Virus record (IMG/VR): IMGVR_UViG_3300009528_000013
Location: 1 to 64,000 of that record
Length of the DNA: 64,000 nucleotides
From: a virus
Reading direction: 5' to 3' (one strand)
The translations under genes were made by a program, and so were the position numbers. Under the pieces are notes generated by a model. The model ran no database searches, was not told the DNA's origin, and was given only the letters and a program-made list of their open reading frames with translations. Below are positions 1 through 64,000 of the stretch, one piece after another (position 1 is the first letter of the stretch; the number at the start of each line of letters is the position of its first letter).

Positions 1-356
1 AGCATAATTTGTCCCAACCCGTAGCTCGGGTCCCGTGGGTTGATTCTATTTACTCGAAATGAGCTTTCGGCAAAGAAATGTCCGCAGATCAACGCGGTAT
101 CGAAGTTCGGAAGATACTCCTTAGAATACTTCAGAATCAGATCGGAAAGAAGTCCGGCTTTTCTTTCGTCAATGCCGTAACTTCCATAGCTCAGAATGTG
201 GGTTCTCAATGCTTTTAACTCTCGATCACGACAATCTCTCAAACTTGGAATTTCGAGAACCATCATCGGCTGAACGGTTTCAATCGGCGCTTCAACGTTC
301 AGAAGAAATATCCCAGAAAAGAAAAAAGCTCCAACAACAAGCTTTCGGAGTAGCAT
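1..356 (-). CDS. secreted lytic transglycosylase (SLT domain), 3' part cut by window edge
   Basis: Peptidoglycan lytic transglycosylase, seen as the first 118 codons; the rest lies left of the window. Residues 1-23 (MLLRKLVVGAFFFSGIFLLN then VEA) form a positively charged start plus a hydrophobic stretch, a good signal peptide or membrane anchor. Residues 97-118 carry the SLT hallmark: ESSF with candidate catalytic Glu97, then YGLGQIM, as in the family's ES...GLxQIM motif. It would cut glycan strands in the periplasm, for lysis or as a tail enzyme. The N-terminal export signal favours lysis over a virion part. It is the most downstream member seen of the leftward gene row. Family call confident; exact role inferred. 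Confidence 0.85.
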   Translation of the reverse strand, partial: MLLRKLVVGAFFFSGIFLLNVEAPIETVQPMMVLEIPSLRDCRDRELKALRTHILSYGSYGIDERKAGLLSDLILKYSKEYLPNFDTALICGHFFAESSFRVNRINPRDPSYGLGQIM

Positions 357-404
357 AACTTTTCTCCATATCTTGAATTTTTCTGTCTTCTCGTTTCGTC
401 TTCC

Positions 405-704
405 TTAAACCGCCTTTCTCCGAATTAAGGTTTGCCTGGTATCGATTGACATCTTTTCCCAAAAACTGTCCATCGGCTCAATGACTTTTGAAAAGAACCT
501 TTCCCTTGTAGCGTCGTCGAGCTTATCAGGATGTTCAATGACCCACTTCAAACTCTCTTTGAATTTACGGTAGAGAGCAATGAAACGAGCCACCTCCTCT
601 TGCGGCAAGCCCAAACCGAAAAGTCCCCGCTGTGGCTCGCCTTTCTTTCTTTTATTTCTCAAGACGAAGGTCCCGTGCGGCTGATTACTTGGTTTCATCG
701 CCAT
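405..704 (-). CDS. hypothetical protein, 99 aa
   Basis: Not recognised. A basic N-terminal third (RNKRKKGEPQRG) is followed by a predicted helical region (about residues 33-95) with alternating charged and hydrophobic residues. It overlaps the upstream gene (685-1347) by 20 bp and has the same strand and tight spacing as its neighbours, so it is probably translated from the same message. The plus-strand frame across it is a shadow. Confidence 0.7.
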   Translation of the reverse strand: MAMKPSNQPHGTFVLRNKRKKGEPQRGLFGLGLPQEEVARFIALYRKFKESLKWVIEHPDKLDDATRERFFSKVIEPMDSFWEKMSIDTRQTLIRRKAV

Positions 705-1347
705 CTTTTAATATAACCTCCGCTTCGGGAATTTCAAGTTTATAGCGACGATATTCTGCAATCTTATCCTTCAGGTCGCCCAGTTCTTCTCTTGTCAATT
801 GCATTAGTGCCCGGAAACCCTCCTCTTCATCGAGTTCCGGTGTAGTAAGGAAGGTTCCGATTCGGTGAAGAATCTTGTCCCAGGATCCTACCATTCGTCC
901 CAGATTGGCCGGCGTCAGCATCCCACTCATAAACTCCAAATCAGCCATAACCCGCACCTGCCGGGAAAGCCGCAAGCCATCCGAAACCAAAATCAGGATT
1001 GCCTGGCGATTCAGATCATCGTCTGTGCTTCGTCCGGATAACGAGAAACTCTCGGAAACTTGCATCTCTTTCAAAGCGATTAGGTTCTGCGGCAATTTCT
1101 CCTTCAGGCTTCGAGCCTCCTCTTCATTCAGTCCATGCATTTGACAGACTTCTTCGAAAGACCGATCGGAAAGCAACCAATCTTTCAACAATGCCTTCTG
1201 AGCTTTTATCTCCAGTGTCGAACCATCAAACTCCAAGCCTTGATCCCAATAGCTTCGCTTCTTTGTGGTGACTGCCTTCGAAAACTTCTTTCCTTCCACT
1301 TTTGGAGTCCCGTCCGGAGTCTCCTCTTTCTTATTCGAAGTCTTCAA
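685..1347 (-). CDS. hypothetical protein, 220 aa, helical with a possible helix-turn-helix
   Basis: Not recognised. The N-terminal 35 residues are Lys-rich and probably disordered. Residues 52-85 (DWLLSDRSFEEVCQMHGLNE and onward) read like a helix-turn-helix of the kind seen in small terminase subunits and other phage DNA-binding proteins. The remainder is helical and acidic. It overlaps the gene on either side by about 20 bp. A DNA-binding or small-terminase-like role is only a guess, because the large terminase is 43 kb away on the other strand. Confidence 0.7.
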   Translation of the reverse strand: MKTSNKKEETPDGTPKVEGKKFSKAVTTKKRSYWDQGLEFDGSTLEIKAQKALLKDWLLSDRSFEEVCQMHGLNEEEARSLKEKLPQNLIALKEMQVSESFSLSGRSTDDDLNRQAILILVSDGLRLSRQVRVMADLEFMSGMLTPANLGRMVGSWDKILHRIGTFLTTPELDEEEGFRALMQLTREELGDLKDKIAEYRRYKLEIPEAEVILKDGDETK

Positions 1348-1543
1348 TATCCATCTCCAATTCTTCGAGATCGAGTTCCCCGTTATGGATAGCTGTCAAT
1401 AGTTCCAGCCTGATGAGACCATGAAGCAAACTTCGGACCGTGACCTTCTGACCAGTGCTTAGGGTCCGCTTTACGCAAAGAAGTTGCAACGCAGATCTCT
1501 CCTTCAAGCTTACCTTCGTCCAAATTCCTTTGTCTTGAGCCAT
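1331..1543 (-). CDS. small protein, possible ribbon-helix-helix, 70 aa
   Basis: A short strand-like KVSL near the start is followed by a helix (KERSALQLLCVKRTLSTG) and a second helix (TVRSLLHGLIRLELL). This order and length fit a ribbon-helix-helix DNA-binding fold. The tail is very acidic (ELDLEELEMDIEDFE). It sits just upstream of and overlaps the 220-residue gene. A regulatory role is inferred from the fold guess only. Confidence 0.6.
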   Translation of the reverse strand: MAQDKGIWTKVSLKERSALQLLCVKRTLSTGQKVTVRSLLHGLIRLELLTAIHNGELDLEELEMDIEDFE

Positions 1544-1559
1544 CGGCTTTCCCTCTCAA

Positions 1560-1991
1560 TTAGATTTGATAAACACAAACTTTAATTTTTTCATTCTCCG
1601 GTTTTTCAACTCTCCAACGATGAACTAACAAGGAAGAAATTTGTTGATCGCTTTTGTAAAAAAGCCCTTCAAGAGCATTCTGGATCAGCGTCGCCACGTG
1701 ATCTAAATCCGGGATTGGATTTCCATCCGGGTTCATGAAATTCTCATCGTAGGCTTCGAAGATATTTAGGAGTAGTTCGACTTCTTGATTTCTCGGGACG
1801 GTTTCGAAAGGACTCGAAACAATCTCGGAGATTTTTACCAAAAGACGTTCAGTGAAATTCTTACATTCTGCGGTTAAAATCATTTTCCTGCCGAACGGTT
1901 TCAACTTCCAAGAGACCGCCCGCATCGGAACCTCGAATTCGCAGATTCTTTTCAAAATGATCTCCCTTCTAAAATAATCCTTTTTGGCCAT
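1560..1991 (-). CDS. hypothetical protein, 143 aa
   Basis: Not recognised. Mixed alpha/beta composition with no Cys clusters and no transmembrane segment. It overlaps the 3' end of the helicase gene by 23 bp, so translation is probably coupled to the helicase. Confidence 0.7.
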   Translation of the reverse strand: MAKKDYFRREIILKRICEFEVPMRAVSWKLKPFGRKMILTAECKNFTERLLVKISEIVSSPFETVPRNQEVELLLNIFEAYDENFMNPDGNPIPDLDHVATLIQNALEGLFYKSDQQISSLLVHRWRVEKPENEKIKVCVYQI

Positions 1992-4566
1992 CGGTGAGAA
2001 GGCGTTGAGGACGCAGAATAACGTCCGAAAATTTCTTCTTAGTTTTCAGAATTGATAAGACGTAAGTATCAATCGAATCCGGAACGACGAAATCGATAAT
2101 TGTGGTCTTCTTCGTTTGGCCGAGGCGATCTATCCTTCCTTCGCATTGATTCCGATCTCCCCAGGAGAAGTTGGATTCCAGGAAAATTGCGACACTCGCC
2201 GCCGTTAAATCAAGTCCAAGATTTACAGTCGAAATCTGTCCGAGAAAAAGCTGTGAAGTCGGATCATCTTGAAATCTCCTGATCTCCGCAGCACGTTTCT
2301 TTCGGACGGCACCGTAAACAACGGACGGATTTAGTTTCTTTTTTGTAGCCCATTCTTGTACTTTCCGTAACGTATGAAGAAATTGAACAAATACCAAAAT
2401 CTTTGTCTCAGTACCCAGTACTTCTCGCTCCATGTAATCGGTGAATGTTTTGAACTTCGATGTGCCGATCTCAGTAGTCACACCATCGCCATTCGTGATA
2501 AAGCCGCTGTTGATCTGATGCAATCGAAGAAGTTGCGTCAAGACATTGGTCGCAACGATTCTTTCGGTCGTGGATAATTGCATCAAGAAATTTTCCTTCA
2601 TCGAATAATACGCCGCGCTTTCGTCTGCGGAAAGCTTAACGGTTCGAGTTTGATAGGTTTTTGGAGGCAGATCAAACAGATCCTTTCGCGGAAAGGTGAT
2701 CCCGGCCGAATAAAGTCTCTTTCGGAAGTGTTCGATATTTCTCGGTCCGATGAAGGCTTTTCCATCATATCCACCGAGCGTTGCATACATTGCTTTGTAA
2801 TCTGCATATCTGGTTCCGAACACAGAAGCATCAAGGAATTTATATTGCGAAAATATGTCAAGGATATTATTTGGAGTCGGAAGCCCGGTCAGGATCAGTT
2901 TATAGGAAGTCCGAGCAAATGCCCGATAGAAAGCCCATGTGAGTTTTATCCCCGGATTTTTGATCTTGGTCGAATTGGAAACGATGATTCCATTTGCAAG
3001 AATATAATTATGGTTATCTTTGACTTCGAGATCATAAACCCGACCCAATCGCTTTTTTGGATTTTTGAGGGGCCGGAAATTCTCGTCTTTGCGGTTCAAT
3101 TTGATTTGCTCGATTGATGGAACTGTCATACTTTCAGTTATAGAAAACTTTCCCTCATAAGGAGTTTTGTAGTCCATACATCGCGGAATGTAAGGCCGGA
3201 TTAAATTGAAAAATCGAGTCTGTGAATCAGCACGAATCGAAATACAAAGTTGATCTTTCCGAACTTTCGATGAAATTGTTTGAATCCCAAATCTATCTCG
3301 AAGCCAAATCTGAAGTTTTCGAACCTCCTGTGGAGAAAAACCTTGAGTATGAAGTTGGACGCGGTACCAAGAATAGATTTTAACTATTCCATTCATCAAT
3401 AGCTGAGTTTTTTTGACTTTGACTCTAGATCCATCATCGAGATACCAGAACGCTAGCGAAACTTCATCGGCTTCATTGAGAAGTTCAATTGGAACTATTT
3501 TTTTTCCGTTTGGGTAAAATAATTTTCTCCAGCTTTTCGAAGTCTCGGTTGGACTTAGAAAAAAGTAATTAGAACGTCCCCAATCATTTTGAGCAGTAGT
3601 TGTCTGATTTGCGAAGACCTGAAACAATTTCCTTTTGAGATCGAAATATTCTTTTTGTTTTTCAGAATGAACAAACCAAATTTGACCTAGAGTTTTGTGA
3701 ATTGAAGCATCTCCTAACATACAGCCAATCAGAACCTTTCTCTGAAAATCGGAAAAATCCGGCATTGCTTTGTAAATCGAATCTCCGATTTGAAGCTTCT
3801 TTGCACTTCGAATCCCTCTGGAAGAAAAGAATTTATGCGAAGCAGTACAGATCACCGAATATGATTTTGATTTATTTCCGAAGTGTAGTTTCACGAAAGC
3901 ATGAAATCTGGGCTTTCGAAAAACTTTTTTTACTGTTTTCAATTCAACTTGTTCAGTTTGAAAATTAAAACTCCGAACAAGATTGCCTGGTTTCAGATTA
4001 GAGATCCGTTTACTACCATCCGAAGTCTGAACCAATGTATCTCCGCTCAGACATTCGTCTGCGATGACCATATCAAACCCTTTTGCCCGAAATCCTTTTT
4101 CATAAATTCTCACACTTTCGTAGTGACAGACCAATATCTCAGGCGGTTCTTTAACCGCAAGAAGGGAACCGATTTTCTCAAGTCGATTCCCCTCCATGAT
4201 TTCGAATTTTAGATCGCTGTGCTTCTCCAACTCGAATTCCCAGGTACTTAGAACAGACAGCGGACAAACAATCAAAGCCCTCTTAACTTGGCCCTGCTCG
4301 ATCCGATACCGAAGAATGTCGATTGCTGCTTTAGTTTTGCCGCTGCCGATCGGCAAGAGTAAAGCTGCGCAGTCTCGTTTCAAACCAAATTTGAACGTAG
4401 CCAATTGGTGAGCAAGCGGCTTCGTATGAAACCAAGATAGGGGGACTGGAAGCCCTCTCGCAAACTCATCGTACCGCAACTCCATCAGGGTCCCTTTGTG
4501 GGCCTTCTGGAAAAGAGAAAGCTGAGTCGGACTTCCTGGCTGATTTTGCATAGAGTGAATCGACAT
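1969..4566 (-). CDS. SNF2-family (superfamily 2) helicase interrupted by an intein
   Basis: DNA-dependent ATPase of the SNF2/DEAD-like superfamily. The 865-residue precursor is a 171-residue N-extein, a 360-residue intein (172-531) and a 334-residue C-extein. Visible motifs: Walker A GSGKT (74-78); motif Ia region ALIVCPLSVLSTW (97-109); motif II split by the intein, VIADE joining STKIKN; motif III LILTGLPTPN; C-terminal helicase lobe with ILVFVQF, a Gly-rich NLGLDLTAASVAIFLE and motif VI EGRIDRLGQTK, typical of SNF2 proteins (DRxxRxGQ). The spliced protein would be about 505 residues, a normal size for phage SNF2-like helicases. It probably acts in replication or recombination. It is first in order after the DUF932 gene. 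The start has a loosely spaced GGGAG upstream. Confidence 0.93.
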   Translation of the reverse strand: MSIHSMQNQPGSPTQLSLFQKAHKGTLMELRYDEFARGLPVPLSWFHTKPLAHQLATFKFGLKRDCAALLLPIGSGKTKAAIDILRYRIEQGQVKRALIVCPLSVLSTWEFELEKHSDLKFEIMEGNRLEKIGSLLAVKEPPEILVCHYESVRIYEKGFRAKGFDMVIADECLSGDTLVQTSDGSKRISNLKPGNLVRSFNFQTEQVELKTVKKVFRKPRFHAFVKLHFGNKSKSYSVICTASHKFFSSRGIRSAKKLQIGDSIYKAMPDFSDFQRKVLIGCMLGDASIHKTLGQIWFVHSEKQKEYFDLKRKLFQVFANQTTTAQNDWGRSNYFFLSPTETSKSWRKLFYPNGKKIVPIELLNEADEVSLAFWYLDDGSRVKVKKTQLLMNGIVKIYSWYRVQLHTQGFSPQEVRKLQIWLRDRFGIQTISSKVRKDQLCISIRADSQTRFFNLIRPYIPRCMDYKTPYEGKFSITESMTVPSIEQIKLNRKDENFRPLKNPKKRLGRVYDLEVKDNHNYILANGIIVSNSTKIKNPGIKLTWAFYRAFARTSYKLILTGLPTPNNILDIFSQYKFLDASVFGTRYADYKAMYATLGGYDGKAFIGPRNIEHFRKRLYSAGITFPRKDLFDLPPKTYQTRTVKLSADESAAYYSMKENFLMQLSTTERIVATNVLTQLLRLHQINSGFITNGDGVTTEIGTSKFKTFTDYMEREVLGTETKILVFVQFLHTLRKVQEWATKKKLNPSVVYGAVRKKRAAEIRRFQDDPTSQLFLGQISTVNLGLDLTAASVAIFLESNFSWGDRNQCEGRIDRLGQTKKTTIIDFVVPDSIDTYVLSILKTKKKFSDVILRPQRLLTDGQKGLF
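2974..4053 (-). other. intein with LAGLIDADG-type homing endonuclease, in the helicase DEAH box
   Basis: 360-residue intein inside the SNF2 helicase. It starts with Cys1 (CLSGDTLVQT, block A) and has a block B histidine in CTASHKF. Two endonuclease half-motifs follow, LIGCMLGDAS at intein 108-117 and AFWYLDDGS at 201-209. Block F is DNHNYILANGIIV. The end is Ser-Asn, followed by Ser as the first C-extein residue. The penultimate residue is Ser instead of the usual His. The insertion splits motif II (DE/STKIKN), an invariant ATPase site, which is a typical place for inteins. Boundaries rest on the block A and G motifs and on the restored helicase motif. Confidence 0.9.
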
Positions 4567-4585
4567 TACGGTCGCGCTCCCTCTC

Positions 4586-5680
4586 TTACGAAACCGGAAT
4601 CGGGATCTGTTGAACGCCGCTGGCAGGGAAAATGTACCGCTGGAATTCGGGCCCGGGCATCACGGAAATCTCATTGGCGGTCCGTTCGAATTCGATCTGA
4701 CCTTCTGGCTCGTCTTCGTCCTGTGCCAAACGAGAGATCGCATTTCCAAGCCCCCACTGAGTCGCCTCGCCCTGTGCGATAAAATGATCAACGAGCGATG
4801 TCCGTTTGCTCTGGGACATCTTCAACTTCACACCAACAACCTCAAGCGCCGTCGCCGGCGACTCGATCCTTTGGAATGAGGCTTGACGAAAGGATGCGAA
4901 CCACTTCTCAAAGGTCTCCAAACGCAGCGTCGCTCGAATCACGTCCTTGATTTCGCTCCAGAAAACGTCGTCTTTCTTCTGAAGTGTCTCGTCTGACCAG
5001 AAATCGCCGATGCCTTTCCGCTCGCCGAGGTGAACCTGCCGAACGATCGTCTCGCCGATCATACCGTTCGTGCATACCAGTCGAATCACATAAGGTTCGA
5101 TCTTGAAACTCCCCGCGCCGACTTCGCTGTTTGAAAGGATCACACCCGGAACCACGCGATCATCTTCACGGATCTCCTGCTCGGAGTGAGGAAGAACAGC
5201 CTTGAGATAAAGATGCTGATCTGTCAGATCACACCGGACGATAGTGACTTCCTCTCCATATTGCTCGAACTCCTCTAAAGCGCAACAGAGAAAGTCGAAA
5301 TTGTCAAGCGGACGGTACCGGGCGCTCAGGATCGCCCGAACTTTGTTGTCCTGAATTCGGATCAACCTCCGCTCCTTTTCCCTCAGCCAAGCGTTCACAT
5401 TGTCGGCGAGCAGTTGCGCCTTGCCAGCTTCTTGAACCCTCTGGTAGTACTTGAACGGGATCCCGGTCTTCTCAGCGAGTTGGCGGTGCGCCCACTGGTT
5501 CAGTAGGAAATCCTCCTTGTTGCCGTTTGTTTGTATGACGAATTGAATATCCGTATCGGCCGGAGAGACCCAGATGTCCTCGCTATCGACCACGACATCC
5601 CTCGAAGTCTCTTTTCTCCGCTCCAATTGCTCAACCAACCGGCTCAAATCCAACCCCTTCATCGGTTCGATAGAATTCAT
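4586..5680 (-). CDS. DUF932 family protein
   Basis: 364-residue phage/plasmid protein of the DUF932 family, whose molecular function is not settled. Signature stretches are VRAILSARYRPLDNFD near residue 117, a central GVILSNSEVGAGSF, and RLVCTNGM near residue 203. DUF932 proteins often sit beside recombination or replication genes, which fits the adjacent helicase. The start has a clear AAAGGAG nine bases upstream. It lies between the SymE-like gene and the helicase in one leftward unit served by the promoter at 6004-6032. Confidence 0.88.
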   Translation of the reverse strand: MNSIEPMKGLDLSRLVEQLERRKETSRDVVVDSEDIWVSPADTDIQFVIQTNGNKEDFLLNQWAHRQLAEKTGIPFKYYQRVQEAGKAQLLADNVNAWLREKERRLIRIQDNKVRAILSARYRPLDNFDFLCCALEEFEQYGEEVTIVRCDLTDQHLYLKAVLPHSEQEIREDDRVVPGVILSNSEVGAGSFKIEPYVIRLVCTNGMIGETIVRQVHLGERKGIGDFWSDETLQKKDDVFWSEIKDVIRATLRLETFEKWFASFRQASFQRIESPATALEVVGVKLKMSQSKRTSLVDHFIAQGEATQWGLGNAISRLAQDEDEPEGQIEFERTANEISVMPGPEFQRYIFPASGVQQIPIPVS

Positions 5681-5719
5681 GACAGACTCCTTTCAGGTTA
5701 GAGTCAAAAGGAAAAGCGA

Positions 5720-5920
5720 TCAGCCTGCTCCTCCAAGTGCGACTTTCTCGACAATGACCCTCTCATCCTTCGCCGTCACCTTGACGGTATCACCGATTTC
5801 AAATCCGGCGTCTTCTAACCAGCGTCCCTGCAGACGAACGCGCGGATAAAATCGGCGAGGTTCTGCCGAGTTCGGTGAAGTCCGATCGACTGTTAAAGTC
5901 CGAAAAGAAATCCTGCTCAC
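5720..5920 (-). CDS. SymE-like / AbrB-fold small protein
   Basis: 66 residues with a GTG start preceded by GGAGGG. Residues 26-60 (PRVRLQGRWLEDAGFEIGDT then VKVTAKDERVIVEKV) match the SymE pattern of strand, RLxGxWLexAGFexGxxV and strand, an AbrB/MazE-like swapped-hairpin fold. SymE of E. coli is an SOS-induced RNA-targeting or nucleoid-condensing toxin. AbrB-fold relatives are DNA-binding regulators. As the first gene behind a strong promoter it may regulate this unit or act on host nucleic acid. I see no complementary antisense RNA gene. Fold confident, role open. Confidence 0.8.
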   Translation of the reverse strand: MSRISFRTLTVDRTSPNSAEPRRFYPRVRLQGRWLEDAGFEIGDTVKVTAKDERVIVEKVALGGAG

Positions 5921-6003
5921 TTCGCCCTCCGTTACTTAACCCTTTGAAATACCATAGTCTTTGTCCATAAAATCAAGAATATGCTTTAGTATCCATAAAC
6001 CCC

Positions 6004-6032
6004 AATATAACACATTCCTTTGTAAAATGCAA
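6004..6032 (-). promoter_or_regulatory. sigma70-type promoter for the SymE-DUF932-helicase unit
   Basis: On the minus strand TTGCAT (6027-6032) and TATATT (6004-6009) are separated by exactly 17 bp. Downstream, before the GTG at 5920, the word TTTATGGA occurs twice (about 5965-6000), a possible operator. Strand and spacing match the gene row to the left. Confidence 0.75.
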
Positions 6033-6061
6033 CAAAAAAGATGTCCAAGTGGGACAAGGAC

Positions 6062-6280
6062 TTATGACGTTTTTGGAAATTCATCTGTCTGACAAGAATT
6101 TCCCCGATCAACATCATCCTCTCGTTTGTTATCGGTCATTTCGAAGTCAATCTTAACATAGAAGAACCACAGACATAGGCACCAGAAATGAACGGTAGAT
6201 GCCTTAATCCGTTCCAATGATCTGTATCGCCACCATCCCTTTTGCGCCTCTTTGGGTTTCCATCCAATTTCTATTTCCAT
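6062..6280 (-). CDS. small membrane protein, 72 aa
   Basis: Not recognised. The start at 6280 is chosen for a GGAG seven bases upstream; the longer frame from 6427 would overlap the next gene by 116 bp. The middle contains a hydrophobic aromatic stretch (VHFWCLCLWFFYVKI), probably one membrane-spanning helix. The tail is charged and hydrophilic. It is the last gene before the promoter region. Confidence 0.6.
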   Translation of the reverse strand: MEIEIGWKPKEAQKGWWRYRSLERIKASTVHFWCLCLWFFYVKIDFEMTDNKREDDVDRGNSCQTDEFPKTS

Positions 6281-6311
6281 CAGCCTTCTCCACTTGCAAC
6301 GACAATTGAAT

Positions 6312-6764
6312 CTATTGTAATCCAAAATCTCGGTAGATGATGCGCTCAATTTGTATATTCTCTCTAACTTTAGCGAGGTTTTCCTTAAACGCAGTGTGAA
6401 ATCGCTGAAAAGCTTCTCTCGTAACATGTAATCTTTTGTTATAGCTTTCCAACGCTCGAAGAAATGGGCGAGGGGGCGACAGATCTAAGACCATACTGAT
6501 TCCATTGTTACCGTGCTTACCATTCCAATACATTAAAACTGGGGCAATTGCTCGAATATCACGTCTCCATCGTCTAAATGTTCTGCTGGCGAATTGACGG
6601 CCGGAGGCATACACTGTAACCAACAAATCCCCGCCTCTGTCTGAGAGACATATCTGTTTGCCGCCCATATTGAAGCATACACCGAAATGAGAACAGACAG
6701 CACCATCTGGAATCGGCATTCCCAACGCCTCGACGCGCAGTTTAATCTCATCGACCCAAGTCAT
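6312..6764 (-). CDS. hypothetical protein, 150 aa
   Basis: Not recognised. Alpha/beta composition with two Cys near the N-terminus (CSHFGVC). It begins with a 4-bp overlap with the upstream 149-residue gene, which indicates translational coupling. Confidence 0.7.
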   Translation of the reverse strand: MTWVDEIKLRVEALGMPIPDGAVCSHFGVCFNMGGKQICLSDRGGDLLVTVYASGRQFASRTFRRWRRDIRAIAPVLMYWNGKHGNNGISMVLDLSPPRPFLRALESYNKRLHVTREAFQRFHTAFKENLAKVRENIQIERIIYRDFGLQ

Positions 6765-7210
6765 AGGTCCTCCTTCTTTCTTCGATCCTGTCTATCCTTA
6801 TCCATCTCGATCTTTAAGAGCTTGAGTCGCTCTAAAAGGCCAACCATAAACCGATCTCTTGTATCGACCTGATAAAAGAGGTCGGTCATTGCTGCGATGG
6901 CATCGGCAAAAAGCTTACCACGCTTCTCAGCCTCACCCATTTTGGATGAGTCTTGCTGTTCTATCTCGGGCGAACCTTGCTCCCCGAATCGTTCGTTCTC
7001 TTCCTGTATCAGGACCGTAACCGACATACCACATCCAACACAGCACTCATCGGTGGTCATAGCACAATCACCATCACGAGCCACACAGGGAGTCATGTCC
7101 GTTTTCTCACGAGGACATTGCCCCAGTATAATAGGATTTCCGAGCAGATACTCTGCTTTGGTTCCTGTGTGATTGAATACCAATTCCCTGAACTCATCTC
7201 CTATACTCAT
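6761..7210 (-). CDS. Cys-rich hypothetical protein, 149 aa
   Basis: Not recognised. Six Cys within residues 32-61 (C, C, C, CC, C in QCPREK...DECCVGCG) probably bind a metal. The C-terminal half is helical and strongly charged, ending DRQDRRKKEDL. It has 4-bp overlaps with both neighbours. Confidence 0.7.
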   Translation of the reverse strand: MSIGDEFRELVFNHTGTKAEYLLGNPIILGQCPREKTDMTPCVARDGDCAMTTDECCVGCGMSVTVLIQEENERFGEQGSPEIEQQDSSKMGEAEKRGKLFADAIAAMTDLFYQVDTRDRFMVGLLERLKLLKIEMDKDRQDRRKKEDL

Positions 7211-7419
7211 GATTTACCCTCCAGAGCTTCGATTGTCCAATCTTCTATGATAACTTCCCCTGTCTTCCGTGTCGCTATGAGAGGTTCCGGTCCATCGTAA
7301 TCTTCCGGTCTCGTCTTCTTCATGAAAAAATTCAGGATATTCGCTATCTTGTTCGCGTACCTTTTGAGTAGCTGATCATACTTTTCTTGATCCATCTCGT
7401 TCTCCTGGCTGTCGTTCAT
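7207..7419 (-). CDS. hypothetical protein, 70 aa
   Basis: Not recognised. A helical N-terminal half (EKYDQLLKRYANKIANILNF) is followed by a short beta-like segment. It overlaps both neighbours by 4 bp, so it belongs to the coupled series at 6.3-8.2 kb. Confidence 0.65.
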   Translation of the reverse strand: MNDSQENEMDQEKYDQLLKRYANKIANILNFFMKKTRPEDYDGPEPLIATRKTGEVIIEDWTIEALEGKS

Positions 7420-7643
7420 AGCTTATGTTTATCGCATCTGTTATGTTCAGACATGTGAGGCCACAAGTAATCTATCGTAACCGCTGGTTCCACACATATC
7501 GAACATCGAAGGATTAAGCTACCCGGTGGGAGTTGACATTCGACTCCCAAGCCCCATTTATCTGAATCGTCTTTCTCCACGTAAGCAACTTTCCCCTTCG
7601 CAACTGTATAATCCTTGCAGAATTTAATCTGTATACCAGCCAT
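7416..7643 (-). CDS. zinc-binding-like small protein, 75 aa
   Basis: Start chosen at 7643, after GGGGAAGGGCG. A longer frame reaches 7781 and a second candidate start at 7694 also has a GGAGG. The C-terminal part carries CSIC and a late HNRCDKH, a likely Cys/His metal site. It overlaps the end of the 57-residue gene by 20 bp. Confidence 0.6.
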   Translation of the reverse strand: MAGIQIKFCKDYTVAKGKVAYVEKDDSDKWGLGVECQLPPGSLILRCSICVEPAVTIDYLWPHMSEHNRCDKHKL

Positions 7644-7797
7644 CGCCCTTCCCCTTCTCTTTTGGACTGGAGAGACTGCAAGATTCTTCCTTTCCATCTG
7701 TATACCCCTCCCAACCAGGCCTCTTACATCCACTTGGCGGCTCATCTTCCCGCCTGTTCTTAAACTCTTCGTACCAGACACACTCTGAACATTTCAT
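7624..7797 (-). CDS. short Cys-containing protein, 57 aa
   Basis: Read directly from the sequence. It begins MKCSECVWYEEF, with a CxxC knuckle followed by two further Cys, and ends GDGWYTD. Its ATG overlaps the stop of the upstream 66-residue gene as ATGA. The Cys pattern, coupling and position fit the other small zinc-ribbon genes here. Confidence 0.65.
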   Translation of the reverse strand: MKCSECVWYEEFKNRREDEPPSGCKRPGWEGYTDGKEESCSLSSPKEKGKGDGWYTD

Positions 7798-7994
7798 GGG
7801 TTCTTTCTTCGACGAGGTTTGTAAGTTTCAAGACAACGCTTGCGCCTGTCTACCCGCGTTTCTTCGTCGCAATGATAGAATAATGCACGACATTCCGGTC
7901 TGTCCAAAGGCCATTCGCAAAGAGCACACTGACGGCGCGATAGAAATCGTTTTTGATTACGACTTAGAGTTGCTAATTGCTCTTTCTCAGTCAT
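7794..7994 (-). CDS. small Cys-rich basic protein, 66 aa
   Basis: Arg/Lys-rich throughout, with a CALCEWPLDRPEC cluster and a later Cys/His pair, a probable single zinc site. It overlaps neighbours on both sides by 4-8 bp. Could bind nucleic acid; function unknown. Confidence 0.65.
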   Translation of the reverse strand: MTEKEQLATLSRNQKRFLSRRQCALCEWPLDRPECRALFYHCDEETRVDRRKRCLETYKPRRRKNP

Positions 7995-8202
7995 CCCATT
8001 CGGCCTTCCTTTCTGGATCGCAAATGTGCCTCTTAAATCGCGGCTTCAGTATTTTGGTATCTTGAAATCCGAACTCGCGCCCGCATTCCCAACAACGAGC
8101 CTCCGCCCAACTGTTCATTCTACTGCCATCTGGCAGAGGATCTCCATCAGTATAGGCGATACTGAATTCTCTAACGATGCCGTCGTTACATTTCAACTTC
8201 AT
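7987..8202 (-). CDS. small zinc-ribbon-like protein, 71 aa
   Basis: Contains a CWEC knuckle and a C-terminal HICDPERK. First gene of the coupled series that runs leftward to 6.3 kb. The 169 bp upstream of it (8203-8371) hold no convincing gene; I see only weak hairpins there. Confidence 0.65.
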   Translation of the reverse strand: MKLKCNDGIVREFSIAYTDGDPLPDGSRMNSWAEARCWECGREFGFQDTKILKPRFKRHICDPERKAEWDD

Positions 8203-8371
8203 GATTTCCGTTCCCTCACTCAGGGACGGTTCGGTAGGCTCATCACCGGATCATCAGTCTGGTTCCTGTACCCGGGTCCTACTATCGCACCGAGCCGGTC
8301 CCCTTACACCAGTTCAGGTTAGGGCTGTTGCGAGCAAACCGCCCCTGAGTTTTCAGTCAAGTTGCGCTGAT

Positions 8372-8662
8372 CTAAAACAGCATTCCCCGCAACTCTTTTT
8401 CGACGACCGCCACCCGTTCGATCATTCGCGCAACACAACCCGCAGTTTCTTCCATGAAATTCGCAAGAGGCGGGGTTGAGGGGTCGATCGGTTCTTCAGG
8501 CTTTCTGGCCTCTTTGCCTGCCACTTCATCTCTGAAGCACTCCAGGTCGAAGATAGCGTGGTCCAGATCTACCAGTCGCTGAAAGATTGCAGCATGCTTC
8601 ATCAACTCTTTCCCTATACTTTCTTCAGCTACCTCTTTCTTCGGTTCCAGTTCTACGGACAT
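8372..8662 (-). CDS. hypothetical protein, 96 aa, helical
   Basis: Start set at 8662 because AAAGGAG lies seven bases upstream. Acidic and helical, with a Pro-rich break near residue 60. Not recognised. Confidence 0.65.
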   Translation of the reverse strand: MSVELEPKKEVAEESIGKELMKHAAIFQRLVDLDHAIFDLECFRDEVAGKEARKPEEPIDPSTPPLANFMEETAGCVARMIERVAVVEKELRGMLF

Positions 8663-8694
8663 CGCTTCTCCTTTCTGATTTGGGAAGGGTGACT

Positions 8695-8823
8695 TCACTG
8701 TGAGAAGGCGCTATGGGGTTGTTCGAGTCCGACAACCAGATCCAGTTCTTTCTTTGCCTTGCGTAGTTCTTCTTCCTCTTTCAGGAGTTTCGCTTTCGGC
8801 AATCCGTTGCTTTCCATCGTCAT
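8695..8823 (-). CDS. short coiled-coil-like protein, 42 aa, overlapping the next gene
   Basis: Read directly: ATG at 8823 preceded by AAGGAGGAT. The peptide is Lys/Glu-rich (LLKEEEELRKAKKELDLVV). It lies inside the C-terminal coding part of the 8711-9094 gene in another frame, so one of the two must be overprinted or the upper gene ends early. The strong ribosome site favours this frame. Confidence 0.45.
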   Translation of the reverse strand: MTMESNGLPKAKLLKEEEELRKAKKELDLVVGLEQPHSAFSQ

Positions 8824-9094
8824 ATCCTCCTTTCAAGGCGGCTTGGTCGGGTTCGGGCCGGCTCAAAAATTGCTTAACTTCGATAGCATTGAAAAAGACA
8901 ACTATCTCTCGACCATCAAAACTATCACGAACGATTTCTCCAACAGGGCCACCCTTGCATAGCCTGCGTGTATTCCTCTTTCCCCACTTGCCGGGGAGAA
9001 CGAGAGTAATCCCTGCATTTTCTTCTGGCATACCGACCGATTGGCGCAGAGCAATCGATGCGTTACATTTTTTGATAATTTCTTCCACGGTCAT
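8711..9094 (-). CDS. hypothetical protein, 127 aa
   Basis: Start at 9094 after AGGAGGAATAGG. The first 85 residues look like a folded alpha/beta domain. The last 40 (Arg/Thr/Gly-rich, low complexity) look like non-native sequence and coincide with the 42-residue gene in another frame. Not recognised. Confidence 0.55.
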   Translation of the reverse strand: MTVEEIIKKCNASIALRQSVGMPEENAGITLVLPGKWGKRNTRRLCKGGPVGEIVRDSFDGREIVVFFNAIEVKQFLSRPEPDQAALKGGYDDGKQRIAESETPERGRRTTQGKERTGSGCRTRTTP

Positions 9095-9149
9095 CCTATT
9101 CCTCCTCCTTTCTCCTGTCAAGGACGGCTTGGCCGATTACGAAACACAA

Positions 9150-9524
9150 TTATCTTACGATTGGCTTAATATGCACACGCCTATCATAGATCGAACAAAA
9201 ATGTTTCTGAGGATGCACACCCTCAACATATTCAAGGAGCGCCATGTTCGCTATGTCCACAAGCAACTCATCGTTGCCCGTCTCCCTATACTGCTTCGCG
9301 CGCTGTATGATCTCGGAAATCCTATCATACTGGGGCTTGGAAGCACTTCCTATCTTTCCATACCGCAATGCCCCTATGATAAGCCGGTTGCGCATCAACT
9401 GCTCAAAATCCGGCGACCACTCCGAACGCTCCAACAAGCCCAAATCAACACTACCTTCGGCAAAAATATCAGACAAACCAAGTTGATCCAGCAGATGCTT
9501 CCTAATATCGTCATGAATACTCAT
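9150..9524 (-). CDS. hypothetical protein, possibly MazG-like all-alpha pyrophosphohydrolase
   Basis: 124 residues, mostly helical. RLIIGALRYGK and the late ELLVDIANMALLEYVEG resemble the LxDxANxA...E helix found in some phage MazG/dUTPase-like NTP pyrophosphohydrolases. The acidic metal-binding set (ExxE...ExxD) is not complete by eye, so this is a weak suggestion. Confidence 0.6.
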   Translation of the reverse strand: MSIHDDIRKHLLDQLGLSDIFAEGSVDLGLLERSEWSPDFEQLMRNRLIIGALRYGKIGSASKPQYDRISEIIQRAKQYRETGNDELLVDIANMALLEYVEGVHPQKHFCSIYDRRVHIKPIVR

Positions 9525-9565
9525 TCTTCCTTACCTTTTTTTTGGCTGTGGTTTCTTTGCCATCG

Positions 9566-9742
9566 TCACATCTTCCTCCTCAGAGACGGTGTCGGTTGGA
9601 CCTTCAAAATTCTGCGGCAAAGTGTAGAGCCGTTGAGTCGGTCATAACCCATCGTCATCGGACACCGATCCCCTGCTCTTAAATTGCAATTAAGCGGACG
9701 GTCTGTATCAAATTTATGACCGCGTGAGCATACGAATTTCAT
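9566..9742 (-). CDS. small Cys/His protein, 58 aa
   Basis: Start at 9742, where ATGA overlaps the upstream stop. MKFVCSRGHKF followed by three more Cys gives a likely zinc-binding fold. The longer frame from 9778 has no ribosome site. Confidence 0.55.
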   Translation of the reverse strand: MKFVCSRGHKFDTDRPLNCNLRAGDRCPMTMGYDRLNGSTLCRRILKVQPTPSLRRKM

Positions 9743-10185
9743 AGCCGTAAGAGTGGCCGCGGCAACGGGCCGAACCACCTACCTTTCATTTTCAATACTG
9801 ACTCGTATGAATAGAATCTGGTAAAGTTTGGGCTACAAATTTCTCCAAATAATCCGCTCCCCTTGGTCTCTGCTACTTGACAGATGAGGAATGTTCCTGG
9901 CTTACAACGCCCGTCAACGTAGTAGTATATACCCGGTTCCGTCGGAGGTTCTTCTCTTGGACTGATAAGCTCTTTCGTTGAAATTCCGAAAGGGTAGTTC
10001 TTCAGGTTGCTCTCCGGACCGTGATAGATCACAGATTCTGACTCTTCATCGTACCGCCACTGGCCGGGGAATAATTCATTCAGCCGTTCTGCCATCAGCC
10101 TACAAGACTCCGGAGTGAACATCACATAGTCAGACCTCATCACATTAGCTTTTTGGATCACTACTTCGATAGTTTTGTCAGACAT
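9739..10185 (-). CDS. hypothetical protein, 148 aa
   Basis: Start at 10185 after GGAGATGAGAATA. Mixed alpha/beta; contains PPTEPGIYYYVDG, a strand-rich segment seen in many small phage proteins of unknown role. Overlaps the 3' end of the nucleotidyltransferase gene by 8 bp. Confidence 0.65.
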   Translation of the reverse strand: MSDKTIEVVIQKANVMRSDYVMFTPESCRLMAERLNELFPGQWRYDEESESVIYHGPESNLKNYPFGISTKELISPREEPPTEPGIYYYVDGRCKPGTFLICQVAETKGSGLFGEICSPNFTRFYSYESVLKMKGRWFGPLPRPLLRL

Positions 10186-11173
10186 TATTCTCATCTCCAT
10201 GTTTGTAGAATTTTCTCCAAACTGACCGATAGGTTTTCCGAACTACAAAATCGTCCCAAAATTCTCGATCCACATTTTTGGGAAGATCGCTCAACTCCGA
10301 TAGCCGTTCCAACTTATCCATCGTGGCTTCCAATGTCGGAGCAACTTCGGTCGTGTAGTCCAGTTCACCCCACTTAACCGATTTTAGATATTCAGCTAAC
10401 CTCAGAGGAAAGGTGATCGTCCCGTGTTCCAGGATTTCCTCTACCTCGAAGGCTGCACGAAGGGCATGGGAGATTGCCTTCCAGTCGATTCCCTTACTTT
10501 CTTTTGCAGCTTTAGCTCGTTCTCCGTAGTTCTCACAGAACTTTTCGAGTATAGAATAAGCATAACCGATCGATACCGTCTCTTGGATCTGGCGACCACA
10601 GACTTCATAGGTAGGCAATCCCATTTTGTCAGTCCCAAAAAAAATGTGTTCTCCTCCGGGGAGAAAACCCCATACTTCTTTCAGCCGCTTCTCGATGAAT
10701 CCCATCTCAATTTGAAGTTCAAGAAATTTCTTCGCCCGCTCCGCCGCCTCCAGCCTACTCCCTTTGATCCCATACTTGGCTGCCTGCTTGCGGGCATAGC
10801 CCACAAACGCCTTTAGGTTCTTGGTCAAAAAGCGATTGCGGTTAGCTACAATATCCTCCCATATTTGACTGGATTCCAAGATCATATCGTCTGGAGTGTA
10901 GAGCATATCGAGCGCAATGGTCTGTCCTTCGCAAGCCAGCTTGATGAAATAGTGAAAAGAATATATCTCGGTATCCACATCCCACGGCTGGTTCTTCCGT
11001 CCCTCGCCGGTCCTGGCGGTGGAAAAGGAAACATTCTTCGGGATCCTGCCCAACAATACCTGCTCTCCGGTCGGCATGAAGACTCCCTTATAGTCCATAT
11101 CGGAAAGCTCAGTATTTGTGCCGTAGAGATGACTCCCGAAAATCGTTTTGACAATGATATTCAGATTTTCCAT
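10178..11173 (-). CDS. DNA polymerase beta superfamily nucleotidyltransferase (RlaP-like)
   Basis: 331-residue nucleotidyltransferase. The signature GSHLYGTNTELSDMDYKG at 13-30 gives the GS...DxD active site with Asp25 and Asp27, as in the RlaP-type family (predicted nucleotidyltransferases linked to RNA repair). The rest is helical, as usual. It would transfer a nucleotide to RNA, protein or a small molecule; the substrate cannot be told. Neighbours are small zinc-ribbon proteins. I see no RNA ligase nearby. Confidence 0.85.
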   Translation of the reverse strand: MENLNIIVKTIFGSHLYGTNTELSDMDYKGVFMPTGEQVLLGRIPKNVSFSTARTGEGRKNQPWDVDTEIYSFHYFIKLACEGQTIALDMLYTPDDMILESSQIWEDIVANRNRFLTKNLKAFVGYARKQAAKYGIKGSRLEAAERAKKFLELQIEMGFIEKRLKEVWGFLPGGEHIFFGTDKMGLPTYEVCGRQIQETVSIGYAYSILEKFCENYGERAKAAKESKGIDWKAISHALRAAFEVEEILEHGTITFPLRLAEYLKSVKWGELDYTTEVAPTLEATMDKLERLSELSDLPKNVDREFWDDFVVRKTYRSVWRKFYKHGDENNV

Positions 11174-11367
11174 TCCGCTTCTTCCAGCTTTGCCCTTGTC
11201 TTTGAGATCACAGCTTCAATTGCACAACTTGTACAGTGACCCGCTCGCGGTGGCTGTGCCCGTTTGAGAGGAGTCTTTTCTGTTGGCTTATTCCGCATCC
11301 AACCCCTGCATTCAGAACATTTCAAACGAACATCCCGTCTGCGAAACTCCTCAGTGCTCCAGGGCAC
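11161..11367 (-). CDS. zinc-ribbon protein, 68 aa
   Basis: Two knuckles, CSEC and CTSC, spaced about 26 residues apart in an Arg/Lys-rich chain. Overlaps the start of the nucleotidyltransferase gene by 13 bp. Confidence 0.65.
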   Translation of the reverse strand: MPWSTEEFRRRDVRLKCSECRGWMRNKPTEKTPLKRAQPPRAGHCTSCAIEAVISKTRAKLEEAEWKI

Positions 11368-11387
11368 GACATCCTCCTTTTTCTAAT

Positions 11388-11636
11388 TCAACAGGACTTC
11401 CTTTTAAGCCACTCTTTGCGTTCTTCATCATCCTCGTATCGTAATGCCGTAGTCAACAGATTTGGCTTGTTACCAGCAACACTATTGAGTCTCGGTAGAC
11501 CGTGATGACAATGATCGTGTAGATCGTCTATAATCTCCGATAAAAGATCTAAGACATCTTGTGCCTGTCCATCATCTTCTAACTTGGTCTTTAACCAGAT
11601 TAGAGATCTTTGCATGATGTCGAATGTGCTGCTCAT
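11388..11636 (-). CDS. hypothetical protein, 82 aa
   Basis: Helical and acidic N-terminal half, then an HDHCHHG cluster near residue 40 that could bind a metal. Overlaps the upstream gene by 4 bp. Not recognised. Confidence 0.65.
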   Translation of the reverse strand: MSSTFDIMQRSLIWLKTKLEDDGQAQDVLDLLSEIIDDLHDHCHHGLPRLNSVAGNKPNLLTTALRYEDDEERKEWLKRKSC

Positions 11637-11908
11637 ATTTCTCCTTCTTCAACTAAATGCGACTTAGCCGGAATAATTTGGCCGTCCTGGATCTGCCATC
11701 CAGAAGGGAATTGGTCTCTTATGTAACTGAAGACCACTTCTAAGTCCCTTAAATGTCCCACAAACTCAACTTCGGGAGGTTCTAAATAAGCAGCGGGATA
11801 ACGAACCACCACCAAATCTCCCGAATGGTAAATCTCCGCTTTTCCCTCCGGAGAAAATCCCCAACACCAGGGGGGACACTTTGCGTACTCTCGCGATTCT
11901 TTTGCCAT
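11633..11908 (-). CDS. hypothetical protein, 91 aa
   Basis: Start moved to 11908 (MAKESREYAKCPPWCWG), just after the stop of the upstream gene. An early CPPWCW motif is followed by a beta-rich body. Not recognised. Confidence 0.6.
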   Translation of the reverse strand: MAKESREYAKCPPWCWGFSPEGKAEIYHSGDLVVVRYPAAYLEPPEVEFVGHLRDLEVVFSYIRDQFPSGWQIQDGQIIPAKSHLVEEGEI

Positions 11909-11913
11909 CTCCT

Positions 11914-12357
11914 CTATCCCCCTACCTTGCTCGGCTCTGGACCGTAGTGGTGTGCTCCGAGAAAGATCCATCGGGTATCGCCGAGCGGAGAACGTTCCCC
12001 GGTGACTCGGACAGTGATCTCAACGATTGCACCATCTCCCGGCACGCTCTCTAAATAGTTTTGGATTGGCCCCGTCCAATTGATCTCCTGGTCCGTCTTT
12101 TCGTCATGCAACATCCCGCAGTAGGGACGATGCCCCCCCGACCAGTAATCTCTTTTGAACCCGCGGATTACCAACCGGTCAATCTCTAATATCTCCAGGA
12201 CTTCTAACTTTATCCCCGGAGGAACCTTAATCGCCAACTTCAGACGAATTCTAAGGTCCGCATTATCTGGATCATGAGCCCGTATAGTCCCTGAACCAGT
12301 CTCCACCACTTTTCCAGAAAGATTGCGTAATTCATATCGGTAACTATATTCGATCAT
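11914..12357 (-). CDS. hypothetical protein, 147 aa, beta-rich
   Basis: Start at 12357 (MIEYSYRYELRN). Alternating strand pattern throughout with no Cys pairs. It could be a beta-sandwich or barrel. Not recognised. Confidence 0.6.
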   Translation of the reverse strand: MIEYSYRYELRNLSGKVVETGSGTIRAHDPDNADLRIRLKLAIKVPPGIKLEVLEILEIDRLVIRGFKRDYWSGGHRPYCGMLHDEKTDQEINWTGPIQNYLESVPGDGAIVEITVRVTGERSPLGDTRWIFLGAHHYGPEPSKVGG

Positions 12358-12362
12358 CGCAT

Positions 12363-12692
12363 TTACCTCCACAATCCGAAGTGCTCAGCGACCTCCTGTA
12401 TCGAAGTTGCGGGAACAAAAAGACTGTCCCATCGACCCTTAGTCCCTCCGCAAGCCATCCATCCATGCTCTATCACATCGGAACAATGTCCTTGAGCGAT
12501 CGGAAGATGTTCGAGTCCCATCTTCTTGAGAATGGCTTTACTTCTGTCATCGACGTAGAAAGACTCGAATCCGGTAACTCCCCCTTTGACGATGCTGAGG
12601 ACGGCGCCCTCTAATTCAAAGGTTACTTCTACAGACGATTCCTTGCCTGTCGAACAGTTACCACGTATTGCTTGTACGACTATTTGTTCCAC
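12363..12692 (-). CDS. hypothetical protein, 109 aa
   Basis: Beta-rich N-terminal half, then Cys/His residues (GHCSDVIEHGWMACGG). Not recognised. Tight spacing with both neighbours. Confidence 0.65.
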   Translation of the reverse strand: MEQIVVQAIRGNCSTGKESSVEVTFELEGAVLSIVKGGVTGFESFYVDDRSKAILKKMGLEHLPIAQGHCSDVIEHGWMACGGTKGRWDSLFVPATSIQEVAEHFGLWR

Positions 12693-12698
12693 GATTAT

Positions 12699-13175
12699 TT
12701 ATCTCCCGTCATTATGGATCATGTCCAAGTACGCATCGTGATTATCTCTCCAATCTCCTCTTTCTATATCTTTTCGTACTTGCTCTTTCCAGTGTATCGG
12801 ATTTCCTGTGAAACCTTCAATCCAGAAGTTAGCCCATAGCCACCACTCGGGAGCAATCAGCCAAGAGTATTTATCTGCCCTCTTCAGAAGTGATTGCGGG
12901 ACCCCACTCTTCTCGGTATGACCTGCAACAAGCTGATAACCCTTATCTCCGAATAAGAGACTTGCGATTCTGGCCCCTAAACGCCAGTGGTTATCTTTTG
13001 CCTTTGGATCTGATAAGTATTGAAGCCCAATATGCCCGATGTCGTGAAGAAGAATACATATAATTTCCCAGGGTTTCGGATATGTTCCGTATAATCTACG
13101 CCATGCCTTGAACACGTAGTAGCTGTGTATCGAAGAATGGCAACCAATTAGAACGCTCCGAGTTCCTTCCGTCAT
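12699..13175 (-). CDS. HD-domain protein
   Basis: 158 residues starting at 13175, where TGATG couples it to the upstream stop. HSSIHSYYV, then LLHDIGHIGLQYL (the HD pair) and AGHTEKSG give the H...HD...H order of HD-superfamily metal phosphohydrolases. Likely cleaves a nucleotide or other phosphate ester; substrate unknown. The frame extending to 13292 lacks a ribosome site and overlaps the neighbour. Confidence 0.75.
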   Translation of the reverse strand: MTEGTRSVLIGCHSSIHSYYVFKAWRRLYGTYPKPWEIICILLHDIGHIGLQYLSDPKAKDNHWRLGARIASLLFGDKGYQLVAGHTEKSGVPQSLLKRADKYSWLIAPEWWLWANFWIEGFTGNPIHWKEQVRKDIERGDWRDNHDAYLDMIHNDGR

Positions 13176-13432
13176 CACTCTTGCCCTTTCACGATGATCT
13201 TTCCGATCGCGGCCTCTGCTTTCAATCCACAGGCTTCGCACAAACGTAGAGACCGTTCCACCTTTTCGTCTCGTATCCAGGCTACTGCCCACCGTTGCAC
13301 ACCTAATTTAGCAAAGCAGGCTGAGCACCGGCAAGTCTCGATGAGTTGCGGTACAGTAATCGGCCTACGCCAGACCACTCTTAGAACTTCAACTAGCTCC
13401 TGTTTCGTCGAAGGTTTTGTGATCGTAAACAT
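13175..13432 (-). CDS. zinc-ribbon protein, 85 aa
   Basis: Start at 13432 after GGAAGGAG. CRCSACFAKLG and LCEACG form two CxxC knuckles. Just upstream of and coupled to the HD-domain gene. Confidence 0.65.
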   Translation of the reverse strand: MFTITKPSTKQELVEVLRVVWRRPITVPQLIETCRCSACFAKLGVQRWAVAWIRDEKVERSLRLCEACGLKAEAAIGKIIVKGQE

Positions 13433-13480
13433 GACACTCCTTCCGAAAGATCGGATCATCTTTCTTTGCCGGATACCAGA

Positions 13481-13897
13481 TTATGCCGTCCGGCGTCTTC
13501 GGGTCGAACTTATTCCGTGTCTTCCCGCCCATTTCTCAATAGCCTCCGCAAACTCCTTTGAATGTTTCGGACAGTGATTGAGGACAAGCTCCGTTATCCC
13601 GGTCTTGACTTCAATTTTCCCCCACCCGGCGTCAATTTCCCTTTCTCCGATATGGAAAACAGACGCAGGACAGAAAGAGCACTTTTGCGATGCCCGTAAA
13701 ACCATAGTTTCTCGATCTCCCGATACTCGCTTGACATGGCCGTGATCTCTTCCGCAGCCAGGACACGGTACTTGTGTCCAAATTACCAGTGATTCCCCGT
13801 CCCTCACCATCTTAACGTTACTCCGATAGACAGCACCACAGCGACAATATACTGTATCGCTCGGAACTTCTTCAAAGACACTCCAATCAATGGTCAC
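13481..13897 (-). CDS. multi-Cys zinc-binding protein, 138 aa
   Basis: Four Cys-containing sites: YCRCG, CPGCGRDHGH, CSFC and NHCPKH, so probably two zinc sites. Ends in a basic tail (STRRRRTA). Not recognised; nucleic-acid contact is plausible. Confidence 0.65.
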   Translation of the reverse strand: MTIDWSVFEEVPSDTVYCRCGAVYRSNVKMVRDGESLVIWTQVPCPGCGRDHGHVKRVSGDRETMVLRASQKCSFCPASVFHIGEREIDAGWGKIEVKTGITELVLNHCPKHSKEFAEAIEKWAGRHGISSTRRRRTA

Positions 13898-13912
13898 TGT
13901 ATCCTCCTTCTA

Positions 13913-14653
13913 CTAACTCGCTTTTCGAAGTCTCGATAGATTCGGCTTCTTCCTAACTTCGGTAAACCTCGATAGCTCTTCGATAAGTTTCTGGATTTCC
14001 GACCAAGATGGCTCAGGTAGATGATGTCCTTTGGAATCCGCACCGATATTGACGAAATCCGGCGCGATTGCTTCCATCCACTTCACCATTACATCCAGAT
14101 CGAACTCCATGATCGGTTCTAGAGTTATCATTATGCTCAAGCCGACTTTCGATCCGGCTTTCGATACCAGTTCCATTGCCGAAGCTCGCTGTGGGAGACT
14201 TGGAGCGCTCGAAATACTTATGAAGCCCTCTTGTTCCGTGGGGAACAATCCAAGTGATCCTGACCGGACTGGCCGCGTCTGGTACCGATTCGTTTCAATC
14301 GTCGTACCGAGTGTGGTGCGCTCCGGGAACCGGCTCATGAACTCAAGAAAGCGGGCCGAATTCTTCGTCTGGAAAAGATACTGATTATCGAAGAGACGAC
14401 AGTACTTCAGGACCTGTAAGATCCAATCCGCAGAAATGCGATCTGCGAACATATCCGTTGAGCTTCCCAAAAAGATAAAGTTCCCCTGTCCCAGATCAGT
14501 TTTCATTTCCTTCGGAACGAGGCGAAAAATTCCCTGATTCGGGTGAACATAACAGTAAGCGCACTTGTGCGGGCACTGCCCTCGAATCGGATTCCAAGTA
14601 TCAGTGATCCAGGGATACATGTTCGACTTGCCGGACTGTTTGTTCATCGGCAT
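13913..14653 (-). CDS. radical-SAM protein, phage Gp37/Gp68 family
   Basis: 246 residues. WITDTWNPIRGQCPHKCAYC at 15-34 carries the Cx3Cx2C iron-sulfur triad (Cys27, Cys31, Cys34) in the sequence setting typical of the phage Gp37/Gp68 (DUF5131-like) family. TTIETNR and the later ITLEPIMEFDLD are further conserved strands of the partial TIM barrel. The substrate is unknown. It often sits beside an ASCH/PUA-like gene, as here. Start supported by GGAGGG eight bases upstream, inside the end of that gene. Confidence 0.85.
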   Translation of the reverse strand: MPMNKQSGKSNMYPWITDTWNPIRGQCPHKCAYCYVHPNQGIFRLVPKEMKTDLGQGNFIFLGSSTDMFADRISADWILQVLKYCRLFDNQYLFQTKNSARFLEFMSRFPERTTLGTTIETNRYQTRPVRSGSLGLFPTEQEGFISISSAPSLPQRASAMELVSKAGSKVGLSIMITLEPIMEFDLDVMVKWMEAIAPDFVNIGADSKGHHLPEPSWSEIQKLIEELSRFTEVRKKPNLSRLRKAS

Positions 14654-15272
14654 CTGGAATTCCCTCCGCTTTTAGTTTTTCGAGATCTGAGTACTCGAGT
14701 CGTTCTTCCCAGGAGAAATTTAGAACCCAGTCCCAAGGATCGGCATTCCATCCGTAACCCCGTTCTTGATTCAGAGCGTCCCAGGTTTCCCTGAATTCCC
14801 GACGATCACCGGAAGGAAAACCTTCACAAATGACACTGGCCTCACCGATCCCCTGAAGCTCCTCGACGCGCCGATTGGTCAATGTGAGATACGTCCGAGC
14901 CGCGAACCCAGGCATGAACCTCGAAGGCAGATACCTTCTTTTCCACTGCCAGATTACGTCCTCTCTCCCCTCGGGGGTCCCCGTTCTTCGAAGGACCGGC
15001 TCACCATCGCTTTCGTATCTGACCTCCTTCGATGGAAGTGGTCCTTGCACCAACGGCTCTCGAACCCAGAGCAAATCGCCGGGCTGATAAGTGCACAGAT
15101 TGAGCATTTCGCCTTCGGTATATCGCTTGCCTTTCCATCCCCAGACCAAGGCACAGTTAGCAAGCGGGGTATAAACCGGCTGTGGAACGACCACCCGGCG
15201 CGATTCCCCCTTCAGGCGCTCCCGGATCCTTCGCACCGAATCAACAGTCATCGGAATCGGTTTAATTCTCAT
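14601..15272 (-). CDS. ASCH/PUA-like phage protein, 223 aa
   Basis: Start at 15272 (MRIKPIPMT) after GGAAG. The order YQPGDLLWVREP, then SRFMPGFAARTYLTLTNRRV and WDALNQERGYGWNADPWDWV is that of the phage ASCH-like family, a PUA-type RNA-binding or base-recognition beta barrel. It overlaps the radical-SAM gene by 53 bp. The pair is a common phage combination and may act on modified nucleic acid, but that is inference. Confidence 0.78.
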   Translation of the reverse strand: MRIKPIPMTVDSVRRIRERLKGESRRVVVPQPVYTPLANCALVWGWKGKRYTEGEMLNLCTYQPGDLLWVREPLVQGPLPSKEVRYESDGEPVLRRTGTPEGREDVIWQWKRRYLPSRFMPGFAARTYLTLTNRRVEELQGIGEASVICEGFPSGDRREFRETWDALNQERGYGWNADPWDWVLNFSWEERLEYSDLEKLKAEGIPDADEQTVRQVEHVSLDH

Positions 15273-15303
15273 CAGCATTCTTCCTTTCAGTTTGATACCG
15301 TAT

Positions 15304-15384
15304 TTATCTGGCAAACTTCTCTCGTGTCTGGAGTATCTTCTTGCGAATGTTTTCCGGAGTTACATCATCGATTGGCAATATCAT
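15304..15384 (-). CDS. possible 26-aa peptide
   Basis: Read directly: ATG at 15384 overlaps the stop of the 54-residue gene as ATGA, and the frame ends just before the ribosome site of the ASCH-like gene. Sequence MILPIDDVTPENIRKKILQT and six more. Position is good but it is very short. Confidence 0.4.
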   Translation of the reverse strand: MILPIDDVTPENIRKKILQTREKFAR

Positions 15385-15545
15385 CTCACTTTTAACAACA
15401 CCCGCATCATCGCAGAATAAACAAGATCTGGCGATTTGCCGATAACCCCCCGTTGGATTCCCCAATAGACCCCACCGCCCTGCTCTACGATCATTTGACG
15501 TTCGACTTCCTCCTCCATTGGTGTAAGCGCCTCTTTTGCCTCCAT
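15381..15545 (-). CDS. small protein, 54 aa
   Basis: Read directly: ATG at 15545 preceded by GGAAGAGGAAAGG. A Glu-rich helix (MEAKEALTPMEEEVERQMIV) is followed by GGGVYWGIQRG. Not recognised. Fills a gap in an otherwise unbroken gene row. Confidence 0.55.
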   Translation of the reverse strand: MEAKEALTPMEEEVERQMIVEQGGGVYWGIQRGVIGKSPDLVYSAMMRVLLKVR

Positions 15546-15585
15546 CCTTTCCTCTTCCCTTTATCGTTTTGGTTCAGCTATATAG

Positions 15586-15765
15586 CTACACGACAGTCGG
15601 AATCCACTCGTCGTTGTGAATCCGGACGAATGCCACGACACCCTCACAGTGATCGCAGTACATCTCGACCTCAACATAATCTTCGTTGATTCTTTGGATG
15701 TCGAAATTGCTGAAGCTATCGACTCTGGTGTGGCACTTCGGGCAGTATATCTTGATCTTCTCCAT
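15586..15765 (-). CDS. zinc-ribbon protein, 59 aa
   Basis: Read directly: ATG at 15765 after AAGGAAGTGG. CPKC and CDHC knuckles lie 29 residues apart, with beta strands between, and it ends DEWIPTVV. A clear small zinc ribbon. Confidence 0.7.
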   Translation of the reverse strand: MEKIKIYCPKCHTRVDSFSNFDIQRINEDYVEVEMYCDHCEGVVAFVRIHNDEWIPTVV

Positions 15766-15788
15766 GTCTATCCACTTCCTTGTTCTTA

Positions 15789-16316
15789 TTAGCTAATTCT
15801 ACCTATGATCTCTCTCGGAATAATCCACGGCGTTGTATGCGTTCCAGATGGTGCTGAATCTACCCAATATACTTGGATTCCGACATCAAATTTAGCGCGA
15901 TAAAACGAGGCGGCAGAAAGAAGTCTCTCCGCTCTTGCTCGAATATCCATCCAACTCGATAGACTCCGAAGATGACGAGTATTTGAATTAGCAAAGCATG
16001 AGGCAAGAACCCTCCACTTCTGTTCCTTTAAGTCTCCGCACTGGCACCCTAAAAGCGCGACAGGACTTTCATCTGAGTACGCGAGAGGATTTCTACGACG
16101 GAAAGCCCGCAATAAGATTTTGGCATCCGGATCCTCTCCGGCCGAGTACACAAAAATCCCCAGAGAGTCTTCGAATGCCTTGATCCTCTCGTTTAACTGA
16201 TAAATCAGATTACCTCCAATCCGCCGCGGCTCTACCTGATTGAGAAAGATATTGACAGGACTGAGCGATTGAAAGCTATCTTCTCGGACTCGGACAACCT
16301 TGAGGCACTTCTGCAT
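15789..16316 (-). CDS. hypothetical protein, 175 aa, paralogue of the 21.4-22.0 kb locus
   Basis: Start at 16316 after GGGAGGATTAGG. Shared with the locus at 21438-21952: N-terminal KVVRxRExxFxSxSPxxIFL, then IYQLxxRxxAFEDSLGIFV, CxCGxLKxQxWR, SSWMxxRA and a final TTPWxIPREx. This copy is intact; the other carries a frameshift. Not recognised beyond that. Confidence 0.75.
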   Translation of the reverse strand: MQKCLKVVRVREDSFQSLSPVNIFLNQVEPRRIGGNLIYQLNERIKAFEDSLGIFVYSAGEDPDAKILLRAFRRRNPLAYSDESPVALLGCQCGDLKEQKWRVLASCFANSNTRHLRSLSSWMDIRARAERLLSAASFYRAKFDVGIQVYWVDSAPSGTHTTPWIIPREIIGRIS

Positions 16317-16317
16317 C

Positions 16318-16494
16318 CTAATCCTCCCACTCGTTAGCCAGCGTTGTGAGTTGTTCCCGGTAATCCTCTTCATCTTGTTCTCTCGATTCCCACAGGTCGA
16401 CATCTCGAAGATTCTCCCAGACTTCATCTCGAACCAAATCCGAGAGTACCGTCGGACCAGCCTCACCCTCGTTAATCCTCCGCGATTCGGCCAA
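16318..16494 (-). CDS. small acidic protein, 58 aa, TTG start
   Basis: Read directly. The frame from TTG at 16494 to the stop at 16318 is strikingly protein-like (DLVRDEVWENLRDVDLWESR, ending LTTLANEWED). The only alternative is an Arg-rich frame. The start codon is uncertain; no ATG or GTG is available and the ribosome site is weak. It abuts the 175-residue gene. Confidence 0.5.
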   Translation of the reverse strand: MAESRRINEGEAGPTVLSDLVRDEVWENLRDVDLWESREQDEEDYREQLTTLANEWED

Positions 16495-16669
16495 GATAGA
16501 ATCCGGGATAACGCTTTTTCTTCTCTTCTCGACTAAGAGGTTTCTGTGATTCTGTATTGCACTCCGGAACAGAAACCCCCGCGTCGTTCATTCTGATTTT
16601 GATCTCTGGTGCGGTGCACATTTCGTCGGAACAAAACTTGCAGTCGAGGTTATCGCATTTTACGATCAT
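16472..16669 (-). CDS. small metal-binding protein, DUF1540-like
   Basis: Start at 16669 after AGGAGGG. MIVKCDNLDCKFCSDEMCTA then PEIKI and a later Cys matches the small Cys-rich DUF1540-type pattern (KCxxxxCxx...CxAxxIxI...C). Likely binds zinc. 65 residues. Confidence 0.65.
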   Translation of the reverse strand: MIVKCDNLDCKFCSDEMCTAPEIKIRMNDAGVSVPECNTESQKPLSREEKKKRYPGFYLGRIAED

Positions 16670-16836
16670 CGGCCATACCCTCCTGATCGTCTCTGCCCGG
16701 AACGGGCTGATCTCCAAAAGGTGGTTGTAACTGCTGACAGCCTGCGGCGAGCCAGTAGAGGAACTGCGCCAGCCGATTTCTATTCGATGGATCCGCTTCC
16801 AACCAAAAGCTACAGAATTACGGTTGAATCAAAAGA

Positions 16837-16942
16837 GTTTCAATCCTTGTTTTAATGGATAGGTATCTAAACCAGTCGAATCGTCGGTAACGACTGTGAT
16901 GTTGAGGTTTCAATCCTTGTTTTGATGGATCGGTTCCGATAG
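16837..16942. CRISPR. candidate miniature CRISPR array: two repeats, one spacer
   Basis: Two direct copies begin at 16837 and 16907, a 70-bp period. The shared core is GTTTCAATCCTTGTTTT, then A or G, then ATGGAT (24 nt, one mismatch). Copy 1 ends CTAAAC, so a 36-nt repeat is GTTT...AAAC, the usual CRISPR form. Copy 2 decays over its last 12 nt, as terminal repeats often do. Spacer 16873-16906 is 34 nt. A third, much weaker copy of the ATGGAT half lies 68 bp upstream (16786-16792). GTTTCAATCC starts are common in type I and III bacterial repeats. No cas genes are in the window. Confidence 0.55.
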
Positions 16943-16956
16943 TTTATCTACCAATT

Positions 16957-17088
16957 CTATCCCCTTTCTTTCGATCCGACCGGTCCTCTCGGAGGCGCAT
17001 CGGGTCGCTTGCAGACGAAGACGAGACCTGCAGTCGCACTGAGAATTATGAAACTCAGAATGATCCCTGTAATCCAACTACCGGACAT
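16957..17088 (-). CDS. small single-pass membrane protein, 43 aa
   Basis: Read directly: ATG at 17088 preceded by AAGGAGAATACC. Residues 5-26 (WITGIILSFIILSATAGLVF) are one hydrophobic helix, followed by a basic, Pro-rich tail (CKRPDAPPRGPVGSKERG). Could be a membrane anchor, a holin-like protein or a superinfection factor; nothing decides. Confidence 0.65.
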   Translation of the reverse strand: MSGSWITGIILSFIILSATAGLVFVCKRPDAPPRGPVGSKERG

Positions 17089-17098
17089 GGTATTCTCC

Positions 17099-17311
17099 TT
17101 AGAGTTGCCACACGTTTCCGTATCTGACTTTTACGAGTTCCGCACCGAATCCCTTTCGGTTCATCACTGAAGCAACCAGATCAGCTTCGCTCCTTGCCAT
17201 CCTCGTAGCGGCTACCGGGTCGGATGTCAATTCTGGCGTATTGTCCACCCCAGTAAACTTTATGAAGTATCCTGCTCCACTTCTTACGATACGATCCTTC
17301 TTCAGAGTCAT
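17099..17311 (-). CDS. hypothetical protein, 70 aa
   Basis: A beta-alpha pattern (RIVRSGAGYFIKF, then ARSEADLVASVMNRKGFG and VKVRYGNVW). Not recognised. Ends 10 bp before the small membrane protein's start. Confidence 0.65.
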   Translation of the reverse strand: MTLKKDRIVRSGAGYFIKFTGVDNTPELTSDPVAATRMARSEADLVASVMNRKGFGAELVKVRYGNVWQL

Positions 17312-17320
17312 AGCATTCTC

Positions 17321-17683
17321 CTACTCCTTATACCGAATAAATTTATAGTACCAATCCCGCTGTCCAGTATCACCGAAGGAAAAAAAGTCAAAGCGCTTAG
17401 CAGTCAACTCAAAGATAGCAACCCTACCGCTCTGCATATCAACTTCGACTTCTTCTCCATCTCCATCCCGCGTACCTCTTCCGATGTTGACGATCTGATC
17501 ACGGAAACAGCAGCGGTGCTCGAAATCAAGATGACTCGTATCAGTCTTTTTTCTTCTCAGCGTACCGATGTTCCTCGCAACGCTGACCCACAGGCTCGAC
17601 AATTTTTTCAAGATAACCCCACTCTCCAGTCTCTTCGTCAATTTCCCATTCGATCCGTATGTACTGAAACGCATATTTTGCAA
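17321..17683 (-). CDS. hypothetical protein, start uncertain
   Basis: The C-terminal 75 codons (from about 17550 to 17321) look coding: RVAIFELTAKRFDFFSFGDT and a final WYYKFIRYKE. The N-terminal part of the frame overlaps the 56-residue zinc-ribbon gene and is Arg/Lys-rich non-native sequence. No canonical start lies at the junction; ATG at 17426 is the first internal one. The true protein is probably 36-75 residues. Confidence 0.4.
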   Translation of the reverse strand: MQNMRFSTYGSNGKLTKRLESGVILKKLSSLWVSVARNIGTLRRKKTDTSHLDFEHRCCFRDQIVNIGRGTRDGDGEEVEVDMQSGRVAIFELTAKRFDFFSFGDTGQRDWYYKFIRYKE

Positions 17684-17711
17684 GCTTTCCGCATATATTA
17701 CAAGTCAACAT
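17541..17711 (-). CDS. zinc-ribbon protein, 56 aa
   Basis: Start at 17711 after AAAGGAG. MLTCNICGKLAKYAFQYIRI and later RCEEH give CxxC plus Cys/His, in the arrangement of a small zinc finger. Overlaps the upstream gene by 7 bp. Confidence 0.65.
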   Translation of the reverse strand: MLTCNICGKLAKYAFQYIRIEWEIDEETGEWGYLEKIVEPVGQRCEEHRYAEKKKD

Positions 17712-18016
17712 CGGGCTCTCTCCTTTGCTTCGCCTGCCAATCCCATTTTTAAATACTTCTTCCAGTAATCCGGCCAAGTCTGCTTGATCTTCCCTGCATT
17801 CTGGGGATCTGCTCTATCGAGAGCTTTCCCCAAGCACTGGACGAAAGAACCCCCGAATTTTATCATAGCAGATGCGACCATAAGGGCTTCTTCAAGATTA
17901 GAGAGACCCACTAGTCCTCTTTCCTTCGGTTTTATGCTCCTCAATACGATCTCATGTGCGTCAAGGATACCAAACGGTTGCCGTTCTTTATCCACTGGAA
18001 CCCGCTCTCCGCTCAT
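17705..18016 (-). CDS. hypothetical protein, 103 aa, helical
   Basis: Start at 18016 after AAAAGGAG. A mostly helical acidic/basic protein with LSNLEEALMVASAMIKFGGS in the middle. Not recognised. It lies 29 bp inside the end of the nuclease-like gene, so it is translated from the same message. Confidence 0.65.
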   Translation of the reverse strand: MSGERVPVDKERQPFGILDAHEIVLRSIKPKERGLVGLSNLEEALMVASAMIKFGGSFVQCLGKALDRADPQNAGKIKQTWPDYWKKYLKMGLAGEAKERARC

Positions 18017-18629
18017 CGAATCTCCTTTTGCCTTGAGCAATAATCCTCTTGGCTTTCTCTATCATCTTTTTCCGTTGTTCCCCGGGCAAACCTGCAAAAA
18101 CCGCAGACTCTACCATTTCCTCTAATGCCTCCAACAACTCAGCGATAAGGCAGACATCTGCGCCAAGCTTTTCGTCTTTCCCCTTCTCTCCGATGACCTG
18201 TTGAATTCGTTCCCGCAGAAGAGATCGAATCATCAAGGACCGAGTTGCTTCCGGCGTCTCTTCGGCCATTCGATTTATCTGGTCAATCATCGTTCTGGGC
18301 ATAAACAATGTTATCGATCTTGCTTCAATAATCAAAGGTTCTCCGCCATCCCAAGTTCGATTGCGATAAGGGCTTCCATCTGGATTGACCGTTTTTAGAA
18401 TGACAGAAGGATAAAATTGAGCCATCAATTCTACTTTCGGTCGAATACTGTGAAATGCTTGCTTTGTTCCAACAACTTCATAGAAAATATCTTCGCTCGA
18501 AACATAAAAATCAGGCTGATACGTAGTCGATCCCAGCCGAAATCTCTTAGATTCATATTCCCAGTCCAATCCTTTCGAGTCCAAAAAATCTGCGAAGATT
18601 CTTTCACACGGGAACATCTTCTTCGGCAT
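17988..18629 (-). CDS. PD-(D/E)XK-like nuclease fused to a ribbon-helix-helix domain
   Basis: 213 residues. Residues 1-95 resemble a Vsr/PD-(D/E)XK fold: a helix with FLDSKGLDWEYES, then TYQPDFYVSSEDIFYEVVG, where PD...E is kept but the usual lysine of ExK is Gly. Residues about 104-145 (SITLFMPRTMIDQINRMAEE then TPEATRSLMIRSLLRERI) match a ribbon-helix-helix DNA-binding unit. The rest is helical and basic. It overlaps the regulator gene 18604-18828 by 26 bp, and the two share one promoter. It may be a site-specific nuclease, a homing enzyme or a toxin-like pair. Confidence 0.65.
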   Translation of the reverse strand: MPKKMFPCERIFADFLDSKGLDWEYESKRFRLGSTTYQPDFYVSSEDIFYEVVGTKQAFHSIRPKVELMAQFYPSVILKTVNPDGSPYRNRTWDGGEPLIIEARSITLFMPRTMIDQINRMAEETPEATRSLMIRSLLRERIQQVIGEKGKDEKLGADVCLIAELLEALEEMVESAVFAGLPGEQRKKMIEKAKRIIAQGKRRFDERRAGSSG

Positions 18630-18828
18630 TGATCTTCACCTTTCCTTCGGAAGACATTCTCCCTGGAATTGAAAAGTCTCCGATGACATCTTCGGAACCT
18701 TCGGATCTGGAACGAAAAATGTCCAGAACCCGCCGAACCAATTCAGACAAAGAAATACCCTTCAATTCCGCCGTATCCCTTACCCAAACGAATAAAGGAT
18801 CTGAGATAAAAATCTGGATTTTTCGCAT
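18604..18828 (-). CDS. ribbon-helix-helix regulator, 74 aa
   Basis: RKIQIFISDPLFVWVRDTAE then LKGISLSELVRRVLDIFRS is a strand-helix-helix of the Arc/MetJ/CopG type. It is the first gene after a near-consensus promoter, and three tandem 10-12 bp words lie between the promoter and its start. Autoregulation is therefore likely. It may also control the downstream nuclease-like gene. Confidence 0.72.
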   Translation of the reverse strand: MRKIQIFISDPLFVWVRDTAELKGISLSELVRRVLDIFRSRSEGSEDVIGDFSIPGRMSSEGKVKINAEEDVPV

Positions 18829-18849
18829 CTGTTAAAACCTCCTGATTTT

Positions 18850-18882
18850 TGTTATATTCCATTTATACCCCGTTTATGTTCC
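18850..18882 (-). promoter_or_regulatory. candidate operator: three tandem AT-rich words
   Basis: On the minus strand, reading away from the -10 box: GGAACATAAACG, GGGTATAAAT, GGAATATAAC. They repeat every 10-12 bp, as ribbon-helix-helix proteins require for side-by-side dimers, and lie between the promoter and the regulator gene. Confidence 0.5.
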
Positions 18883-18885
18883 TTA

Positions 18886-18914
18886 AGTATAACACTTTTT
18901 CAAAGCAAAGTCAA
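18886..18914 (-). promoter_or_regulatory. strong sigma70-type promoter for the regulator/nuclease unit
   Basis: Minus strand TTGACT (18909-18914), 17-bp spacer, TATACT (18886-18891). One mismatch to consensus in each box. The 230 bp of 18829-19059 carry this control region and otherwise no gene. Confidence 0.85.
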
Positions 18915-19059
18915 GCATTTTTTCTCAAGACATAAGCACAAGGAACACAACAACTTGGAGGCTCTTCCAAAAGGCCGCGATCAAAAATTTAAGGATGGAA
19001 TCGCTAATATAAAGGGGGTCAATGACTTAACAACTCCACCCCATTAGAATTGACGCAGA

Positions 19060-19524
19060 TCAAAAAAAGCTCATCTGAGGATCCCGCTCGGCCTTCTCAA
19101 CCTCTTTCTTCAGAATCCGCATGGCATCGAGAACCGGGTGTACGATCTCTCCTCCCCGCTTCCGATAGATCATCGCTCGGAGATCTTTCAACTCATGCGC
19201 CTCCCAATCGGTCAGGCCTCGCTCTAAGGCTTCGATCATCATCGGGGGAAGCTCAACACCGGACTGCTCTCTCCGCATCACCTTCGCTCCAATATGAAAA
19301 TAGATCTGGGAGTGCTCGGCCGACATCGGAGCACGGAGACTTGCCGTATAAAGGTAAGCGCAGATTTCCGCATCGCCGACTTTCGGAACCTCATCGTCTT
19401 CGCAAGTCAAACCCACGAGTCCGAGTACCAGTCGTTCCTTCTTGATCGCTTCCAACAGCCACTCAGGAAGCGTGTCGGCCCAACCCAAGTCACCGACAAC
19501 CAATCTGTTCTCCTTCTCTTTCAC
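19060..19524 (-). CDS. hypothetical protein, 154 aa
   Basis: Not recognised. Beta-rich middle, helical C-terminal half (VHPVLDAMRILKKEVEKAER). Last gene before the 18.9 kb control region, so it ends the upstream transcription unit. Confidence 0.65.
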   Translation of the reverse strand: MKEKENRLVVGDLGWADTLPEWLLEAIKKERLVLGLVGLTCEDDEVPKVGDAEICAYLYTASLRAPMSAEHSQIYFHIGAKVMRREQSGVELPPMMIEALERGLTDWEAHELKDLRAMIYRKRGGEIVHPVLDAMRILKKEVEKAERDPQMSFF

Positions 19525-19573
19525 GAGGTCTCCTTTCGTATTAAATAGACCTGGTATGCAAATGACATTTCTC

Positions 19574-20089
19574 CTATCCCCCGTGGTCGGGAATAATAAG
19601 GCTGGTTTTCACGCCGTCCTCCTTGCAGATCCAGATCACCGACTTCCGGAGCCAGTACTTCACCAAGAGCAACGGCTTATCCTGCCACAACTCCATCCGC
19701 TTCCCAGTCTCACTCCACTTGAAGAACTGATTGTCGGTCTTGGCAACGGTATCACCGTTCAACAATGTGATCCGAGTGATTCGTGACATTCGATCCCCTG
19801 CGAGTCTTGCCCTTCGCAAGATCTCTTCCAAGACCTCGAATTCTCGAATGATAGGCAACATAGCTTTCGCCCAGGATGGATCAGCTAACAGATCCGTCCG
19901 ACCCCTATACTCCTTCACTACCGGCCGTAGATCTTCGATGTCGGTCTTAACCAGAGAAATCAGAAAATCCCGATGGTCTAAACGATCTGGCTCGGCTGCC
20001 AGGAGACTGACGACTTTACCAAGTTGCCGCTCGGCGTACTCCGTCAACTCCTCGGTCGACAATTCAGTTACTGGTTTTTCAATTCCCAT
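19574..20089 (-). CDS. hypothetical protein, 171 aa
   Basis: N-terminal 100 residues helical and acidic (TELSTEELTEYAERQLGKVV), C-terminal 70 beta-rich (ITRITLLNGDTVAKTDNQFF). Not recognised. Confidence 0.65.
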   Translation of the reverse strand: MGIEKPVTELSTEELTEYAERQLGKVVSLLAAEPDRLDHRDFLISLVKTDIEDLRPVVKEYRGRTDLLADPSWAKAMLPIIREFEVLEEILRRARLAGDRMSRITRITLLNGDTVAKTDNQFFKWSETGKRMELWQDKPLLLVKYWLRKSVIWICKEDGVKTSLIIPDHGG

Positions 20090-20100
20090 AGTCTTTTCCT

Positions 20101-20496
20101 TTACCTTTTCTTGATCCCCTGAAGGATGTTCTTACGCATTTTCGACAGGCTCAGTAACTGCCGATCAAACTTCACAATCTTATTGCTCAGATCAATCAGC
20201 ATCTTCATCTCATCGTCCGACGCCTTTCGAACAATCTCCTCCCCGCCGACGAAACCCGGAGCAAACTCCCGAGTAAAGATTACGTCATCGCTTGGCTTTG
20301 TTGCTTCTTCCGTATCTCCTTCGGGAAGAGTTTGCCGCGATATGAACTTCTGATATTCACACGCCGCTCTCCGAAGGTCCGTAATCAGACCCTCGATCTC
20401 ATCCACATCAATAGTGGCCGTCCATCCCTCATCATCATAAATACCGATCGTATCAGATCGTTCGGTACCGTCGAGCCATCCGTATTGAATTTCCAT
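20101..20496 (-). CDS. hypothetical protein, 131 aa
   Basis: Start at 20496 after GGAGGAGG. Acidic N-terminal half with strand pattern, then a basic helical tail (RQLLSLSKMRKNILQGIKKR). Not recognised. Confidence 0.65.
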   Translation of the reverse strand: MEIQYGWLDGTERSDTIGIYDDEGWTATIDVDEIEGLITDLRRAACEYQKFISRQTLPEGDTEEATKPSDDVIFTREFAPGFVGGEEIVRKASDDEMKMLIDLSNKIVKFDRQLLSLSKMRKNILQGIKKR

Positions 20497-20510
20497 CGTT
20501 GCCTCCTCCA

Positions 20511-21434
20511 TTATCCAATCTGATCTCCGATTTCGCCTTTCTCTAATTTCTCAAATACTGCTGCCTTCTCTTTCAGCTTGGCTTTCAACTGAGAGTGCTT
20601 CTCGAATTGAAAGGTAATCGTCTTATGCGCTCCCGGCTCGATTCGAGAAGTCTCCGATTGAGTCTCCTTCTCAACGTAGAAATCTAATCGATAGGGCCTG
20701 AGGAAGCTGAGGTCTGTCCGCGATTCGAGAGAGTAAATGAAATAAGCTCGAACCTTTCGGATTACTCCACCCTGAATCGCTTCCTCTTCGTAGAGGATTC
20801 TGGCCTTAGCACCTTCTGGCCAGATCAAGGTCATCGAAGGCTTCCACTCCCATCGTTGCGCTTCCTTCAACCATCCGGCGTGTTTTCGCAGCCATCGCCT
20901 CTCGGCAATCAATGCCTTCTCGTCAGGCGACAGTCTGAGTTCTTCTTCTCGCTCTTCGGATACCGGCTGGAAATCCAGACTCTTGCCCTCAATCACCACA
21001 GTAGTCTCCGCCTCCTCTTTCTTCGGCACCTTCGGAGCGACGGCCGGAGCAACGATCGTCGCTTCAGCTTCTTCTGAACGCTCCCCCTCTCCGCCGAACT
21101 TGTCCATGACCAAAATCTCAAGGAGTTCTGACGGCGAGCGCCGCTGGCTTCTTCCGGCTTCGAGTAGAAGACGTTTCACTTTGGGTTTCAAAAAGAACAG
21201 CGAGACCTCAAGCTCTCCGGAATGGGACAAACTCCGCTGGAATCGCTCTGTGTTCTTTTGACGATCCCAGACATCACGGAGTTCTTTTCGTAGGCCGACC
21301 TCGCGCGATACTCCGATCGCTCTGTAAATCAGCCAGTCCCAACTGATCCCCTCCTCCTCTCGAATCCTTTGAGCCTCCTCCCAAGCCTTCAGGCCCAACG
21401 AGATTTTCTTCCGTTCCAATCTATTCTCCTCCAT
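20511..21434 (-). CDS. hypothetical protein, 307 aa, possible RHH-like N-terminus
   Basis: Residues 8-55 (KKISLGLKAWEEAQRIREEE and onward) resemble a strand plus two helices, a possible ribbon-helix-helix. A second similar helical segment is SQRRSPSELLEILVMDKFGG. Then comes a Pro/Ala/Glu linker and a C-terminal beta-rich domain of about 110 residues. Not recognised as a whole. Largest unknown gene of the 19-24 kb stretch. Confidence 0.6.
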   Translation of the reverse strand: MEENRLERKKISLGLKAWEEAQRIREEEGISWDWLIYRAIGVSREVGLRKELRDVWDRQKNTERFQRSLSHSGELEVSLFFLKPKVKRLLLEAGRSQRRSPSELLEILVMDKFGGEGERSEEAEATIVAPAVAPKVPKKEEAETTVVIEGKSLDFQPVSEEREEELRLSPDEKALIAERRWLRKHAGWLKEAQRWEWKPSMTLIWPEGAKARILYEEEAIQGGVIRKVRAYFIYSLESRTDLSFLRPYRLDFYVEKETQSETSRIEPGAHKTITFQFEKHSQLKAKLKEKAAVFEKLEKGEIGDQIG

Positions 21435-21437
21435 TAG

Positions 21438-21952
21438 TTACAACGTGGTTCTGCATAGAACCTCTCTCGGAATGACCCACGGGGTCGTATATGATCCGAC
21501 AGGAGTTTGACTCACCGGCCTCGATAGAACGGCACTTACATAGCCGACATCGGGGAGATGCCGCGATACCACCGCTCGGAGTTCCATCCAACTCGACAGC
21601 TTCAGAAATTGATGGGTCTCTTGACGAGGATCGTTCGGCTCTCGCATTCTCCACGCCTGCGCTTTTAATTCTCCGCATTCACACCTCAGAAGAACAACGG
21701 GACGTAGGGAATTAAAAGCGTTCAGCAGAAGCGCGGGATTTTGGGACCATCCCCACCCCGGATCAGTCGGAAAAACAAAGATTCCCAGAGAGTCCTCGAA
21801 AGCGTCCGTCCTCTGATCCAACTGATAGATCAGACCGCCCCCCACTCGCCGTCCCTCTCCTCTCGAAATAGCCCCCCGAGAAAAATGCTGATTGGACTAA
21901 CCGACCAAAATTTGTTTTCTCTGATACGAACGACCTTATAGCATTCATTCAT
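21438..21952 (-). pseudogene. frameshifted paralogue of the 175-aa gene at 15.8 kb
   Basis: The frame from ATG at 21952 encodes MNECYKVVRIRENKFWSVSP then ISIFLGG, aligning with the start of the 15789-16316 protein. It stops before the conserved GGLIYQL...AFEDSLGIFV part, which continues in another frame down to 21438. One extra G in the six-G run (plus strand C-run 21872-21877) would restore a single frame. Either the gene is broken, it is frameshifted during translation, or the homopolymer was miscalled. The 135-codon lower frame is otherwise intact. Confidence 0.65.
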
Positions 21953-22418
21953 ATTCAGAATCCTCCTCTCGATTGAAACTTTCCCAGTCGCTTTCTTCGG
22001 CAAAGCTGAAATAATCCGGTATGCCGATGATCAGATGATCCAGTATCTGGATGCCCAACAGCTTCCCCGCCTTCCTTAGCCGGTTGGTGGAGTTTCGATC
22101 CGCATCCGACGGTGTGATGTTGCCGGACGGATGCACATGAATTAGAAGAATACTGGTACAGTTTGCTAAGATCGCCGCCTGGAAAACCTCCCGGGGTTCG
22201 ATGAAGCTCCGGTCGATTGTTCCTCTGGAAATTTCCTGCATCCCCACGATGCAATGATTTGTATTGAGGAAAACCACGTAAAAAGTTTCCACGGTCTCCG
22301 CTCTTAAAAAGGCGAAATGCTTTACCACCGACTCAGGGCTGGTGAACTGCTGATCGTATCCTGGCCGATCCTCTCGAATGAGTTGAACCCGCCAACGCGG
22401 TATGGCTGTTTCGGACAT
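21945..22418 (-). CDS. RadC-like JAB/MPN metalloprotein
   Basis: 157 residues from ATG 22418. HVHPSGNITPSDAD is the HxHPSGx4PSxxD metal motif of the RadC/JAB family. ETFYVVFLNTNHCIVGMQEI precedes it with the conserved strand and the upstream Glu region, and DHLIIG follows. The N-terminal HhH part of full-length RadC is absent. RadC-like genes are frequent in phages and mobile elements; the biochemical role is unsettled. Start chosen at MSETAIPRW; a second ATG seven codons upstream is possible. Confidence 0.88.
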   Translation of the reverse strand: MSETAIPRWRVQLIREDRPGYDQQFTSPESVVKHFAFLRAETVETFYVVFLNTNHCIVGMQEISRGTIDRSFIEPREVFQAAILANCTSILLIHVHPSGNITPSDADRNSTNRLRKAGKLLGIQILDHLIIGIPDYFSFAEESDWESFNREEDSEYE

Positions 22419-22431
22419 CTTTCCCTCTCTT

Positions 22432-22662
22432 TCAGTCATGTTTCAAATCCGCAGTTGGAAACCAATACCGATCCCTCGACACAGGCACTGACACAACCTC
22501 CGCCTCAAGAGCCACACCGGTATCCCAATTATAAACTTCATCGCCACACTCCGTACAGACCACAATCGGGCACCGCTTCCCCTCTGCCTGACACGCCTCG
22601 CAATCCAAATCCCGACAGAGCGTTTTCTGTCGGCACCTTCCACAGAACATCCGGTAATACAT
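22432..22662 (-). CDS. zinc-ribbon protein, 76 aa
   Basis: Start at 22662 after AAGGAGG. Four Cys pairs: CGRC, CRDLDCEAC, CPIVVC and CTECG, a likely double zinc site. Ends inside the start of the RadC-like gene. Confidence 0.68.
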   Translation of the reverse strand: MYYRMFCGRCRQKTLCRDLDCEACQAEGKRCPIVVCTECGDEVYNWDTGVALEAEVVSVPVSRDRYWFPTADLKHD

Positions 22663-23003
22663 CACGCCTCCTTAGATCCTTCGCCGAAGTGAGGAACCTG
22701 GGAAAATTCCAGTTCATAATGCCAGGACCCAAGACTCAACTCACGAAAAGGTAGTTTTTCGAGATACCCCTGCTCTTCGCACCAAACTAAGGCTTTCGGA
22801 AATTCCTGATACAGGCCCTCCTGAAAATCCGGATCCTCCGGCTGCTTCGGGTGCAACCGCCGGTACTCTCTTTGCAACTCTGCCGGGTCGATCTCACGTA
22901 AAGCTTTGCAACATGCGACCACCTCGTAATCTTCCATCGTCCCAACTGAAACTACGAAGATGGCGCCCTTCGGAATTTTTTCCGCCTGCGTTGTTTCAGC
23001 CAT
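22662..23003 (-). CDS. hypothetical protein, 113 aa
   Basis: Start at 23003 after AAGGGAAAGGG. The longer frame to 23147 overlaps the zinc gene upstream. Alpha/beta; no motif recognised. Confidence 0.6.
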   Translation of the reverse strand: MAETTQAEKIPKGAIFVVSVGTMEDYEVVACCKALREIDPAELQREYRRLHPKQPEDPDFQEGLYQEFPKALVWCEEQGYLEKLPFRELSLGSWHYELEFSQVPHFGEGSKEA

Positions 23004-23206
23004 CACCCTTTCCCTTCTGAGAGTGGGACTTTGTGCCCCAGGCGATTCTTCCCCGACTTCCGGATCTCCCTCCCTCCGCAGTTTGCCGTGTCCAGGCGGT
23101 CGCAGTCCCGACAGGCTAACCGACCACTCATCTGTACCGATAGACATTCTGCTGTCAGACTTCCAGGGGGAAGGGTGAAACAGGTGCTTCTGATTCTTGA
23201 TCTCAT
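23003..23206 (-). CDS. small Cys protein, 67 aa
   Basis: Start at 23206 after GGAAGGAGG. CFTLPPGSL, then CRDCDRLDTANCGG give four Cys in a probable zinc site. TGATG couples it to the 113-residue gene. Confidence 0.6.
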   Translation of the reverse strand: MRSRIRSTCFTLPPGSLTAECLSVQMSGRLACRDCDRLDTANCGGREIRKSGKNRLGHKVPLSEGKG

Positions 23207-23229
23207 GTCCAAACGCCTCCTTCCTTCAG

Positions 23230-23520
23230 CTATCCTTGCATCTCTTCCGCCTCAGCAATCGCCTCCCGGATGTCAGTTCCATCGAGACAAGTCTTCTCAA
23301 AACCGGCCCGCTCAATCTTCTCAACCAGGTCTTTTGCGGCTTGGAGAAGTCGGGACTCGATCCACTCTTCGCCCTCCCAAAGGGAATCTTCCGGTTCTCC
23401 GACTCGGTCGATTGTTCTCGTAGGTAAGGTATCAAAATCCCGGACCCGAACCTCGACCCCACGCGGACATTCAACGTGCTGAACTCTTCCGTTTCTCACT
23501 TCGACTAAGACAGTCTTCAT
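23230..23520 (-). CDS. hypothetical protein, 96 aa, paralogue of the 25.9 kb gene
   Basis: Start at 23520 (ATGA overlap, AAGGAGG upstream). The first 35 residues (MKTVLVEVRNGRVQHV, then VEVRVRDFD) share the VxVEIxxGxVQxV...VEVxVxxYD pattern with the gene at 25887-26192. The remainder is helical. A small family common in phages; function unknown. Confidence 0.65.
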   Translation of the reverse strand: MKTVLVEVRNGRVQHVECPRGVEVRVRDFDTLPTRTIDRVGEPEDSLWEGEEWIESRLLQAAKDLVEKIERAGFEKTCLDGTDIREAIAEAEEMQG

Positions 23521-23693
23521 CGCTTGATCCTCCTTAACCAAAGCCACCAAAGCCACCATCTTCGTTTCTTCCGCTTTTCGTCTTTCTTCTTTTTTTCCTT
23601 GTGTCTACGCACCGAGTCGAAGACCATTTGCCTAAACTGAGGATTAACTCCTTCCTTCTTTGCGGCCTCGATAAATCTCGTTGCGATTTTCAT
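23517..23693 (-). CDS. 58-aa basic protein with a Trp/Arg-rich tail
   Basis: Read directly: ATG at 23693 after GAGGACCAAGCG; the stop overlaps the next start as ATGA. The body is helical, then a Lys run (HKEKKKKDEKRKKR), and it ends RRWWLWWLWLRRIKR. Such a Trp/Arg amphipathic tail resembles membrane-active peptides. No signal peptide. Role unknown. Confidence 0.65.
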   Translation of the reverse strand: MKIATRFIEAAKKEGVNPQFRQMVFDSVRRHKEKKKKDEKRKKRRWWLWWLWLRRIKR

Positions 23694-23722
23694 CGCTTGG
23701 TCCTCTTTCGGTTTCGAGTTCG

Positions 23723-24094
23723 CTACCCAGACGATTTCTCCGCTTGCTTCTTGAGACCCTCCCTGTTGTAGTCTTTCGACCGCTCGATCACACAGAGTAT
23801 TCTCCAGGTATGCTTCGCCTCCTGAATCAATTCCACGAATCGCCTTTGTTCTTCCGCTGCCGCATCCTGTAGGCGATCGAAGTCGTTTTCCGCGACTTCG
23901 GCTTGAATCGAAATGCCCGATTGGCCCTCCATTACATGAGCGCGACCGCTGGACGTGAAGTACGGCATCTTTTCGGCCAACGCTCTGCCCAGAGCCATCT
24001 CAGTCGCTCCGTCAACTTTCGGATCCAACTCCACCCTCGCAGTGATCGTACCGCCTCGAACTTCTACGTCGGTAAACTTCATCGGTCCTCTCAT
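23723..24094 (-). CDS. hypothetical protein, 123 aa
   Basis: ATG at 24094 has AAAGGAG nine bases upstream. N-terminal half strand-rich (VEVRGGTITARVELDPKVDG), C-terminal half helical and charged. Not recognised. Confidence 0.65.
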   Translation of the reverse strand: MRGPMKFTDVEVRGGTITARVELDPKVDGATEMALGRALAEKMPYFTSSGRAHVMEGQSGISIQAEVAENDFDRLQDAAAEEQRRFVELIQEAKHTWRILCVIERSKDYNREGLKKQAEKSSG

Positions 24095-24128
24095 CTGAAC
24101 GCTCCTTTCGGTTTTCCAGACCGGTGAT

Positions 24129-24362
24129 CTATCTCACTCTTATCTCAACTCGATCGCCGGCTTGTGCGGATTGCAACCGAACAATATCTTCCGCCACAAA
24201 CCAACGCTGCATCCCGAAGACCTTTGGAAAACTATATCGCTTGCCCGTGGCCGACTCGACGGGCCTTCGAAGCCCTAATTCCTCGCACTTCGCCCTTAGT
24301 CTTCCCGTCTCGTCCTCGAAGAACTCGAAGGTTAAGACCGAAGGTTTCCTTTTGTTAATCAC
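24129..24362 (-). CDS. hypothetical protein, 77 aa, GTG start
   Basis: GTG at 24362 follows GGAGGGAGG with 8-bp spacing; the longer ATG frame lacks a ribosome site. KRKPSVLTFEFFEDETGRLR, then an all-beta remainder. Not recognised. Confidence 0.55.
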   Translation of the reverse strand: MINKRKPSVLTFEFFEDETGRLRAKCEELGLRRPVESATGKRYSFPKVFGMQRWFVAEDIVRLQSAQAGDRVEIRVR

Positions 24363-24430
24363 TGTCGTACCTCCCTCCGGTACTCTTCGCGGGATCAAAT
24401 GTGTCTCGCACGATTTCTCTCTGGTCTATC

Positions 24431-25108
24431 TCACGACGCAACATCCTCAACATCGGTTTGCTCTTCTTCGGCTGCCCGGGCCTCCAGAAGCATCGCTTTG
24501 GCAGTCATCTGATAGTCTGCCTCCGTCATTTCCGGTCGGATACCTCCTAAGCCCCAGGCCCCTCGATGGTCGGTATCGTACTGGTTGTCTCCACTCCAAA
24601 CTGTCCAGTCTCCATCGACCAGTTGAAGCCGAATTTCCAGATAGAGTCCGTCCTCATCATCTTCCGTCGAATCAGGATACTCGAACCCTTCTGGAAAAAG
24701 AAACGATCCGAGAGATGTAAGCCGTTCGGCGATCGCTTCGGCCATCTTACTGTCCTTATCCTTTCGATCAGCTATTTCTTGTGCAACTCGTTCAGCCATA
24801 TACCAGACCAGCAAATCCCACAACTGAGGGCTGCCCCAAACGATTTTGGCACCGTTGAGCCCGGCGATCAACTCCAGCGGATGACTCAGACCCAATCTCT
24901 CCGCGTCTTCGCTCAGTGCTTCCCAGATCTCTTCCTCGAACTCTTCGTACAACTCCGTGGTCTCCACGTGAGTCATCATCCCGGAAAACCCACCGACGCC
25001 ACCGCATTCTAAGAGACCTTCGCAAGTAATCTCGAAGGCTGTCCCGTACTGCCGCTCCATCCAGTCTCTGAAACTCTGAGTCGGCTTTCGAGTTTCGATC
25101 ATCTGCAT
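24431..25108 (-). CDS. hypothetical protein, 225 aa, phage family of unknown function
   Basis: N-terminal DWMERQYGTAFEITCEGLLE then CGGVGGFSGMMTHVETTELY resembles a recurrent phage/plasmid family, from memory (DWxxxxxGxxFexxCxxxxECGxxxGxxGxxxYxeTxxLY). DLLVWYMAERVAQEIADR forms a central helix. The C-terminal part is acidic with a Trp-rich strand (DGDWTVWSGDNQYD). Function unknown. Confidence 0.65.
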   Translation of the reverse strand: MQMIETRKPTQSFRDWMERQYGTAFEITCEGLLECGGVGGFSGMMTHVETTELYEEFEEEIWEALSEDAERLGLSHPLELIAGLNGAKIVWGSPQLWDLLVWYMAERVAQEIADRKDKDSKMAEAIAERLTSLGSFLFPEGFEYPDSTEDDEDGLYLEIRLQLVDGDWTVWSGDNQYDTDHRGAWGLGGIRPEMTEADYQMTAKAMLLEARAAEEEQTDVEDVAS

Positions 25109-25142
25109 AACGCAATCACCTCCTTCCCGCGTTCCGACTTAT

Positions 25143-25418
25143 CTAACCTCTCTGGAAATCAACCATCGCTGAGGTGATCTCGCTCTCCAACGCCTTTTCG
25201 AACAACGCATCCCAGACGGCTTCTTTCAGATCTTCAGGCTCAGTGGAAACGATACTCCAGTGAGTTTGACCACTGCTTATTTCGTATGACTCGCAAACGA
25301 AACAGTGGACCACCTCCGCCTCCAACTTGCCACTGCGATCGGTCTCTATCTCAACCTTTAGTGCATAAAACTTCTTGTTTCCCGTCTCCTTGCACTCAAG
25401 AACCTCGAACTGTGACAT
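25143..25418 (-). CDS. hypothetical protein, 91 aa, one of a tandem pair
   Basis: Paralogue of the next gene upstream (25452-25682). Both read FxxLExxxTxxxxxFALxxEI, then a VVHCFVCESYE or ADCVVCENYE block and IVSxEPxxxxEAI. A single CxxC probably does not form a full zinc site alone. Function unknown. Confidence 0.68.
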   Translation of the reverse strand: MSQFEVLECKETGNKKFYALKVEIETDRSGKLEAEVVHCFVCESYEISSGQTHWSIVSTEPEDLKEAVWDALFEKALESEITSAMVDFQRG

Positions 25419-25451
25419 CCGCGCTCAACTCCTTTCTGTAAATCTCTACGA

Positions 25452-25682
25452 TTACATCGTATCGATGATCTGATCCTCCATCGATTTGATCGCCTCCTCC
25501 ATTTCTCCGGGCTCGACGGAAACGATCTCACAGGTAGTGCTGTCCGAATTGAACTCATAATTCTCGCAGACAACGCAATCGGCGACGGCAAAGGCTCCGC
25601 CACCGTATCCGATCTCGATTCTCAAAGCAAAGTACCTCGTCGACGATGTCTGCTCGTTTTCAAGAATTGTAAACTTCAACAT
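25452..25682 (-). CDS. hypothetical protein, 76 aa, second of a tandem pair
   Basis: Start at 25682 (MLKFTILENEQTS), after AAAGGGATGAGGAG. The longer frame to 25829 overlaps a better gene. Paralogous to 25143-25418 over most of its length, so the pair arose by local duplication. Confidence 0.65.
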   Translation of the reverse strand: MLKFTILENEQTSSTRYFALRIEIGYGGGAFAVADCVVCENYEFNSDSTTCEIVSVEPGEMEEAIKSMEDQIIDTM

Positions 25683-25686
25683 CTCC

Positions 25687-25875
25687 TCATCCCTTTCTGT
25701 AAATCTTGACCACGACAGGATGACTCCACTCGTAGTGGATCTCATCGTGGTCCAGATCGTGTTCTTTGCAATACCGGAAGACGTACTCCTCGACTGCCTC
25801 TCCAAGCATACCCAGATCCATCTGAACAATGTCGTCGATGTCGAGCGCTTCTCCGTGGATTAGTTCTCGCTTCAT
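25687..25875 (-). CDS. hypothetical acidic protein, 62 aa
   Basis: Start at 25875 after GAGAGGGACC. Helical, with GEAVEEYVFRYCKEHDLDHD. Not recognised. Confidence 0.6.
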   Translation of the reverse strand: MKRELIHGEALDIDDIVQMDLGMLGEAVEEYVFRYCKEHDLDHDEIHYEWSHPVVVKIYRKG

Positions 25876-25886
25876 CACGGTCCCTC

Positions 25887-26192
25887 TCACCTTTCATTTT
25901 CGACTTTGATCCACGCCCCTTCTTGGACTGCTTGTTCCGCTCGTTTCATAATGTCGTTGACATACCGACGATTCCGATCCGAAGAGATTGCAGAAGATAA
26001 GATCGCAGGCCAGACATTCAGTTCAGCCGTATCTCCGAGCGTCGTTACAAACGGCCCGGACTCGTCTTCTGGATCGGGAGATTCTTGGCCATCGTAATTC
26101 ACTACGATCACCTGCACCTCAATGCCGCAACTGATCACGCTCTGAACGCAACCGCCCTCGATCTCAACGATCACCTTCGTTGGTTCGCTCAT
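25887..26192 (-). CDS. hypothetical protein, 101 aa, paralogue of the 23.2 kb gene
   Basis: The N-terminal 30 residues (KVIVEIEGGCVQSVISCGIE then VQVIVVNYD) match the 23230-23520 protein, followed by a Pro/Asp-rich linker and a helical end. Function unknown. Confidence 0.65.
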   Translation of the reverse strand: MSEPTKVIVEIEGGCVQSVISCGIEVQVIVVNYDGQESPDPEDESGPFVTTLGDTAELNVWPAILSSAISSDRNRRYVNDIMKRAEQAVQEGAWIKVENER

Positions 26193-26430
26193 CACTCTTT
26201 TTCTCCTTTCGATACCTTACCCAGGCATCGGCCAGCCGATCCATATCATCGGTACTGATGTGCATCCCGCCGTTCAACAGTATCCCGCGCCTACAAGATA
26301 TGGGATCGAAATATACCGTCTCAGTCATAGTGGTGTGTTCAAGACGAAGTACACCGATCTGAAACGTGCCGTTGCGTCCGGTACAAACGGAATCTTCTCG
26401 CAGGCTATCAATGCGGATTCGTCTGATCAT
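26164..26430 (-). CDS. hypothetical protein, 88 aa, paralogue of the next gene
   Basis: Start at 26430 after GGGGGTGAG. Shares with 26435-26854: CTGRNGTFQIG versus TVGRNGSFGIQ, FDPIS/FEFIS, GxxLNxGxxI and DDMxRLAxAW. Beta-rich core plus one helix. Function unknown. Confidence 0.68.
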   Translation of the reverse strand: MIRRIRIDSLREDSVCTGRNGTFQIGVLRLEHTTMTETVYFDPISCRRGILLNGGMHISTDDMDRLADAWVRYRKEKKSDERTNEGDR

Positions 26431-26434
26431 TGTC

Positions 26435-26854
26435 TCACCCCCTCTCAACTGCCGCCTCTCGATGGCCGAGACGATCCCAGAGAGATCTGCATAATTCCTC
26501 TTCATCTTCCTCACTCATGAAAACAGGATGGAAGAAGTGACCCGTATCCTCTAACACCGCCTTCTTGAACTCCTCATACGTTCTGATCTCGCTTCCTTCT
26601 GCTTCGTCAGACCTCGCCCCTATCTTTCCAAGCCAGGCCTTTGCCAATCGGGTCATGTCCTCGAAGCCGATACGGAACCCGGCGTTCAACCTCACGCCCT
26701 GCGCTCTCGAAATGAATTCAAAAACGACGAACTCGCACTGGTTCGTCCAGGCGATCATCGTCTGGATGCCGAAACTCCCATTCCGTCCGACAGTCCACGA
26801 CCCGTCCTTTAGATCAGTTACTTTGACTTCGATCTCTCGTGCCACGTCGTTCAC
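26435..26854 (-). CDS. hypothetical protein, 139 aa, paralogue with an extra C-terminal helix region
   Basis: The first 80 residues are paralogous to 26164-26430. The added 55-residue end is helical and acidic (FMSEEDEEELCRSLWDRLGH). Overlaps the upstream gene by 4 bp. Confidence 0.68.
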   Translation of the reverse strand: MNDVAREIEVKVTDLKDGSWTVGRNGSFGIQTMIAWTNQCEFVVFEFISRAQGVRLNAGFRIGFEDMTRLAKAWLGKIGARSDEAEGSEIRTYEEFKKAVLEDTGHFFHPVFMSEEDEEELCRSLWDRLGHREAAVERG

Positions 26855-27066
26855 CTCCTCTCAATTGCAGGAATCCCCTGATTGATTCTATCATGCATCC
26901 CTTCGCGAAACTGACGACAAATCTCTGTCCCTGTAACAGGCCACCAAGTCGTCAGTCCATGCCTGAACATCTCTGTGGGATGCTCCTTCGCCAGCTTAAT
27001 CGCTCGCACATAGTCTCTCAATGATACTTTCTTCCCCACTGCCGATAACGTAATAAATCGCATCAT
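26851..27066 (-). CDS. small phage protein, 71 aa
   Basis: SLRDYVRAIKLAKEHPTEMF followed by HGLTTWWPVTGTEICRQF reads like a conserved small phage family seen in many genomes (from memory), of unknown function. Overlaps the next gene by 4 bp. Confidence 0.65.
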   Translation of the reverse strand: MMRFITLSAVGKKVSLRDYVRAIKLAKEHPTEMFRHGLTTWWPVTGTEICRQFREGMHDRINQGIPAIERR

Positions 27067-27083
27067 CGGTTTTCACTCCTTTC

Positions 27084-27314
27084 TTAGTATCTACCCCCAA
27101 CCAAACTGACCGACAATACCTCCGATCCGGCTGACTTCAGATTCTCCCATCGCTCCGGCGAAGGATCTCGTCTTACGTCGGGATGGTCGCACTTCTGCCA
27201 GCCAAACTCCGGCTGCTCATCTCTGAGCGGGTTATGCTCGCAGCGACAGCATTTACGATGATCGACGAATTCTCCGTCTGCCGGGCAACTGTCCAAAATG
27301 CACTCGATCTTCAT
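27084..27314 (-). CDS. Cys-rich small protein, 76 aa
   Basis: Five Cys and three His: CILDSC, KCCRCEHNP, KCDHPD. Probable zinc binding. Not recognised. Confidence 0.65.
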   Translation of the reverse strand: MKIECILDSCPADGEFVDHRKCCRCEHNPLRDEQPEFGWQKCDHPDVRRDPSPERWENLKSAGSEVLSVSLVGGRY

Positions 27315-27336
27315 CGGCGATCTCCTTCCGAACGGT

Positions 27337-27717
27337 TCACGCGGCCATCATCAGAATTGCCCTTTGCTCCAACCCTGCTCGATGAGCTACCTCCGCAGCG
27401 AGTTCTGCGACAAATTCTTCAGTCACCAAAAATATCGCATTGGGATTGCTTTCCCGGGCGAACTTCACTGCGGCAACTTCACCAGAGACTTTCAGCACAT
27501 TCACGATGTCCTTGATCTCCCGAAAGCCGTAGCCGTCGAACTCGGTATCCCAACACTCACGCCCGCCACAAAACAGATTGAGATCACCAACGCTCATCAG
27601 CGGAGCTTCGTTGTCGTCGGAGTCCGGCCCCATCTCGACAAGCTCGACCACACCGTCTATCGCCGCACGACATCTCGAACAGAGCCAGGGGTAGTCCTTT
27701 CCTGTCAGGTATTCCAT
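27337..27717 (-). CDS. zinc-ribbon-containing protein, 126 aa
   Basis: CSRCRAAIDG near the start and CGGRECWD at residues 50-57 give two Cys pairs. The rest is helical (FLVTEEFVAELAAEVAHRAG). Not recognised. Confidence 0.65.
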   Translation of the reverse strand: MEYLTGKDYPWLCSRCRAAIDGVVELVEMGPDSDDNEAPLMSVGDLNLFCGGRECWDTEFDGYGFREIKDIVNVLKVSGEVAAVKFARESNPNAIFLVTEEFVAELAAEVAHRAGLEQRAILMMAA

Positions 27718-27738
27718 TGTCTTCTCCTCTTCTTTTTT

Positions 27739-28095
27739 TTAGGAGGCATCTAACGCTTCCTCGATAGCCGTCCTGACCACCTCAGACGAGCAGGACAAAC
27801 CCGACTCGATTCCCTTCTGAACGTTGTGCCAGAAGTCTTCAGGCAAGTCCATCGTGTTCAGATCAATTCCTAACTCGTCACGGGCTGTACCCCGAACGTC
27901 ATCGCGCCCCAACATATAAACTCGATCCACGTAGTCCTGGAGACCAAGACGCTTCCATACTTCCCAATATGCTTCCTCTCTGATTCCTCCGATGGTCATC
28001 GGAGCACCATCAACCCAAATCTGTCGAGGCGCGTCTGGATAGTGATGGTTCACCAGCGCCTCGATCGCTTCCCGGAACTCCTCATAGTCACGCAT
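27739..28095 (-). CDS. hypothetical protein, 118 aa
   Basis: Start at 28095, inside the end of the upstream gene. Helical, Asp-rich, no motif recognised. Confidence 0.6.
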   Translation of the reverse strand: MRDYEEFREAIEALVNHHYPDAPRQIWVDGAPMTIGGIREEAYWEVWKRLGLQDYVDRVYMLGRDDVRGTARDELGIDLNTMDLPEDFWHNVQKGIESGLSCSSEVVRTAIEEALDAS

Positions 28096-28369
28096 TATCG
28101 AGCTCACTCCCTTCTTCTTTGCTTGCTCGTTCTTGGAGTATCTTATCGAGTTCATCGGTTAAGCGGTAGGCTGCCTCCCGGATGATCGAAGCCTCCTGCG
28201 GATTCAGTTGGATCATCGCCGCAATCTTCAGATCGGCAAGCGTGCAGACCCGCTCCCAGTCCCTTCCCGTCCTGTCCATCTCCGCCTGCATGTAGTCCAG
28301 TAGTTCCTGGATTATCTTCCCCCGCTTTACCTCAGCTCGAATCCTGCGTTCTCTTCTTGAGATTTTCAT
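28088..28369 (-). CDS. hypothetical basic helical protein, 93 aa
   Basis: Basic start (MKISRRERRIRAEVKRGK), then long helices. Could contact DNA. Not recognised. Confidence 0.65.
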   Translation of the reverse strand: MKISRRERRIRAEVKRGKIIQELLDYMQAEMDRTGRDWERVCTLADLKIAAMIQLNPQEASIIREAAYRLTDELDKILQERASKEEGSELDNA

Positions 28370-28414
28370 CGGAACCTCTCTGATCTCTGTCGATGAGGAC
28401 AGAGCATCAGACCT

Positions 28415-28813
28415 TTATGCCGTTTTCCAATCGTTCACCATGTTTGCCAGATCATACAAGTCGTCAGAAGTGCAGGAAAGCAAACGCATGAACTTTCTTG
28501 CTGTCTTCTGGCAAGCCTTGTGGGTACGGATTACTACACTTACTTTTGTGTACCCATATTCAGAAGCAAACTCGTCAATGTCCATCAGTCCAACCGTAGC
28601 GTCACCAAGTAGCATGGAGAGCAGGTCCATCTTCTGCGGCGCCTTGTTGGCGATGTTGTTCCAGAAGTCGAAGCGGCTACTGTGATTCGCAAAACGGAAT
28701 ATCAGAACCCAGTGTGGCCGCCAATCGTCCGACCAGGGACAAGGCTTCTCATCCAACTGCTTGGCTTGAAACTTGATACCCTCGATAGTCACCTTCGCAT
28801 CCTGTTCGTTCAT
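28415..28813 (-). CDS. hypothetical protein, 132 aa
   Basis: Start at 28813 (MNEQDAKVTIEGIKFQA). Contains WSDDWRPHWVLIFRF and a C-terminal helical half. Function unknown. Confidence 0.6.
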   Translation of the reverse strand: MNEQDAKVTIEGIKFQAKQLDEKPCPWSDDWRPHWVLIFRFANHSSRFDFWNNIANKAPQKMDLLSMLLGDATVGLMDIDEFASEYGYTKVSVVIRTHKACQKTARKFMRLLSCTSDDLYDLANMVNDWKTA

Positions 28814-28894
28814 CGCCCTGATCCTCCCTATAATTTGAGATCGCACCGGCTCACGAACTTAGGTGGCACAGTTTGCACAATACCGCCTCGTAAC

Positions 28895-29053
28895 TCAGAC
28901 GGTTACTCTCTTACCGTCAATAACCACTATCCTCTCCCCTATCTTCTTTGACTGATACGAAATCTCCATCCGGATCCCGCAACTGCTACAGTGAATCGGA
29001 GTGGCCTTCTGAATCAGCCCTATCCCATCGTCCAGCATACTTTTTAAAGACAT
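28895..29053 (-). CDS. small CxxC protein, 52 aa
   Basis: Start at 29053 after GAGGGGG. A single CSSC knuckle, then a beta hairpin (EISYQSKKIGERIVVIDGKR). The longer frame is unsupported. Confidence 0.55.
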   Translation of the reverse strand: MSLKSMLDDGIGLIQKATPIHCSSCGIRMEISYQSKKIGERIVVIDGKRVTV

Positions 29054-29063
29054 CACTTCCCCC

Positions 29064-29327
29064 TCATGATTTATCCTTCTCGGTACCAGCAGTGCAGCCC
29101 AGATAGTCATTGATCTTCGAACATAGTCCATCCATCGCCTCGCAGGTCTCCCTCGAAATATGTTTCCCCGAGCCAATCGCATCTGTACATTGCGTCAACA
29201 CATCGAGGACCTGTATCAGCAGTTCCTTGGTCTGAATTACTTCCAGACCGGGAAGCCCCTTTAGGACTTCTTTCATTTCTTGATCCTGATCCTTTCCGGT
29301 TTCCATTCGTATCACCATCCTTTCCAT
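29064..29327 (-). CDS. hypothetical protein, 87 aa
   Basis: Start placed at 29327, where TGATG couples it to the upstream gene; 29318 and 29306 are other ATGs. Helical, with LLIQVLDVLTQCTDAIGSGK. Not recognised. Confidence 0.55.
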   Translation of the reverse strand: MERMVIRMETGKDQDQEMKEVLKGLPGLEVIQTKELLIQVLDVLTQCTDAIGSGKHISRETCEAMDGLCSKINDYLGCTAGTEKDKS

Positions 29328-29740
29328 CAGAGGCCATTGTAGCCCAGAAATACCTCGACCCTCGAAATCAGATCCTCCAGTGTCTCGATAGTCTTCTCCG
29401 AAGCATGCATACCCGGGCGCTCCGCATCCAGACTGCGCTCCAGTGCTTCGATGGCTCCGATCAATCGTGCCCCTGTCCAAGCTATATCGATCTCCAAGAC
29501 TTCTCTCTTCTGTTCGATTGCCATCTGATCGTCGGACTCATCGAGAGTCCAACCGCAAGTATCGCATTCTACTTTGGAGATCGGAATCGTTCTCCCAAAG
29601 ATCATCGTCTGTCCGATAAACTTGTTGTGGAGACGACCTCCGCATCGATTGCATCCCATCGGCCATCCGAAAGAGCAATCAGGACAATTCGGATCTCCGA
29701 CCTCGTGCTCTTTTCCAAGACTCGATAATAGTTTTTTCAC
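29327..29740 (-). CDS. zinc-ribbon protein with helical tail, 137 aa
   Basis: CPDCSFGWPMGCNRCGG and later CDTCGW make two zinc knuckles in residues 19-64. The remainder is a long acidic helix pair (GAIEALERSLDAER). Coupled to genes on both sides. Confidence 0.68.
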   Translation of the reverse strand: MKKLLSSLGKEHEVGDPNCPDCSFGWPMGCNRCGGRLHNKFIGQTMIFGRTIPISKVECDTCGWTLDESDDQMAIEQKREVLEIDIAWTGARLIGAIEALERSLDAERPGMHASEKTIETLEDLISRVEVFLGYNGL

Positions 29741-30168
29741 GACCGACTCCGAACCTCCAGCCCAAACTTCTCTCCGACCTTGGGCGTGACATCATCGAGA
29801 GATACCGCGACCTCTCCCATCCCGATATACCTTCTCCCGCAATTGATCCAATCGATTGCCTTGCAAGAAGCATCTACGATCAGATCTGCAGACGGAAGAA
29901 GCTCGGAAGCTTTGACCATCTCACACGCCAGACGTACCACCCGCTCGGTCGTAGAAATATCGTCTGCCATACGGTCACAGACGAAACCCTCCCGCCTAAT
30001 CCGACCCTCCGGTGACAACCTCTGGGACGTTGCGGATTGACTCGGATTCGGGGTCCACCAATACCCCTTCCAGGTTCCGTACTCCGCCATCCGCTGGTAG
30101 GCTTCTCTTTTATCTTGCGAAGTAGGCAACAAAGCACTATTGTACTCGAGCTTGTACTTCTTCTTCAT
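29737..30168 (-). CDS. hypothetical protein, 143 aa
   Basis: Start at 30168 after GGAGGGAGCCG. Alpha/beta with no recognised motif; GFVCDRMADDISTTERVVRL and a late DLIVDASCKAIDWI. Confidence 0.6.
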   Translation of the reverse strand: MKKKYKLEYNSALLPTSQDKREAYQRMAEYGTWKGYWWTPNPSQSATSQRLSPEGRIRREGFVCDRMADDISTTERVVRLACEMVKASELLPSADLIVDASCKAIDWINCGRRYIGMGEVAVSLDDVTPKVGEKFGLEVRSRS

Positions 30169-30499
30169 CGGCTCCCTCCGCTTGCTTTCCGACCCTCGCA
30201 ATCTCACGCTTGATCTTGACCAGTTTACAGTGTTCCTCAACCGCCTTTCTCAACCTCTCCCTGCAGGCCGTGATGTGTTCCCGCGCGGCGTCCACCAGAT
30301 AGTCCAACGCCTCTTCCGAAGTACCGAAGCAATTATACTTCTCCTTCGAGATCCGCGCTGGTAGAGACCGCCATCCCAAGAGCTTCTCCTCCTTCGATCT
30401 TCGCCCTATGATGAAGCTCTTCTCCGTCTCCTTTTCGACCTCGACCTTGGAAAGATTGGCCCTGCCATATCTAAAACTGGCTACAAAGATCTTGCTCAT
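30137..30499 (-). CDS. hypothetical protein, 120 aa
   Basis: An N-terminal beta-rich half (KIFVASFRYGRANLSKVEVE) and a helical, strongly charged C-terminal half. First gene left of the 30.5-30.7 kb spacer. Not recognised. Confidence 0.65.
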   Translation of the reverse strand: MSKIFVASFRYGRANLSKVEVEKETEKSFIIGRRSKEEKLLGWRSLPARISKEKYNCFGTSEEALDYLVDAAREHITACRERLRKAVEEHCKLVKIKREIARVGKQAEGADEEEVQARVQ

Positions 30500-30574
30500 G
30501 TGTTCACCCCTTTCAAACGATTAGCAGAAGTTTTTTCGGGGCTTCCAGGACTTAGAACCTCTGCACTGCCCCCC

Positions 30575-30595
30575 GACCCCCGCAGGGCGGGGGTC
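30575..30595. terminator. strong GC hairpin, terminator-like
   Basis: GACCCCCGC, loop AGG, GCGGGGGTC: a perfect 9-bp stem. No run of T follows on either strand, so it may be an RNA processing or pausing element, not a classical terminator. Confidence 0.4.
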
Positions 30596-30610
30596 GCCAG
30601 TCCTTCTCTG

Positions 30611-30628
30611 TTATCTCAGCGGTTTCAT
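30611..30628 (-). CDS. possible 5-codon leader peptide (MKPLR)
   Basis: ATG at 30628 is preceded by AAAGGAGGTTCT, an excellent ribosome site, but the frame stops after five codons. It precedes the GC hairpin by 16 bp. The layout recalls a leader peptide with an attenuator, or a decayed gene start. Confidence 0.3.
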   Translation of the reverse strand: MKPLR

Positions 30629-30647
30629 AGAACCTCCTTTCTTTGGG

Positions 30648-30656
30648 TTATCCACA
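30648..30656. other. single DnaA-box-like site
   Basis: TTATCCACA equals the DnaA box consensus. Only one copy is seen here, so it is not by itself evidence of an origin. Confidence 0.3.
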
Positions 30657-30682
30657 GCTCTTCCCATTCGCATCAATCCGAT

Positions 30683-31144
30683 CTATATCTCTTCGGAGGG
30701 GTCTCCCCTTGCAAGGAGATCGTCTCCTGCCTCAGTGCGCTGGTAAGAGGCTGCAAGCGCCAAGTGTTCTAAGACCTCCGGCCTCTCGATCTTTCTCACG
30801 GCATCTGGCACGGGCTCCTGGATTGTTCTGCTGACCGAGATGTAATTCCTCTTATCGGTACGGTAGATCTGGACCTCGAGGGTTCGACCTCCGCCAAGTT
30901 CAGTTCGAGTGCCCATCAGTAAATCTGACTTGTCGGTGTCGAACCTCGCCAACTCGCCATCACCATGCCGGAATCTGTGCACCATAGGTTTCACCTCCTT
31001 ATCCTTTCTATTTCCCCTCTCGCAAAAAAACCGGGCAATCTCTTCCAACCTCGCCTTCTGGTTCTGGTTCATCCCACGTGGGATCACCACCGCTGGCAAA
31101 CTCTCGTCGAGGTTAATCTCTGCCGTGTGATAGGGGCACGGCAA
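30683..31144 (-). CDS. hypothetical protein, 153 aa, with a second start inside
   Basis: The frame opens with a weak TTG at 31144 (PCPYHTAEINLDESLPAVV). An internal ATG at 30985 has a near-perfect AAGGAGGTGA site. Downstream of that ATG the protein (MVHRFRHGDGELARFDTDK) is a 100-residue unit. The upstream 53 codons also look coding and extend without a stop beyond 31144. Two once-separate genes may have become fused in frame, or two products are made. Confidence 0.55.
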   Translation of the reverse strand: MPCPYHTAEINLDESLPAVVIPRGMNQNQKARLEEIARFFCERGNRKDKEVKPMVHRFRHGDGELARFDTDKSDLLMGTRTELGGGRTLEVQIYRTDKRNYISVSRTIQEPVPDAVRKIERPEVLEHLALAASYQRTEAGDDLLARGDPSEEI

Positions 31145-31209
31145 GGGATAGCCGCACTCTATCTCCGGAACATCTTTGTCCGGCTTCTTGCAGTACAGAG
31201 TCTCGGTTT

Positions 31210-31518
31210 TTATTCTCCCCCCGCTCCTTCTTCTCCCGATACTTCATAAGGCATAAAGGACATGTCAGCACAATGAACTCCAGACAGATCTTCCGTAACT
31301 GTTCGTCCACAGAAACAGTCCAGTGGTGCATTCATCTTCTGACATTCCGGCTCGTCGCAATGTGCAATCACACCATGCGGAAACTGTTTTCCGCATTCAG
31401 GACAGTGGACCGAATCACTACCGCAGACCGGACACTTGCGGGGATTTTCGGAAGTTCGGTACCGCAGGTCCGTCCGAAGAGCTTCCCCGCCCGGGTCGGG
31501 TACCTGTTCTCGAAAGCC
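31210..31518 (-). pseudogene. zinc-ribbon reading frame lacking a start (frameshift with the 31.4-31.7 kb gene?)
   Basis: Stop-free frame, read directly. It encodes RKCPVCGSDSVHCPECGKQF, then HCDEPECQ and DCFCGRTV, at least three Cys pairs, and is clearly protein-like. It has no ATG, GTG or TTG before the first knuckle and overlaps the last 50 codons of the gene 31368-31682 in another frame. A single shift near 31465-31500 would join the two into one long protein. Broken gene, programmed frameshift or sequence error. Confidence 0.5.
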
Positions 31519-31682
31519 TCACACAGCACTTCGTAAAAGTCCGGGTCCCGATCTACAACCCCGATCAACGCTTCGAGACACGACGGCCCCAACCGGCTCA
31601 CCAATATCGAAACGACTTGTTTCAAATCGGGCTCCCCGGGAGAAAGCGTCAACCCTTCTTCCTCTTTCTCAAGATCGTCCAT
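31368..31682 (-). CDS. hypothetical protein, 104 aa, C-terminus doubtful
   Basis: The first 65 residues are acidic and helical (LEALIGVVDRDPDFYEVLCE) and well placed behind the promoters at 31.8 kb. The last 40 residues look out of frame, whereas the alternative frame shows zinc knuckles. Probably the N-terminal part of a longer zinc-ribbon protein. Confidence 0.5.
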   Translation of the reverse strand: MDDLEKEEEGLTLSPGEPDLKQVVSILVSRLGPSCLEALIGVVDRDPDFYEVLCEAFENRYPTRAGKLFGRTCGTELPKIPASVRSAVVIRSTVLNAENSFRMV

Positions 31683-31779
31683 TTCAGTGCTCCCTTCTTC
31701 TGAAGTGATCGTTGCAAGCTTCTGTCTCCAAGTTGGAAGCCGGACTACAGCCCGCGGCCTCCGATTGATTTATGCCTTT

Positions 31780-31808
31780 AATATAAGGATATATGTCCAC
31801 AAAATCAA
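31780..31808 (-). promoter_or_regulatory. promoter, downstream one of a tandem pair
   Basis: Minus strand TTGATT (31803-31808), 17 bp, TATATT (31780-31785). Followed by AAAGGCATAAATC, similar to the AAGGAACATAAA after the 18.9 kb promoter. Confidence 0.65.
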
Positions 31809-31827
31809 GTACTTTCTTTTCCTTTAT

Positions 31828-31856
31828 ATTATATTGTGCGCCAAAGACTTATGCAA
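31828..31856 (-). promoter_or_regulatory. promoter, upstream one of a tandem pair
   Basis: Minus strand TTGCAT (31851-31856), 17 bp, TATAAT (31828-31833), with a perfect -10. The 280-bp spacer 31683-31963 holds these two promoters and no gene that I can see. Confidence 0.75.
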
Positions 31857-31963
31857 AAAGCACCGGCGTAACAAGTCCAAATTCATCTGAAGCCCCTTTC
31901 TATCAGAACGATACCCGAAGACCGACGACCGAACAATCCCGGCCGCCGGCCTTCCTCGACGGT

Positions 31964-32257
31964 CTATTCGACAGGCACCGGCATCACGATCCCGTAGCTT
32001 CGCCCCGTGATCTTTAGATGACTGACGTTCAGATCGTCCCTCAGATTCGAGTACCGATCCTTGAGGTATCTGAGCGCAAACCATCTGACCTGCATGTGGT
32101 GTACCCAGTCGCCGTCAACTACAACGTCTACGCTGAAATCGGCCCGGTAGTCCACCGTCTCGATGTGAACAATCTTTCGTAGCTCGGGCATCGGTCTTGC
32201 TTTCATGTCTGGCAATGGCATCTTCGGTCTCCCTTCCTTCAGGCCTATAGTCGGCAT
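31964..32257 (-). CDS. hypothetical protein, 97 aa
   Basis: Start at 32257 after AGGAGGAAAG. Beta-rich, with VDYRADFSVDVVVDGDWVHH. Not recognised. Ends before the tandem promoters. Confidence 0.62.
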   Translation of the reverse strand: MPTIGLKEGRPKMPLPDMKARPMPELRKIVHIETVDYRADFSVDVVVDGDWVHHMQVRWFALRYLKDRYSNLRDDLNVSHLKITGRSYGIVMPVPVE

Positions 32258-32655
32258 TGTTCTTTCCTCCTGGTCGGTTCGGGAACTGGAAGCCAGCCCT
32301 CGGTGCAATGAGGACACGGCTGCCAGTCGATCGCACCGGACTTCTTCTTTCCGGCAGCGACCTCGTTCGTTCCGTCGCAGACCGTGCAGATCAACGCTTC
32401 CCATCCGTGATCCCATGAGATATGGTTTCGGAGAGGTGCATGGATGTGAACGCAGACCCGGGTGAAGTTGATGATACGGAATCCTCGTTGCTGCAAGAGC
32501 CCGAGGAATGCGGACAGACTTCGACCGGACTTTCTACCGATCTGGATCTCCGAGTCGAAGTCTCCGGTAAGCTGAACCTTGAAGCCGTCTTCCTTTGCGG
32601 CTTTGCTGAGATACTGTCTTGCTGTCACGTTCAATTCAATCGCCTCCTTTCCCAA
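32245..32655 (-). CDS. zinc-ribbon-containing protein, 136 aa
   Basis: Helical N-terminal half (ARQYLSKAAKEDGFKVQL), then CTVCDG and CPHCTEGW about 23 residues apart, a zinc ribbon reminiscent of DnaJ-type knuckles. Overlaps the next gene by 13 bp. Confidence 0.66.
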   Translation of the reverse strand: MGKEAIELNVTARQYLSKAAKEDGFKVQLTGDFDSEIQIGRKSGRSLSAFLGLLQQRGFRIINFTRVCVHIHAPLRNHISWDHGWEALICTVCDGTNEVAAGKKKSGAIDWQPCPHCTEGWLPVPEPTRRKEQCRL

Positions 32656-32657
32656 AT

Positions 32658-32834
32658 CTACTTTACTGATCCCGCCTCTCGCAATCGGAGTACCCGAGCT
32701 TTCTCCTGGAGGTACTCGAGTTGAGATGCGGTGACTCTTCTGACTCCCCGCTTCCCGGTGTTCTTTCTCTTCGGGCCTCCAATCGACTTCAGCTTCGCAG
32801 TCGTTGCTTCATCAAGCAGGTCTTCGATTTTCAC
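32658..32834 (-). CDS. small basic protein, 58 aa, GTG start
   Basis: Read directly: GTG at 32834 with AAAGGAGG about 12 bases upstream. KIEDLLDEATTAKLKSIGGP, then a Lys/Arg-rich middle and a helical end. Not recognised. Fills the gap between two genes. Confidence 0.5.
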   Translation of the reverse strand: MKIEDLLDEATTAKLKSIGGPKRKNTGKRGVRRVTASQLEYLQEKARVLRLREAGSVK

Positions 32835-33168
32835 AGCGAGCTATCGCCTCCTTTCCAATTACCCAGAATACAGCCGGCCGATTTCTAGCCAACCACTTTT
32901 CTGCATCTTCTGGATCTACGTGACATTCATATCCGACGAACTCTCTACCATGACTCATTACTGCCAGGTGCGCAAACATCTCCGTAACGCCCTCGTGGGA
33001 ATAGTCTGCTGCCATATCTGCCGCAAGATAGTCAGCCGGATAATCGCCTCCGTACTCACATCTCGCCAACTCCAGAAGCTCTTCCCTCGATGCACTCTCA
33101 AACCAGGGCGTCGCATCGAAAGAGACTTCGACTGCATAATCGTCGGAATGACACTCTGCCTTTATCAA
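32812..33168 (-). CDS. hypothetical protein, 118 aa, TTG start
   Basis: TTG at 33168 follows GAGGAGG with suitable spacing; upstream codons run through a hairpin and look non-coding. Contains ELLELARCEYGGDYPADYLA and WLARNRPAVFWVIGKEAI. Not recognised. Confidence 0.55.
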   Translation of the reverse strand: MIKAECHSDDYAVEVSFDATPWFESASREELLELARCEYGGDYPADYLAADMAADYSHEGVTEMFAHLAVMSHGREFVGYECHVDPEDAEKWLARNRPAVFWVIGKEAIARCENRRPA

Positions 33169-33211
33169 TCTGATCGCCTCCTCTCGGTTGTTTCTGATCT
33201 TTGGACATGAA

Positions 33212-33236
33212 GAGGGGCCTCGCGGTTGAGCCCCTC
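33212..33236 (-). terminator. GC hairpin, possible terminator
   Basis: Minus strand GAGGGGC, 11-nt loop, GCCCCTC followed by TTCATG. Lies between the genes ending at 33272 and starting at 33168. The poor T tract makes termination uncertain. Confidence 0.35.
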
Positions 33237-33271
33237 CCCCGCAACGGATTCCCACCGTCTCCTAAGTCCTT

Positions 33272-33544
33272 CTATCCGGTCGCCACACCGCACTTCTTAC
33301 AATCGGTAAAGTAGTGCTTCACGCTGGCGCCCATCGAAAGGCCGTCGAGATGCTTCGTCGTTGTTCCCTTCCAGACGAACGACATCCGCTGCTTGGCGAT
33401 CTCCCCGCAGGTTACGCAGACTGTCGGGTACTCGAGGACGATCAGCGTCCCCTCCTGAAAACCTCCATCAGGAACCAAACAGGGCGCTCTCGCCCGCCCC
33501 CGATCCGCTGCTTTCTTGATCAGCTTCAGATTTTGCGTGTTCAT
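33272..33544 (-). CDS. zinc-ribbon protein, 90 aa
   Basis: CVTCGE and CKKCGV knuckles 37 residues apart, plus an early Cys. A strand-rich zinc ribbon. Coupled to the upstream gene by a 4-bp overlap. Confidence 0.66.
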   Translation of the reverse strand: MNTQNLKLIKKAADRGRARAPCLVPDGGFQEGTLIVLEYPTVCVTCGEIAKQRMSFVWKGTTTKHLDGLSMGASVKHYFTDCKKCGVATG

Positions 33545-33801
33545 AGTTCCCCCCTCCTTTCCGACCTCGAGCTTTCTGGAAACTGGACCCTGAATATAAA
33601 TCCAGTACCATCGTCGGCGTTGTCGTCGTAAGTCACTCCGTCGTCGGCTTCTTCCTCTCCATCTCCCTCTTCATCCTCATCCCCACACTCTTCCCGAACA
33701 AAGTCTGCATACGGGTCAAGCTCATCGCTCAAATCCGGCAAGTCTGCACCATACCTGAAACTTCGTTCGATACCCGCAATCTCCTGAGCTAAGTCGGGCA
33801 C
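33541..33801 (-). CDS. very acidic protein, 86 aa, GTG start
   Basis: GTG at 33801 has AAAGGAGGTGA upstream. The centre is an Asp/Glu tract (CGDEDEEGDGEEEADDGVTY). Could mimic DNA charge, but nothing else supports that. The upstream frame to 33894 is unsupported. Confidence 0.58.
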   Translation of the reverse strand: MPDLAQEIAGIERSFRYGADLPDLSDELDPYADFVREECGDEDEEGDGEEEADDGVTYDDNADDGTGFIFRVQFPESSRSERRGEL

Positions 33802-33835
33802 CGGGTTCACCTCCTTTCGAGACCGTCTTTTCACC

Positions 33836-34237
33836 TCACCGGAGCATTGAAACCCGATGGAAGTGAAAGCCCATATCGAATGCAACACTGACAAGCTCCT
33901 CTTCGGACTTCGCTTCCTCTATCCGATCCTCGAATCCCCTGGACAGGCTCTCGGACCCGACAACCGCATCCACAACCCCGAGCTTCGCCCGAAGCGCTCT
34001 CTTCATCGGCTCTCGCTCTTTCTCTTTCTCTGCCCGTCGAGCATACATCTCTTTGACGTACTCGTCGATCTCCTGATGGGTCACTCCTGCTCGGGATAGC
34101 GCATACACGAGCCTCTCTTCGGCCTCGCGGCAGAGTGTTGCCGCCGAGCAGACGTGCCCCTGAATCAGACGGGCTCCTGCATCCTGAACCCGCGAGCAAG
34201 CGCCCTGCAGTACGTTCACGATGTCTTTGTTTAGCAT
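33836..34237 (-). CDS. hypothetical protein, 133 aa, member 1 of a three-gene family
   Basis: Start at 34237 after AGAGGAGGTT. Family pattern shared with 34434-34850 and the second half of 35300-35713: MLxK, QGACxRxxxA, IxxGHxxSAxxxCREAEERL and an EYVKEM-like end of the first 70 residues. The C-terminal part (RALRAKLGVVDAVVGSESLS) is shared only with member 2. All helical. Function unknown. Confidence 0.68.
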   Translation of the reverse strand: MLNKDIVNVLQGACSRVQDAGARLIQGHVCSAATLCREAEERLVYALSRAGVTHQEIDEYVKEMYARRAEKEKEREPMKRALRAKLGVVDAVVGSESLSRGFEDRIEEAKSEEELVSVAFDMGFHFHRVSMLR

Positions 34238-34437
34238 CGGTCTACTAACCTCCTCTCGTCTGCCTCTTCTTCTATTTGCCACTTTCCACACATCGCACAG
34301 TGCCCATCTCCCAGATACTGGAAGAACGTAACTTCTCCGACGTGCCCGCAATGAATGCACCTCAGTGGTTCAAGTGTACACTCCGCATTGATCACATCCT
34401 GCACTGTATAGGATTTTCTATCCGCCACCCGGCTCAC
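34231..34437 (-). CDS. zinc-ribbon protein, 68 aa
   Basis: CIHCGHVG and CAMCGKW knuckles 20 residues apart, in a compact zinc ribbon. Lies between two paralogues and overlaps each by 4-7 bp, so duplication included or spared it. Confidence 0.68.
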   Translation of the reverse strand: MSRVADRKSYTVQDVINAECTLEPLRCIHCGHVGEVTFFQYLGDGHCAMCGKWQIEEEADERRLVDRC

Positions 34438-34850
34438 CTCCCCCCTTTCAGAGTTTCCTTTTCCCGATCCCTGGATCTTGCCGAAAGCTGGAAACCCATG
34501 TCGAATGTAATGCCGACCAGATCCTCAACGTCCTTCGCCTCTGTTATCCGATTCTCAAACATATCGGTCAGATCCGGGGCCACTGCAAATACGACCCCGA
34601 GCTTCGTCAGCATTGCTCTCTTGAACCACCAGAGATCTTCCAGATCCTGTCGAGCGCCCAACTCTCTGATATACTCGGCGACCTCTCCTGAATCTACTTC
34701 TGGTCGGCTCCCAACGTACACAAGCCTTTCATCGGCTTCCCGACAGTTCATAGATGCAGAACGTGCGTGGCCTCGCGCTATACACTTATTCGCTTCCCAA
34801 ATCCGTGCACAAGCTCCCTGCAGTACGCCCTTGTTCTCTTTACTAAGCAT
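34434..34850 (-). CDS. hypothetical protein, 138 aa, member 2 of the three-gene family
   Basis: Start at 34850, 48 nt below the predicted ribozyme cleavage site and directly after AGGAGGTGACAGACCG. MLSKENKGVLQGACARIWEA and ARSASMNCREADERLVY match members 1 and 3. FDMGFQLS near the end matches FDMGFHFH of member 1. Confidence 0.7.
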   Translation of the reverse strand: MLSKENKGVLQGACARIWEANKCIARGHARSASMNCREADERLVYVGSRPEVDSGEVAEYIRELGARQDLEDLWWFKRAMLTKLGVVFAVAPDLTDMFENRITEAKDVEDLVGITFDMGFQLSARSRDREKETLKGGR

Positions 34851-34892
34851 CGGTCTGTCACCTCCTCTCGTTGTCGTTCTGTTTCTGTTTCA

Positions 34893-34955
34893 TCTCGCTA
34901 ACAGAGCCGGTGGCGTGCGGCCCCGTTTTCATCGTTACCGAATCATCGGGCGAGA
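34893..34955 (-). ncRNA. hammerhead ribozyme, copy A
   Basis: Minus strand, 63 nt. Stem I TCTCGC/GCGAGA; core CCGATGA; stem II TTCG-GTAA-CGAT; GAAA; 9-bp stem III AACGGGGCC/GGCTCTGTT closed by a 10-nt loop; cleavage triplet TTA before GCGAGA, i.e. between 34899 and 34898. Core position 4 is C where U is standard. It follows the stop of the gene at 34958 by two bases. Confidence 0.8.
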
Positions 34956-34957
34956 AC

Positions 34958-35296
34958 TCAGACTACGTTCGGCCAACTCAGCAGTTGTTCCTCAGTCAGC
35001 TTCCCATAATACTCGGACTTCAGCAAGCGCCACTTCTTCTCTCCGTTCACCAGCCACTGAACCTCCAGGCGAAGCTTCTGCTTTCCAAACTTCATCCGAA
35101 GATTTCGCTTCCCAAGAGGCATCTCCTTCTTCAGATGACCCCAGCGATCTATTCGCCAGCCCTCAATAAGCGGATTTAGGAGCCACTCTTTAATCCGGTT
35201 CTTCTTGCGCTCGATCTTCAGGCTATGGTCCGTTCTCGGATGTCGGTTGACTTTCTCCATCCGGCGTATCATTTCCCTGTCCATCGGTCTGTTCAC
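34958..35296 (-). CDS. hypothetical basic protein, 112 aa, paralogue of the 37.3 kb gene
   Basis: Ends SEYYGKLTEEQLLSWPNVV, identical to the end of 37289-37603. The pair also shares KEWLLN...W..DR.GHL, KFGKQxxRLExQW. Basic and probably beta-rich. Start has AGGAGGTGAACAGACCG. A hammerhead ribozyme follows its stop. Confidence 0.7.
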   Translation of the reverse strand: MNRPMDREMIRRMEKVNRHPRTDHSLKIERKKNRIKEWLLNPLIEGWRIDRWGHLKKEMPLGKRNLRMKFGKQKLRLEVQWLVNGEKKWRLLKSEYYGKLTEEQLLSWPNVV

Positions 35297-35299
35297 CTC

Positions 35300-35713
35300 C
35301 TATCTCGCCATACACTCCTTCACGTAGTCGTTGACCTCGATGATATCTACTTCTTCCCGACTGATCACGTACCCGATCCTCCCCTCCGCTTCCCGGCAAC
35401 ACTGCGACGCTGTGTGTGCCCGACCCCGAATCAAACTCCGCTTCGCCTCACAGATTCCCGCACAAGCAGAATCCAGAATGCGCTTGTTCTCTTTGCTGAG
35501 CATCGGTCTGTTCACCTCCTTCGCCGCCTTATAAGATTCTTTCCACAATTCGACTATCTCATACAACTCCCCATGCGTCAGACCAAACTGTTCACGGCAA
35601 GCAGAATACGCAAAAACCATATCGCTGCCCGCTGCCCGATCCAGAAAGTCCTGGGGTGTCTCACACTCTCTCGCCAGTCTCTGTAATCTCTGAAGCTCCG
35701 GTATCTGTTTCAT
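35300..35713 (-). CDS. fusion: helical domain plus member 3 of the three-gene family
   Basis: Residues 1-69 are a separate helical unit (TPQDFLDRAAGSDMVFAYSA). Residues 70-137 (MLSKENKRILDSACAGICEA and onward) are member 3 of the 33.8/34.4 kb family. The internal ATG at 35506 has AAGGAGGTGAACAGACCG, the same initiation cassette as the free-standing members. No stop separates the halves, so two genes appear fused in frame and the second half is probably also made alone. Confidence 0.65.
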   Translation of the reverse strand: MKQIPELQRLQRLARECETPQDFLDRAAGSDMVFAYSACREQFGLTHGELYEIVELWKESYKAAKEVNRPMLSKENKRILDSACAGICEAKRSLIRGRAHTASQCCREAEGRIGYVISREEVDIIEVNDYVKECMAR

Positions 35714-35731
35714 CTTGCCACCCTTTCAAAA

Positions 35732-35944
35732 CTACGGCCCGCATCCCTCCGCCCTGTCTGCACACCCGTTGCACTGATACCCCTGTTTCACATCCTTGAG
35801 CGTCAGAACATCCTCGTCCCCGCACGTCGGACAAGGATAGATACGAGGATTATCTGAGGTCGCAGCACGCAGCGCAGACCGTCCGTCCGGGTCGGCGAAG
35901 TCAATCGCAAACTCGTCTTCGTCTCTTTCTTCGTCGTAATACAC
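35732..35944 (-). CDS. zinc-ribbon protein with acidic start, 70 aa
   Basis: Acidic N-terminus (MYYDEERDEDEFAIDFADPD), then CPTCGDED and CNGCADRAEGC. One zinc ribbon. Function unknown. Confidence 0.68.
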   Translation of the reverse strand: MYYDEERDEDEFAIDFADPDGRSALRAATSDNPRIYPCPTCGDEDVLTLKDVKQGYQCNGCADRAEGCGP

Positions 35945-35984
35945 GGGCTTTCACCTCCTCTTTCTTTTTCTCTCGATTCCAGAT

Positions 35985-36515
35985 CTACTCATCGGATTCC
36001 GAATCATCACACTTCCAGAATCCGTAATCCGCCCCGTCTCCAGGACTCGCCCCGAAGTAATATCCCTCCGGAGCAATGGCGTCGAGCGCATCGAATAGAC
36101 CCCGAAGGACCCAACGCTTGCTCTCTTCGTTGCCTCCGGATTCCACTATTTCTACGAATTCTAACTCACGCCCTTCGGCCTCTTCAGGCTTTACTTCGGC
36201 AAGTGCCGCGATAAACTTCGGGATCAGATCGTCGGCGAGCATCGTTCCCTCGCTGACCGTTCCCCTAATGCTGGTCTCCGGCCTCTCGATCTCTTCGACC
36301 TCGTGCTTCTCTGCGAAGTCCAGTTCCCGAATGTTCACGGCGATCCTTTTGAGATCATTCATAGGTTTCTCCAGATCTGTCCGTACTTCTCTGAGACTCG
36401 GAAGCACTTGCTCAGCGACATCCAAGGAAACCGTCCTGCTCCGCATATCGAGTTCTTCGATCAGTTCTCCGATCCGCGACTTGGCGCTTCTCAGCGTCTG
36501 TATGGTGACGACCAT
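35985..36515 (-). CDS. hypothetical protein, 176 aa, helical with acidic tail
   Basis: Start at 36515 after GGGAGGTGATACCT, 43 nt below the cleavage site of ribozyme copy B. Long helices for 110 residues, then a Trp/Gly end (YYFGASPGDGADYGFWKCDD). Not recognised. Confidence 0.65.
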   Translation of the reverse strand: MVVTIQTLRSAKSRIGELIEELDMRSRTVSLDVAEQVLPSLREVRTDLEKPMNDLKRIAVNIRELDFAEKHEVEEIERPETSIRGTVSEGTMLADDLIPKFIAALAEVKPEEAEGRELEFVEIVESGGNEESKRWVLRGLFDALDAIAPEGYYFGASPGDGADYGFWKCDDSESDE

Positions 36516-36552
36516 AGGTATCACCTCCCTTCGATCTCGTTCTCTTCTTTCA

Positions 36553-36615
36553 TCTCACGACCCAGGCCAGTGGCGTATGACCCAGGTTTCATCCTGTCGG
36601 AATCGTCAGGTGAGA
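36553..36615 (-). ncRNA. hammerhead ribozyme, copy B (canonical core)
   Basis: Minus strand, 63 nt. Stem I TCTCAC/GTGAGA, changed on both sides relative to copies A and D; core CTGACGA (fully canonical CUGANGA); stem II TTCC-GACA-GGAT; GAAA; 9-bp stem III ACCTGGGTC/GGCCTGGGT; cleavage triplet GTC before GTGAGA, between 36559 and 36558. It starts one base after the upstream gene's stop. Confidence 0.88.
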
Positions 36616-36616
36616 T

Positions 36617-36907
36617 CTACTTAATGAACAACTGTTCTACTCCGTAGATTCCCCAGATCTCGTGCCGGTCGTCCTTAAAAGCCGTATGCCAGAGCAATCG
36701 GCCTCGGACTTTGATCAGCATCATAAACGATGTCCCGAGTCGAGCGGAACTGAAAACTGCGTCCACGTGAGTCCAACCGAGGATGTCGAAATCTCCGCTT
36801 TCGACATCTAATTGCTTGACATCGCTGACCGTAGCGATCTGAATCTGGCTGGCGATCTTCTTGTTCAGAGTCAAGACTTCGACCTTGATAATCTGTTCTC
36901 GCTTCAT
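36617..36907 (-). CDS. hypothetical protein, 96 aa, beta-rich
   Basis: Start preceded by GGGGAGGTGACAGACCG, which abuts a truncated ribozyme. IIKVEVLTLNKKIASQIQIA, then FSSARLGTSFMMLIKVRG. Possibly a small PH-like or beta-barrel fold; not recognised. Ribozyme copy B follows its stop. Confidence 0.66.
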   Translation of the reverse strand: MKREQIIKVEVLTLNKKIASQIQIATVSDVKQLDVESGDFDILGWTHVDAVFSSARLGTSFMMLIKVRGRLLWHTAFKDDRHEIWGIYGVEQLFIK

Positions 36908-36920
36908 CGGTCTGTCACCT

Positions 36921-36947
36921 CCCCTCCTTCGGAATCTTCAGGCGAGA
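36921..36947 (-). ncRNA. truncated hammerhead ribozyme remnant, copy E
   Basis: Minus strand TCTCGC, then CTGAAGA (canonical core with A at position 7), then TTCC-GAA-GGA. The sequence then runs straight into the GGGGAGGTGACAG initiation cassette; GAAA, stem III and the cleavage site are missing. It should be inactive. Confidence 0.65.
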
Positions 36948-36949
36948 CT

Positions 36950-37204
36950 TCAATACACCAGCGCTTCTGCAGCATACACCAAGTTCGCCAAGTCGAGCGC
37001 ATCCATCTGGAATTGATCAGCGACCCGGTTCATACGACGGATGAACCTTTCTGCCCGTTCCTGATTGATCGCATGGAACGAGACGAACGGAAGCTGGCCG
37101 CCGCCGAATCCTCTTTCTGGCCTACTCAGTCGGTGGTCGACCGACCTATCGGTTTTGTCGTGATCTCCGAGATGGCTCGTGAACGTCTTCAGTTCGATTG
37201 TCAT
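36950..37204 (-). CDS. hypothetical protein, 84 aa
   Basis: Start at 37204 after AAAGGTGGTGAACAAACCG. Short basic start, then RPERGFGGGQLPFVSFHAIN and a helical end. Not recognised. Confidence 0.62.
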   Translation of the reverse strand: MTIELKTFTSHLGDHDKTDRSVDHRLSRPERGFGGGQLPFVSFHAINQERAERFIRRMNRVADQFQMDALDLANLVYAAEALVY

Positions 37205-37288
37205 CGGTTTGTTCACCACCTTTCTCTTGTTGTCCTATGCCTGTTTAACCTGTTTTCTCAGGAGACGGGCACGGGCCCGTCTGCACAC

Positions 37289-37603
37289 TCAGACAACGTT
37301 CGGCCAACTCAGAAGCTGCTCTTCGGTCAACTTCCCGTAGTACTCCGATCTGACCCGGTGCCATACTTTCTTGTCGGACTCCCACCACTGTTTCTCCAGA
37401 CGGACAACCTGCTTTCCAAACTTCAATCGGAATTTCCACCGTCCATCGTCGGTCGTCTTCTGAAGATGGCCGAAGCGATCTTCCGACCAGCCATTGGCAT
37501 TCAGTAGCCATTCCTTGACCAGCTTCTGTTTCCGCAACGCCAACTTTTTTCTGGGTGCCGTCGGTCGGTAAGGTTCCACTATGCGTATCAGGCCTCTGTC
37601 CAT
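37289..37603 (-). CDS. hypothetical basic protein, 104 aa, paralogue of the 35.0 kb gene
   Basis: Start at 37603 after GAGGAGGCGAACCG. Aligns with 34958-35296 through its last 70 residues, including the shared SEYYGKLTEEQLLSWPNVV end. The spacer after it (37220-37288) carries a GC hairpin (GACGGGC-CCGT-GCCCGTC), not a ribozyme. Confidence 0.68.
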   Translation of the reverse strand: MDRGLIRIVEPYRPTAPRKKLALRKQKLVKEWLLNANGWSEDRFGHLQKTTDDGRWKFRLKFGKQVVRLEKQWWESDKKVWHRVRSEYYGKLTEEQLLSWPNVV

Positions 37604-37638
37604 CGGTTCGCCTCCTCTCCGTTGACCGCCCTGAACGC

Positions 37639-37839
37639 TCACTCGACATTCAACTCTAACAAACCATCGACCTCTACCTTCAACTTAAACCGGAACCCGA
37701 GTTCGCCATCCTTGCGATCTATCGTGATCTTCTCAACTGCTCTATCAAGATCACCGAACTCTTCTTCGACCGCCTCGATTGCTTTGGATAACTCCTCGGT
37801 CAGACGATGTGCGAAAAAAATGCTCTTCTCTTTTGTCAC
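37639..37839 (-). CDS. hypothetical protein, 66 aa
   Basis: Helix (TEELSKAIEAVEEEFGDLDR), then strands (ELGFRFKLKVEVDGLLELNV). Not recognised. Confidence 0.62.
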   Translation of the reverse strand: MTKEKSIFFAHRLTEELSKAIEAVEEEFGDLDRAVEKITIDRKDGELGFRFKLKVEVDGLLELNVE

Positions 37840-37845
37840 CCGCCT

Positions 37846-38136
37846 TCACCTCCCTTCTGCCGATCGCCTCATTCGGTCAATCATCTCGACGTTTTTGTCC
37901 CGGAGATATTCGGAGATTTTTCTCCGAGCAACGTCAAGCTCATCCTGAGCATCTCGCAACGAAGCCAGCGCCTTGTATGAGAAGTCTCCCCTAAACCACT
38001 GTCGAGCATCGAGGACGTGACCGATCGCCTCCCGCATACTCCTGTCAACGGGCGTACCCCCCTCCACAGATTTCGCCATAGACTTTGCCATAGACTTTGC
38101 CATAGACTTTGCCATAGACTTTGCCATAGACTTCAC
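37846..38136 (-). CDS. protein with MAKS tandem repeat at its start, up to 96 aa
   Basis: The first codons are MKS, then five MAKS units encoded by 12-bp tandem repeats, each beginning with ATG. GGGAGGTGAAGTCT lies before the second ATG. Repeat number therefore changes the N-terminus without shifting frame. After residue 23 the protein is helical (DFSYKALASLRDAQDELDVA). Last gene before the repeat-rich spacer. Confidence 0.62.
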   Translation of the reverse strand: MKSMAKSMAKSMAKSMAKSMAKSVEGGTPVDRSMREAIGHVLDARQWFRGDFSYKALASLRDAQDELDVARRKISEYLRDKNVEMIDRMRRSAEGR

Positions 38137-39144
38137 CTCCCTTCGGTCTGTTGTAACTTACAACGTTTTTCATGGGAGTCATGAACAGACCTAAACCCCT
38201 ATGAAAATACTGTGATGTGGATCCGATTTTGAAAACGTAACTTCCGAAAGATCACACCAGAAAGACAAACGCCGAAAGTCTGACCTGTTTCCACTAACCC
38301 CTTGACCCAGAATGTCCTGAACGATTTTCAAGCCCCTCCGAAGAGAAGAAAGAAAGACCGAAAATCCGGATCCTTATCGCATTGATTCTATTGAAGTTAA
38401 GTGCGTTTATGACTCCCACTTTTCTGCCCTTTCAATACTTAGGTTCCAAGAACCCGGACCCTTATCACATTGTTTTTTAAGGCGCTTAGGTGCAGTTATG
38501 ACTCCCACCAAAACTGTCGTAAGTCGAAAAAGGGCGGTTTTTTCGACCCCTCATCGCATTGTTTTTTAAGGAGCTTAGGTGCAGTTATGACTCCCATTTA
38601 TTTACACACACAGCACCCCCCTCTCTCTAAGTTTTTACTTTTCCCCCCTCTGTCAAAAAAACAAGTACTTGGTTCCTTGTTACCCCCTTCTCAGACCCCA
38701 GACCCATAGAATAGTACTAGCTCAGAAATAGTCTATCCGTAGATAATATCTTTCTATATCAGTACGCTTAGTGTACTATATGTTATGTGTGTTCCTATAT
38801 GTGTGTGTATGTTTATGACTCCCATAAATACACTTAACTCCTTTATTTACAATGCGATAAGGGTTCGGCTTTTCCTGGGGGATTGTGCCTAACTTGTTGT
38901 TTTCCTTGACATTACGGAAGAAAGTCGGCAACCGAATCGGAGAGAATCGGAGAGCACCACTCGGTCGATTACCAGATTCTGGTCTCTCAAACCCCCTGGG
39001 ATTCTCTTGAACAGCGTCCTCCGATCTGAGAAGACGGTTCTCTCCCCTATGTTTTCTTTTCTAAGCCCTTTTCTTGTGTTTGAAAGCCCCCCCCAAAGGG
39101 AAAAAGGGTCCCCAATCTGTTAGAAATCTATTGGTTCTCTTGCA
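38137..39144. repeat. 1-kb gene-free region with repeated motifs (candidate origin or control region)
   Basis: I see no convincing gene here. Three direct copies of a 48-bp element (38372-38419, 38460-38508, 38549-38596) run from CTTATCRCATTG to GTTATGACTCCCA. A fourth, rearranged and mostly inverted copy is at 38811-38872, and a lone ATGGGAGTCAT at 38172-38182. AT-rich stretches with short palindromes (AGTACGCTTAGTGTACT, 38761-38777) lie between. Iteron-like repeats plus AT-rich DNA suit a replication origin or a regulator-binding region. Confidence 0.6.
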
Positions 39145-39208
39145 TCTCACGACCCTGGCCAGTGGAGTTTGGCCGTGGGTTTCGTCCTATTGGACTCATC
39201 GGGCGAGA
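39145..39208 (-). ncRNA. hammerhead ribozyme, copy C
   Basis: Minus strand, 64 nt. Stem I TCTCGC/GTGAGA with one G-T pair; core CCGATGA; stem II GTCC-AATA-GGAC (both strands changed relative to the others); GAAA; stem III ACCCACGGCC/GGCCAGGGT with one mismatch and one bulge; cleavage triplet GTC, between 39151 and 39150. It begins directly after the stop of the 51-residue gene. Confidence 0.8.
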
Positions 39209-39364
39209 CTACGGCAAGCTTGCTCGGATATGAAGTCTCGATTCAGCTTCTTCGGTTGCCCGTCTCAGTCTGTCTAAGCCAACCTCCCTTCGCCGATCAT
39301 CGGTAAGCTTTTGCCTCATCCTGTAGACGCCGTGCAGGCGCCGGTCGAGTTCCGAAGAGCTCAT
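39209..39364 (-). CDS. small basic helical protein, 51 aa
   Basis: Read directly: ATG at 39364 after AAGGAGATGATCGAG. Arg-rich helix (MSSSELDRRLHGVYRMRQKL). Its stop abuts ribozyme copy C. Confidence 0.62.
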   Translation of the reverse strand: MSSSELDRRLHGVYRMRQKLTDDRRREVGLDRLRRATEEAESRLHIRASLP

Positions 39365-39377
39365 CTCGATCATCTCC

Positions 39378-39479
39378 TTATGGCAATCTGGGTTGAATTT
39401 TCAGCGCCGCTCGGATCCTGAGTACCCGGCGTACACGCTTCAGACGCTTTCGCTGTGCAATCTTTTCTTTCACGGACAT
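39378..39479 (-). CDS. 33-aa very basic peptide
   Basis: Read directly: ATG at 39479 after AAAGGAGAGGCG. Lys/Arg-rich (MSVKEKIAQRKRLKRVRRVL and onward). The gene is tightly placed between two others. Could bind nucleic acid. Confidence 0.55.
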   Translation of the reverse strand: MSVKEKIAQRKRLKRVRRVLRIRAALKIQPRLP

Positions 39480-39490
39480 CGCCTCTCCTT

Positions 39491-39685
39491 TCACAGAACG
39501 TTCAGATGCGCAACGAAGCAACTGAACCCACCCCGTACTTCCTGAAGCTTCAACTGGAGCTCGTCCAGATACGCCGTCTCCCTCTTCTCGACAATCTTCT
39601 CCTGTTGTTCGTCGATCTCTGCGACCGACTTTGTAATCGCGGCTACGTCGTGGTACATCAGTTCGACCGATTGTTCTATTGTCAT
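39491..39685 (-). CDS. coiled-coil-like protein, 64 aa
   Basis: AAITKSVAEIDEQQEKIVEK and a second helix. Not recognised. Possible dimerising helix pair. Confidence 0.62.
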   Translation of the reverse strand: MTIEQSVELMYHDVAAITKSVAEIDEQQEKIVEKRETAYLDELQLKLQEVRGGFSCFVAHLNVL

Positions 39686-39765
39686 CTAATCACCCCCCGC
39701 TCCTTCTGTCTCCTTTTATTCTTCGACGGTTCTGACTATTGCCTGGTATTCCCTCCTACCTCGGA

Positions 39766-39951
39766 CTATGATTTCTGTCCGATGGCTTTTGCCTGTTTGC
39801 GTGTGGCGTAGATCCCCTCCTCTTTTCCGTTGACATATAATCGGATTCGAGAATTGAGGGACTTCCCCAGGGATACTATTTTGTACTTGTTTCCCTGGGA
39901 GTTTATCCATGCCCCTATGAAAAGTTCACGATTCTCAGTCTGCTTTGCCAT
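39766..39951 (-). CDS. hypothetical protein, 61 aa, beta-rich
   Basis: FIGAWINSQGNKYKIVSLGK then RIRLYVNGKEEGIYATRKQA: three strands and a helix, like a small DNA-binding integrase-N-type (AP2-like) fold. That resemblance is weak. The overlapping frame 39716-39910 is a shadow. Confidence 0.6.
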   Translation of the reverse strand: MAKQTENRELFIGAWINSQGNKYKIVSLGKSLNSRIRLYVNGKEEGIYATRKQAKAIGQKS

Positions 39952-39975
39952 CGTTCTCCATTCTCCATTCTCCTT

Positions 39976-40437
39976 TCACTCTTCGACGGTCCCGGTCACT
40001 GTCCCCTTTGCACCGCACTTCGGGCAGGGGTCGAGCTCGAACGATTTGTAGATCCATCCGCACTCCAGGCACTCGATCATCATCCTCGCCTTCAGACCGC
40101 CACGGGACCGGCAGTATCGGGTTGCACCGAGACGTTCTCTTTCTTCCTGGAACGTATATCCGTGTCCGGTGTGGGGATTTGCGATATGGATGATCTCGTG
40201 TTTCAGGACTTCTCCGAGCTCGTGATTCCAACCGAACTCGTCGAAGTAATGTCCTGAGATGGTCAGCAAGAAGCGGTCGTCTTTCCGAAACCATCGAACT
40301 TTCGCCGCCACTCTTCTCAGTCGCTCCGAGATCTGAATCTCTACATTTCCCACTTTCAGGTAGGGGTAGCACTCATCCCGAACATCTGAAAGCATCTCCC
40401 AGATCTCATCGGGCGTCGGTCGTTTTCTGAACGGCAT
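39976..40437 (-). CDS. SprT-like zinc metalloprotease
   Basis: 153 residues. KHEIIHIANPHTGHGYTF carries HExxH plus a further His, the SprT active site. CLECGW and CPKCGA form the C-terminal zinc ribbon usual in SprT-like proteins. Relatives include Spartan, which degrades DNA-protein crosslinks. Start at 40437 after GGTGGTGAATAGACC, 47 nt below the cleavage site of ribozyme copy D. Confidence 0.82.
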   Translation of the reverse strand: MPFRKRPTPDEIWEMLSDVRDECYPYLKVGNVEIQISERLRRVAAKVRWFRKDDRFLLTISGHYFDEFGWNHELGEVLKHEIIHIANPHTGHGYTFQEERERLGATRYCRSRGGLKARMMIECLECGWIYKSFELDPCPKCGAKGTVTGTVEE

Positions 40438-40478
40438 TGGTCTATTCACCACCTTTCATTTGCTATTGTGATCTGTTA

Positions 40479-40541
40479 TCTCGCTAACGGAGTCGGTGGA
40501 GTACGACCCCATTTTCATCCTTTTGGAATCATCGGGCGAGA
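40479..40541 (-). ncRNA. hammerhead ribozyme, copy D
   Basis: Minus strand, 63 nt. Stem I TCTCGC/GCGAGA; core CCGATGA; stem II TTCC-AAAA-GGAT; GAAA; 9-bp stem III AATGGGGTC/GACTCCGTT; cleavage triplet TTA, between 40485 and 40484. It overlaps the last codons of the upstream gene: the TGA stop lies inside the core. Confidence 0.82.
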
Positions 40542-40717
40542 ATGATCTGTCGGTGTGCTTCGATCAGTTCGAGTCCGGCGACCGCTTCCTTCGCTACTAT
40601 CATTGCCGATCGGTACACATCTTTCTCCGGATCAGCAATGCCCTCTTTGGCATAATTGGCCCCCTCCTGAAGACGCTCGATTGCTTCGATCAGAAGAAGT
40701 TTATCCGATTTTTCCAT
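40529..40717 (-). CDS. hypothetical helical protein, 62 aa
   Basis: Start at 40717 (MEKSDKLLLIEAIERLQEGA). Two helices. Its final codons and stop (HRQIILAR, TGA) form the 5' strand of ribozyme copy D. Confidence 0.6.
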   Translation of the reverse strand: MEKSDKLLLIEAIERLQEGANYAKEGIADPEKDVYRSAMIVAKEAVAGLELIEAHRQIILAR

Positions 40718-40832
40718 TTCGCTCACCACCTTTCAGATCAAGCATTTCTTTGGGCTTTCTTTAAGTTATCTTTTAGGAGTATTTTAACATACCAATTTGG
40801 AAAGTCCAAAAAGCCCAAGTCTTCCTTGTCAA

Positions 40833-41082
40833 CCCCCTTGTGTGCATCCCCAAGTCCATCCCCTTGCCCCTTGTGTGCATCCCCAAGTCCATCCCCTTGC
40901 CCCTTGTGTGCATCCCCAAGTCCATCCCCTTGCCCCTTGTGTGCATCCCCTTGCTCCTTGTGTGCATCCCCAAGTCCATCCCCTTGCCCCTTGTCCTTTG
41001 TCCTTTTGTCCGATGTGTGCTTGTTCATGTTCTTTTGTCCGATGTGTGCTTGTTCATGTTCTTTTGTCCGATTGTGTCCTTT
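40833..41082. repeat. tandem minisatellites, 33-bp and about 31-bp units
   Basis: About 40833-40994: four to five 33-bp units built from CCCCTTGTGTGCATCCCC and AAGTCCATCCCCTTG. About 41005-41082: two and a half units with TTGTCCGATGTGTGCTTG. A minus frame (40738-41163, 141 codons) reads through as GLGDAHKGQGD repeats, and the plus frames also stay open because the unit lengths suit them. With no ribosome site and a start inside a hairpin, I do not call a gene. Confidence 0.7.
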
Positions 41083-41124
41083 TGGAATTACATCTACAAA
41101 AGACCGATTTTTGGCATAAATGCA

Positions 41125-41156
41125 AACAGGACAAGGTATTGCTACCTTGTCCTGTT
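41125..41156 (-). terminator. perfect 14-bp hairpin terminator
   Basis: AACAGGACAAGGTA, 4-nt loop, TACCTTGTCCTGTT, 24 bp below the stop of the gene at 41180 and followed on the minus strand by TTGCATTTATG. Symmetric, so it may act on both strands. Confidence 0.65.
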
Positions 41157-41179
41157 GCAACAAAGCCCCTCGACCGATG

Positions 41180-41626
41180 TTACTCGGTCAACTCAAAGGC
41201 TTTGATTTTTCCCTGCTTCAACATCCGATCCAGTACCCGCTTGGCGGAGTCATCCTTCGTTGGAAATTCAAACTTGTCACAAGCTTCTTGACAAGACTGA
41301 TACTCGACGCCGTCGACGGTGCAGGGCTTTGAACGCCCACCATTGCTATTATCATTGCTGGTGGCGGACTTGGCTTTGCTCGGGTACGTGACACGTGTTG
41401 TCGGGTTCTGAAGTTTTCCCTCGGTGTTCTTGGTAACTTCCACAACTATCCGAACAGCATGCCCGAAGCCCTTTACCGTAGCCTTGAGAGCCTTGAGTTC
41501 ATCGGAGTTTTCCAATCCACTCTTGGCCCCCTCGAAAGCCTTTGCTTCGCGCTTCTCCTCGATCAGATCTATCTCTTCGATCGAGAAACCCAAAGCAGCA
41601 GCCTTTTTCCTGTCGATGCTTTCCAT
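41180..41626 (-). CDS. hypothetical protein, 148 aa
   Basis: First gene of the leftward arm. Start at 41626 after GGGGAGGTGACAACACA. Glu/Lys-rich helices (FSIEEIDLIEEKREAK), a strand-helix middle, a Ser/Asn linker and a C-terminal CTVDGVEYQSCQEACDKF, a small domain with three Cys. The end may bind DNA. Flanked on both sides by tandem repeats. Confidence 0.68.
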   Translation of the reverse strand: MESIDRKKAAALGFSIEEIDLIEEKREAKAFEGAKSGLENSDELKALKATVKGFGHAVRIVVEVTKNTEGKLQNPTTRVTYPSKAKSATSNDNSNGGRSKPCTVDGVEYQSCQEACDKFEFPTKDDSAKRVLDRMLKQGKIKAFELTE

Positions 41627-41887
41627 TGTGTTGTCACCTCCCCTCTGTGTGGGATGTTTGGCAGTCGGACATAAGCCCGAAAGCCTTGTATTTGCTTTTG
41701 TGTTACACCTCACACATAAGCAAATGGCGTGCCAAGTCCTGGGACTGCTGCCCTAAGCCCTTGCGGGCGGTGAAGATAAAAGTTTATGTATGCCAAAGCT
41801 CCCTCGACCGATGCTTGCTGATTAGGCTCAAATGAACCAAAGCGGCGGCTGCTTTGCACCACTTGGCTGTAATGCACCGGGCAATAT

Positions 41888-42089
41888 GCAAGGGGATGGA
41901 TGCAAGGGGATGGATGCAAGGGGATGGATGCAAGGGGATGGATGCAAGGGGATGGATGCAAGGGGATGGATGCAAGGGGATGGATGCAAGGCAGGAAAGC
42001 AAAGGACACTTGAAGCTTGAAGCTTGAAGCTTTATGCCTATACTTGTAACTTGTAACTTGTAACTTGTAACTTGTAACTTGTAACTTAT
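41888..42089. repeat. tandem repeats with 14-bp and 7-bp periods
   Basis: 41888-41985: seven copies of GCAAGGGGATGGAT. About 42009-42030: three copies of CTTGAAG. About 42044-42089: six copies of CTTGTAA. All periods are multiples of seven. Confidence 0.85.
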
Positions 42090-42252
42090 GCTTTGCACCT
42101 TGACAAGACACACTTGGCCTATGCCGTTGTGTGTGATGGACTTAGAGCAGGATTGTCTGACAAGTGGAAAGGGGAAGATACAGAAGGAATGGCGTAACCG
42201 GATGGCAGACAGGCGTTTGTGAAAATGTAAAACAATTTGAGATGGAGATGGC

Positions 42253-42281
42253 ATTAGAGAAAAAAATCCTATGTCCGGCAA
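42253..42281 (-). promoter_or_regulatory. candidate leftward promoter for the accessory arm
   Basis: Minus strand TTGCCG (42276-42281), 17 bp, TCTAAT (42253-42258). Moderate match, but right place and strand to serve the gene at 41626 and beyond. Confidence 0.4.
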
Positions 42282-42390
42282 AAAACTTTCATTGAAAAAT
42301 ATACAGAGATAATAGGTTATGATTCATCGGCTTACGGATAGCGTTCGTCGTATATTTTGGGGCAGAAATAATTTTTTGGAAAAAAAGTAC

Positions 42391-42419
42391 TTGACAGGGG
42401 GGTGATGTGCGCATATTTT
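42391..42419 (+). promoter_or_regulatory. consensus-like late promoter for the head module
   Basis: TTGACA (42391-42396, perfect), 17-bp spacer, TATTTT (42414-42419). It faces all rightward genes; the first is at 42684. Confidence 0.75.
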
Positions 42420-42462
42420 AGGGGCTGTGGTCACGGGTTGGGGGGGGGGCGAGATACTGTTT

Positions 42463-42556
42463 CTGTCATTCACACCGCTTCGACACGTTTCACTCGTAGT
42501 ACCTGGGCGGGTTTCGATTTCGCCCTGTCATTCACACCGCTTCGAATACGTTTCAT
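42463..42556 (+). repeat. direct repeat, about 31 bp, 62-bp period
   Basis: CTGTCATTCACACCGCTTCG followed by A and CACGTTTCA or ATACGTTTCA occurs at 42463 and 42525, just downstream of the late promoter. Possible protein-binding or attenuation element. Confidence 0.55.
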
Positions 42557-42683
42557 TTCCGGTTGGGGTCGTTGTGAGGCCAAAAGGCGTAGCTTGCGAT
42601 GAAACCGCTGGAAAGCTTACGCTCCCCCGACCCTGACTGCATTGGGACACTGTTTCTGTATTTGGATAATTGCGGGAGGTACT

Positions 42684-42851
42684 ATGTGGGTGATTGCGGC
42701 AAAGAATTGTTATTGTCATACTTGCGGAAGGGAATTTCATCACATGGGAATTGCGTGTCACCGAGCAATGCACAGAGATCGAAAAGAGGATTGTCGGATA
42801 ACGTACACTCGTAGCGATACTTATATTCATACATTTTCGACCAGAATTTAG
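42684..42851 (+). CDS. C2H2-type zinc-finger protein, 55 aa
   Basis: ATG at 42684 after GGGAGGTACT. CHTCGREFHHMGIACHRAMH is a C2H2-like finger, followed by RDRKEDCRITYT and a Tyr/Thr strand, a layout seen in small phage proteins. First gene behind the late promoter; possibly a regulator. Confidence 0.68.
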   Translation: MWVIAAKNCYCHTCGREFHHMGIACHRAMHRDRKEDCRITYTRSDTYIHTFSTRI

Positions 42852-43073
42852 ACGGCATCGAGTTTCGATCTTGGGTCAAGAGGGCGGTCGGGGGCGTCTC
42901 GGTAATATATGGCATCAAATACCGTTAGGTTTCATTTTCATCGAAGACAGTGAGTGCGACCGGCCTGTGACGAGACTGCCGGATGGCGATCGTGGTTAAG
43001 GCTACAATCGAAGTGGGGTTTCAATCCTCTGATCGTCTTCTTGACCTGGGTAATTGGGAGGAGTGGTAAGGAA

Positions 43074-43187
43074 TTGGCGACGGACACCGAGGAATTGATC
43101 GAGGTTACTGTGGAGACGGATCGGGAAGTATTGATCGGGGTGGCGGTGGAGACGGATCGGGAAGTATTGATCGGGGTAGAGGTATAG
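43074..43187 (+). CDS. possible 37-aa repeat peptide
   Basis: TTG at 43074 with GGAGGAGTGG upstream. The sequence is three 12-residue units (TDTEELIEVTVE, TDREVLIGVAVE, TDREVLIGVEV) from 36-bp tandem repeats, two of them identical over 32 bp (43110-43141, 43146-43177). It ends inside a long inverted repeat. May be just a repeat. Confidence 0.3.
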   Translation: MATDTEELIEVTVETDREVLIGVAVETDREVLIGVEV

Positions 43188-43220
43188 CGCTATGATCCCC
43201 GCCCGGCGCTATACCTCTAC
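43176..43220 (+). promoter_or_regulatory. 15-bp perfect inverted repeat directly before a Shine-Dalgarno site
   Basis: GTAGAGGTATAGCGC (43176-43190), 15-nt loop, GCGCTATACCTCTAC (43206-43220). The GGAGGG of the next gene begins at 43221. It could be an mRNA-stabilising hairpin, a processing site or a protein-binding operator. Confidence 0.65.
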
Positions 43221-43230
43221 GGAGGGACTG

Positions 43231-43557
43231 ATGGCGACGATATACTTGATACAGGGTGAGCAGAAAGTTTTGAGATTTGAGGTAACGGACGGTGCAGGGC
43301 AGGAGGTGGACTTGACGGGAGTGGGATTGGCGTTAAAGATTGTTCAGGCGGAGGATTTGACAACGGTGATGTGTGAGAAGGTGACGGGGGATTTCGACGT
43401 AACGCAGAAGGCTCGGGGGATAGTGAAGTGCACGTTGACATCGGCGGATTTGGCGACGGCGGGGAATTGGTTGGGGCAACTGAAGATGACGTTTGTGGAT
43501 GCGACGATTGACAAGAGTGTGCGATTTGATTTAGTGGTAGAGACGGCGATAGCTTGA
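43231..43557 (+). CDS. BppU-N-like beta-sandwich protein, 108 aa
   Basis: ATG at 43231 after GGAGGG. ATIYLIQGEQKVLRFEVTDG, then VDLTGVGLALKI, ARGIVKCTLTSADLATAG and VRFDLVVETAI follow the strand order of the N-terminal domain of phage baseplate upper protein BppU. Such domains join tail or baseplate parts, but here the protein is alone and lies far from tail genes. Ended by its own terminator. Confidence 0.65.
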   Translation: MATIYLIQGEQKVLRFEVTDGAGQEVDLTGVGLALKIVQAEDLTTVMCEKVTGDFDVTQKARGIVKCTLTSADLATAGNWLGQLKMTFVDATIDKSVRFDLVVETAIA

Positions 43558-43575
43558 GAGGGCTATCGTTTTTTT
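43547..43575 (+). terminator. rho-independent terminator
   Basis: CGATAGC, 8-nt loop, GCTATCG, then seven T. It overlaps the last codons of the upstream gene. Confidence 0.85.
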
Positions 43576-43751
43576 ATTTAGGGTGATCGAAGATGCTGAC
43601 AATTAAATTGAGAAAGCGGTCGAGGGGGAGAGAATTCTGAGGGCTCCCGGCATTTTTGGCGACAATTTAATATCGGGAAGGGCCGGGTAACTCTTCGCAA
43701 TCGCGTCTGGTCGGCTGTGTTGTTGACGTGGCTTTTGGTTCGGAGGATTTG

Positions 43752-44120
43752 ATGTGGACAGCTATCGGCGAGGGATATAATCCGCCACCTGTGGCGAGGG
43801 TAAAGAAGCCGCGGCCGACGCCGGCGTCTCCGCCTAAGAGCGGGCAACCGGCAGATCCGGGGAGGTGTGAAAAGTGTGGAAACTCGCTGAGTATCCCGCG
43901 TCATTGTGATCTATGTGGATATGAAGGAATGGGTGTATTATTGGGTGGGAGTCTTCCTTCTTACAATATGCTCTGCTTGAAAGAGGATGGTAGCCATCCT
44001 CCTTTTCCATTTGAACTCTGGGGTTTTATCGCGTTTATAGTAAGAAGTGAAACTGATTTAGAGCAAGCTATAATTGAGAATAACGCTGAGGAAGAACGAA
44101 GACGAATTGCGAGAATTTAG
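43752..44120 (+). CDS. zinc-ribbon protein, 122 aa
   Basis: ATG at 43752 after GGAGG. Pro/Lys-rich start, then CEKCGNSLSIPRHCDLCGY, a four-Cys zinc knuckle. C-terminal half hydrophobic, then an acidic helix ending EEERRRIARI. Immediately upstream of the large terminase; could be its small partner, though it does not resemble known small subunits. Confidence 0.62.
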   Translation: MWTAIGEGYNPPPVARVKKPRPTPASPPKSGQPADPGRCEKCGNSLSIPRHCDLCGYEGMGVLLGGSLPSYNMLCLKEDGSHPPFPFELWGFIAFIVRSETDLEQAIIENNAEEERRRIARI

Positions 44121-44135
44121 GGATGAGGGAATGGG

Positions 44136-45668
44136 GTGGACTTGAAACGGTTACAGACATCGGATATAGCGGACGTGGTGGAGGATTTGGGGACGGTACT
44201 CGAGGTGCGGGATGCGGTGGATCGCGGGGACTGGGAATTTTTGTATCGGGTGATCTTCGGATACCAGGTAGAGGCTTTTCATCGGAAGTGGGTAAACTTT
44301 CAGAATCGGAATCGGTTTACGGTGATAGCTGGACCTCGAGGTTTTGGGAAGACGATCACTTGTACGAAGGGGTTTGTATTGACGAAGAGCGTAGAGAGTC
44401 GGGAGCGGCGGGTATTGTTGGTGGGAAAGACGTTGCCCCAGTCGCGGAAGGTACAGCGGGAGATTCGTTTACAGTTACAGCGCAACGAGACGATGAAAGT
44501 TTTCGGACCGTTTTTCGATGAGGGCAGCACGGATACGGGAACGGAATTGATCTTTGCGGGTCGGCGGAGTTTGGATTCCGAGCCGAACGTCTCTTGTATC
44601 GGGATCGGTTCATCGAAGATTGGCGGTCATTACGATACGATTTTGTGTGAGGATTTGGTGGATGCTTCGAACTGCAGTGGGCGGAACGCGGAGCTACTGA
44701 GGGGTTGGGTATTGGAGGAACTGATGGGGATGTTGTTACCGGACGGGGAGATGCACTTCGTTCAATCGCGGTATGGGCCGGCGGACTTATGGGTAGATTT
44801 ACGGCGCACGGGGATCTTTGAGATGTTACAGACTGCGGCGCTGGTGGACGATCGAGGGGAGCCGAGCTTAAATGGTCAGTCTATTTGGGAAGCGATGATT
44901 TCGACGGAGGAGTTGAGACGACGGCTCAAGGTGATGGGCACACCATTTTTTCTGGCACAGTATCAGCAGGACCCGTCGGCGTTGGGACGGATGGGACAGA
45001 TACGATTTCGGGAGAGTGCGGTAGCGAAGAAGCGGTTGGGAGAGTTGGAAGTCCCTCCGATGGAGAAGATATGCGGGGTAGATTTGGGGGCATCGTTGGG
45101 CAAGGTAGGAGCGCGCACGGTATTCACGGTAGCGGGGAAACTGGAATCCGAGGGGACTGAGGCGCATCGATCTTGGTTACTGGACATCCGGGCGGGGGAA
45201 TGGGAGTTGGACGAGATCGGGCAGGTATTCAACGAGATAGATTTGAAGTGGGGACCGGATTTGAAATTCAGGTGTGAGGCGAACGGGGTGCAGCTTCTGA
45301 TAGCAAATGCACAGGGGGTGACGCACGAAGTAGAGCCGGTGCACGTTTTTGAATCTCGACCGAAGAGGAGACAGCGCCTGGCGATGAAATTCAATTCCGG
45401 TGCGGTGGGATACGTGGAGGGCTTAGAGGATGAGATGGAGGAATTTTGGGAGTGGCCGGATTGGTATCGGGAGGACGTTTTGGATTCGGCTGACTTGGCG
45501 CTCGGAGGATTGGATGAGCCTACCGGGGGCGACTTCGATTCGATGACTGCGGAAGGAGAATTCAGAGGCACAGAGCCGAGAGCGCGGGAGGTGCTGCTTG
45601 AGCTATTACGGGAGCGGAATACAACGGTTGGCAAGGGTCCAAGGAGGGCTCGACTGCAGCTTGCGTAA
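44136..45668 (+). CDS. terL: terminase large subunit
   Basis: 510-residue packaging motor. ATPase: Walker A GPRGFGKT (66-73), Walker B TILCED (168-173), with coupling region further on (SRYGPADLW). RNase-H-like nuclease: GVDLGASLGK with Asp316, and an Asp-rich end (DVLDSADLALGG). It cuts genome concatemers and pumps DNA into the prohead. GTG start. The gene is noticeably G-rich on the coding strand compared with its neighbours. Confidence 0.92.
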   Translation: MDLKRLQTSDIADVVEDLGTVLEVRDAVDRGDWEFLYRVIFGYQVEAFHRKWVNFQNRNRFTVIAGPRGFGKTITCTKGFVLTKSVESRERRVLLVGKTLPQSRKVQREIRLQLQRNETMKVFGPFFDEGSTDTGTELIFAGRRSLDSEPNVSCIGIGSSKIGGHYDTILCEDLVDASNCSGRNAELLRGWVLEELMGMLLPDGEMHFVQSRYGPADLWVDLRRTGIFEMLQTAALVDDRGEPSLNGQSIWEAMISTEELRRRLKVMGTPFFLAQYQQDPSALGRMGQIRFRESAVAKKRLGELEVPPMEKICGVDLGASLGKVGARTVFTVAGKLESEGTEAHRSWLLDIRAGEWELDEIGQVFNEIDLKWGPDLKFRCEANGVQLLIANAQGVTHEVEPVHVFESRPKRRQRLAMKFNSGAVGYVEGLEDEMEEFWEWPDWYREDVLDSADLALGGLDEPTGGDFDSMTAEGEFRGTEPRAREVLLELLRERNTTVGKGPRRARLQLA

Positions 45669-45675
45669 ATGATTT

Positions 45676-45782
45676 GAAGGGGATTGAGGTTGTGGAAACG
45701 CTCGTGGGATCGAACGCCTGGCAGTGGATGCAACTTGGGTCTGCGGTGAGGTGAGATCCATTTCCATATTTCAATCCCCTTC
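45676..45782. other. spacer with a 12-bp inverted repeat
   Basis: GAAGGGGATTGA (45676-45687) and TCAATCCCCTTC (45771-45782) are perfect inverses 83 bp apart between the terminase and the next gene. The right arm sits in TTTCAATCCCCTTCGACGGG, which resembles the start of a CRISPR repeat. May form a long hairpin in the message. Confidence 0.45.
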
Positions 45783-45800
45783 GACGGGACAGGTTCAGAT

Positions 45801-46055
45801 ATGAAGAAAACAGTTCGGGTTACTCAGATCATTGAAGTTGAAATAGACGAAACGAAATTCGATGATGAGTTCCTGGAGGAATTCCGTAAATCTTTTTATC
45901 CATTCCATACGATTGAAGGGCACATAGGGCACTTAGCTCAGATGTATGCGCGCGGTCTGATCGCTGATGGAAACTTCATCGAGGGTTATGGGAAGCCGGA
46001 AGAGACGGGCATCAAATTCAAACTTGCTGATTTCGAAGTGGAGATCGTCGAATAA
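45801..46055 (+). CDS. hypothetical protein, 84 aa
   Basis: KTVRVTQIIEVEIDETKFDD then helical FLEEFRKSFYPFHTIEGHIG and a final strand. Not recognised. Only a weak ribosome site (CAGGTT). Confidence 0.6.
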   Translation: MKKTVRVTQIIEVEIDETKFDDEFLEEFRKSFYPFHTIEGHIGHLAQMYARGLIADGNFIEGYGKPEETGIKFKLADFEVEIVE

Positions 46056-46078
46056 GTGTGACGAGAGGAGCACGGCGA

Positions 46079-47443
46079 ATGCCCTTTAGAGTAAATCCTG
46101 CTATGGAAACTTCTCAAGCTTTGACGGTTAAAGCGCAGGATATCCGGAGCGAGATGATGGATCGGAAGGAGCGGGAGGGGGAGGATTACAGTTCCGGTAT
46201 GGATATGATCGCGCCCGGGCGGCGAGATTCCAGATACGTGAAGGGGCGTGATACCACCTACGATGACTACGCCTTCCCGGAGTGGCAGCCGAGAACGGGC
46301 CGGCTGTCTTATGCGATGCTTCGGAAGATTTACGAGAGATCTTCTTACGTTCGGCCGTGTGTGGATGCACTGGTTCGATCGGTCTCATCGTTGCCATGGG
46401 TCGTCCGTCCATTCAGGGGTGGTGACGAGAAGAATGCGAGCGCGGTGAGGGAGTTTCTGCGGGACCCGAACTCGAACGAGGAGAGTCTACGTAAAATCTT
46501 TGGACAAGTTTTGACCGACGTGATGGTGATTGACGAAGGGATCATCGAAAAAATCAAATCGTTGGACGGCACGCTTTTGGAGATAATGGCTCGGGATGGC
46601 GCGACTTTTATTCCGATCAAGGATGTGCACGGTATTCTCTATGGGTACGTTCAGAAGATGGAGCCGTATGACCTCGTAAAGTTTACTAAAGATGAAGTGA
46701 TGTACTTCGAGCTTTATCCGACTACGTGGACGGCTTATGGACTTCCGATCATTGAGACCATCGTCAATGAGATCGCATCGCTGATGTTCTCCGTGCAATG
46801 GATCGCCGACTCGTTCACAGAGGATAAGATCCCACCGGGAATTTTGGTATTGGATCACATTGCGAAGGACGCTTACGAGCGAGCCAAAGCCGAATTTCAG
46901 AGCGGAGAGGATAGTCAGTTTACTGTCAAGCTATTTCGGAACGTCGGTAAGGCGGAGTGGATTGAACTCAAGCGTGCCAATGCAGATATGCAATTGGCCG
47001 AGTTGAATATACAAGTCGAGCGCATCGTCTACCGAAATTTTGGATTGCAGCCGTTTGAGATGGGGGTCACGACCGAGATCAACCGGGCGACCGCAGAGAT
47101 GGCGCTGAAAGTCTCGCAATCGCGGGTCTTCAAGCCATTGATTCAGATGGTAAACTATGCGATGAACCTGAGTCTCGTTCACCCGGTCTTTTCGGACGTA
47201 TACTTCAAGCTGATTCCGATGGACTTGGGGGATCCATTGTCGCGGGCCCAGACGATTTCGAGCTACGTGAAGCAGGAAATCATAACGAAAGAGGAAGCGC
47301 GTTGGTTGATCGAGGACGAATTTTTTGTCGAGGGGGGCTTGAGTGGAACGGAGAGCGACTTCAAATCTGCGAAGGGGGAACTGAGTGATGAACGAGACCG
47401 ACATGGAGAGGAGCGAGACGAAAGTCGAGAAGACGGGGACTGA
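46079..47443 (+). CDS. portal protein, HK97 type
   Basis: 454 residues from ATG 46079, chosen for GAGAGGAG eight bases upstream. SYAMLRKIYERSSYVRPCVD, VSSLPWVV, IIEKIKSLDG, GIPII-like YGLPIIETI, LAELNIQVERIVYRNFGLQP and WLIEDEFF fit the HK97-family portal order. It forms the dodecameric ring at the head vertex, through which terminase pumps DNA. The C-terminal 30 residues are Asp/Glu/Arg-rich and overlap the next gene. Confidence 0.88.
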   Translation: MPFRVNPAMETSQALTVKAQDIRSEMMDRKEREGEDYSSGMDMIAPGRRDSRYVKGRDTTYDDYAFPEWQPRTGRLSYAMLRKIYERSSYVRPCVDALVRSVSSLPWVVRPFRGGDEKNASAVREFLRDPNSNEESLRKIFGQVLTDVMVIDEGIIEKIKSLDGTLLEIMARDGATFIPIKDVHGILYGYVQKMEPYDLVKFTKDEVMYFELYPTTWTAYGLPIIETIVNEIASLMFSVQWIADSFTEDKIPPGILVLDHIAKDAYERAKAEFQSGEDSQFTVKLFRNVGKAEWIELKRANADMQLAELNIQVERIVYRNFGLQPFEMGVTTEINRATAEMALKVSQSRVFKPLIQMVNYAMNLSLVHPVFSDVYFKLIPMDLGDPLSRAQTISSYVKQEIITKEEARWLIEDEFFVEGGLSGTESDFKSAKGELSDERDRHGEERDESREDGD

Positions 47444-48152
47444 GAGATTGACTTGCGTGGTTTACGATGTCGAGATCGCAAAGGAAGTTCGTACCGTTGA
47501 ACGAGGATGGGATGACCCGGGAGGGATGGGTTTTGCTTCGGCGGTCGCCTACGACTTCAAGACCGATCGGTATCATTTTTTCCTGCACGAAGCGGGAAAG
47601 GCCGGTCTGCTGAATCTTCTGCGAGACCGCGTGGTGGTGACGTTCAACGGTGTCAAGTTCGACAGCAGAGTCGTCCTGGGGAATCACCGCGTCGCTGATT
47701 TTGTGTCCGATGGAATGGTTTTGATCTCTGGGACTCGGGTCTTCTGCGAGCCGTCGCTCAAAGGAGGCGAAGTCTTGAATACGATGCGGACGGCCGAGTG
47801 GATTGAGTTGGATCTTCTGCTGAGGTACGTCCAATCGCGGTTCGGTTGTGCTTCGGTTATGGAAGCGGAAGAGTTACTGGGAGATAAGACGATCTACGAT
47901 GGAACATTCGGCCTGGACGGATTGGCCGAAGGGACTCTGGGTCTGAAGAAGATCGGATACGGATCGAAAGCCCCGCTGTTGTATCAGCAGGAAAGATATG
48001 ATGAGCTTTTGAGCTATAATCTGCACGATGTCAGATTGACCCGGAAGCTGCTGGAACAAGCCCGAAATTCGGGCGGTATTTTGACCGATAGCGCGAGGCG
48101 AAGCGTTCGAATTGATTTAGGGAGGTTCTGGACATGGGAGAGAAACGGCTGA
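47388..48152 (+). CDS. RNase H-fold 3'-5' exonuclease-like protein
   Basis: 254 residues. VVYDVEIAKEV (motif I, DxE), VVTFNGVKFDSRVV (motif II) and ELLSYNLHDVRLTRKLLEQA (motif III, Y...D) match the DEDD-type ribonuclease H-like exonuclease fold, close to YprB-like proteins. ATG at 47388 (a GTG lies just before) overlaps the portal by 56 bp. An exonuclease inside a head module is unusual. Might trim DNA ends before packaging, but that is inference. Confidence 0.72.
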   Translation: MNETDMERSETKVEKTGTERLTCVVYDVEIAKEVRTVERGWDDPGGMGFASAVAYDFKTDRYHFFLHEAGKAGLLNLLRDRVVVTFNGVKFDSRVVLGNHRVADFVSDGMVLISGTRVFCEPSLKGGEVLNTMRTAEWIELDLLLRYVQSRFGCASVMEAEELLGDKTIYDGTFGLDGLAEGTLGLKKIGYGSKAPLLYQQERYDELLSYNLHDVRLTRKLLEQARNSGGILTDSARRSVRIDLGRFWTWERNG

Positions 48153-48769
48153 AGGTGTTCTTTGATTCTGAGTTTACCGGGTTGCATCAGCAGACAACCC
48201 TGGTGAGTATCGGCCTGATCGCGGAGACCGATGAGACGTTCTACGCCGAGTTTATCGGTTGGGATCAGAGGGCTCTGAAAAATAAGTGGTTCAAGAAGAA
48301 CGTCTTTGAGCATTTGCTCTACGATCACACATTTACAGTGCGCGGCTTTCCCGATGAGGTGCGGACCAGGAACAATCCGCAGCACATTAAAGCCAACTTG
48401 GGCCAATGGTTCAAGGTTCTCCTCGATCGGCATAGTGCAGTAAAGATCGAACTCTGGTCGGACTGTCTGGCATACGATTGGGTCCTTTTTTGCGAGCTTT
48501 GGGGCGGTGCGCTGAAGGTTCCTGATGAGATTTACTACATCCCCTTCGATCTGTGTACGCTCCTCTGGATAGTTGGAGAAGATACGGACGTGAATCGGGA
48601 AGCGTTCGCCGGACTTTTCTCTTCCAAAGCGGACAAGCACAATGCGCTCTGGGATGCGCGGGTGATCCGGAAGTGTTATAGAAATTGCACTTTGAAAGCC
48701 CCCGATTTCAATCGTGGGGATGAAGAAGTGCTGGCCGAAGGCCATTCTCACAGATCAACTCAAGTATAA
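48134..48769 (+). CDS. 3'-5' exoribonuclease, Rv2179c-like
   Basis: 211 residues. KVFFDSEFTGLHQQTTLVSI carries the DxE of motif I, WSDCLAYDWVLF motif II and KHNALWDARVI motif III, the arrangement of the Rv2179c-like DEDDh exoribonuclease family. Start has GGGAGG. It overlaps the previous exonuclease gene by 19 bp, so two RNase-H-fold enzymes are translated together. Confidence 0.82.
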   Translation: MGEKRLKVFFDSEFTGLHQQTTLVSIGLIAETDETFYAEFIGWDQRALKNKWFKKNVFEHLLYDHTFTVRGFPDEVRTRNNPQHIKANLGQWFKVLLDRHSAVKIELWSDCLAYDWVLFCELWGGALKVPDEIYYIPFDLCTLLWIVGEDTDVNREAFAGLFSSKADKHNALWDARVIRKCYRNCTLKAPDFNRGDEEVLAEGHSHRSTQV

Positions 48770-48955
48770 GTGAGAGCTTGAGGGCATACAGGCAGTTTAG
48801 GTCTGTGAAAGGAATATGCACAAAGTACCTCCCGGAGGTAGGTGTCTCTTGGAGTAGTGGCTGTTTGGCACAGCCCTCGGTAGTTGCATGGAACTAGGTT
48901 CTTTGCGATGACCGCCCGATAATCCCCCCGGCTTCAGTCGTGGGGGAGTGTCAAG
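48770..48955 (+). ncRNA. orphan HEARO/omega RNA-like structured element
   Basis: A 186-bp spacer with several hairpins in series: TACCTC-CCG-GAGGTA, GGCTGT-TTGGC-ACAGCC, and a terminal CCCCC...CGGC-TTCA-GTCG...GGGGG followed by AGTGTCAAG. The final hairpin and GTGTCAAG are the hallmark right end of IS200/IS605- and IscB-type elements, where the RNA guide begins. The element starts right after GTGA. No iscB or tnpB is present, so it is an orphan RNA or a remnant. The sequence after TCAAG would be the guide. Confidence 0.55.
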
Positions 48956-48986
48956 CCCGTTCCTTTCCCGATAAGGACATAGGCAG

Positions 48987-49544
48987 ATGCATGAATCTTG
49001 TCTTGCATTCGGAATGAGGTGTTTGGGTCGAGAAGAGATTGAGGGGAAAAGTGTCCTCGAGGTCGGCTCTTACGACATAAACGGCAGCTTCCGTCCTCGA
49101 ATTAAATCTTTTGGCCCGAGCGAATACATCGGAATAGATTTGATGAGTGGGCCGAGGGTCGATCTGGTTCTTTCGGCGGAGAGGGTCATAGAGCATTTCG
49201 GAGAGAATCGATTTGATGTCGTGCTCTCTACCGAAGTTCTTGAGCACGTAAGGGACTGGAAGAAGGTTATTTCGAACATTAAACGGGTTTGTAAACCGCG
49301 AGGGATGATTCTAATTACAACGCGATCTCTTGGTTTTCCCCACCATACTGCTCCTTTCGATTTCTGGCGATACGAACTATCCGATATGGAGCATATTTTC
49401 TCCGATTGCGAGATACAGCTATTACGAAAAGATCCTCAGGTCCCGGGGGTTTTTCTCAAGGCGTGGAAGCCCGATCCGTTCTCCGAAGTTGATTTATCCG
49501 ACTATGAAGTGTTCGGTCCGATAGATCCGCTGAACGGGGAGTGA
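48987..49544 (+). CDS. class I SAM-dependent methyltransferase
   Basis: 185 residues. KSVLEVGSYDINGSF (motif I, a G-poor variant), YIGIDL (acidic end of strand 2), FDVVLSTEVLEHVRDW (motif IV region) and PRGMILITTRS match the Methyltransf_11 group. It heads the glycosyltransferase cassette, so it may methylate a sugar. It could also modify other small acceptors. Confidence 0.8.
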   Translation: MHESCLAFGMRCLGREEIEGKSVLEVGSYDINGSFRPRIKSFGPSEYIGIDLMSGPRVDLVLSAERVIEHFGENRFDVVLSTEVLEHVRDWKKVISNIKRVCKPRGMILITTRSLGFPHHTAPFDFWRYELSDMEHIFSDCEIQLLRKDPQVPGVFLKAWKPDPFSEVDLSDYEVFGPIDPLNGE

Positions 49545-49580
49545 GTAAGGCGCGTAATAAATTAGAAAGTGAGGTACTGA

Positions 49581-50441
49581 ATGGGCGATGAACCGATTTT
49601 TGGGCTGATGATGATCGCTTCGACCGATGAGACGTACATCGAGCAGAGTCTGACGCCGTTCTTGGAATCGGAGCGTATTGTTGAGATCAACGTGCTGCTT
49701 TCTCAGGGGCATTACTTCTGCGGCAGAGAGATCACGCCTGACAGAACCGAGGAGATCTTAGAAGGCCTGAAGTGTCCGAAGTTGAAGATCACGAAGGAAG
49801 AGTACCCGAGTGAGGCGTTCGTGAGAAATCTGGGGATGAGTCTGTTCCAGGAGAGCGACATGATCTTGGTTTTCGACCCGGATGAGATCATCTTGCCGCC
49901 AATGCTGGACAAAGCTATGGATTGGATCGAAGTACATCCCTACCAGCTTTATTCGATGACATTTACCGGGTACTGGAAAGACGTGAACCATCAGCTTGTG
50001 ATCAAGCATCCGACGGGCGTGGTCGCTGTGAGTCGGGATGTCCATTTCGACGAGGGGCGAATTGCCCGGGGCTGGAGAGAGATAAACATTCCTGCGCATG
50101 AAGTCCATTTCCATCATTTCGGATTGGCGCTTCCGCCAGAAGCGCAACTTGAAAAATGCCGACGAGTACCCCTTCATCCACTCTGGTACGAGCGAATTTG
50201 GAAGGGTTGGATCCCGGGAATGGAGAACCTTCACCCAATAGTCCCGGACGCTTGGCCAGGAGTCGCTGAAGTTGAGCCGGATCCGGCTTTGATTAAGTAC
50301 CTGGCACAGTTCGAGGCTAAGAAAAAAAAAGTCGTCGAGGTTGAGATAGAGGAGAAGGTAACAACAGATGAAGGAACTGAGCCCAAGCGCAGCAGTAAAT
50401 CTGGGAGGGCTACTGGTCGGGGACACGCTCAGAGTGGCTAA
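49581..50441 (+). CDS. glycosyltransferase family 2-like (GT-A)
   Basis: 286 residues. MIASTDETYIEQSLTPFLES at the start, RNLGMSLFQESDMILVFDPDE with the DxD-type metal site (DPDE) and a C-terminal HxxH region (EVHFHHFGLAL) fit a GT-A fold. Start has GTGAGGT. Lys-rich tail. Likely adds a sugar to a virion protein or host polymer. Confidence 0.75.
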   Translation: MGDEPIFGLMMIASTDETYIEQSLTPFLESERIVEINVLLSQGHYFCGREITPDRTEEILEGLKCPKLKITKEEYPSEAFVRNLGMSLFQESDMILVFDPDEIILPPMLDKAMDWIEVHPYQLYSMTFTGYWKDVNHQLVIKHPTGVVAVSRDVHFDEGRIARGWREINIPAHEVHFHHFGLALPPEAQLEKCRRVPLHPLWYERIWKGWIPGMENLHPIVPDAWPGVAEVEPDPALIKYLAQFEAKKKKVVEVEIEEKVTTDEGTEPKRSSKSGRATGRGHAQSG

Positions 50442-51150
50442 GTTTTTGAAGACCGCACGGCAATTTCTTGCGCCGAATGAGGGGATGGTAGCATTTTGCG
50501 ACGACTGGAATGCAGGAGTCGTGGATCTCTTTATACGATCTTCGGATATCCCGATCTCAGAATCGGCGGTTTTTCCTTTTGCGGAGATCCTGAATCGTGC
50601 GGGAAGAAAACAGAGATCGCGTGATTGGGACGGTGACGTTGAGCTTTTCCGGGTCGACCCAGAAGTGGAAAAGGCCGGATATCCTTTCGACAGAGTTTTT
50701 TACCCGATCTTGCCGGATCTCCACGACGATCTGACAGAATTTGAAATTGCCTTCGCGCATACACCGGAAGTCGATCTCCCCGAAAAATTCATCGCGGTTC
50801 ATCCGTCTTCGGTCTCGAAACGAAAGGAAATTCCGGCTTTGTTTGCGGCGGAGTTTCCGTTTCCAGTTGTGAACGTTGGGGGAAAAGACGAAAGAACAGT
50901 TCGGGATGCTCAGGTTGAGAATGGCCGGCCTCTGTGGGAGACCGCTTGGATCTTGAAGCAGGCGGTGGCGACGGTCGGGATTTGTTCATCGATCACGCAG
51001 TTGGCGGCTCAGATCGGGTGTCGAACGGTGATGTGTCATTACGAAGAATGGTGTTTCAAGTTTCTCGGTGTCCGAGATCTCGGTGGCAGAGATCTCTTGA
51101 ATCCAGGCAGAATTCAAATTGAGCAAATGGTTGAAGTCGCAGTTGGATAA
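50368..51150 (+). CDS. glycosyltransferase family 9-like (heptosyltransferase fold)
   Basis: 260 residues, start after GGAGAAGG. NLGGLLVGDTLRVAKFLKTA, FIAVHPSSVSKRKEIP, VVNVGGKDE and VGICSSITQLAAQIGCRTVM follow the GT-B layout of heptosyltransferase-like enzymes (G-D...HP.S...D..C..LHLA-like). Overlaps the GT2 gene by 74 bp. Confidence 0.75.
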   Translation: MKELSPSAAVNLGGLLVGDTLRVAKFLKTARQFLAPNEGMVAFCDDWNAGVVDLFIRSSDIPISESAVFPFAEILNRAGRKQRSRDWDGDVELFRVDPEVEKAGYPFDRVFYPILPDLHDDLTEFEIAFAHTPEVDLPEKFIAVHPSSVSKRKEIPALFAAEFPFPVVNVGGKDERTVRDAQVENGRPLWETAWILKQAVATVGICSSITQLAAQIGCRTVMCHYEEWCFKFLGVRDLGGRDLLNPGRIQIEQMVEVAVG

Positions 51151-51159
51151 AGGAAATCG

Positions 51160-51417
51160 ATGCTATTAGCTCTTCAGATCGTAGCGGGTGCCGTTCTCAC
51201 ACTGTTACTCGTTCTGCTTGGATTTCTGTCGAGGAGAATTTCGCAGAATGAAAAGCGGATTCATGAGATCGAAAAGGTTATCGCAAAACTTTCAAATGAT
51301 GTTCAGCATCGGCTGACTGGAGTTGAGACCGATCTGAAATGGATCAAGAAGGAGCAGGAAACTCAGAGTAAGACACTGCAAAGGATTGAAGATTTTGTCA
51401 GAAAGGAAGGAGACTGA
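51160..51417 (+). CDS. membrane-anchored coiled-coil protein, 85 aa
   Basis: Residues 1-24 are one hydrophobic helix (MLLALQIVAGAVLTLLLVLL), then a long amphipathic helix to residue 82 (ISQNEKRIHEIEKVIAKLSN). This N-terminal anchor plus coiled coil could be a spanin- or holin-accessory-like protein. Start after AAAGGAAA. Confidence 0.65.
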   Translation: MLLALQIVAGAVLTLLLVLLGFLSRRISQNEKRIHEIEKVIAKLSNDVQHRLTGVETDLKWIKKEQETQSKTLQRIEDFVRKEGD

Positions 51418-51764
51418 TGATTGCGAAAGAGATCAGGACGACAATCTTGGGTTTGATGGGTGAGGTATTGGATCTCCTGCGAATTAGTCCGCTGGACGAT
51501 CGGCAGGTGGACCAGATCAAGACTACGCTCAAGAACACCGTAAATCGAGAGCTGGTTCGGCTTCTGGAGAACCTCGAAGCGCAGAAGGTGATCAAAAAGT
51601 GTGAATGTCTGGAGAAGCTGTTGGCCGAAAGGGATCCGAAAGAGCGACGTAGGCTTTTCGGAGTCCGGGATGCCTGCGAAAAATGTGAGGGATCGGGCTA
51701 CATCGATATAAAGAAGCCGGTCCCGAAGAGGAAGAGTGCGGAACATGCAGAATCTAAATCTTGA
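51417..51764 (+). CDS. hypothetical protein with C-terminal CxxC, 115 aa
   Basis: ATGA overlap with the previous gene. Two helices, then CECLEKLLAERD and CEKCEGSGYIDI, a DnaJ-like half knuckle. Ends in a basic tail. Not recognised. Confidence 0.66.
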   Translation: MIAKEIRTTILGLMGEVLDLLRISPLDDRQVDQIKTTLKNTVNRELVRLLENLEAQKVIKKCECLEKLLAERDPKERRRLFGVRDACEKCEGSGYIDIKKPVPKRKSAEHAESKS

Positions 51765-52887
51765 AATCGAGAAGATCAAGGACATTTCGGACTACGATCC
51801 AGATGGAACAAAAGACTGGGCGGCATTGAAGCCAGACGGAACAAAAGACTGGGCGGCATTGAAGGATGATGCCCGGATTTGTGCGGGATGGTACGCCACA
51901 TTCTTGGACCCGGACAAAGAGATCAAGTTCAGTGAGGTGGAGATTGTCGCTGTCGCCGTCAAGGTTTACAAGGAGATTGCGCGGTGTAAGAAGCTCGATC
52001 CAGAAGAATATAAGTATACCGTGAATCCCGATGAGATGAAATCGGCGGCGAAGAAGCTCTGGGAGAGGGTAGCGAAGGAACTGAGTAAGACTGAGATCGA
52101 GATTCTACTCAAGGAGGCCGAAGAGAATGCCAAAGTCGATAAGGAACAAGGAAAAGGTCAGAAAGAGACAACGGAAGAAGAAGAGAAGGACGATGAGTAC
52201 GCTGAAGTGAAGCCATCGGGCGATAAGAAGGGACGAGAGGTCACCGTTGAGGAAGTCCTGGAAAAGTTCGAATCGTTCCTATTGAGGAAGCCGTTTCTCT
52301 ATTTGGTCGGTGGTCTGGCTAACAATGGCAAAACAACCGGAGACATCGATATTTTGGTCAAAGCGGAAGAGGATTTACCGGACTCGTTCAGGATCCCATT
52401 GGAGTTTAGAATCTATCGGATGTTTGCACCGGAGGATCGACCTCGCGTCCATATTTTATATGATCTCTATCAGGGTCCGTTCACTACGCACTACGAGTTA
52501 GCGGATTTGAAAGTCGATAATCACGAGGAATTTGTTCGGGTCGAAATGAGTAGAGATTTGGAAGAGGAGAAGGAGGACAAAGACGGAGTTCTCTCGGAGA
52601 TTGAGAAGAGTCTGGGCGAAGAAGGGTTTCCAGAAGAGTTTGTGGAGAAGGCGCGATTTCATTTGGAAATTCAAAAAGCCGAGTTTGGATTGGCCGGGAA
52701 AGAGGGCGTGGCCGCGAATCGTGAAGCGAAACAATCGATGCGTCAAGACCGGGTTGTGATGAATAGAAGATTCTATCCGCAGAAGACCTCAGTTTCGGCG
52801 ATGATGGCATATCGAGTCCAGGAGACGTATTCGGTTTCACAGACGTTGGATTACTTGCAGAAATTATATGAACGAGGAATTCGATGA
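51736..52887 (+). CDS. nucleotidyltransferase-like protein, 383 aa
   Basis: GTG start after GAGGAAGAG; ATG at 51745 is the alternative. The N-terminus contains a tandem duplication, PDGTKDWAALK twice (51799-51864, 33-bp units). Residues 150-175 are Glu/Lys-rich. LYLVGGLANNGKTTGDIDIL near residue 196 resembles the GG...GDIDI active site of pol-beta-type nucleotidyltransferases (minimal NTases). The C-terminal 100 residues are helical and basic. It directly precedes the DNA ligase gene and overlaps it by 4 bp, so they probably act together. Confidence 0.62.
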   Translation: MRNMQNLNLEIEKIKDISDYDPDGTKDWAALKPDGTKDWAALKDDARICAGWYATFLDPDKEIKFSEVEIVAVAVKVYKEIARCKKLDPEEYKYTVNPDEMKSAAKKLWERVAKELSKTEIEILLKEAEENAKVDKEQGKGQKETTEEEEKDDEYAEVKPSGDKKGREVTVEEVLEKFESFLLRKPFLYLVGGLANNGKTTGDIDILVKAEEDLPDSFRIPLEFRIYRMFAPEDRPRVHILYDLYQGPFTTHYELADLKVDNHEEFVRVEMSRDLEEEKEDKDGVLSEIEKSLGEEGFPEEFVEKARFHLEIQKAEFGLAGKEGVAANREAKQSMRQDRVVMNRRFYPQKTSVSAMMAYRVQETYSVSQTLDYLQKLYERGIR

Positions 52888-54305
52888 ATTTTGAAAAGGA
52901 CGAAGATTTTGTGCTCAAGTCCGGAGCGATCCCGCAAGTAGCGATCGAGAAGAAGTACGATGGGATCGTCCTGGTGACTTTTTGTTCTGGGGACAAAGTT
53001 AAGATCTTTACGGACAGCGGCAAGTGGGTTGAGAGCAGTCTTCCGGATCTTGTCGACGAGGTTCCAAAAATAAGGGACCGCGTTAAGAATTTCTGTTTGA
53101 TTGGAGAAATGGAATACTGGGTTGGTGGAAAGCATCGTCCCAGAGAAGAGATGGCGGCGCTCCTGCATAAAAAGGAAGTCATCACCAGGAAGACGATTAC
53201 CTATAATGTCTTTGACTGTCTATATTACGACCGGGACATCCATAAGCTCACGAAGAGAGAGCGCCGGGAATTCTTGGAGAAATTCGCGTTTCCGCAATCG
53301 ACGATGGGCGTACCAAGTGAAAGTTTGATTCTCAATCTGACGCCTTCGCTGTATTGTGAGACGCTGAAAGAAGCCGAGTCTGCCCTCCAGAAGTGTCTGA
53401 AGGCCCCTGGTTCAGAAGGCGCGATGATCAAACTTCTCGATACCGCTAGCTCGGGATATAGTATGTCAGGCATGACTTCTGGGGTCTTCAAGCAGAAAAA
53501 GTTCGCCGAAGTTCACTGTCTTGTCGGTCAGGTAAATTCGACGAAGGTTGGGCCGGACACTTTCAATTACGAATTGTATTTGCGATTCCGGCCGTCGGAT
53601 AAGGTTGATCCGAAACGGGTGAAGGAAATCAAAGGCAAGGAATACGTCTACGTCGGACGTAGTTACAATACCAACATCAAGGCTCAGATCGGAACGGTTT
53701 TGACGATGAAGTTTCATACTATGAATTTGTACCACGACGATGAATCAGGTTTCAATCGCCTTCATTTATATGAGCCGATAGTCGTTGAAATTTGGGTTGA
53801 AAAAAAGGAGCCGGATTATTTTTCGATTGCAATTAAGATCGGTCAGACTGTCAATTTGTTAATCGAGAAAGCTTTCACGAAGGCGATGGATTTGTTGTGG
53901 AGAGTGCCCCCCGAAGAAATGAAAAACTGGGTCCCCGGCTATCGCCGGAGCGCAGAATTCGATAGTGGTGTTCTTAAAATGGAGACTGTGCCGGATGAGC
54001 TACGCAAAGGGCGATTTGTCTGGTTTGTCACCGATGAGCCCGAGATAGATGTTGAAAAAATGAATAAGCAACTTAGCATTGAGAAGATGAAGCACCCCTT
54101 TCCGAAGCTCACCAACAAAAAGGTCTCCGATCTTGAGGAGGGCGAGGGTACGTATCCGCGAAAAGGTGGAAGATTACGGGGCGTTAGCGTCGGCAGAGAT
54201 GAGGATGGGTACTACGTTTTCACACATCGGTCGCGATCGAAATCGTATCCTTCTGTGAAAGATATTCCCGATAGGGTGGTTCAGCAGGTCGAATCCACTG
54301 GTTAA
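52884..54305 (+). CDS. ATP-dependent DNA ligase
   Basis: 473 residues. Motif I EKKYDG with adenylated Lys24 (22-27), motif III CLIGEMEYW (Glu75), motif IIIa YNVFDCLYYD, motif IV SEGAMIK (Glu178 to Lys183), motif V VFKQKK (201-206), then an OB-like domain with VLTMKFHTM (motif VI area) and a C-terminal extension of about 130 residues with a Lys/Arg-rich end. Seals nicks using ATP. Placed in a head module beside a LigD-type phosphoesterase, which is unusual. Confidence 0.9.
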   Translation: MNFEKDEDFVLKSGAIPQVAIEKKYDGIVLVTFCSGDKVKIFTDSGKWVESSLPDLVDEVPKIRDRVKNFCLIGEMEYWVGGKHRPREEMAALLHKKEVITRKTITYNVFDCLYYDRDIHKLTKRERREFLEKFAFPQSTMGVPSESLILNLTPSLYCETLKEAESALQKCLKAPGSEGAMIKLLDTASSGYSMSGMTSGVFKQKKFAEVHCLVGQVNSTKVGPDTFNYELYLRFRPSDKVDPKRVKEIKGKEYVYVGRSYNTNIKAQIGTVLTMKFHTMNLYHDDESGFNRLHLYEPIVVEIWVEKKEPDYFSIAIKIGQTVNLLIEKAFTKAMDLLWRVPPEEMKNWVPGYRRSAEFDSGVLKMETVPDELRKGRFVWFVTDEPEIDVEKMNKQLSIEKMKHPFPKLTNKKVSDLEEGEGTYPRKGGRLRGVSVGRDEDGYYVFTHRSRSKSYPSVKDIPDRVVQQVESTG

Positions 54306-54314
54306 GGAGAAGAG

Positions 54315-57300
54315 ATGGGGAGAGTCAAATATCGAGCCAAAATTCTGAAAATCGAGGGGGACAATGTTCACTTCTCCATTCCAACTGAAGTTTTCGCACG
54401 GACAATTCCCGACTTCGAAGGTTTCGATCTAGCTGACCCCTTAACGCTGAAGGCCGATTTTCTTGACATCGAGAAGATATTCTATTTGGGAAGCAAGGGG
54501 AGACTAAAGAATCAATTTGCGAAATTGGTTCCGGAGGATGTCAAAACAATTTTCGATCCAATGTGTGGGACTGCTCTGTTTTTAGCGGAGATGGCGAAGC
54601 AAGGAAAGAGGATCATTGCAAACGATTACTCGACGGCGCCTTTTTATACCGCCCGGGCGATGTTTTTGAAAAATAAGCCGAACGAAGAAGAGTTCAAAGC
54701 ATTTCTTAAATCTGTAAATGAAGTCGAGGGGTACTATTTTCAAAATGCAAAAAAACTCTTTCCAATCCTGGCTGGTAGGAAGCATGCTCAGAAGTTTATA
54801 GATGGATATATCCTTCGGGCGAGGGAGGCGAAGTTTGGACATTACTATCTTGGAGTGTTGTCTGCCTGCCTCTTGAATTGGTTTGGGTCGTTTGGCGGAC
54901 CGTATCGAAAATGGAGTTTTGCAGAATTCAAATCCAAGCTCGGATTTTACGCGAAGCAACTACGTTCTTTCGAAATCGAGGGGACAGTTACCAATTTAGA
55001 CGCCTTGACGATGGAGATTCCCTCGGTCGATATGATTTACTTCGATCCACCGTACTCGGAAAAACTGTTCAAGTACATCACAAAGTTTGGAAAGTTGAAT
55101 GCGATTCTACTTCAGAAGGATTGGGATAAGAAAGAAGTTACCCAGGATCAGGTACAGGCGCTTGCTGAAAAGTTGGCCGGGCATTGCAAATATCTCTTTG
55201 TTTCGACTAGTCCCGCCTGTCCGATCAAATGGAAAGCGCTTTTTGAAAGAACGAAGCGCCAGGCCAGTCAGAAACGCTTCGCTCTGACTGGTTCCGGAGC
55301 AATCGCAGCCAGCTTACCATCAGCACAGCAGAACAAAAGAAGAATGTCGGAGATCCTCTGGGTCTCCGTTCGGAAGTCGGAGGGAGAGGAACAAGAAAAA
55401 GCAGAGATTGAAAAAGCGAAAGCCGATCCCTTTAGCGTTTACCCCGACGAGAGCGGGGACTACAGTTATATGATGCACACTCACGCGAGAGGGCGATCGG
55501 TCCACGCGGATTTGCGAATTCAAAGCCTGGGAAAGGAGTTCTTGGTCGGATGGACCCTAATGATTCAAAGAGAAGGTGCGATCAAAGAACCGATTCTCTC
55601 GATGGGCGATTTGAGAAAGATCAATGCCGATTCTACGAAATACTACAAAATCAATTTGCAGACGGGCGAGTGGGCGGAGAGAGAGAAGAAAAGTACGAAA
55701 CCAGGAACGACAGTTCGAGTCGAATTGGTTGCGACTCGCAAATCTCCGGAACCGAAAAGTTGGATGACATTTGAAGGTGTCGTTAAACCAGGAGTCCTCG
55801 GAGCGACGAAGGAATTTCCCGGGGTATTTGTTATTGTCGATCGGGGGAAGGCGGAGTACCTTTCGCAAAAGCCGTGGCTCCACGAATATTTTTTTGATGG
55901 GAAGGTTCTTAAGAAGGGACGATTCTTTTTCCGTCAGCTTCGAGCCTGGAAGACGAAAAAATCTGATGATGAGCCCGATCAACAGGAGATTCTCGGCAGC
56001 GAAGTGTTGTGGAATCACATAGCGGATCTGAACAGCCGGGCTTTTGCAGTTTTGAAGGGTGAGGGAATGACCGATGAGGAGATCCGGCAATGGATCGAAC
56101 CGCAATTGATTGAGGTCATGAAAGAAATGGGTCTGCCCGCGGAATCGGAAGTTTCAGTCGATGATCCGATGGATAGGGGACTGAAAGAAGAAGATATTCT
56201 GAAAGCTTTCGTCATTCCGCCCGGCAAGGAAGAAGGTCTGGGTCCAGAGCTCGGGTGGCTTTGTATCAATCCCGACGATCAGATTCCTTACGTCCTTTCG
56301 AACCGAGCCATCGAGCAGGGTTTCCTTCCACCGCCGACCATTAGTGCGCTTCCGAAGCATTGGAGAAAACACGTTAAGACGGAAGAAGAGTATTGGACGG
56401 TGAAGGATAAGCCGAAGGCATTCGAAATGCGAAAGGTTTTGGTCAAAAGATGGAAAGAGGAAGGGATCCTGAGTAAAGCTCAGAAGGGGGACCGGGATCC
56501 TTTTGGGAAATCTGTCGAGAAGGAAGCGCCGGTCGAGGTTCTCTGGGTCGGGTCGAGAAGAGACGAATGGGAAGCAATCGAGAAAGCTCGTCATCGCCAT
56601 GACACGTGTATGGAATGCTCTCATAAGCCGGTACTCGAGATTATCTGGGCAAATGGTCACGGGCACGCTTGGTTCTGCTGGCCTTGCTTTGTGAAGTGGC
56701 TTGGGAAGGAGACCAATCCGTGGTCCGGAAAAGGCGATGACGTTGATTATGTGAAGCTCGTCAAAGACGGCGAGGCAGCGAAAAAATTTGCCGACAATCG
56801 GAATCCGAACATTAAAGAGCAACTGGCGGAGTATTTTGCGAGTGAAGAGATCAAAGGTGCTGCTAAAGAGTTTGAAGTTTTTCTTGAACGACTTAAATCC
56901 GAGAAGGATTCCAAACCCGAGTCTGTCGGAGTTTCGAAAGCTGCCGTGACCGAATTTCGATTCACGTATCAGTTTTGGAAGGGTCCGAAGGTTGTCCGGG
57001 AGGGTCCGACACGTGAAAGATTCTTGCTCTGGATCAAAACCGGAGAAAAGTACTTGATTTTTAAGCTGAATGATAATATATTAGAGGCTGACGAGACTGG
57101 CGGAATGATTCGGGAAGATAATTGGGGCAATGAAGAGTACCGGAAGACTGGCTATGTCAAGCCCGGGACTCCCCTGAATCCGACGACGGATACTCCATCG
57201 TTCATTCGACTTTTGGGTTCTGGGAAAGCGATTATGCTGATCGACAAGCCTGAGTTGAAAAAGATTCAGTTTAAGGGCAAGAAACTGAAAGGAGTGTTTC

Positions 57301-57368
57301 TCTTTAAGCGTGCGGAGGATCATTGGTACGTCGAGAGAACGCCAGCAGAGCCTGGCGGTGAGACTTGA
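54315..57368 (+). CDS. DNA methyltransferase fused to LigD-type 3'-phosphoesterase
   Basis: 1017 residues; start after AAGGAG. Residues 60-350: amino-methyltransferase fold with FDPMCGTALFL (80-90) for SAM and IYFDPPYS (241-248), the DPPY catalytic motif of N6-adenine/N4-cytosine enzymes. Residues about 373-560: 3'-phosphoesterase of the LigD type, MMHTHARGRSVHADLR (386-401) giving H390-x6-H397-x-D399-x-R401, then LHEYFF and LKKGRFFFRQL. Residues about 735-775: CMECSHKP and CWPCF zinc knuckle. Residues 935-1017: another beta-rich part, perhaps a second PE-like unit. With the adjacent ligase it looks like a split LigD. Confidence 0.85.
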   Translation: MGRVKYRAKILKIEGDNVHFSIPTEVFARTIPDFEGFDLADPLTLKADFLDIEKIFYLGSKGRLKNQFAKLVPEDVKTIFDPMCGTALFLAEMAKQGKRIIANDYSTAPFYTARAMFLKNKPNEEEFKAFLKSVNEVEGYYFQNAKKLFPILAGRKHAQKFIDGYILRAREAKFGHYYLGVLSACLLNWFGSFGGPYRKWSFAEFKSKLGFYAKQLRSFEIEGTVTNLDALTMEIPSVDMIYFDPPYSEKLFKYITKFGKLNAILLQKDWDKKEVTQDQVQALAEKLAGHCKYLFVSTSPACPIKWKALFERTKRQASQKRFALTGSGAIAASLPSAQQNKRRMSEILWVSVRKSEGEEQEKAEIEKAKADPFSVYPDESGDYSYMMHTHARGRSVHADLRIQSLGKEFLVGWTLMIQREGAIKEPILSMGDLRKINADSTKYYKINLQTGEWAEREKKSTKPGTTVRVELVATRKSPEPKSWMTFEGVVKPGVLGATKEFPGVFVIVDRGKAEYLSQKPWLHEYFFDGKVLKKGRFFFRQLRAWKTKKSDDEPDQQEILGSEVLWNHIADLNSRAFAVLKGEGMTDEEIRQWIEPQLIEVMKEMGLPAESEVSVDDPMDRGLKEEDILKAFVIPPGKEEGLGPELGWLCINPDDQIPYVLSNRAIEQGFLPPPTISALPKHWRKHVKTEEEYWTVKDKPKAFEMRKVLVKRWKEEGILSKAQKGDRDPFGKSVEKEAPVEVLWVGSRRDEWEAIEKARHRHDTCMECSHKPVLEIIWANGHGHAWFCWPCFVKWLGKETNPWSGKGDDVDYVKLVKDGEAAKKFADNRNPNIKEQLAEYFASEEIKGAAKEFEVFLERLKSEKDSKPESVGVSKAAVTEFRFTYQFWKGPKVVREGPTRERFLLWIKTGEKYLIFKLNDNILEADETGGMIREDNWGNEEYRKTGYVKPGTPLNPTTDTPSFIRLLGSGKAIMLIDKPELKKIQFKGKKLKGVFLFKRAEDHWYVERTPAEPGGET

Positions 57369-57381
57369 GGAGGTTTTGAGA

Positions 57382-58803
57382 GTGGACAAGAAGCTGATTC
57401 AGAAAAACTTATCGTTTAAGGACCCGATTCAGAAGGACCACTACAAGGAGTACGAAAAAGAAGGAAAGTGGTACGTCGAAGCCCTTGCTTCGACCGATGA
57501 AATCGACAGTGAAAACTTTAGGATGACTAAGCCTGCTTTGGAGGACTTGGTTAGGGATGCTCGCGTCTTAACCACTGTTCTCCATAATCATCTGAAAGAT
57601 GAAGAGATCGGAGCAATCGAGGAGGCAAAGGTCGTCTTGGTTCAAAAAGAACCGGAGATTTGGGGTGCATGGCTTAAAATTCTGATTTCGAAGACTGTTC
57701 CTGATATCTGGCAGAAGATCAAAGAGAAGGTTCTGAATAAGCTTTCGATCAAGGGGATAGCTGAGTCGCGCTCGACGCAGGACAAACGCCGAGGGATTAT
57801 CGAGGAGGCAATTGCTTACGAAGGTGCCGAGGTCTCGATAGTTTCAGTCCCGACGCTGAAGACTGCTGAAATCCTGTCTTACTATGTCGAGAAAATGAAG
57901 AGGAACGGAGGAGGACTTCCAATGGAAATCAAGGATCTGGAGAAGATCGGCTTAGGTCCTGCGAAAGAGGCGATCCGGGATCTGCTTGGGCTCACGGCAG
58001 AGGATGAGCAATGGGGCAATATCGAGAAGATCATGGATCTGATCGAGGTCGAGGTCAAGAAAGACGAGGGCGGTGGCGAGGAGGAGGTTGAGAACGACCT
58101 GAAGAGTCAGATCGGGAAGGTTCTGACTGCCCTGAAGAATCTGCGTGGCCAAGTGGAAGGGGGTACCCAGAAGCTCGTTGACGACGTGATCGCCTTGGTC
58201 GAAGCTGTGGAAACAAAATATCCTGCCCCACAGCAGAAGTCGAAAGAGGAAGAGGACGCTGTGAGGATAGCCGCGGAGAAGGCCATAAAGGATGCAAAGG
58301 ACGCCGCACTTCAGAAGTCCAGGGAGATCGCTGCGGGGATGACAGAAGGCCTGGAGAAGCAAATCGCCGATCTTCCCGAAGCAGATCGTGGCCCTCTCAC
58401 TGCTGTTCTCAATACGCTGAAGGAGCTTTCAAAAGCGGTTGAGAAGGGAGAGGGAGAGAAGAAGGAGAAGGGGAAAGGGGGGGAGGAGAAGAAAAAGTCC
58501 ACCGACGAGGTCGTCAATGCCATCGAGGAGACTCTGCAGGAGGTTCAAAAGAGCGTTAAGGACGCCGCCTCCCAGATCGAGAGCGATCGGCTCGTTGAGA
58601 TGGCCGAGCAGGTGGTCACAATGAAGACGGAAGTGGAAAAACTTTCGCAAGTAATGTCAAAGCTTCCCATTCGAAAGGGTTTGACGAGAGAAGGGGAGCG
58701 GCGAGATCAGGAGAAGAAGCCTTTCACCGAGGATAAGGCGTATCAGGACTTGGAGCCTCGGGATAAGCTCGGGTTCCTGTTTGGGAAGTTGGAGGGGAAG
58801 TAG
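57382..58803 (+). CDS. prohead protease with fused scaffold-like domain
   Basis: 473 residues from GTG 57382, preceded by GAGGAGG; the frame to 57310 overlaps the upstream gene. Residues 1-185: HK97-type (U35) protease, with YVEALASTDEIDSENF, VLTTVLHNHLKD (His) and LSIKGIAES (Ser) followed by a late EVSIVSVP. Residues 200-473: Glu/Lys-rich coiled coils, including a highly charged EKGEGEKKEKGKGGEEKKK, like an internal scaffold. It would template the prohead and then cleave itself and capsid. Confidence 0.85.
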   Translation: MDKKLIQKNLSFKDPIQKDHYKEYEKEGKWYVEALASTDEIDSENFRMTKPALEDLVRDARVLTTVLHNHLKDEEIGAIEEAKVVLVQKEPEIWGAWLKILISKTVPDIWQKIKEKVLNKLSIKGIAESRSTQDKRRGIIEEAIAYEGAEVSIVSVPTLKTAEILSYYVEKMKRNGGGLPMEIKDLEKIGLGPAKEAIRDLLGLTAEDEQWGNIEKIMDLIEVEVKKDEGGGEEEVENDLKSQIGKVLTALKNLRGQVEGGTQKLVDDVIALVEAVETKYPAPQQKSKEEEDAVRIAAEKAIKDAKDAALQKSREIAAGMTEGLEKQIADLPEADRGPLTAVLNTLKELSKAVEKGEGEKKEKGKGGEEKKKSTDEVVNAIEETLQEVQKSVKDAASQIESDRLVEMAEQVVTMKTEVEKLSQVMSKLPIRKGLTREGERRDQEKKPFTEDKAYQDLEPRDKLGFLFGKLEGK

Positions 58804-58878
58804 CGCGGATATGCGTTTCTCCCCGTCAGTCAGTTATTTTCAGAAGTAACTCACAACAATCGATAGGAGTCTGGTGAG

Positions 58879-60024
58879 ATGGATCAGATCGAGAAAGCGT
58901 TGAAGTTAAGCGATGTCGATGTCTTGGTTCCAAAAGAGATCGACAGGGTGATCCAACACCTGGCAACATTCGACAATCCGATTCGCGCGAACATGCCCAG
59001 ACGGACAGGTTCGGGCAAATCCTGGATTCTCGTGCAGAGGACTCCTGCTACTGACAATAAGATTGCCTTCTACAGCCCCGATACGAAGACATTTACCACC
59101 GGCGGAAAGGGCACCTACGCCGATCAGGAATTCACGTATCGGACCATTGGCGTCAACGGTGAGATCATGCGTACCGCAGTTCTCGCCACCAAGGATCAGC
59201 TTGATCTGAAGACCGAGGAGATTGAACAGAGGATTCTGGAGTTCAAGAACAAGGAAGAGTGGTGCATGATCTGGGCGAAGCATTTCGCGGCTCCGAACGA
59301 GAATTACGAGTACGACGGGATCGACACGTTGATCACCGACGCTCGGACTCTTCGGATAGCGAATACCGCGGTCGGGGCGGCACTCACTCTCGCCAAGATG
59401 GATGAGTTCATCGACAAGTGCGCACCGTTTAAGCCGAAGATGCTGATTATGTCGTTGGCTGCTCGGCGTCAGTTGTCGAGCGCACTTCAGCCGCAGCAGA
59501 TGTTCCTGGACATGATGGACGTGAAGGGCGGATTCCGGGTACCCTCGTACCTCGAAATTCCGATCTTTACCTCTTCGAATGTCCCGGATACGATCGGTCT
59601 CAATGCTGATGGGTACGCCGCGCAACGGTTGGTGTCAACCTACGTCTCCGGGACTCAGTTCACCATTGTCGGTGATGTGAGTCTGGACTATAAGGTTGGG
59701 GCCACGGTCAACATGGATTGCGGGGCAGACGGCATCATCGCCGCTACCATCTCGGTTGTCTCTTATTCATCGCCGAATACGACGGTGACTATCAGCGCGT
59801 CACTCGCAACGACCAATCTGTTGACCACGATCATCACCGGATCTACGACGACTCTCTTCGCGCTTAACTGGGATTTTCTGTGGGTCGGTGAGCGCCAGAA
59901 GCTGACGTATGAAGAGATCAAGCTTTCGAGTCAGTACACGAGTTTCGACATCTTCGAGGACGTTACCGTCGTGTTGTCGAATCCTCTGCCTCAAGCCAAG
60001 CTGACCGGAGTTAAGATCGGCTAA
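58879..60024 (+). CDS. major capsid protein, HK97 fold
   Basis: 381 residues. The position after the protease and the sequence (IQHLATFDNPIRANMPRRTG, MWAKHFA-type helix, PKMLIMSLAARRQLSSAL, then FLWVGERQKLTYEEIKLSSQ) fit an HK97-like coat. About 80 residues between PDTIGLNADG and FALNWDFLWVG are Thr/Ser/Val-rich strands (TQFTIVGDVSLDYKVGATVN), probably an inserted surface beta domain. No N-terminal delta region is visible; the scaffold function lies in the protease. Confidence 0.85.
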   Translation: MDQIEKALKLSDVDVLVPKEIDRVIQHLATFDNPIRANMPRRTGSGKSWILVQRTPATDNKIAFYSPDTKTFTTGGKGTYADQEFTYRTIGVNGEIMRTAVLATKDQLDLKTEEIEQRILEFKNKEEWCMIWAKHFAAPNENYEYDGIDTLITDARTLRIANTAVGAALTLAKMDEFIDKCAPFKPKMLIMSLAARRQLSSALQPQQMFLDMMDVKGGFRVPSYLEIPIFTSSNVPDTIGLNADGYAAQRLVSTYVSGTQFTIVGDVSLDYKVGATVNMDCGADGIIAATISVVSYSSPNTTVTISASLATTNLLTTIITGSTTTLFALNWDFLWVGERQKLTYEEIKLSSQYTSFDIFEDVTVVLSNPLPQAKLTGVKIG

Positions 60025-60045
60025 GCGCAGGTCCTGAATTTTACT

Positions 60046-60086
60046 GAAGAGACGTTTTGGAAGACGAAACTTCTACGAGTCTCTTC
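60046..60086 (+). terminator. hairpin after the capsid gene
   Basis: GAAGAGAC (60046-60053) and GTCTCTTC (60079-60086), followed by TTTGT, with a small inner GAAG/CTTC pair. Perhaps a partial terminator that lowers expression downstream of the capsid gene. Confidence 0.5.
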
Positions 60087-60103
60087 TTTGTGGAGGATTT
60101 GAG

Positions 60104-60577
60104 ATGAGAATGTATTCTGAGAAGTTTTCAAAGATCGCCTGGTTTCAGATTTGGACTTACGATGAAGTCGTAACTGTCGAGAAAGGTTATGCCAAGGTTA
60201 CTCATCCGAATTCGATCATCGCTCTGAAAACGCCTCGGAAGGGGAGTTTCGTGGAAGTGCCGGAAGTACCGGAAGTCCTGCCGGACGCTGAAAACACCGA
60301 AGTTGAGACGGCTGAGACCGAGACGATTGAAGTCGAGACGGCTGAGACCGAGACGGCTGAAGTCGAGACGATTGAAGTCGAGACGATTGAAGTCGAGACG
60401 GCTGAAGGGGAGACGCCAAGTCCCATGACATTTGAGTTGGATGAGTCGCCCGAAGAGAAAAGTGATGATCAGAGTCAAGCCGAACCTCCGACCGAGGAGA
60501 CCGCCTTGACCGTAGAGGATGTCGAGGTACTGGTAACGAGGTCGGGACGCCCCGGGCGAAAGAAAAGGAAGAGGTAA
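60104..60577 (+). CDS. virion-associated protein with acidic repeat, 157 aa
   Basis: Start after GGAGGATTTGAG. A 50-residue beta-rich N-terminus, then VETAETETIE-type repeats from 15-bp and 30-bp tandem units (about 60300-60410), then an acidic stretch and a basic end (RSGRPGRKKRKR). Next to the coat gene it may be a decoration or stabilising protein, but the sequence does not show this. Confidence 0.62.
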   Translation: MRMYSEKFSKIAWFQIWTYDEVVTVEKGYAKVTHPNSIIALKTPRKGSFVEVPEVPEVLPDAENTEVETAETETIEVETAETETAEVETIEVETIEVETAEGETPSPMTFELDESPEEKSDDQSQAEPPTEETALTVEDVEVLVTRSGRPGRKKRKR

Positions 60578-60589
60578 GCGGAGGCGGTA

Positions 60590-61123
60590 ATGGCGATTGT
60601 ATCTCTTGAAGAGGTCATTCAATTCCTAAATATGACAGAGAGCTTCAAATTGACGATGGTTACTGAAGCGATCAATGAACTGATCCCAGATCTTTGCGGA
60701 AGAGTTTTCGATTTAGCTACTTACACCGAGAAAATCTTCTTGCGCTTTCCGAATCTCGTTCTACGTCTCAGTAACTATCCGGTTGTTTCCATAACATCTT
60801 TGACGAATAAGGCCGGAACTACTGTCACACCACTCGATGAAGATCTTGCGGCGGGACTGGTGATGTTGCAAACGGACTACTGGGATGGTATTAGTTCCGA
60901 TGCGACTATTCCGACAGATATTTTCGACATAACATATCCTGCGGGGTATACTACTATCCCAAAGATGTTGAAGATCGCTGCCTTTGCCATTATCGAAGAT
61001 CGGATGGAGATCGGCGATACCAGCATCACGAAACAGAAATTGGACGATCGTTCCTTCGAGCGTAAGCGTGCATTGCCTCCGCTCGCCATAGAGATTTTGG
61101 TACGGTACGGCATGGTGATTTGA
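60590..61123 (+). CDS. gp6-like head-tail connector
   Basis: 177 residues, start after GGAGG. VSLEEVIQFLNMT at the start, two helices, then RLSNYPVVSITSLTN and a DIFDITYPAGYTTIPKMLKI helix match the gp6-like adaptor family that binds the portal ring and completes the neck. Confidence 0.82.
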   Translation: MAIVSLEEVIQFLNMTESFKLTMVTEAINELIPDLCGRVFDLATYTEKIFLRFPNLVLRLSNYPVVSITSLTNKAGTTVTPLDEDLAAGLVMLQTDYWDGISSDATIPTDIFDITYPAGYTTIPKMLKIAAFAIIEDRMEIGDTSITKQKLDDRSFERKRALPPLAIEILVRYGMVI

Positions 61124-61124
61124 A

Positions 61125-61712
61125 ATGCTGAAGCCCTTTTTTAAGACAAAGATCACGCTTCTCCATCGCCGCTTCGAAATTTACGACGGCCCAGTCCAAA
61201 GCACCCTCCCATTTTCAGCGATACCAGCCGGTTCTTGTCTTGCCTTCACGTTGTCAGAAGCGAAGACCTTGACATTCGATATAACCGGAAAAAAGAATTC
61301 GACACCTGTTTCCGAATCGGTTGCCCTCACAGCAGAAGTTGAGAACCGGGGCTTCCAGCTATTCGATACCTTAGATTCGATTGCAGCGACTGGCGATTTG
61401 GGTGGAAACGTTAAAGTATATCCTTTGCGGGGAGATGGTTCTCCGGCCACCGGATCCGAAACCGGAGAAGATATTTTGGTGGATAAGTCTGCCGATCCTT
61501 ATACAATTTCCGTCGAGGTCCCGGGCGAAGCCCGCGCGCTACGTCAACGGTTTAAGTATTTTTTTCCAAATAGGGATGATATTGTAGAGGGACTTGAATT
61601 TTTAGATAGTGGAGTGAAATATAAAGTTGAATCGGTTGTTCCGATCAGGGGCTTTCCGAATTTCGTTTCGCATTTGAAAGTGGTGGTCAGCCGGGAACCT
61701 TACGAACTCTGA
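61125..61712 (+). CDS. hypothetical neck or virion protein, 195 aa
   Basis: Strand-rich (KITLLHRRFEIYDG; ENRGFQLFDTLDSIAATGDL) with a beta-rich end. Follows the connector by one base, where head-closure or head-tail joining proteins normally lie. Not recognised by motif. Confidence 0.65.
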   Translation: MLKPFFKTKITLLHRRFEIYDGPVQSTLPFSAIPAGSCLAFTLSEAKTLTFDITGKKNSTPVSESVALTAEVENRGFQLFDTLDSIAATGDLGGNVKVYPLRGDGSPATGSETGEDILVDKSADPYTISVEVPGEARALRQRFKYFFPNRDDIVEGLEFLDSGVKYKVESVVPIRGFPNFVSHLKVVVSREPYEL

Positions 61713-61721
61713 GGTGTGAAA

Positions 61722-63980
61722 TTGAAAATTGATATTTTGGTTCCAACGAGAAATGGTCTGAGCGATTCTGTGCAGATGTTCGATTCTTTACAGAGGACAA
61801 CCAGCCGGTACCGTTTAACCATAATTGATTCGGAGAGTTCAGACGGAACTCCAGAGTTCTTTGAAAGCCAGAGTATCCGGGTTCTGAGAGTTCGTGACCG
61901 AGGTTTCGGGCACGCCATAAACACGGGTCTGGAAATAGTTGAAAGCAATGTTTTTGTTCTTTTGAACAATGATATAGTTCTTACCGAAGGGTGGCTCGAA
62001 GGCTTGCTCGATACGAAAGAACGAGCCGGGAAGAGCGTTGGTTTTGTGGGTCCGGTAAGCAATTACGCCAAGAATCATCAGAAGGTCGTGGTACCTGAGA
62101 GGGGGGCGCTCGAAGACTTTTCGAGAAAGCACCGGTCGGAACATGCTGGCATGATTACAGAAATCGGAACTCTCGGATTTTTCTGCACCCTGCTTGATTC
62201 TGAGATGATCAATGAGGTCGGAGAGCTTGAAGAGTGGGGGCCGGGTGGTTTCGAGGACGATGACTATCAAATTCGGGCGTGGGAAAAAGGCTGGAAAACG
62301 TTACTGAACAAAGAGGTCTTCATTTTTCACCGCGGAGGGCAGACCTTTCAGCGGGAATTTGGAGGTCAAGAACGGGTCTTTGATAACCGATTTCGGTACT
62401 ACGAAAAGCATTACCGGCCGGAGCCGAAGATCGTTGCAATTTACCGGGTGCATAATGACAGAGATAATTTCATTGATTCCTTAGAACAGACTTCGAAGCA
62501 AGTTGATGTGATTTACGTTTTCGATGATCGGTCCGACCCTCCGTTACGTGAGATTATTCAACATTTTCCAAAAATCAAGAGGTACTACTACAAGGAGCCG
62601 GACCAGGGATTCGATGAATACGCAGATCGGATGGTCCTGTTGGGGTGGTTGGAAGGATGTGGTTGCGATTGGGCATTGGCTTTGGACTCCGACGAGCAGC
62701 TTGAAGGATATGTTACCTTTCAAAAGCTCCACGACCTCGTTCGAGTTCCAGATCCCTCAATTCGGCAGATTATTTTTCCTGAGATCACCTTCTGGAATCG
62801 TACCCATTATCGGAATGACGGTCTCTGGGCCGATATGACGAGAGGAAAACTTTTCCGTATCGGGCCAGAAATGAGTTTGAGCCGACACGGAAACAGACAG
62901 TCCTTGCCAGGGCTACACTGTTCATCGTTCCCCTTGTACCCGGAGGATTGCCGAAGAGGTACTACTCTTCGAGTTTTGCATTACGGATACAATTCGGAAG
63001 AACAGCGGGAAAGGAAGTTTGAATTTTACCAGGATGGAGACCAAGAGAAGAATGTCAATTGGATCGGTGCTCCTGACTACTCGCATCTCCGCGATGAGAG
63101 TCGGATGCTTCTCGTAAAATATGTACCGGGAGTACACGCCTCTCTGAACATCTTAGCTAGACTGGAGGATTTAGCCGATCTCTCCGAAGTGCTACTCGAA
63201 TCTTGGGGAGCGTTTCAACAACGATTGATTTATCTCGATCGGGATCCAGAGTTTTTTGTCGAACCCGATCATCGGAGCCCAATTCTTCCCGACATCGATC
63301 AACTTAAAAAGCTTTTCCAGGTCGAAGTAATCTTCGGGAAATGCAAAGACTTTTCGGCTAAGCGAAATCTTCTTCTTTCGCAGTCGCAAGAAGATTGGGT
63401 TTTTTCTCTCGATACGGATGAACGATTTGAGGGCTGGCCGATCCTTCGAAAGTTGCTCGACTTTCCTACGGATGCCTGGATGTTTTGGGTCCAGAATCTT
63501 AGAAAGGACGGGCGGCATACGATTACCGAGCGTGTGCGGCTGTTTCATTTAGATAATCGGGTTCGTTGGTCGGGAGCGATTCATGAGCATATCGAAGTAT
63601 CGGGAGCGGTCTCAGTTTCGCCCGTGGGAATTGTGCATCTGGGCTTTCTCAAAGAGGAAGAATTTCTTCAAGAAAAACTGCGAGACTACGAGGCAAAGAT
63701 TCGTTCCGAATTAGAAAAAACTCCGAATGATCCGATCCTGCTTTTTTCATTGGCTCTTCATCTCCGAGAGAAGGGAGAAGACGGAGTAGTCGAGTTGTTG
63801 AGAAAAGCAATTCGGCTTGATCCGAAATTTGTTCAGGCAAGAACAGAATTGGGTTTGATTCTTCTTCGAGAGTCCCGGGATCACATTTCTTCAGCGGTGG
63901 ACATTATGCCGGATTCTTATCCTCTGAAACAAAGCTACCAGACCTTACTTGGGAGCGTCAATGATTTCACTCAGGATTAA
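61722..63980 (+). CDS. three-domain glycosyltransferase with C-terminal TPR-like helices
   Basis: 752 residues. TTG at 61722 is chosen because GAGG lies seven bases upstream; GTG at 61716 is in frame but too close. Domain 1 (about 1-250): GT2, KIDILVPTRNG, IIDSESSDGTPEFF, VLLNNDIVLTEGW, GGFEDDDYQIRAW. Domain 2 (about 250-480): VIYVFDDRSDPP and ALALDSDEQLEG. Domain 3 (about 540-650): LIYLDRD, SAKRNLLLSQSQEDWVFSLD with TDERFEGW. The end is TPR-like (NDPILLFSLALHLREKGEDG). Probably builds a glycan on virion proteins. Confidence 0.82.
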   Translation: MKIDILVPTRNGLSDSVQMFDSLQRTTSRYRLTIIDSESSDGTPEFFESQSIRVLRVRDRGFGHAINTGLEIVESNVFVLLNNDIVLTEGWLEGLLDTKERAGKSVGFVGPVSNYAKNHQKVVVPERGALEDFSRKHRSEHAGMITEIGTLGFFCTLLDSEMINEVGELEEWGPGGFEDDDYQIRAWEKGWKTLLNKEVFIFHRGGQTFQREFGGQERVFDNRFRYYEKHYRPEPKIVAIYRVHNDRDNFIDSLEQTSKQVDVIYVFDDRSDPPLREIIQHFPKIKRYYYKEPDQGFDEYADRMVLLGWLEGCGCDWALALDSDEQLEGYVTFQKLHDLVRVPDPSIRQIIFPEITFWNRTHYRNDGLWADMTRGKLFRIGPEMSLSRHGNRQSLPGLHCSSFPLYPEDCRRGTTLRVLHYGYNSEEQRERKFEFYQDGDQEKNVNWIGAPDYSHLRDESRMLLVKYVPGVHASLNILARLEDLADLSEVLLESWGAFQQRLIYLDRDPEFFVEPDHRSPILPDIDQLKKLFQVEVIFGKCKDFSAKRNLLLSQSQEDWVFSLDTDERFEGWPILRKLLDFPTDAWMFWVQNLRKDGRHTITERVRLFHLDNRVRWSGAIHEHIEVSGAVSVSPVGIVHLGFLKEEEFLQEKLRDYEAKIRSELEKTPNDPILLFSLALHLREKGEDGVVELLRKAIRLDPKFVQARTELGLILLRESRDHISSAVDIMPDSYPLKQSYQTLLGSVNDFTQD

Positions 63981-64000
63981 AGATCGTGCAACGCCCTATC

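Follow-up and report, generated by a model that had tools for sequence, protein, structure and literature searches.

Organization of arrays A and B

The window (the whole 64,000-nt stretch analysed, bases 1-64000 of the 117,770-base virus record IMGVR_UViG_3300009528_000013) carries on its minus strand a repeat-spacer-repeat unit, termed array A (16943-16837), which is flanked by two short codirectional ORFs. The direct repeats of array A begin at 16837 and 16907 and share 93% identity over 28 nt, their period being 70 bp. On the minus strand, both copies match the Rfam family CRISPR-DR7 (RF01320) over the whole family length, at 16873-16837 (40.8 bits) and 16943-16907 (35.9 bits), respectively; only the downstream copy exceeds the gathering score of 37. 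These matches confirm the two repeats with a 70-bp period recognized in the initial annotation. Host repeats of the CRISPR-DR7-type family are 37 nt long. The downstream copy is best taken to span 36 nt (16837-16872), with two short deletions and one insertion relative to array B, and this reading leaves a spacer A of 34 nt at 16873-16906, in agreement with the repeat and spacer proposed before.

In the upstream copy, the hairpin AUCC..GGAU and the 8-nt handle AUUGAAAC are intact, and the 5' 12 nt are decayed. One repeat had indeed been described as decayed at the right-hand end; however, on the coding strand this is not the 3' but the 5' end and precedes the hairpin. Upon Cas6 processing, the part of the upstream repeat before the hairpin would not be included in the crRNA of spacer A. 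A weak third copy had been suspected at 16769, but it matches at only 16/37 positions, a value equalled by shuffled sequence 31% of the time, and is thus attributable to chance.

A second array outside the window, array B (record 84310-84419, plus strand; L009:410-519), emerged when the window sequence and the repeat pattern were used as queries against the record; it lies upstream of a putative glycosyltransferase-like gene. CRISPR-DR7 is matched by 4/4 virus repeats of arrays A and B, all of which keep the hairpin and the handle save for single changes, the B1 handle ending in U. The repeats vary both within an array and between the two arrays. Arrays A and B are intergenic and run in the same direction as their neighbouring genes, which would allow transcription from viral operons. 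A leader common to the virus arrays and the host arrays was not found, the single promoter-like site does not exceed chance, and folding predictions give the whole arrays no more stability than shuffled sequence.

Table 1. Features of arrays A and B (window coordinates for array A, record coordinates for array B)
Feature	Position	Strand	Evidence or remark
ORF, 70 aa, upstream of array A	17099..17311	-	codirectional; no family match
CRISPR repeat, upstream copy (transcript order)	16907..16943	-	CRISPR-DR7 35.9 bits; hairpin in predicted fold
Spacer A, 34 nt, CTCAACATCACAGTCGTTACCGACGATTCGACTG	16873..16906	-	36-nt reading of downstream copy
CRISPR repeat, downstream copy, 36 nt	16837..16872	-	CRISPR-DR7 40.8 bits; 24-nt core identical to host arrays
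ORF, 81 aa, downstream of array A	16472..16717	-	codirectional; sub-threshold DUF1540 match
Array B repeats	84310-84346 and 84383-84419	+	CRISPR-DR7 37.8 and 50.5 bits

The record encodes terminase and portal genes, and the uncultured virus is therefore a tailed virus. Searches for relatives of the terminase in IMG/VR returned only the same virus, with none in phage records; the glycosyltransferase-like protein likewise returned only the same virus and had no match in phage records. The contig IMGVR_UViG_3300024429_000007 contains an identical array B and shares 100% identity with the record over the ~21 kb compared, indicating that it is the same virus from another dataset rather than an independent relative. 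In line with the initial annotation, a scan of 129 virus ORFs revealed no cas gene among the top 25 PADLOC families or the top 25 Pfam families.

Several other genes of the virus were observed in passing. A DNA helicase gene (window 1969-4566, minus strand) has, at residues 269-469, an internal match to a LAGLIDADG homing endonuclease that probably represents an intein. Two minus-strand ORFs (window 15789-16466 and 21438-21845), one of them ~370 nt downstream of array A, share by eye stretches of the type GGxLIYQLxxRxxAFEDSLGIFV and are paralogue-like. A primase-helicase (L010:10320-13043, minus strand) combines a DnaG zinc ribbon with an MCM P-loop domain and has ~29% identity to Microbacterium phage proteins over 89% of its length.

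Repeat type and its distribution

The 24-nt core of the array A repeats is ATCCATTAAAACAAGGATTGAAAC, or the variant in which position 7 is C instead of T, a form carried by the upstream copy and also found in host arrays. Scanning bacterial and archaeal genomes with this 24-nt pattern yielded at least 113 stretches from many phyla, and many of those listed are long arrays that combine the identical core ATCCATTAAAACAAGGATTGAAAC with a lineage-specific 13-nt 5' part. The ORFs from 92 places beside core-bearing arrays include Cas1 (14), Cas6b (10), Cas3 (9-10), Cas5b/Cas5h (5), Cas7/Csh2 of type I-B (4) and a TM1802-family protein (1). The presence of Cas6b, Cas3, Cas5b, Cas7/Csh2 and Cas1 beside arrays with the core assigns the virus repeat to type I-B. 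Together with the repeat-spacer-repeat organization, the type I-B core supports the initial description of array A as a virus-borne mini-CRISPR with one spacer.

The comparison with host arrays, which the initial annotation had proposed as a check, thus succeeded for the core, identical in many of them, but not for the full 37-nt virus repeat GTTTAAGAACGCTATCCATTAAAACAAGGATTGAAAC, which is absent among the matches listed. The nearest of these differ at 4 positions, and the 5' 13 nt of the virus repeat differs from the hosts among these matches at no fewer than 4 positions. Moreover, no copy of the full repeat with up to 3 mismatches occurs in 125 and 398 genomes representing the phyla to which two repeat-bearing genomes belong. 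The spacer lengths of 34 nt (array A) and 36 nt (array B) fall inside the host range, the host mode being 36 nt. Comparison of host spacers with the virus gave a longest unrelated match of 17 nt, which is about the chance expectation.

The type I-B repeat core is also found in other viral contigs. Eleven IMG/VR contigs (L124-L131, L133, L135 and L136) have one copy each, and the full 37-nt repeat of L126 equals the repeat of an array in a Tenericutes MAG (L012). These contigs may carry solitary repeat units, which are candidate RNA anti-CRISPRs. A further viral contig has a two-repeat unit of the array A/B repeat family (L134:2620-2721, approximately), with copies 64 nt apart and a spacer of ~27 nt.

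Origin of the two spacers

No significant match to spacer A was detected in a six-frame comparison with the virus's genome, IMG/VR (one reading frame) contained no exact protospacer, and nothing convincing turned up in phage records or plasmids; the search of viral databases suggested in the initial annotation gave nothing significant. Read as LNITVVTDDST, spacer A gave four IMG/VR matches to a degenerate pattern, the best of which lies at the end of an ORF (L138) with 24/33 nt identical. This match is unconvincing, as the degenerate pattern itself selects for such matches.

Spacer B, AAGAGTTCGTATCCCGCTGTCGATTACATCGCAGTA, is 36 nt long and encodes KSSYPAVDYIAV. The same 12/12 residues are encoded at 84512-84547, in the gene 165 nt downstream of array B. 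Alignment of the spacer with the virus's own gene showed that 27/36 nt are identical and that all nine differences (positions 3, 4, 5, 6, 9, 15, 18, 33 and 36) are synonymous, including the change of a serine codon from TCA to AGT. Since the protein is the same but synonymous change is saturated, the most likely source of spacer B is a diverged homologue of the downstream gene, probably residing in a related or rival virus. Paralogues in the gene cluster have KSMYDAVDAIVI and, read by eye, RSIYDVVDHIVI at the equivalent place, indicating that the sequence downstream of array B is native coding sequence. A scan of IMG/VR for KSSYPAVDYIAV, allowing all codon choices, returned this virus alone, with no exact protospacer for spacer B, and phage records contained no convincing one.

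In the seed, 4 of the first 8 positions of spacer B mismatch the virus's own site, which is preceded by TTA. These mismatches make self-targeting unlikely, and the spacer should spare its own carrier. The gene downstream of array B has no Pfam or PHROGs match. Its neighbours encode family 2 and family 9 glycosyltransferases and members of the WbqC and PIG-L families, from which, in addition to a resemblance to the N-termini of family 2, we infer that it is glycosyltransferase-like. In the record of 117,770 nt, a random site would fall as close as 165 nt, on either side, with a probability of ~0.3%, a post hoc figure for a single case. We also applied a proximity test to other viral arrays with the GGATTGAAAC end, in which several spacers match their own contig; these were not taken as evidence, because several of the matches adjoin the array and resemble further degenerate array units.

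Possible roles of the arrays

Viruses are known to carry mini-CRISPR arrays that use the Cas proteins of the host against related viruses (Medvedeva 2019), and arrays A and B are likely to be of this kind, exploiting host type I-B Cas proteins for interviral competition. During infection, the arrays would be transcribed along with the virus's own neighbouring genes, and host Cas6b would cut the transcript into crRNAs with the 5' handle AUUGAAAC (array A) or AUUGAAAU (array B). Once loaded into the host type I-B Cascade, these crRNAs would direct Cas3 to the DNA of co-infecting related viruses, leading to superinfection exclusion. An attack on rival phages had already been envisaged for array A, and spacer B, which probably stems from a homologue of a gene of the virus itself, backs it better than any feature of the window.

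The repeats could instead serve as an RNA anti-CRISPR (Racr), in which they are decoys that draw host Cas6b and Cas7 into dead complexes, thereby shielding the virus from host immunity, and the spacers are irrelevant. Decay has affected the 5' part in one of the copies, yet hairpin and handle are retained; the majority of the other core-bearing viral contigs have a single repeat, i.e. the solitary-repeat architecture (PMC10651486); and a processed array would likewise occupy Cas proteins. Nevertheless, arrays A and B each possess two repeats at array spacing with a spacer of normal length rather than a solitary unit, a distinction also made by SRUFinder (PMC10651486), which separates paired repeats from solitary units. 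As a decoy also has no need of homologous viral gene sequence, from which spacer B appears to derive, we regard the Racr reading as unlikely.

It is rather improbable that the arrays are passive relics, namely unused array pieces acquired when the virus recombined with a host CRISPR locus. Such an origin would agree with the variation of the repeats within and between arrays, and with the failure to find a target for spacer A or a leader, but not with the survival of hairpin and handle in 4/4 repeats save for single changes. Use is also a better fit to two independent intergenic codirectional placements, and to a spacer that seems to be directed against a relative while sparing its carrier. 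Taken by itself, array A is short and has one spacer, as a simple repeat with a chance likeness to CRISPR might. However, this refuting case, named in the initial annotation, is contradicted by the Rfam score above the gathering threshold, the 24-nt core identical to that of host arrays and the second array in the genome, and it is highly improbable.

The closest counterparts of the proposed mini-CRISPRs are the cas-less viral mini-arrays of the portogloboviruses SPV1 and SPV2, with 1-2 spacers against related viruses (Medvedeva et al. 2019, PMC6858448). In these viruses, the carrier's own locus is mutated or deleted and the spacer targets lie near the array, a proximity left unexplained. Arrays A and B share with them the low number of spacers (1-2), the intergenic position and the lack of detected cas genes and, if the source of spacer B is a relative, also a spacer from a related virus, an altered own locus and a target near the array. 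By contrast, SPV1 and SPV2 have archaeal hosts, genomes of ~20 kb, host-like leaders and host-matched repeats, whereas the present virus is tailed, with at least 117.8 kb, a type I-B repeat and no leader found. For huge phages, Al-Shayeb et al. 2020 (PMC7162821) describe compact cas-less arrays that are similar in their host-like repeats and absence of interference genes, some spacers targeting other phages; these arrays are longer (median six repeats) and reside in genomes of > 200 kb, and the passages considered mention no adjacent target homologue, unlike array B. Solitary repeat units (PMC10651486) are likewise host-repeat copies that occur in viruses and lack cas genes, but consist of single repeats with no spacer, compared to the repeat-spacer-repeat structure of arrays A and B. 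Modelling papers (PMC7099407) consider recombination and adaptation as routes by which viral mini-arrays acquire spacers.

We tentatively suggest that the closeness of array B to the target homologue has been selected, either as a poison-antidote linkage or, alternatively, through a homing-like conversion of the rival's locus. In the linkage version, the spacer may act as the poison and the synonymously different, immune glycosyltransferase-like allele as the antidote; a recombinant that combines the array with the rival's allele would cut itself, so that spacer and immune allele would have to remain linked. In the homing version, host Cas proteins may cut the rival at the locus of the array, and repair may transfer both array and immune allele to the rival, which may amount to a homing-like marker exclusion by guide RNA. 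Phage homing endonucleases (PMC11620839) provide a protein-based parallel for interference between co-infecting viruses.

Array B adds another viral mini-array with a spacer apparently derived from a homologue of the adjoining gene, and its carrier, a large tailed virus, differs from the archaeal portogloboviruses. We found one earlier report of array-target proximity in the literature, and a second case makes linkage and homing testable in sister viruses. If true, either version would account for the proximity that was left unexplained in Medvedeva et al. (PMC6858448).
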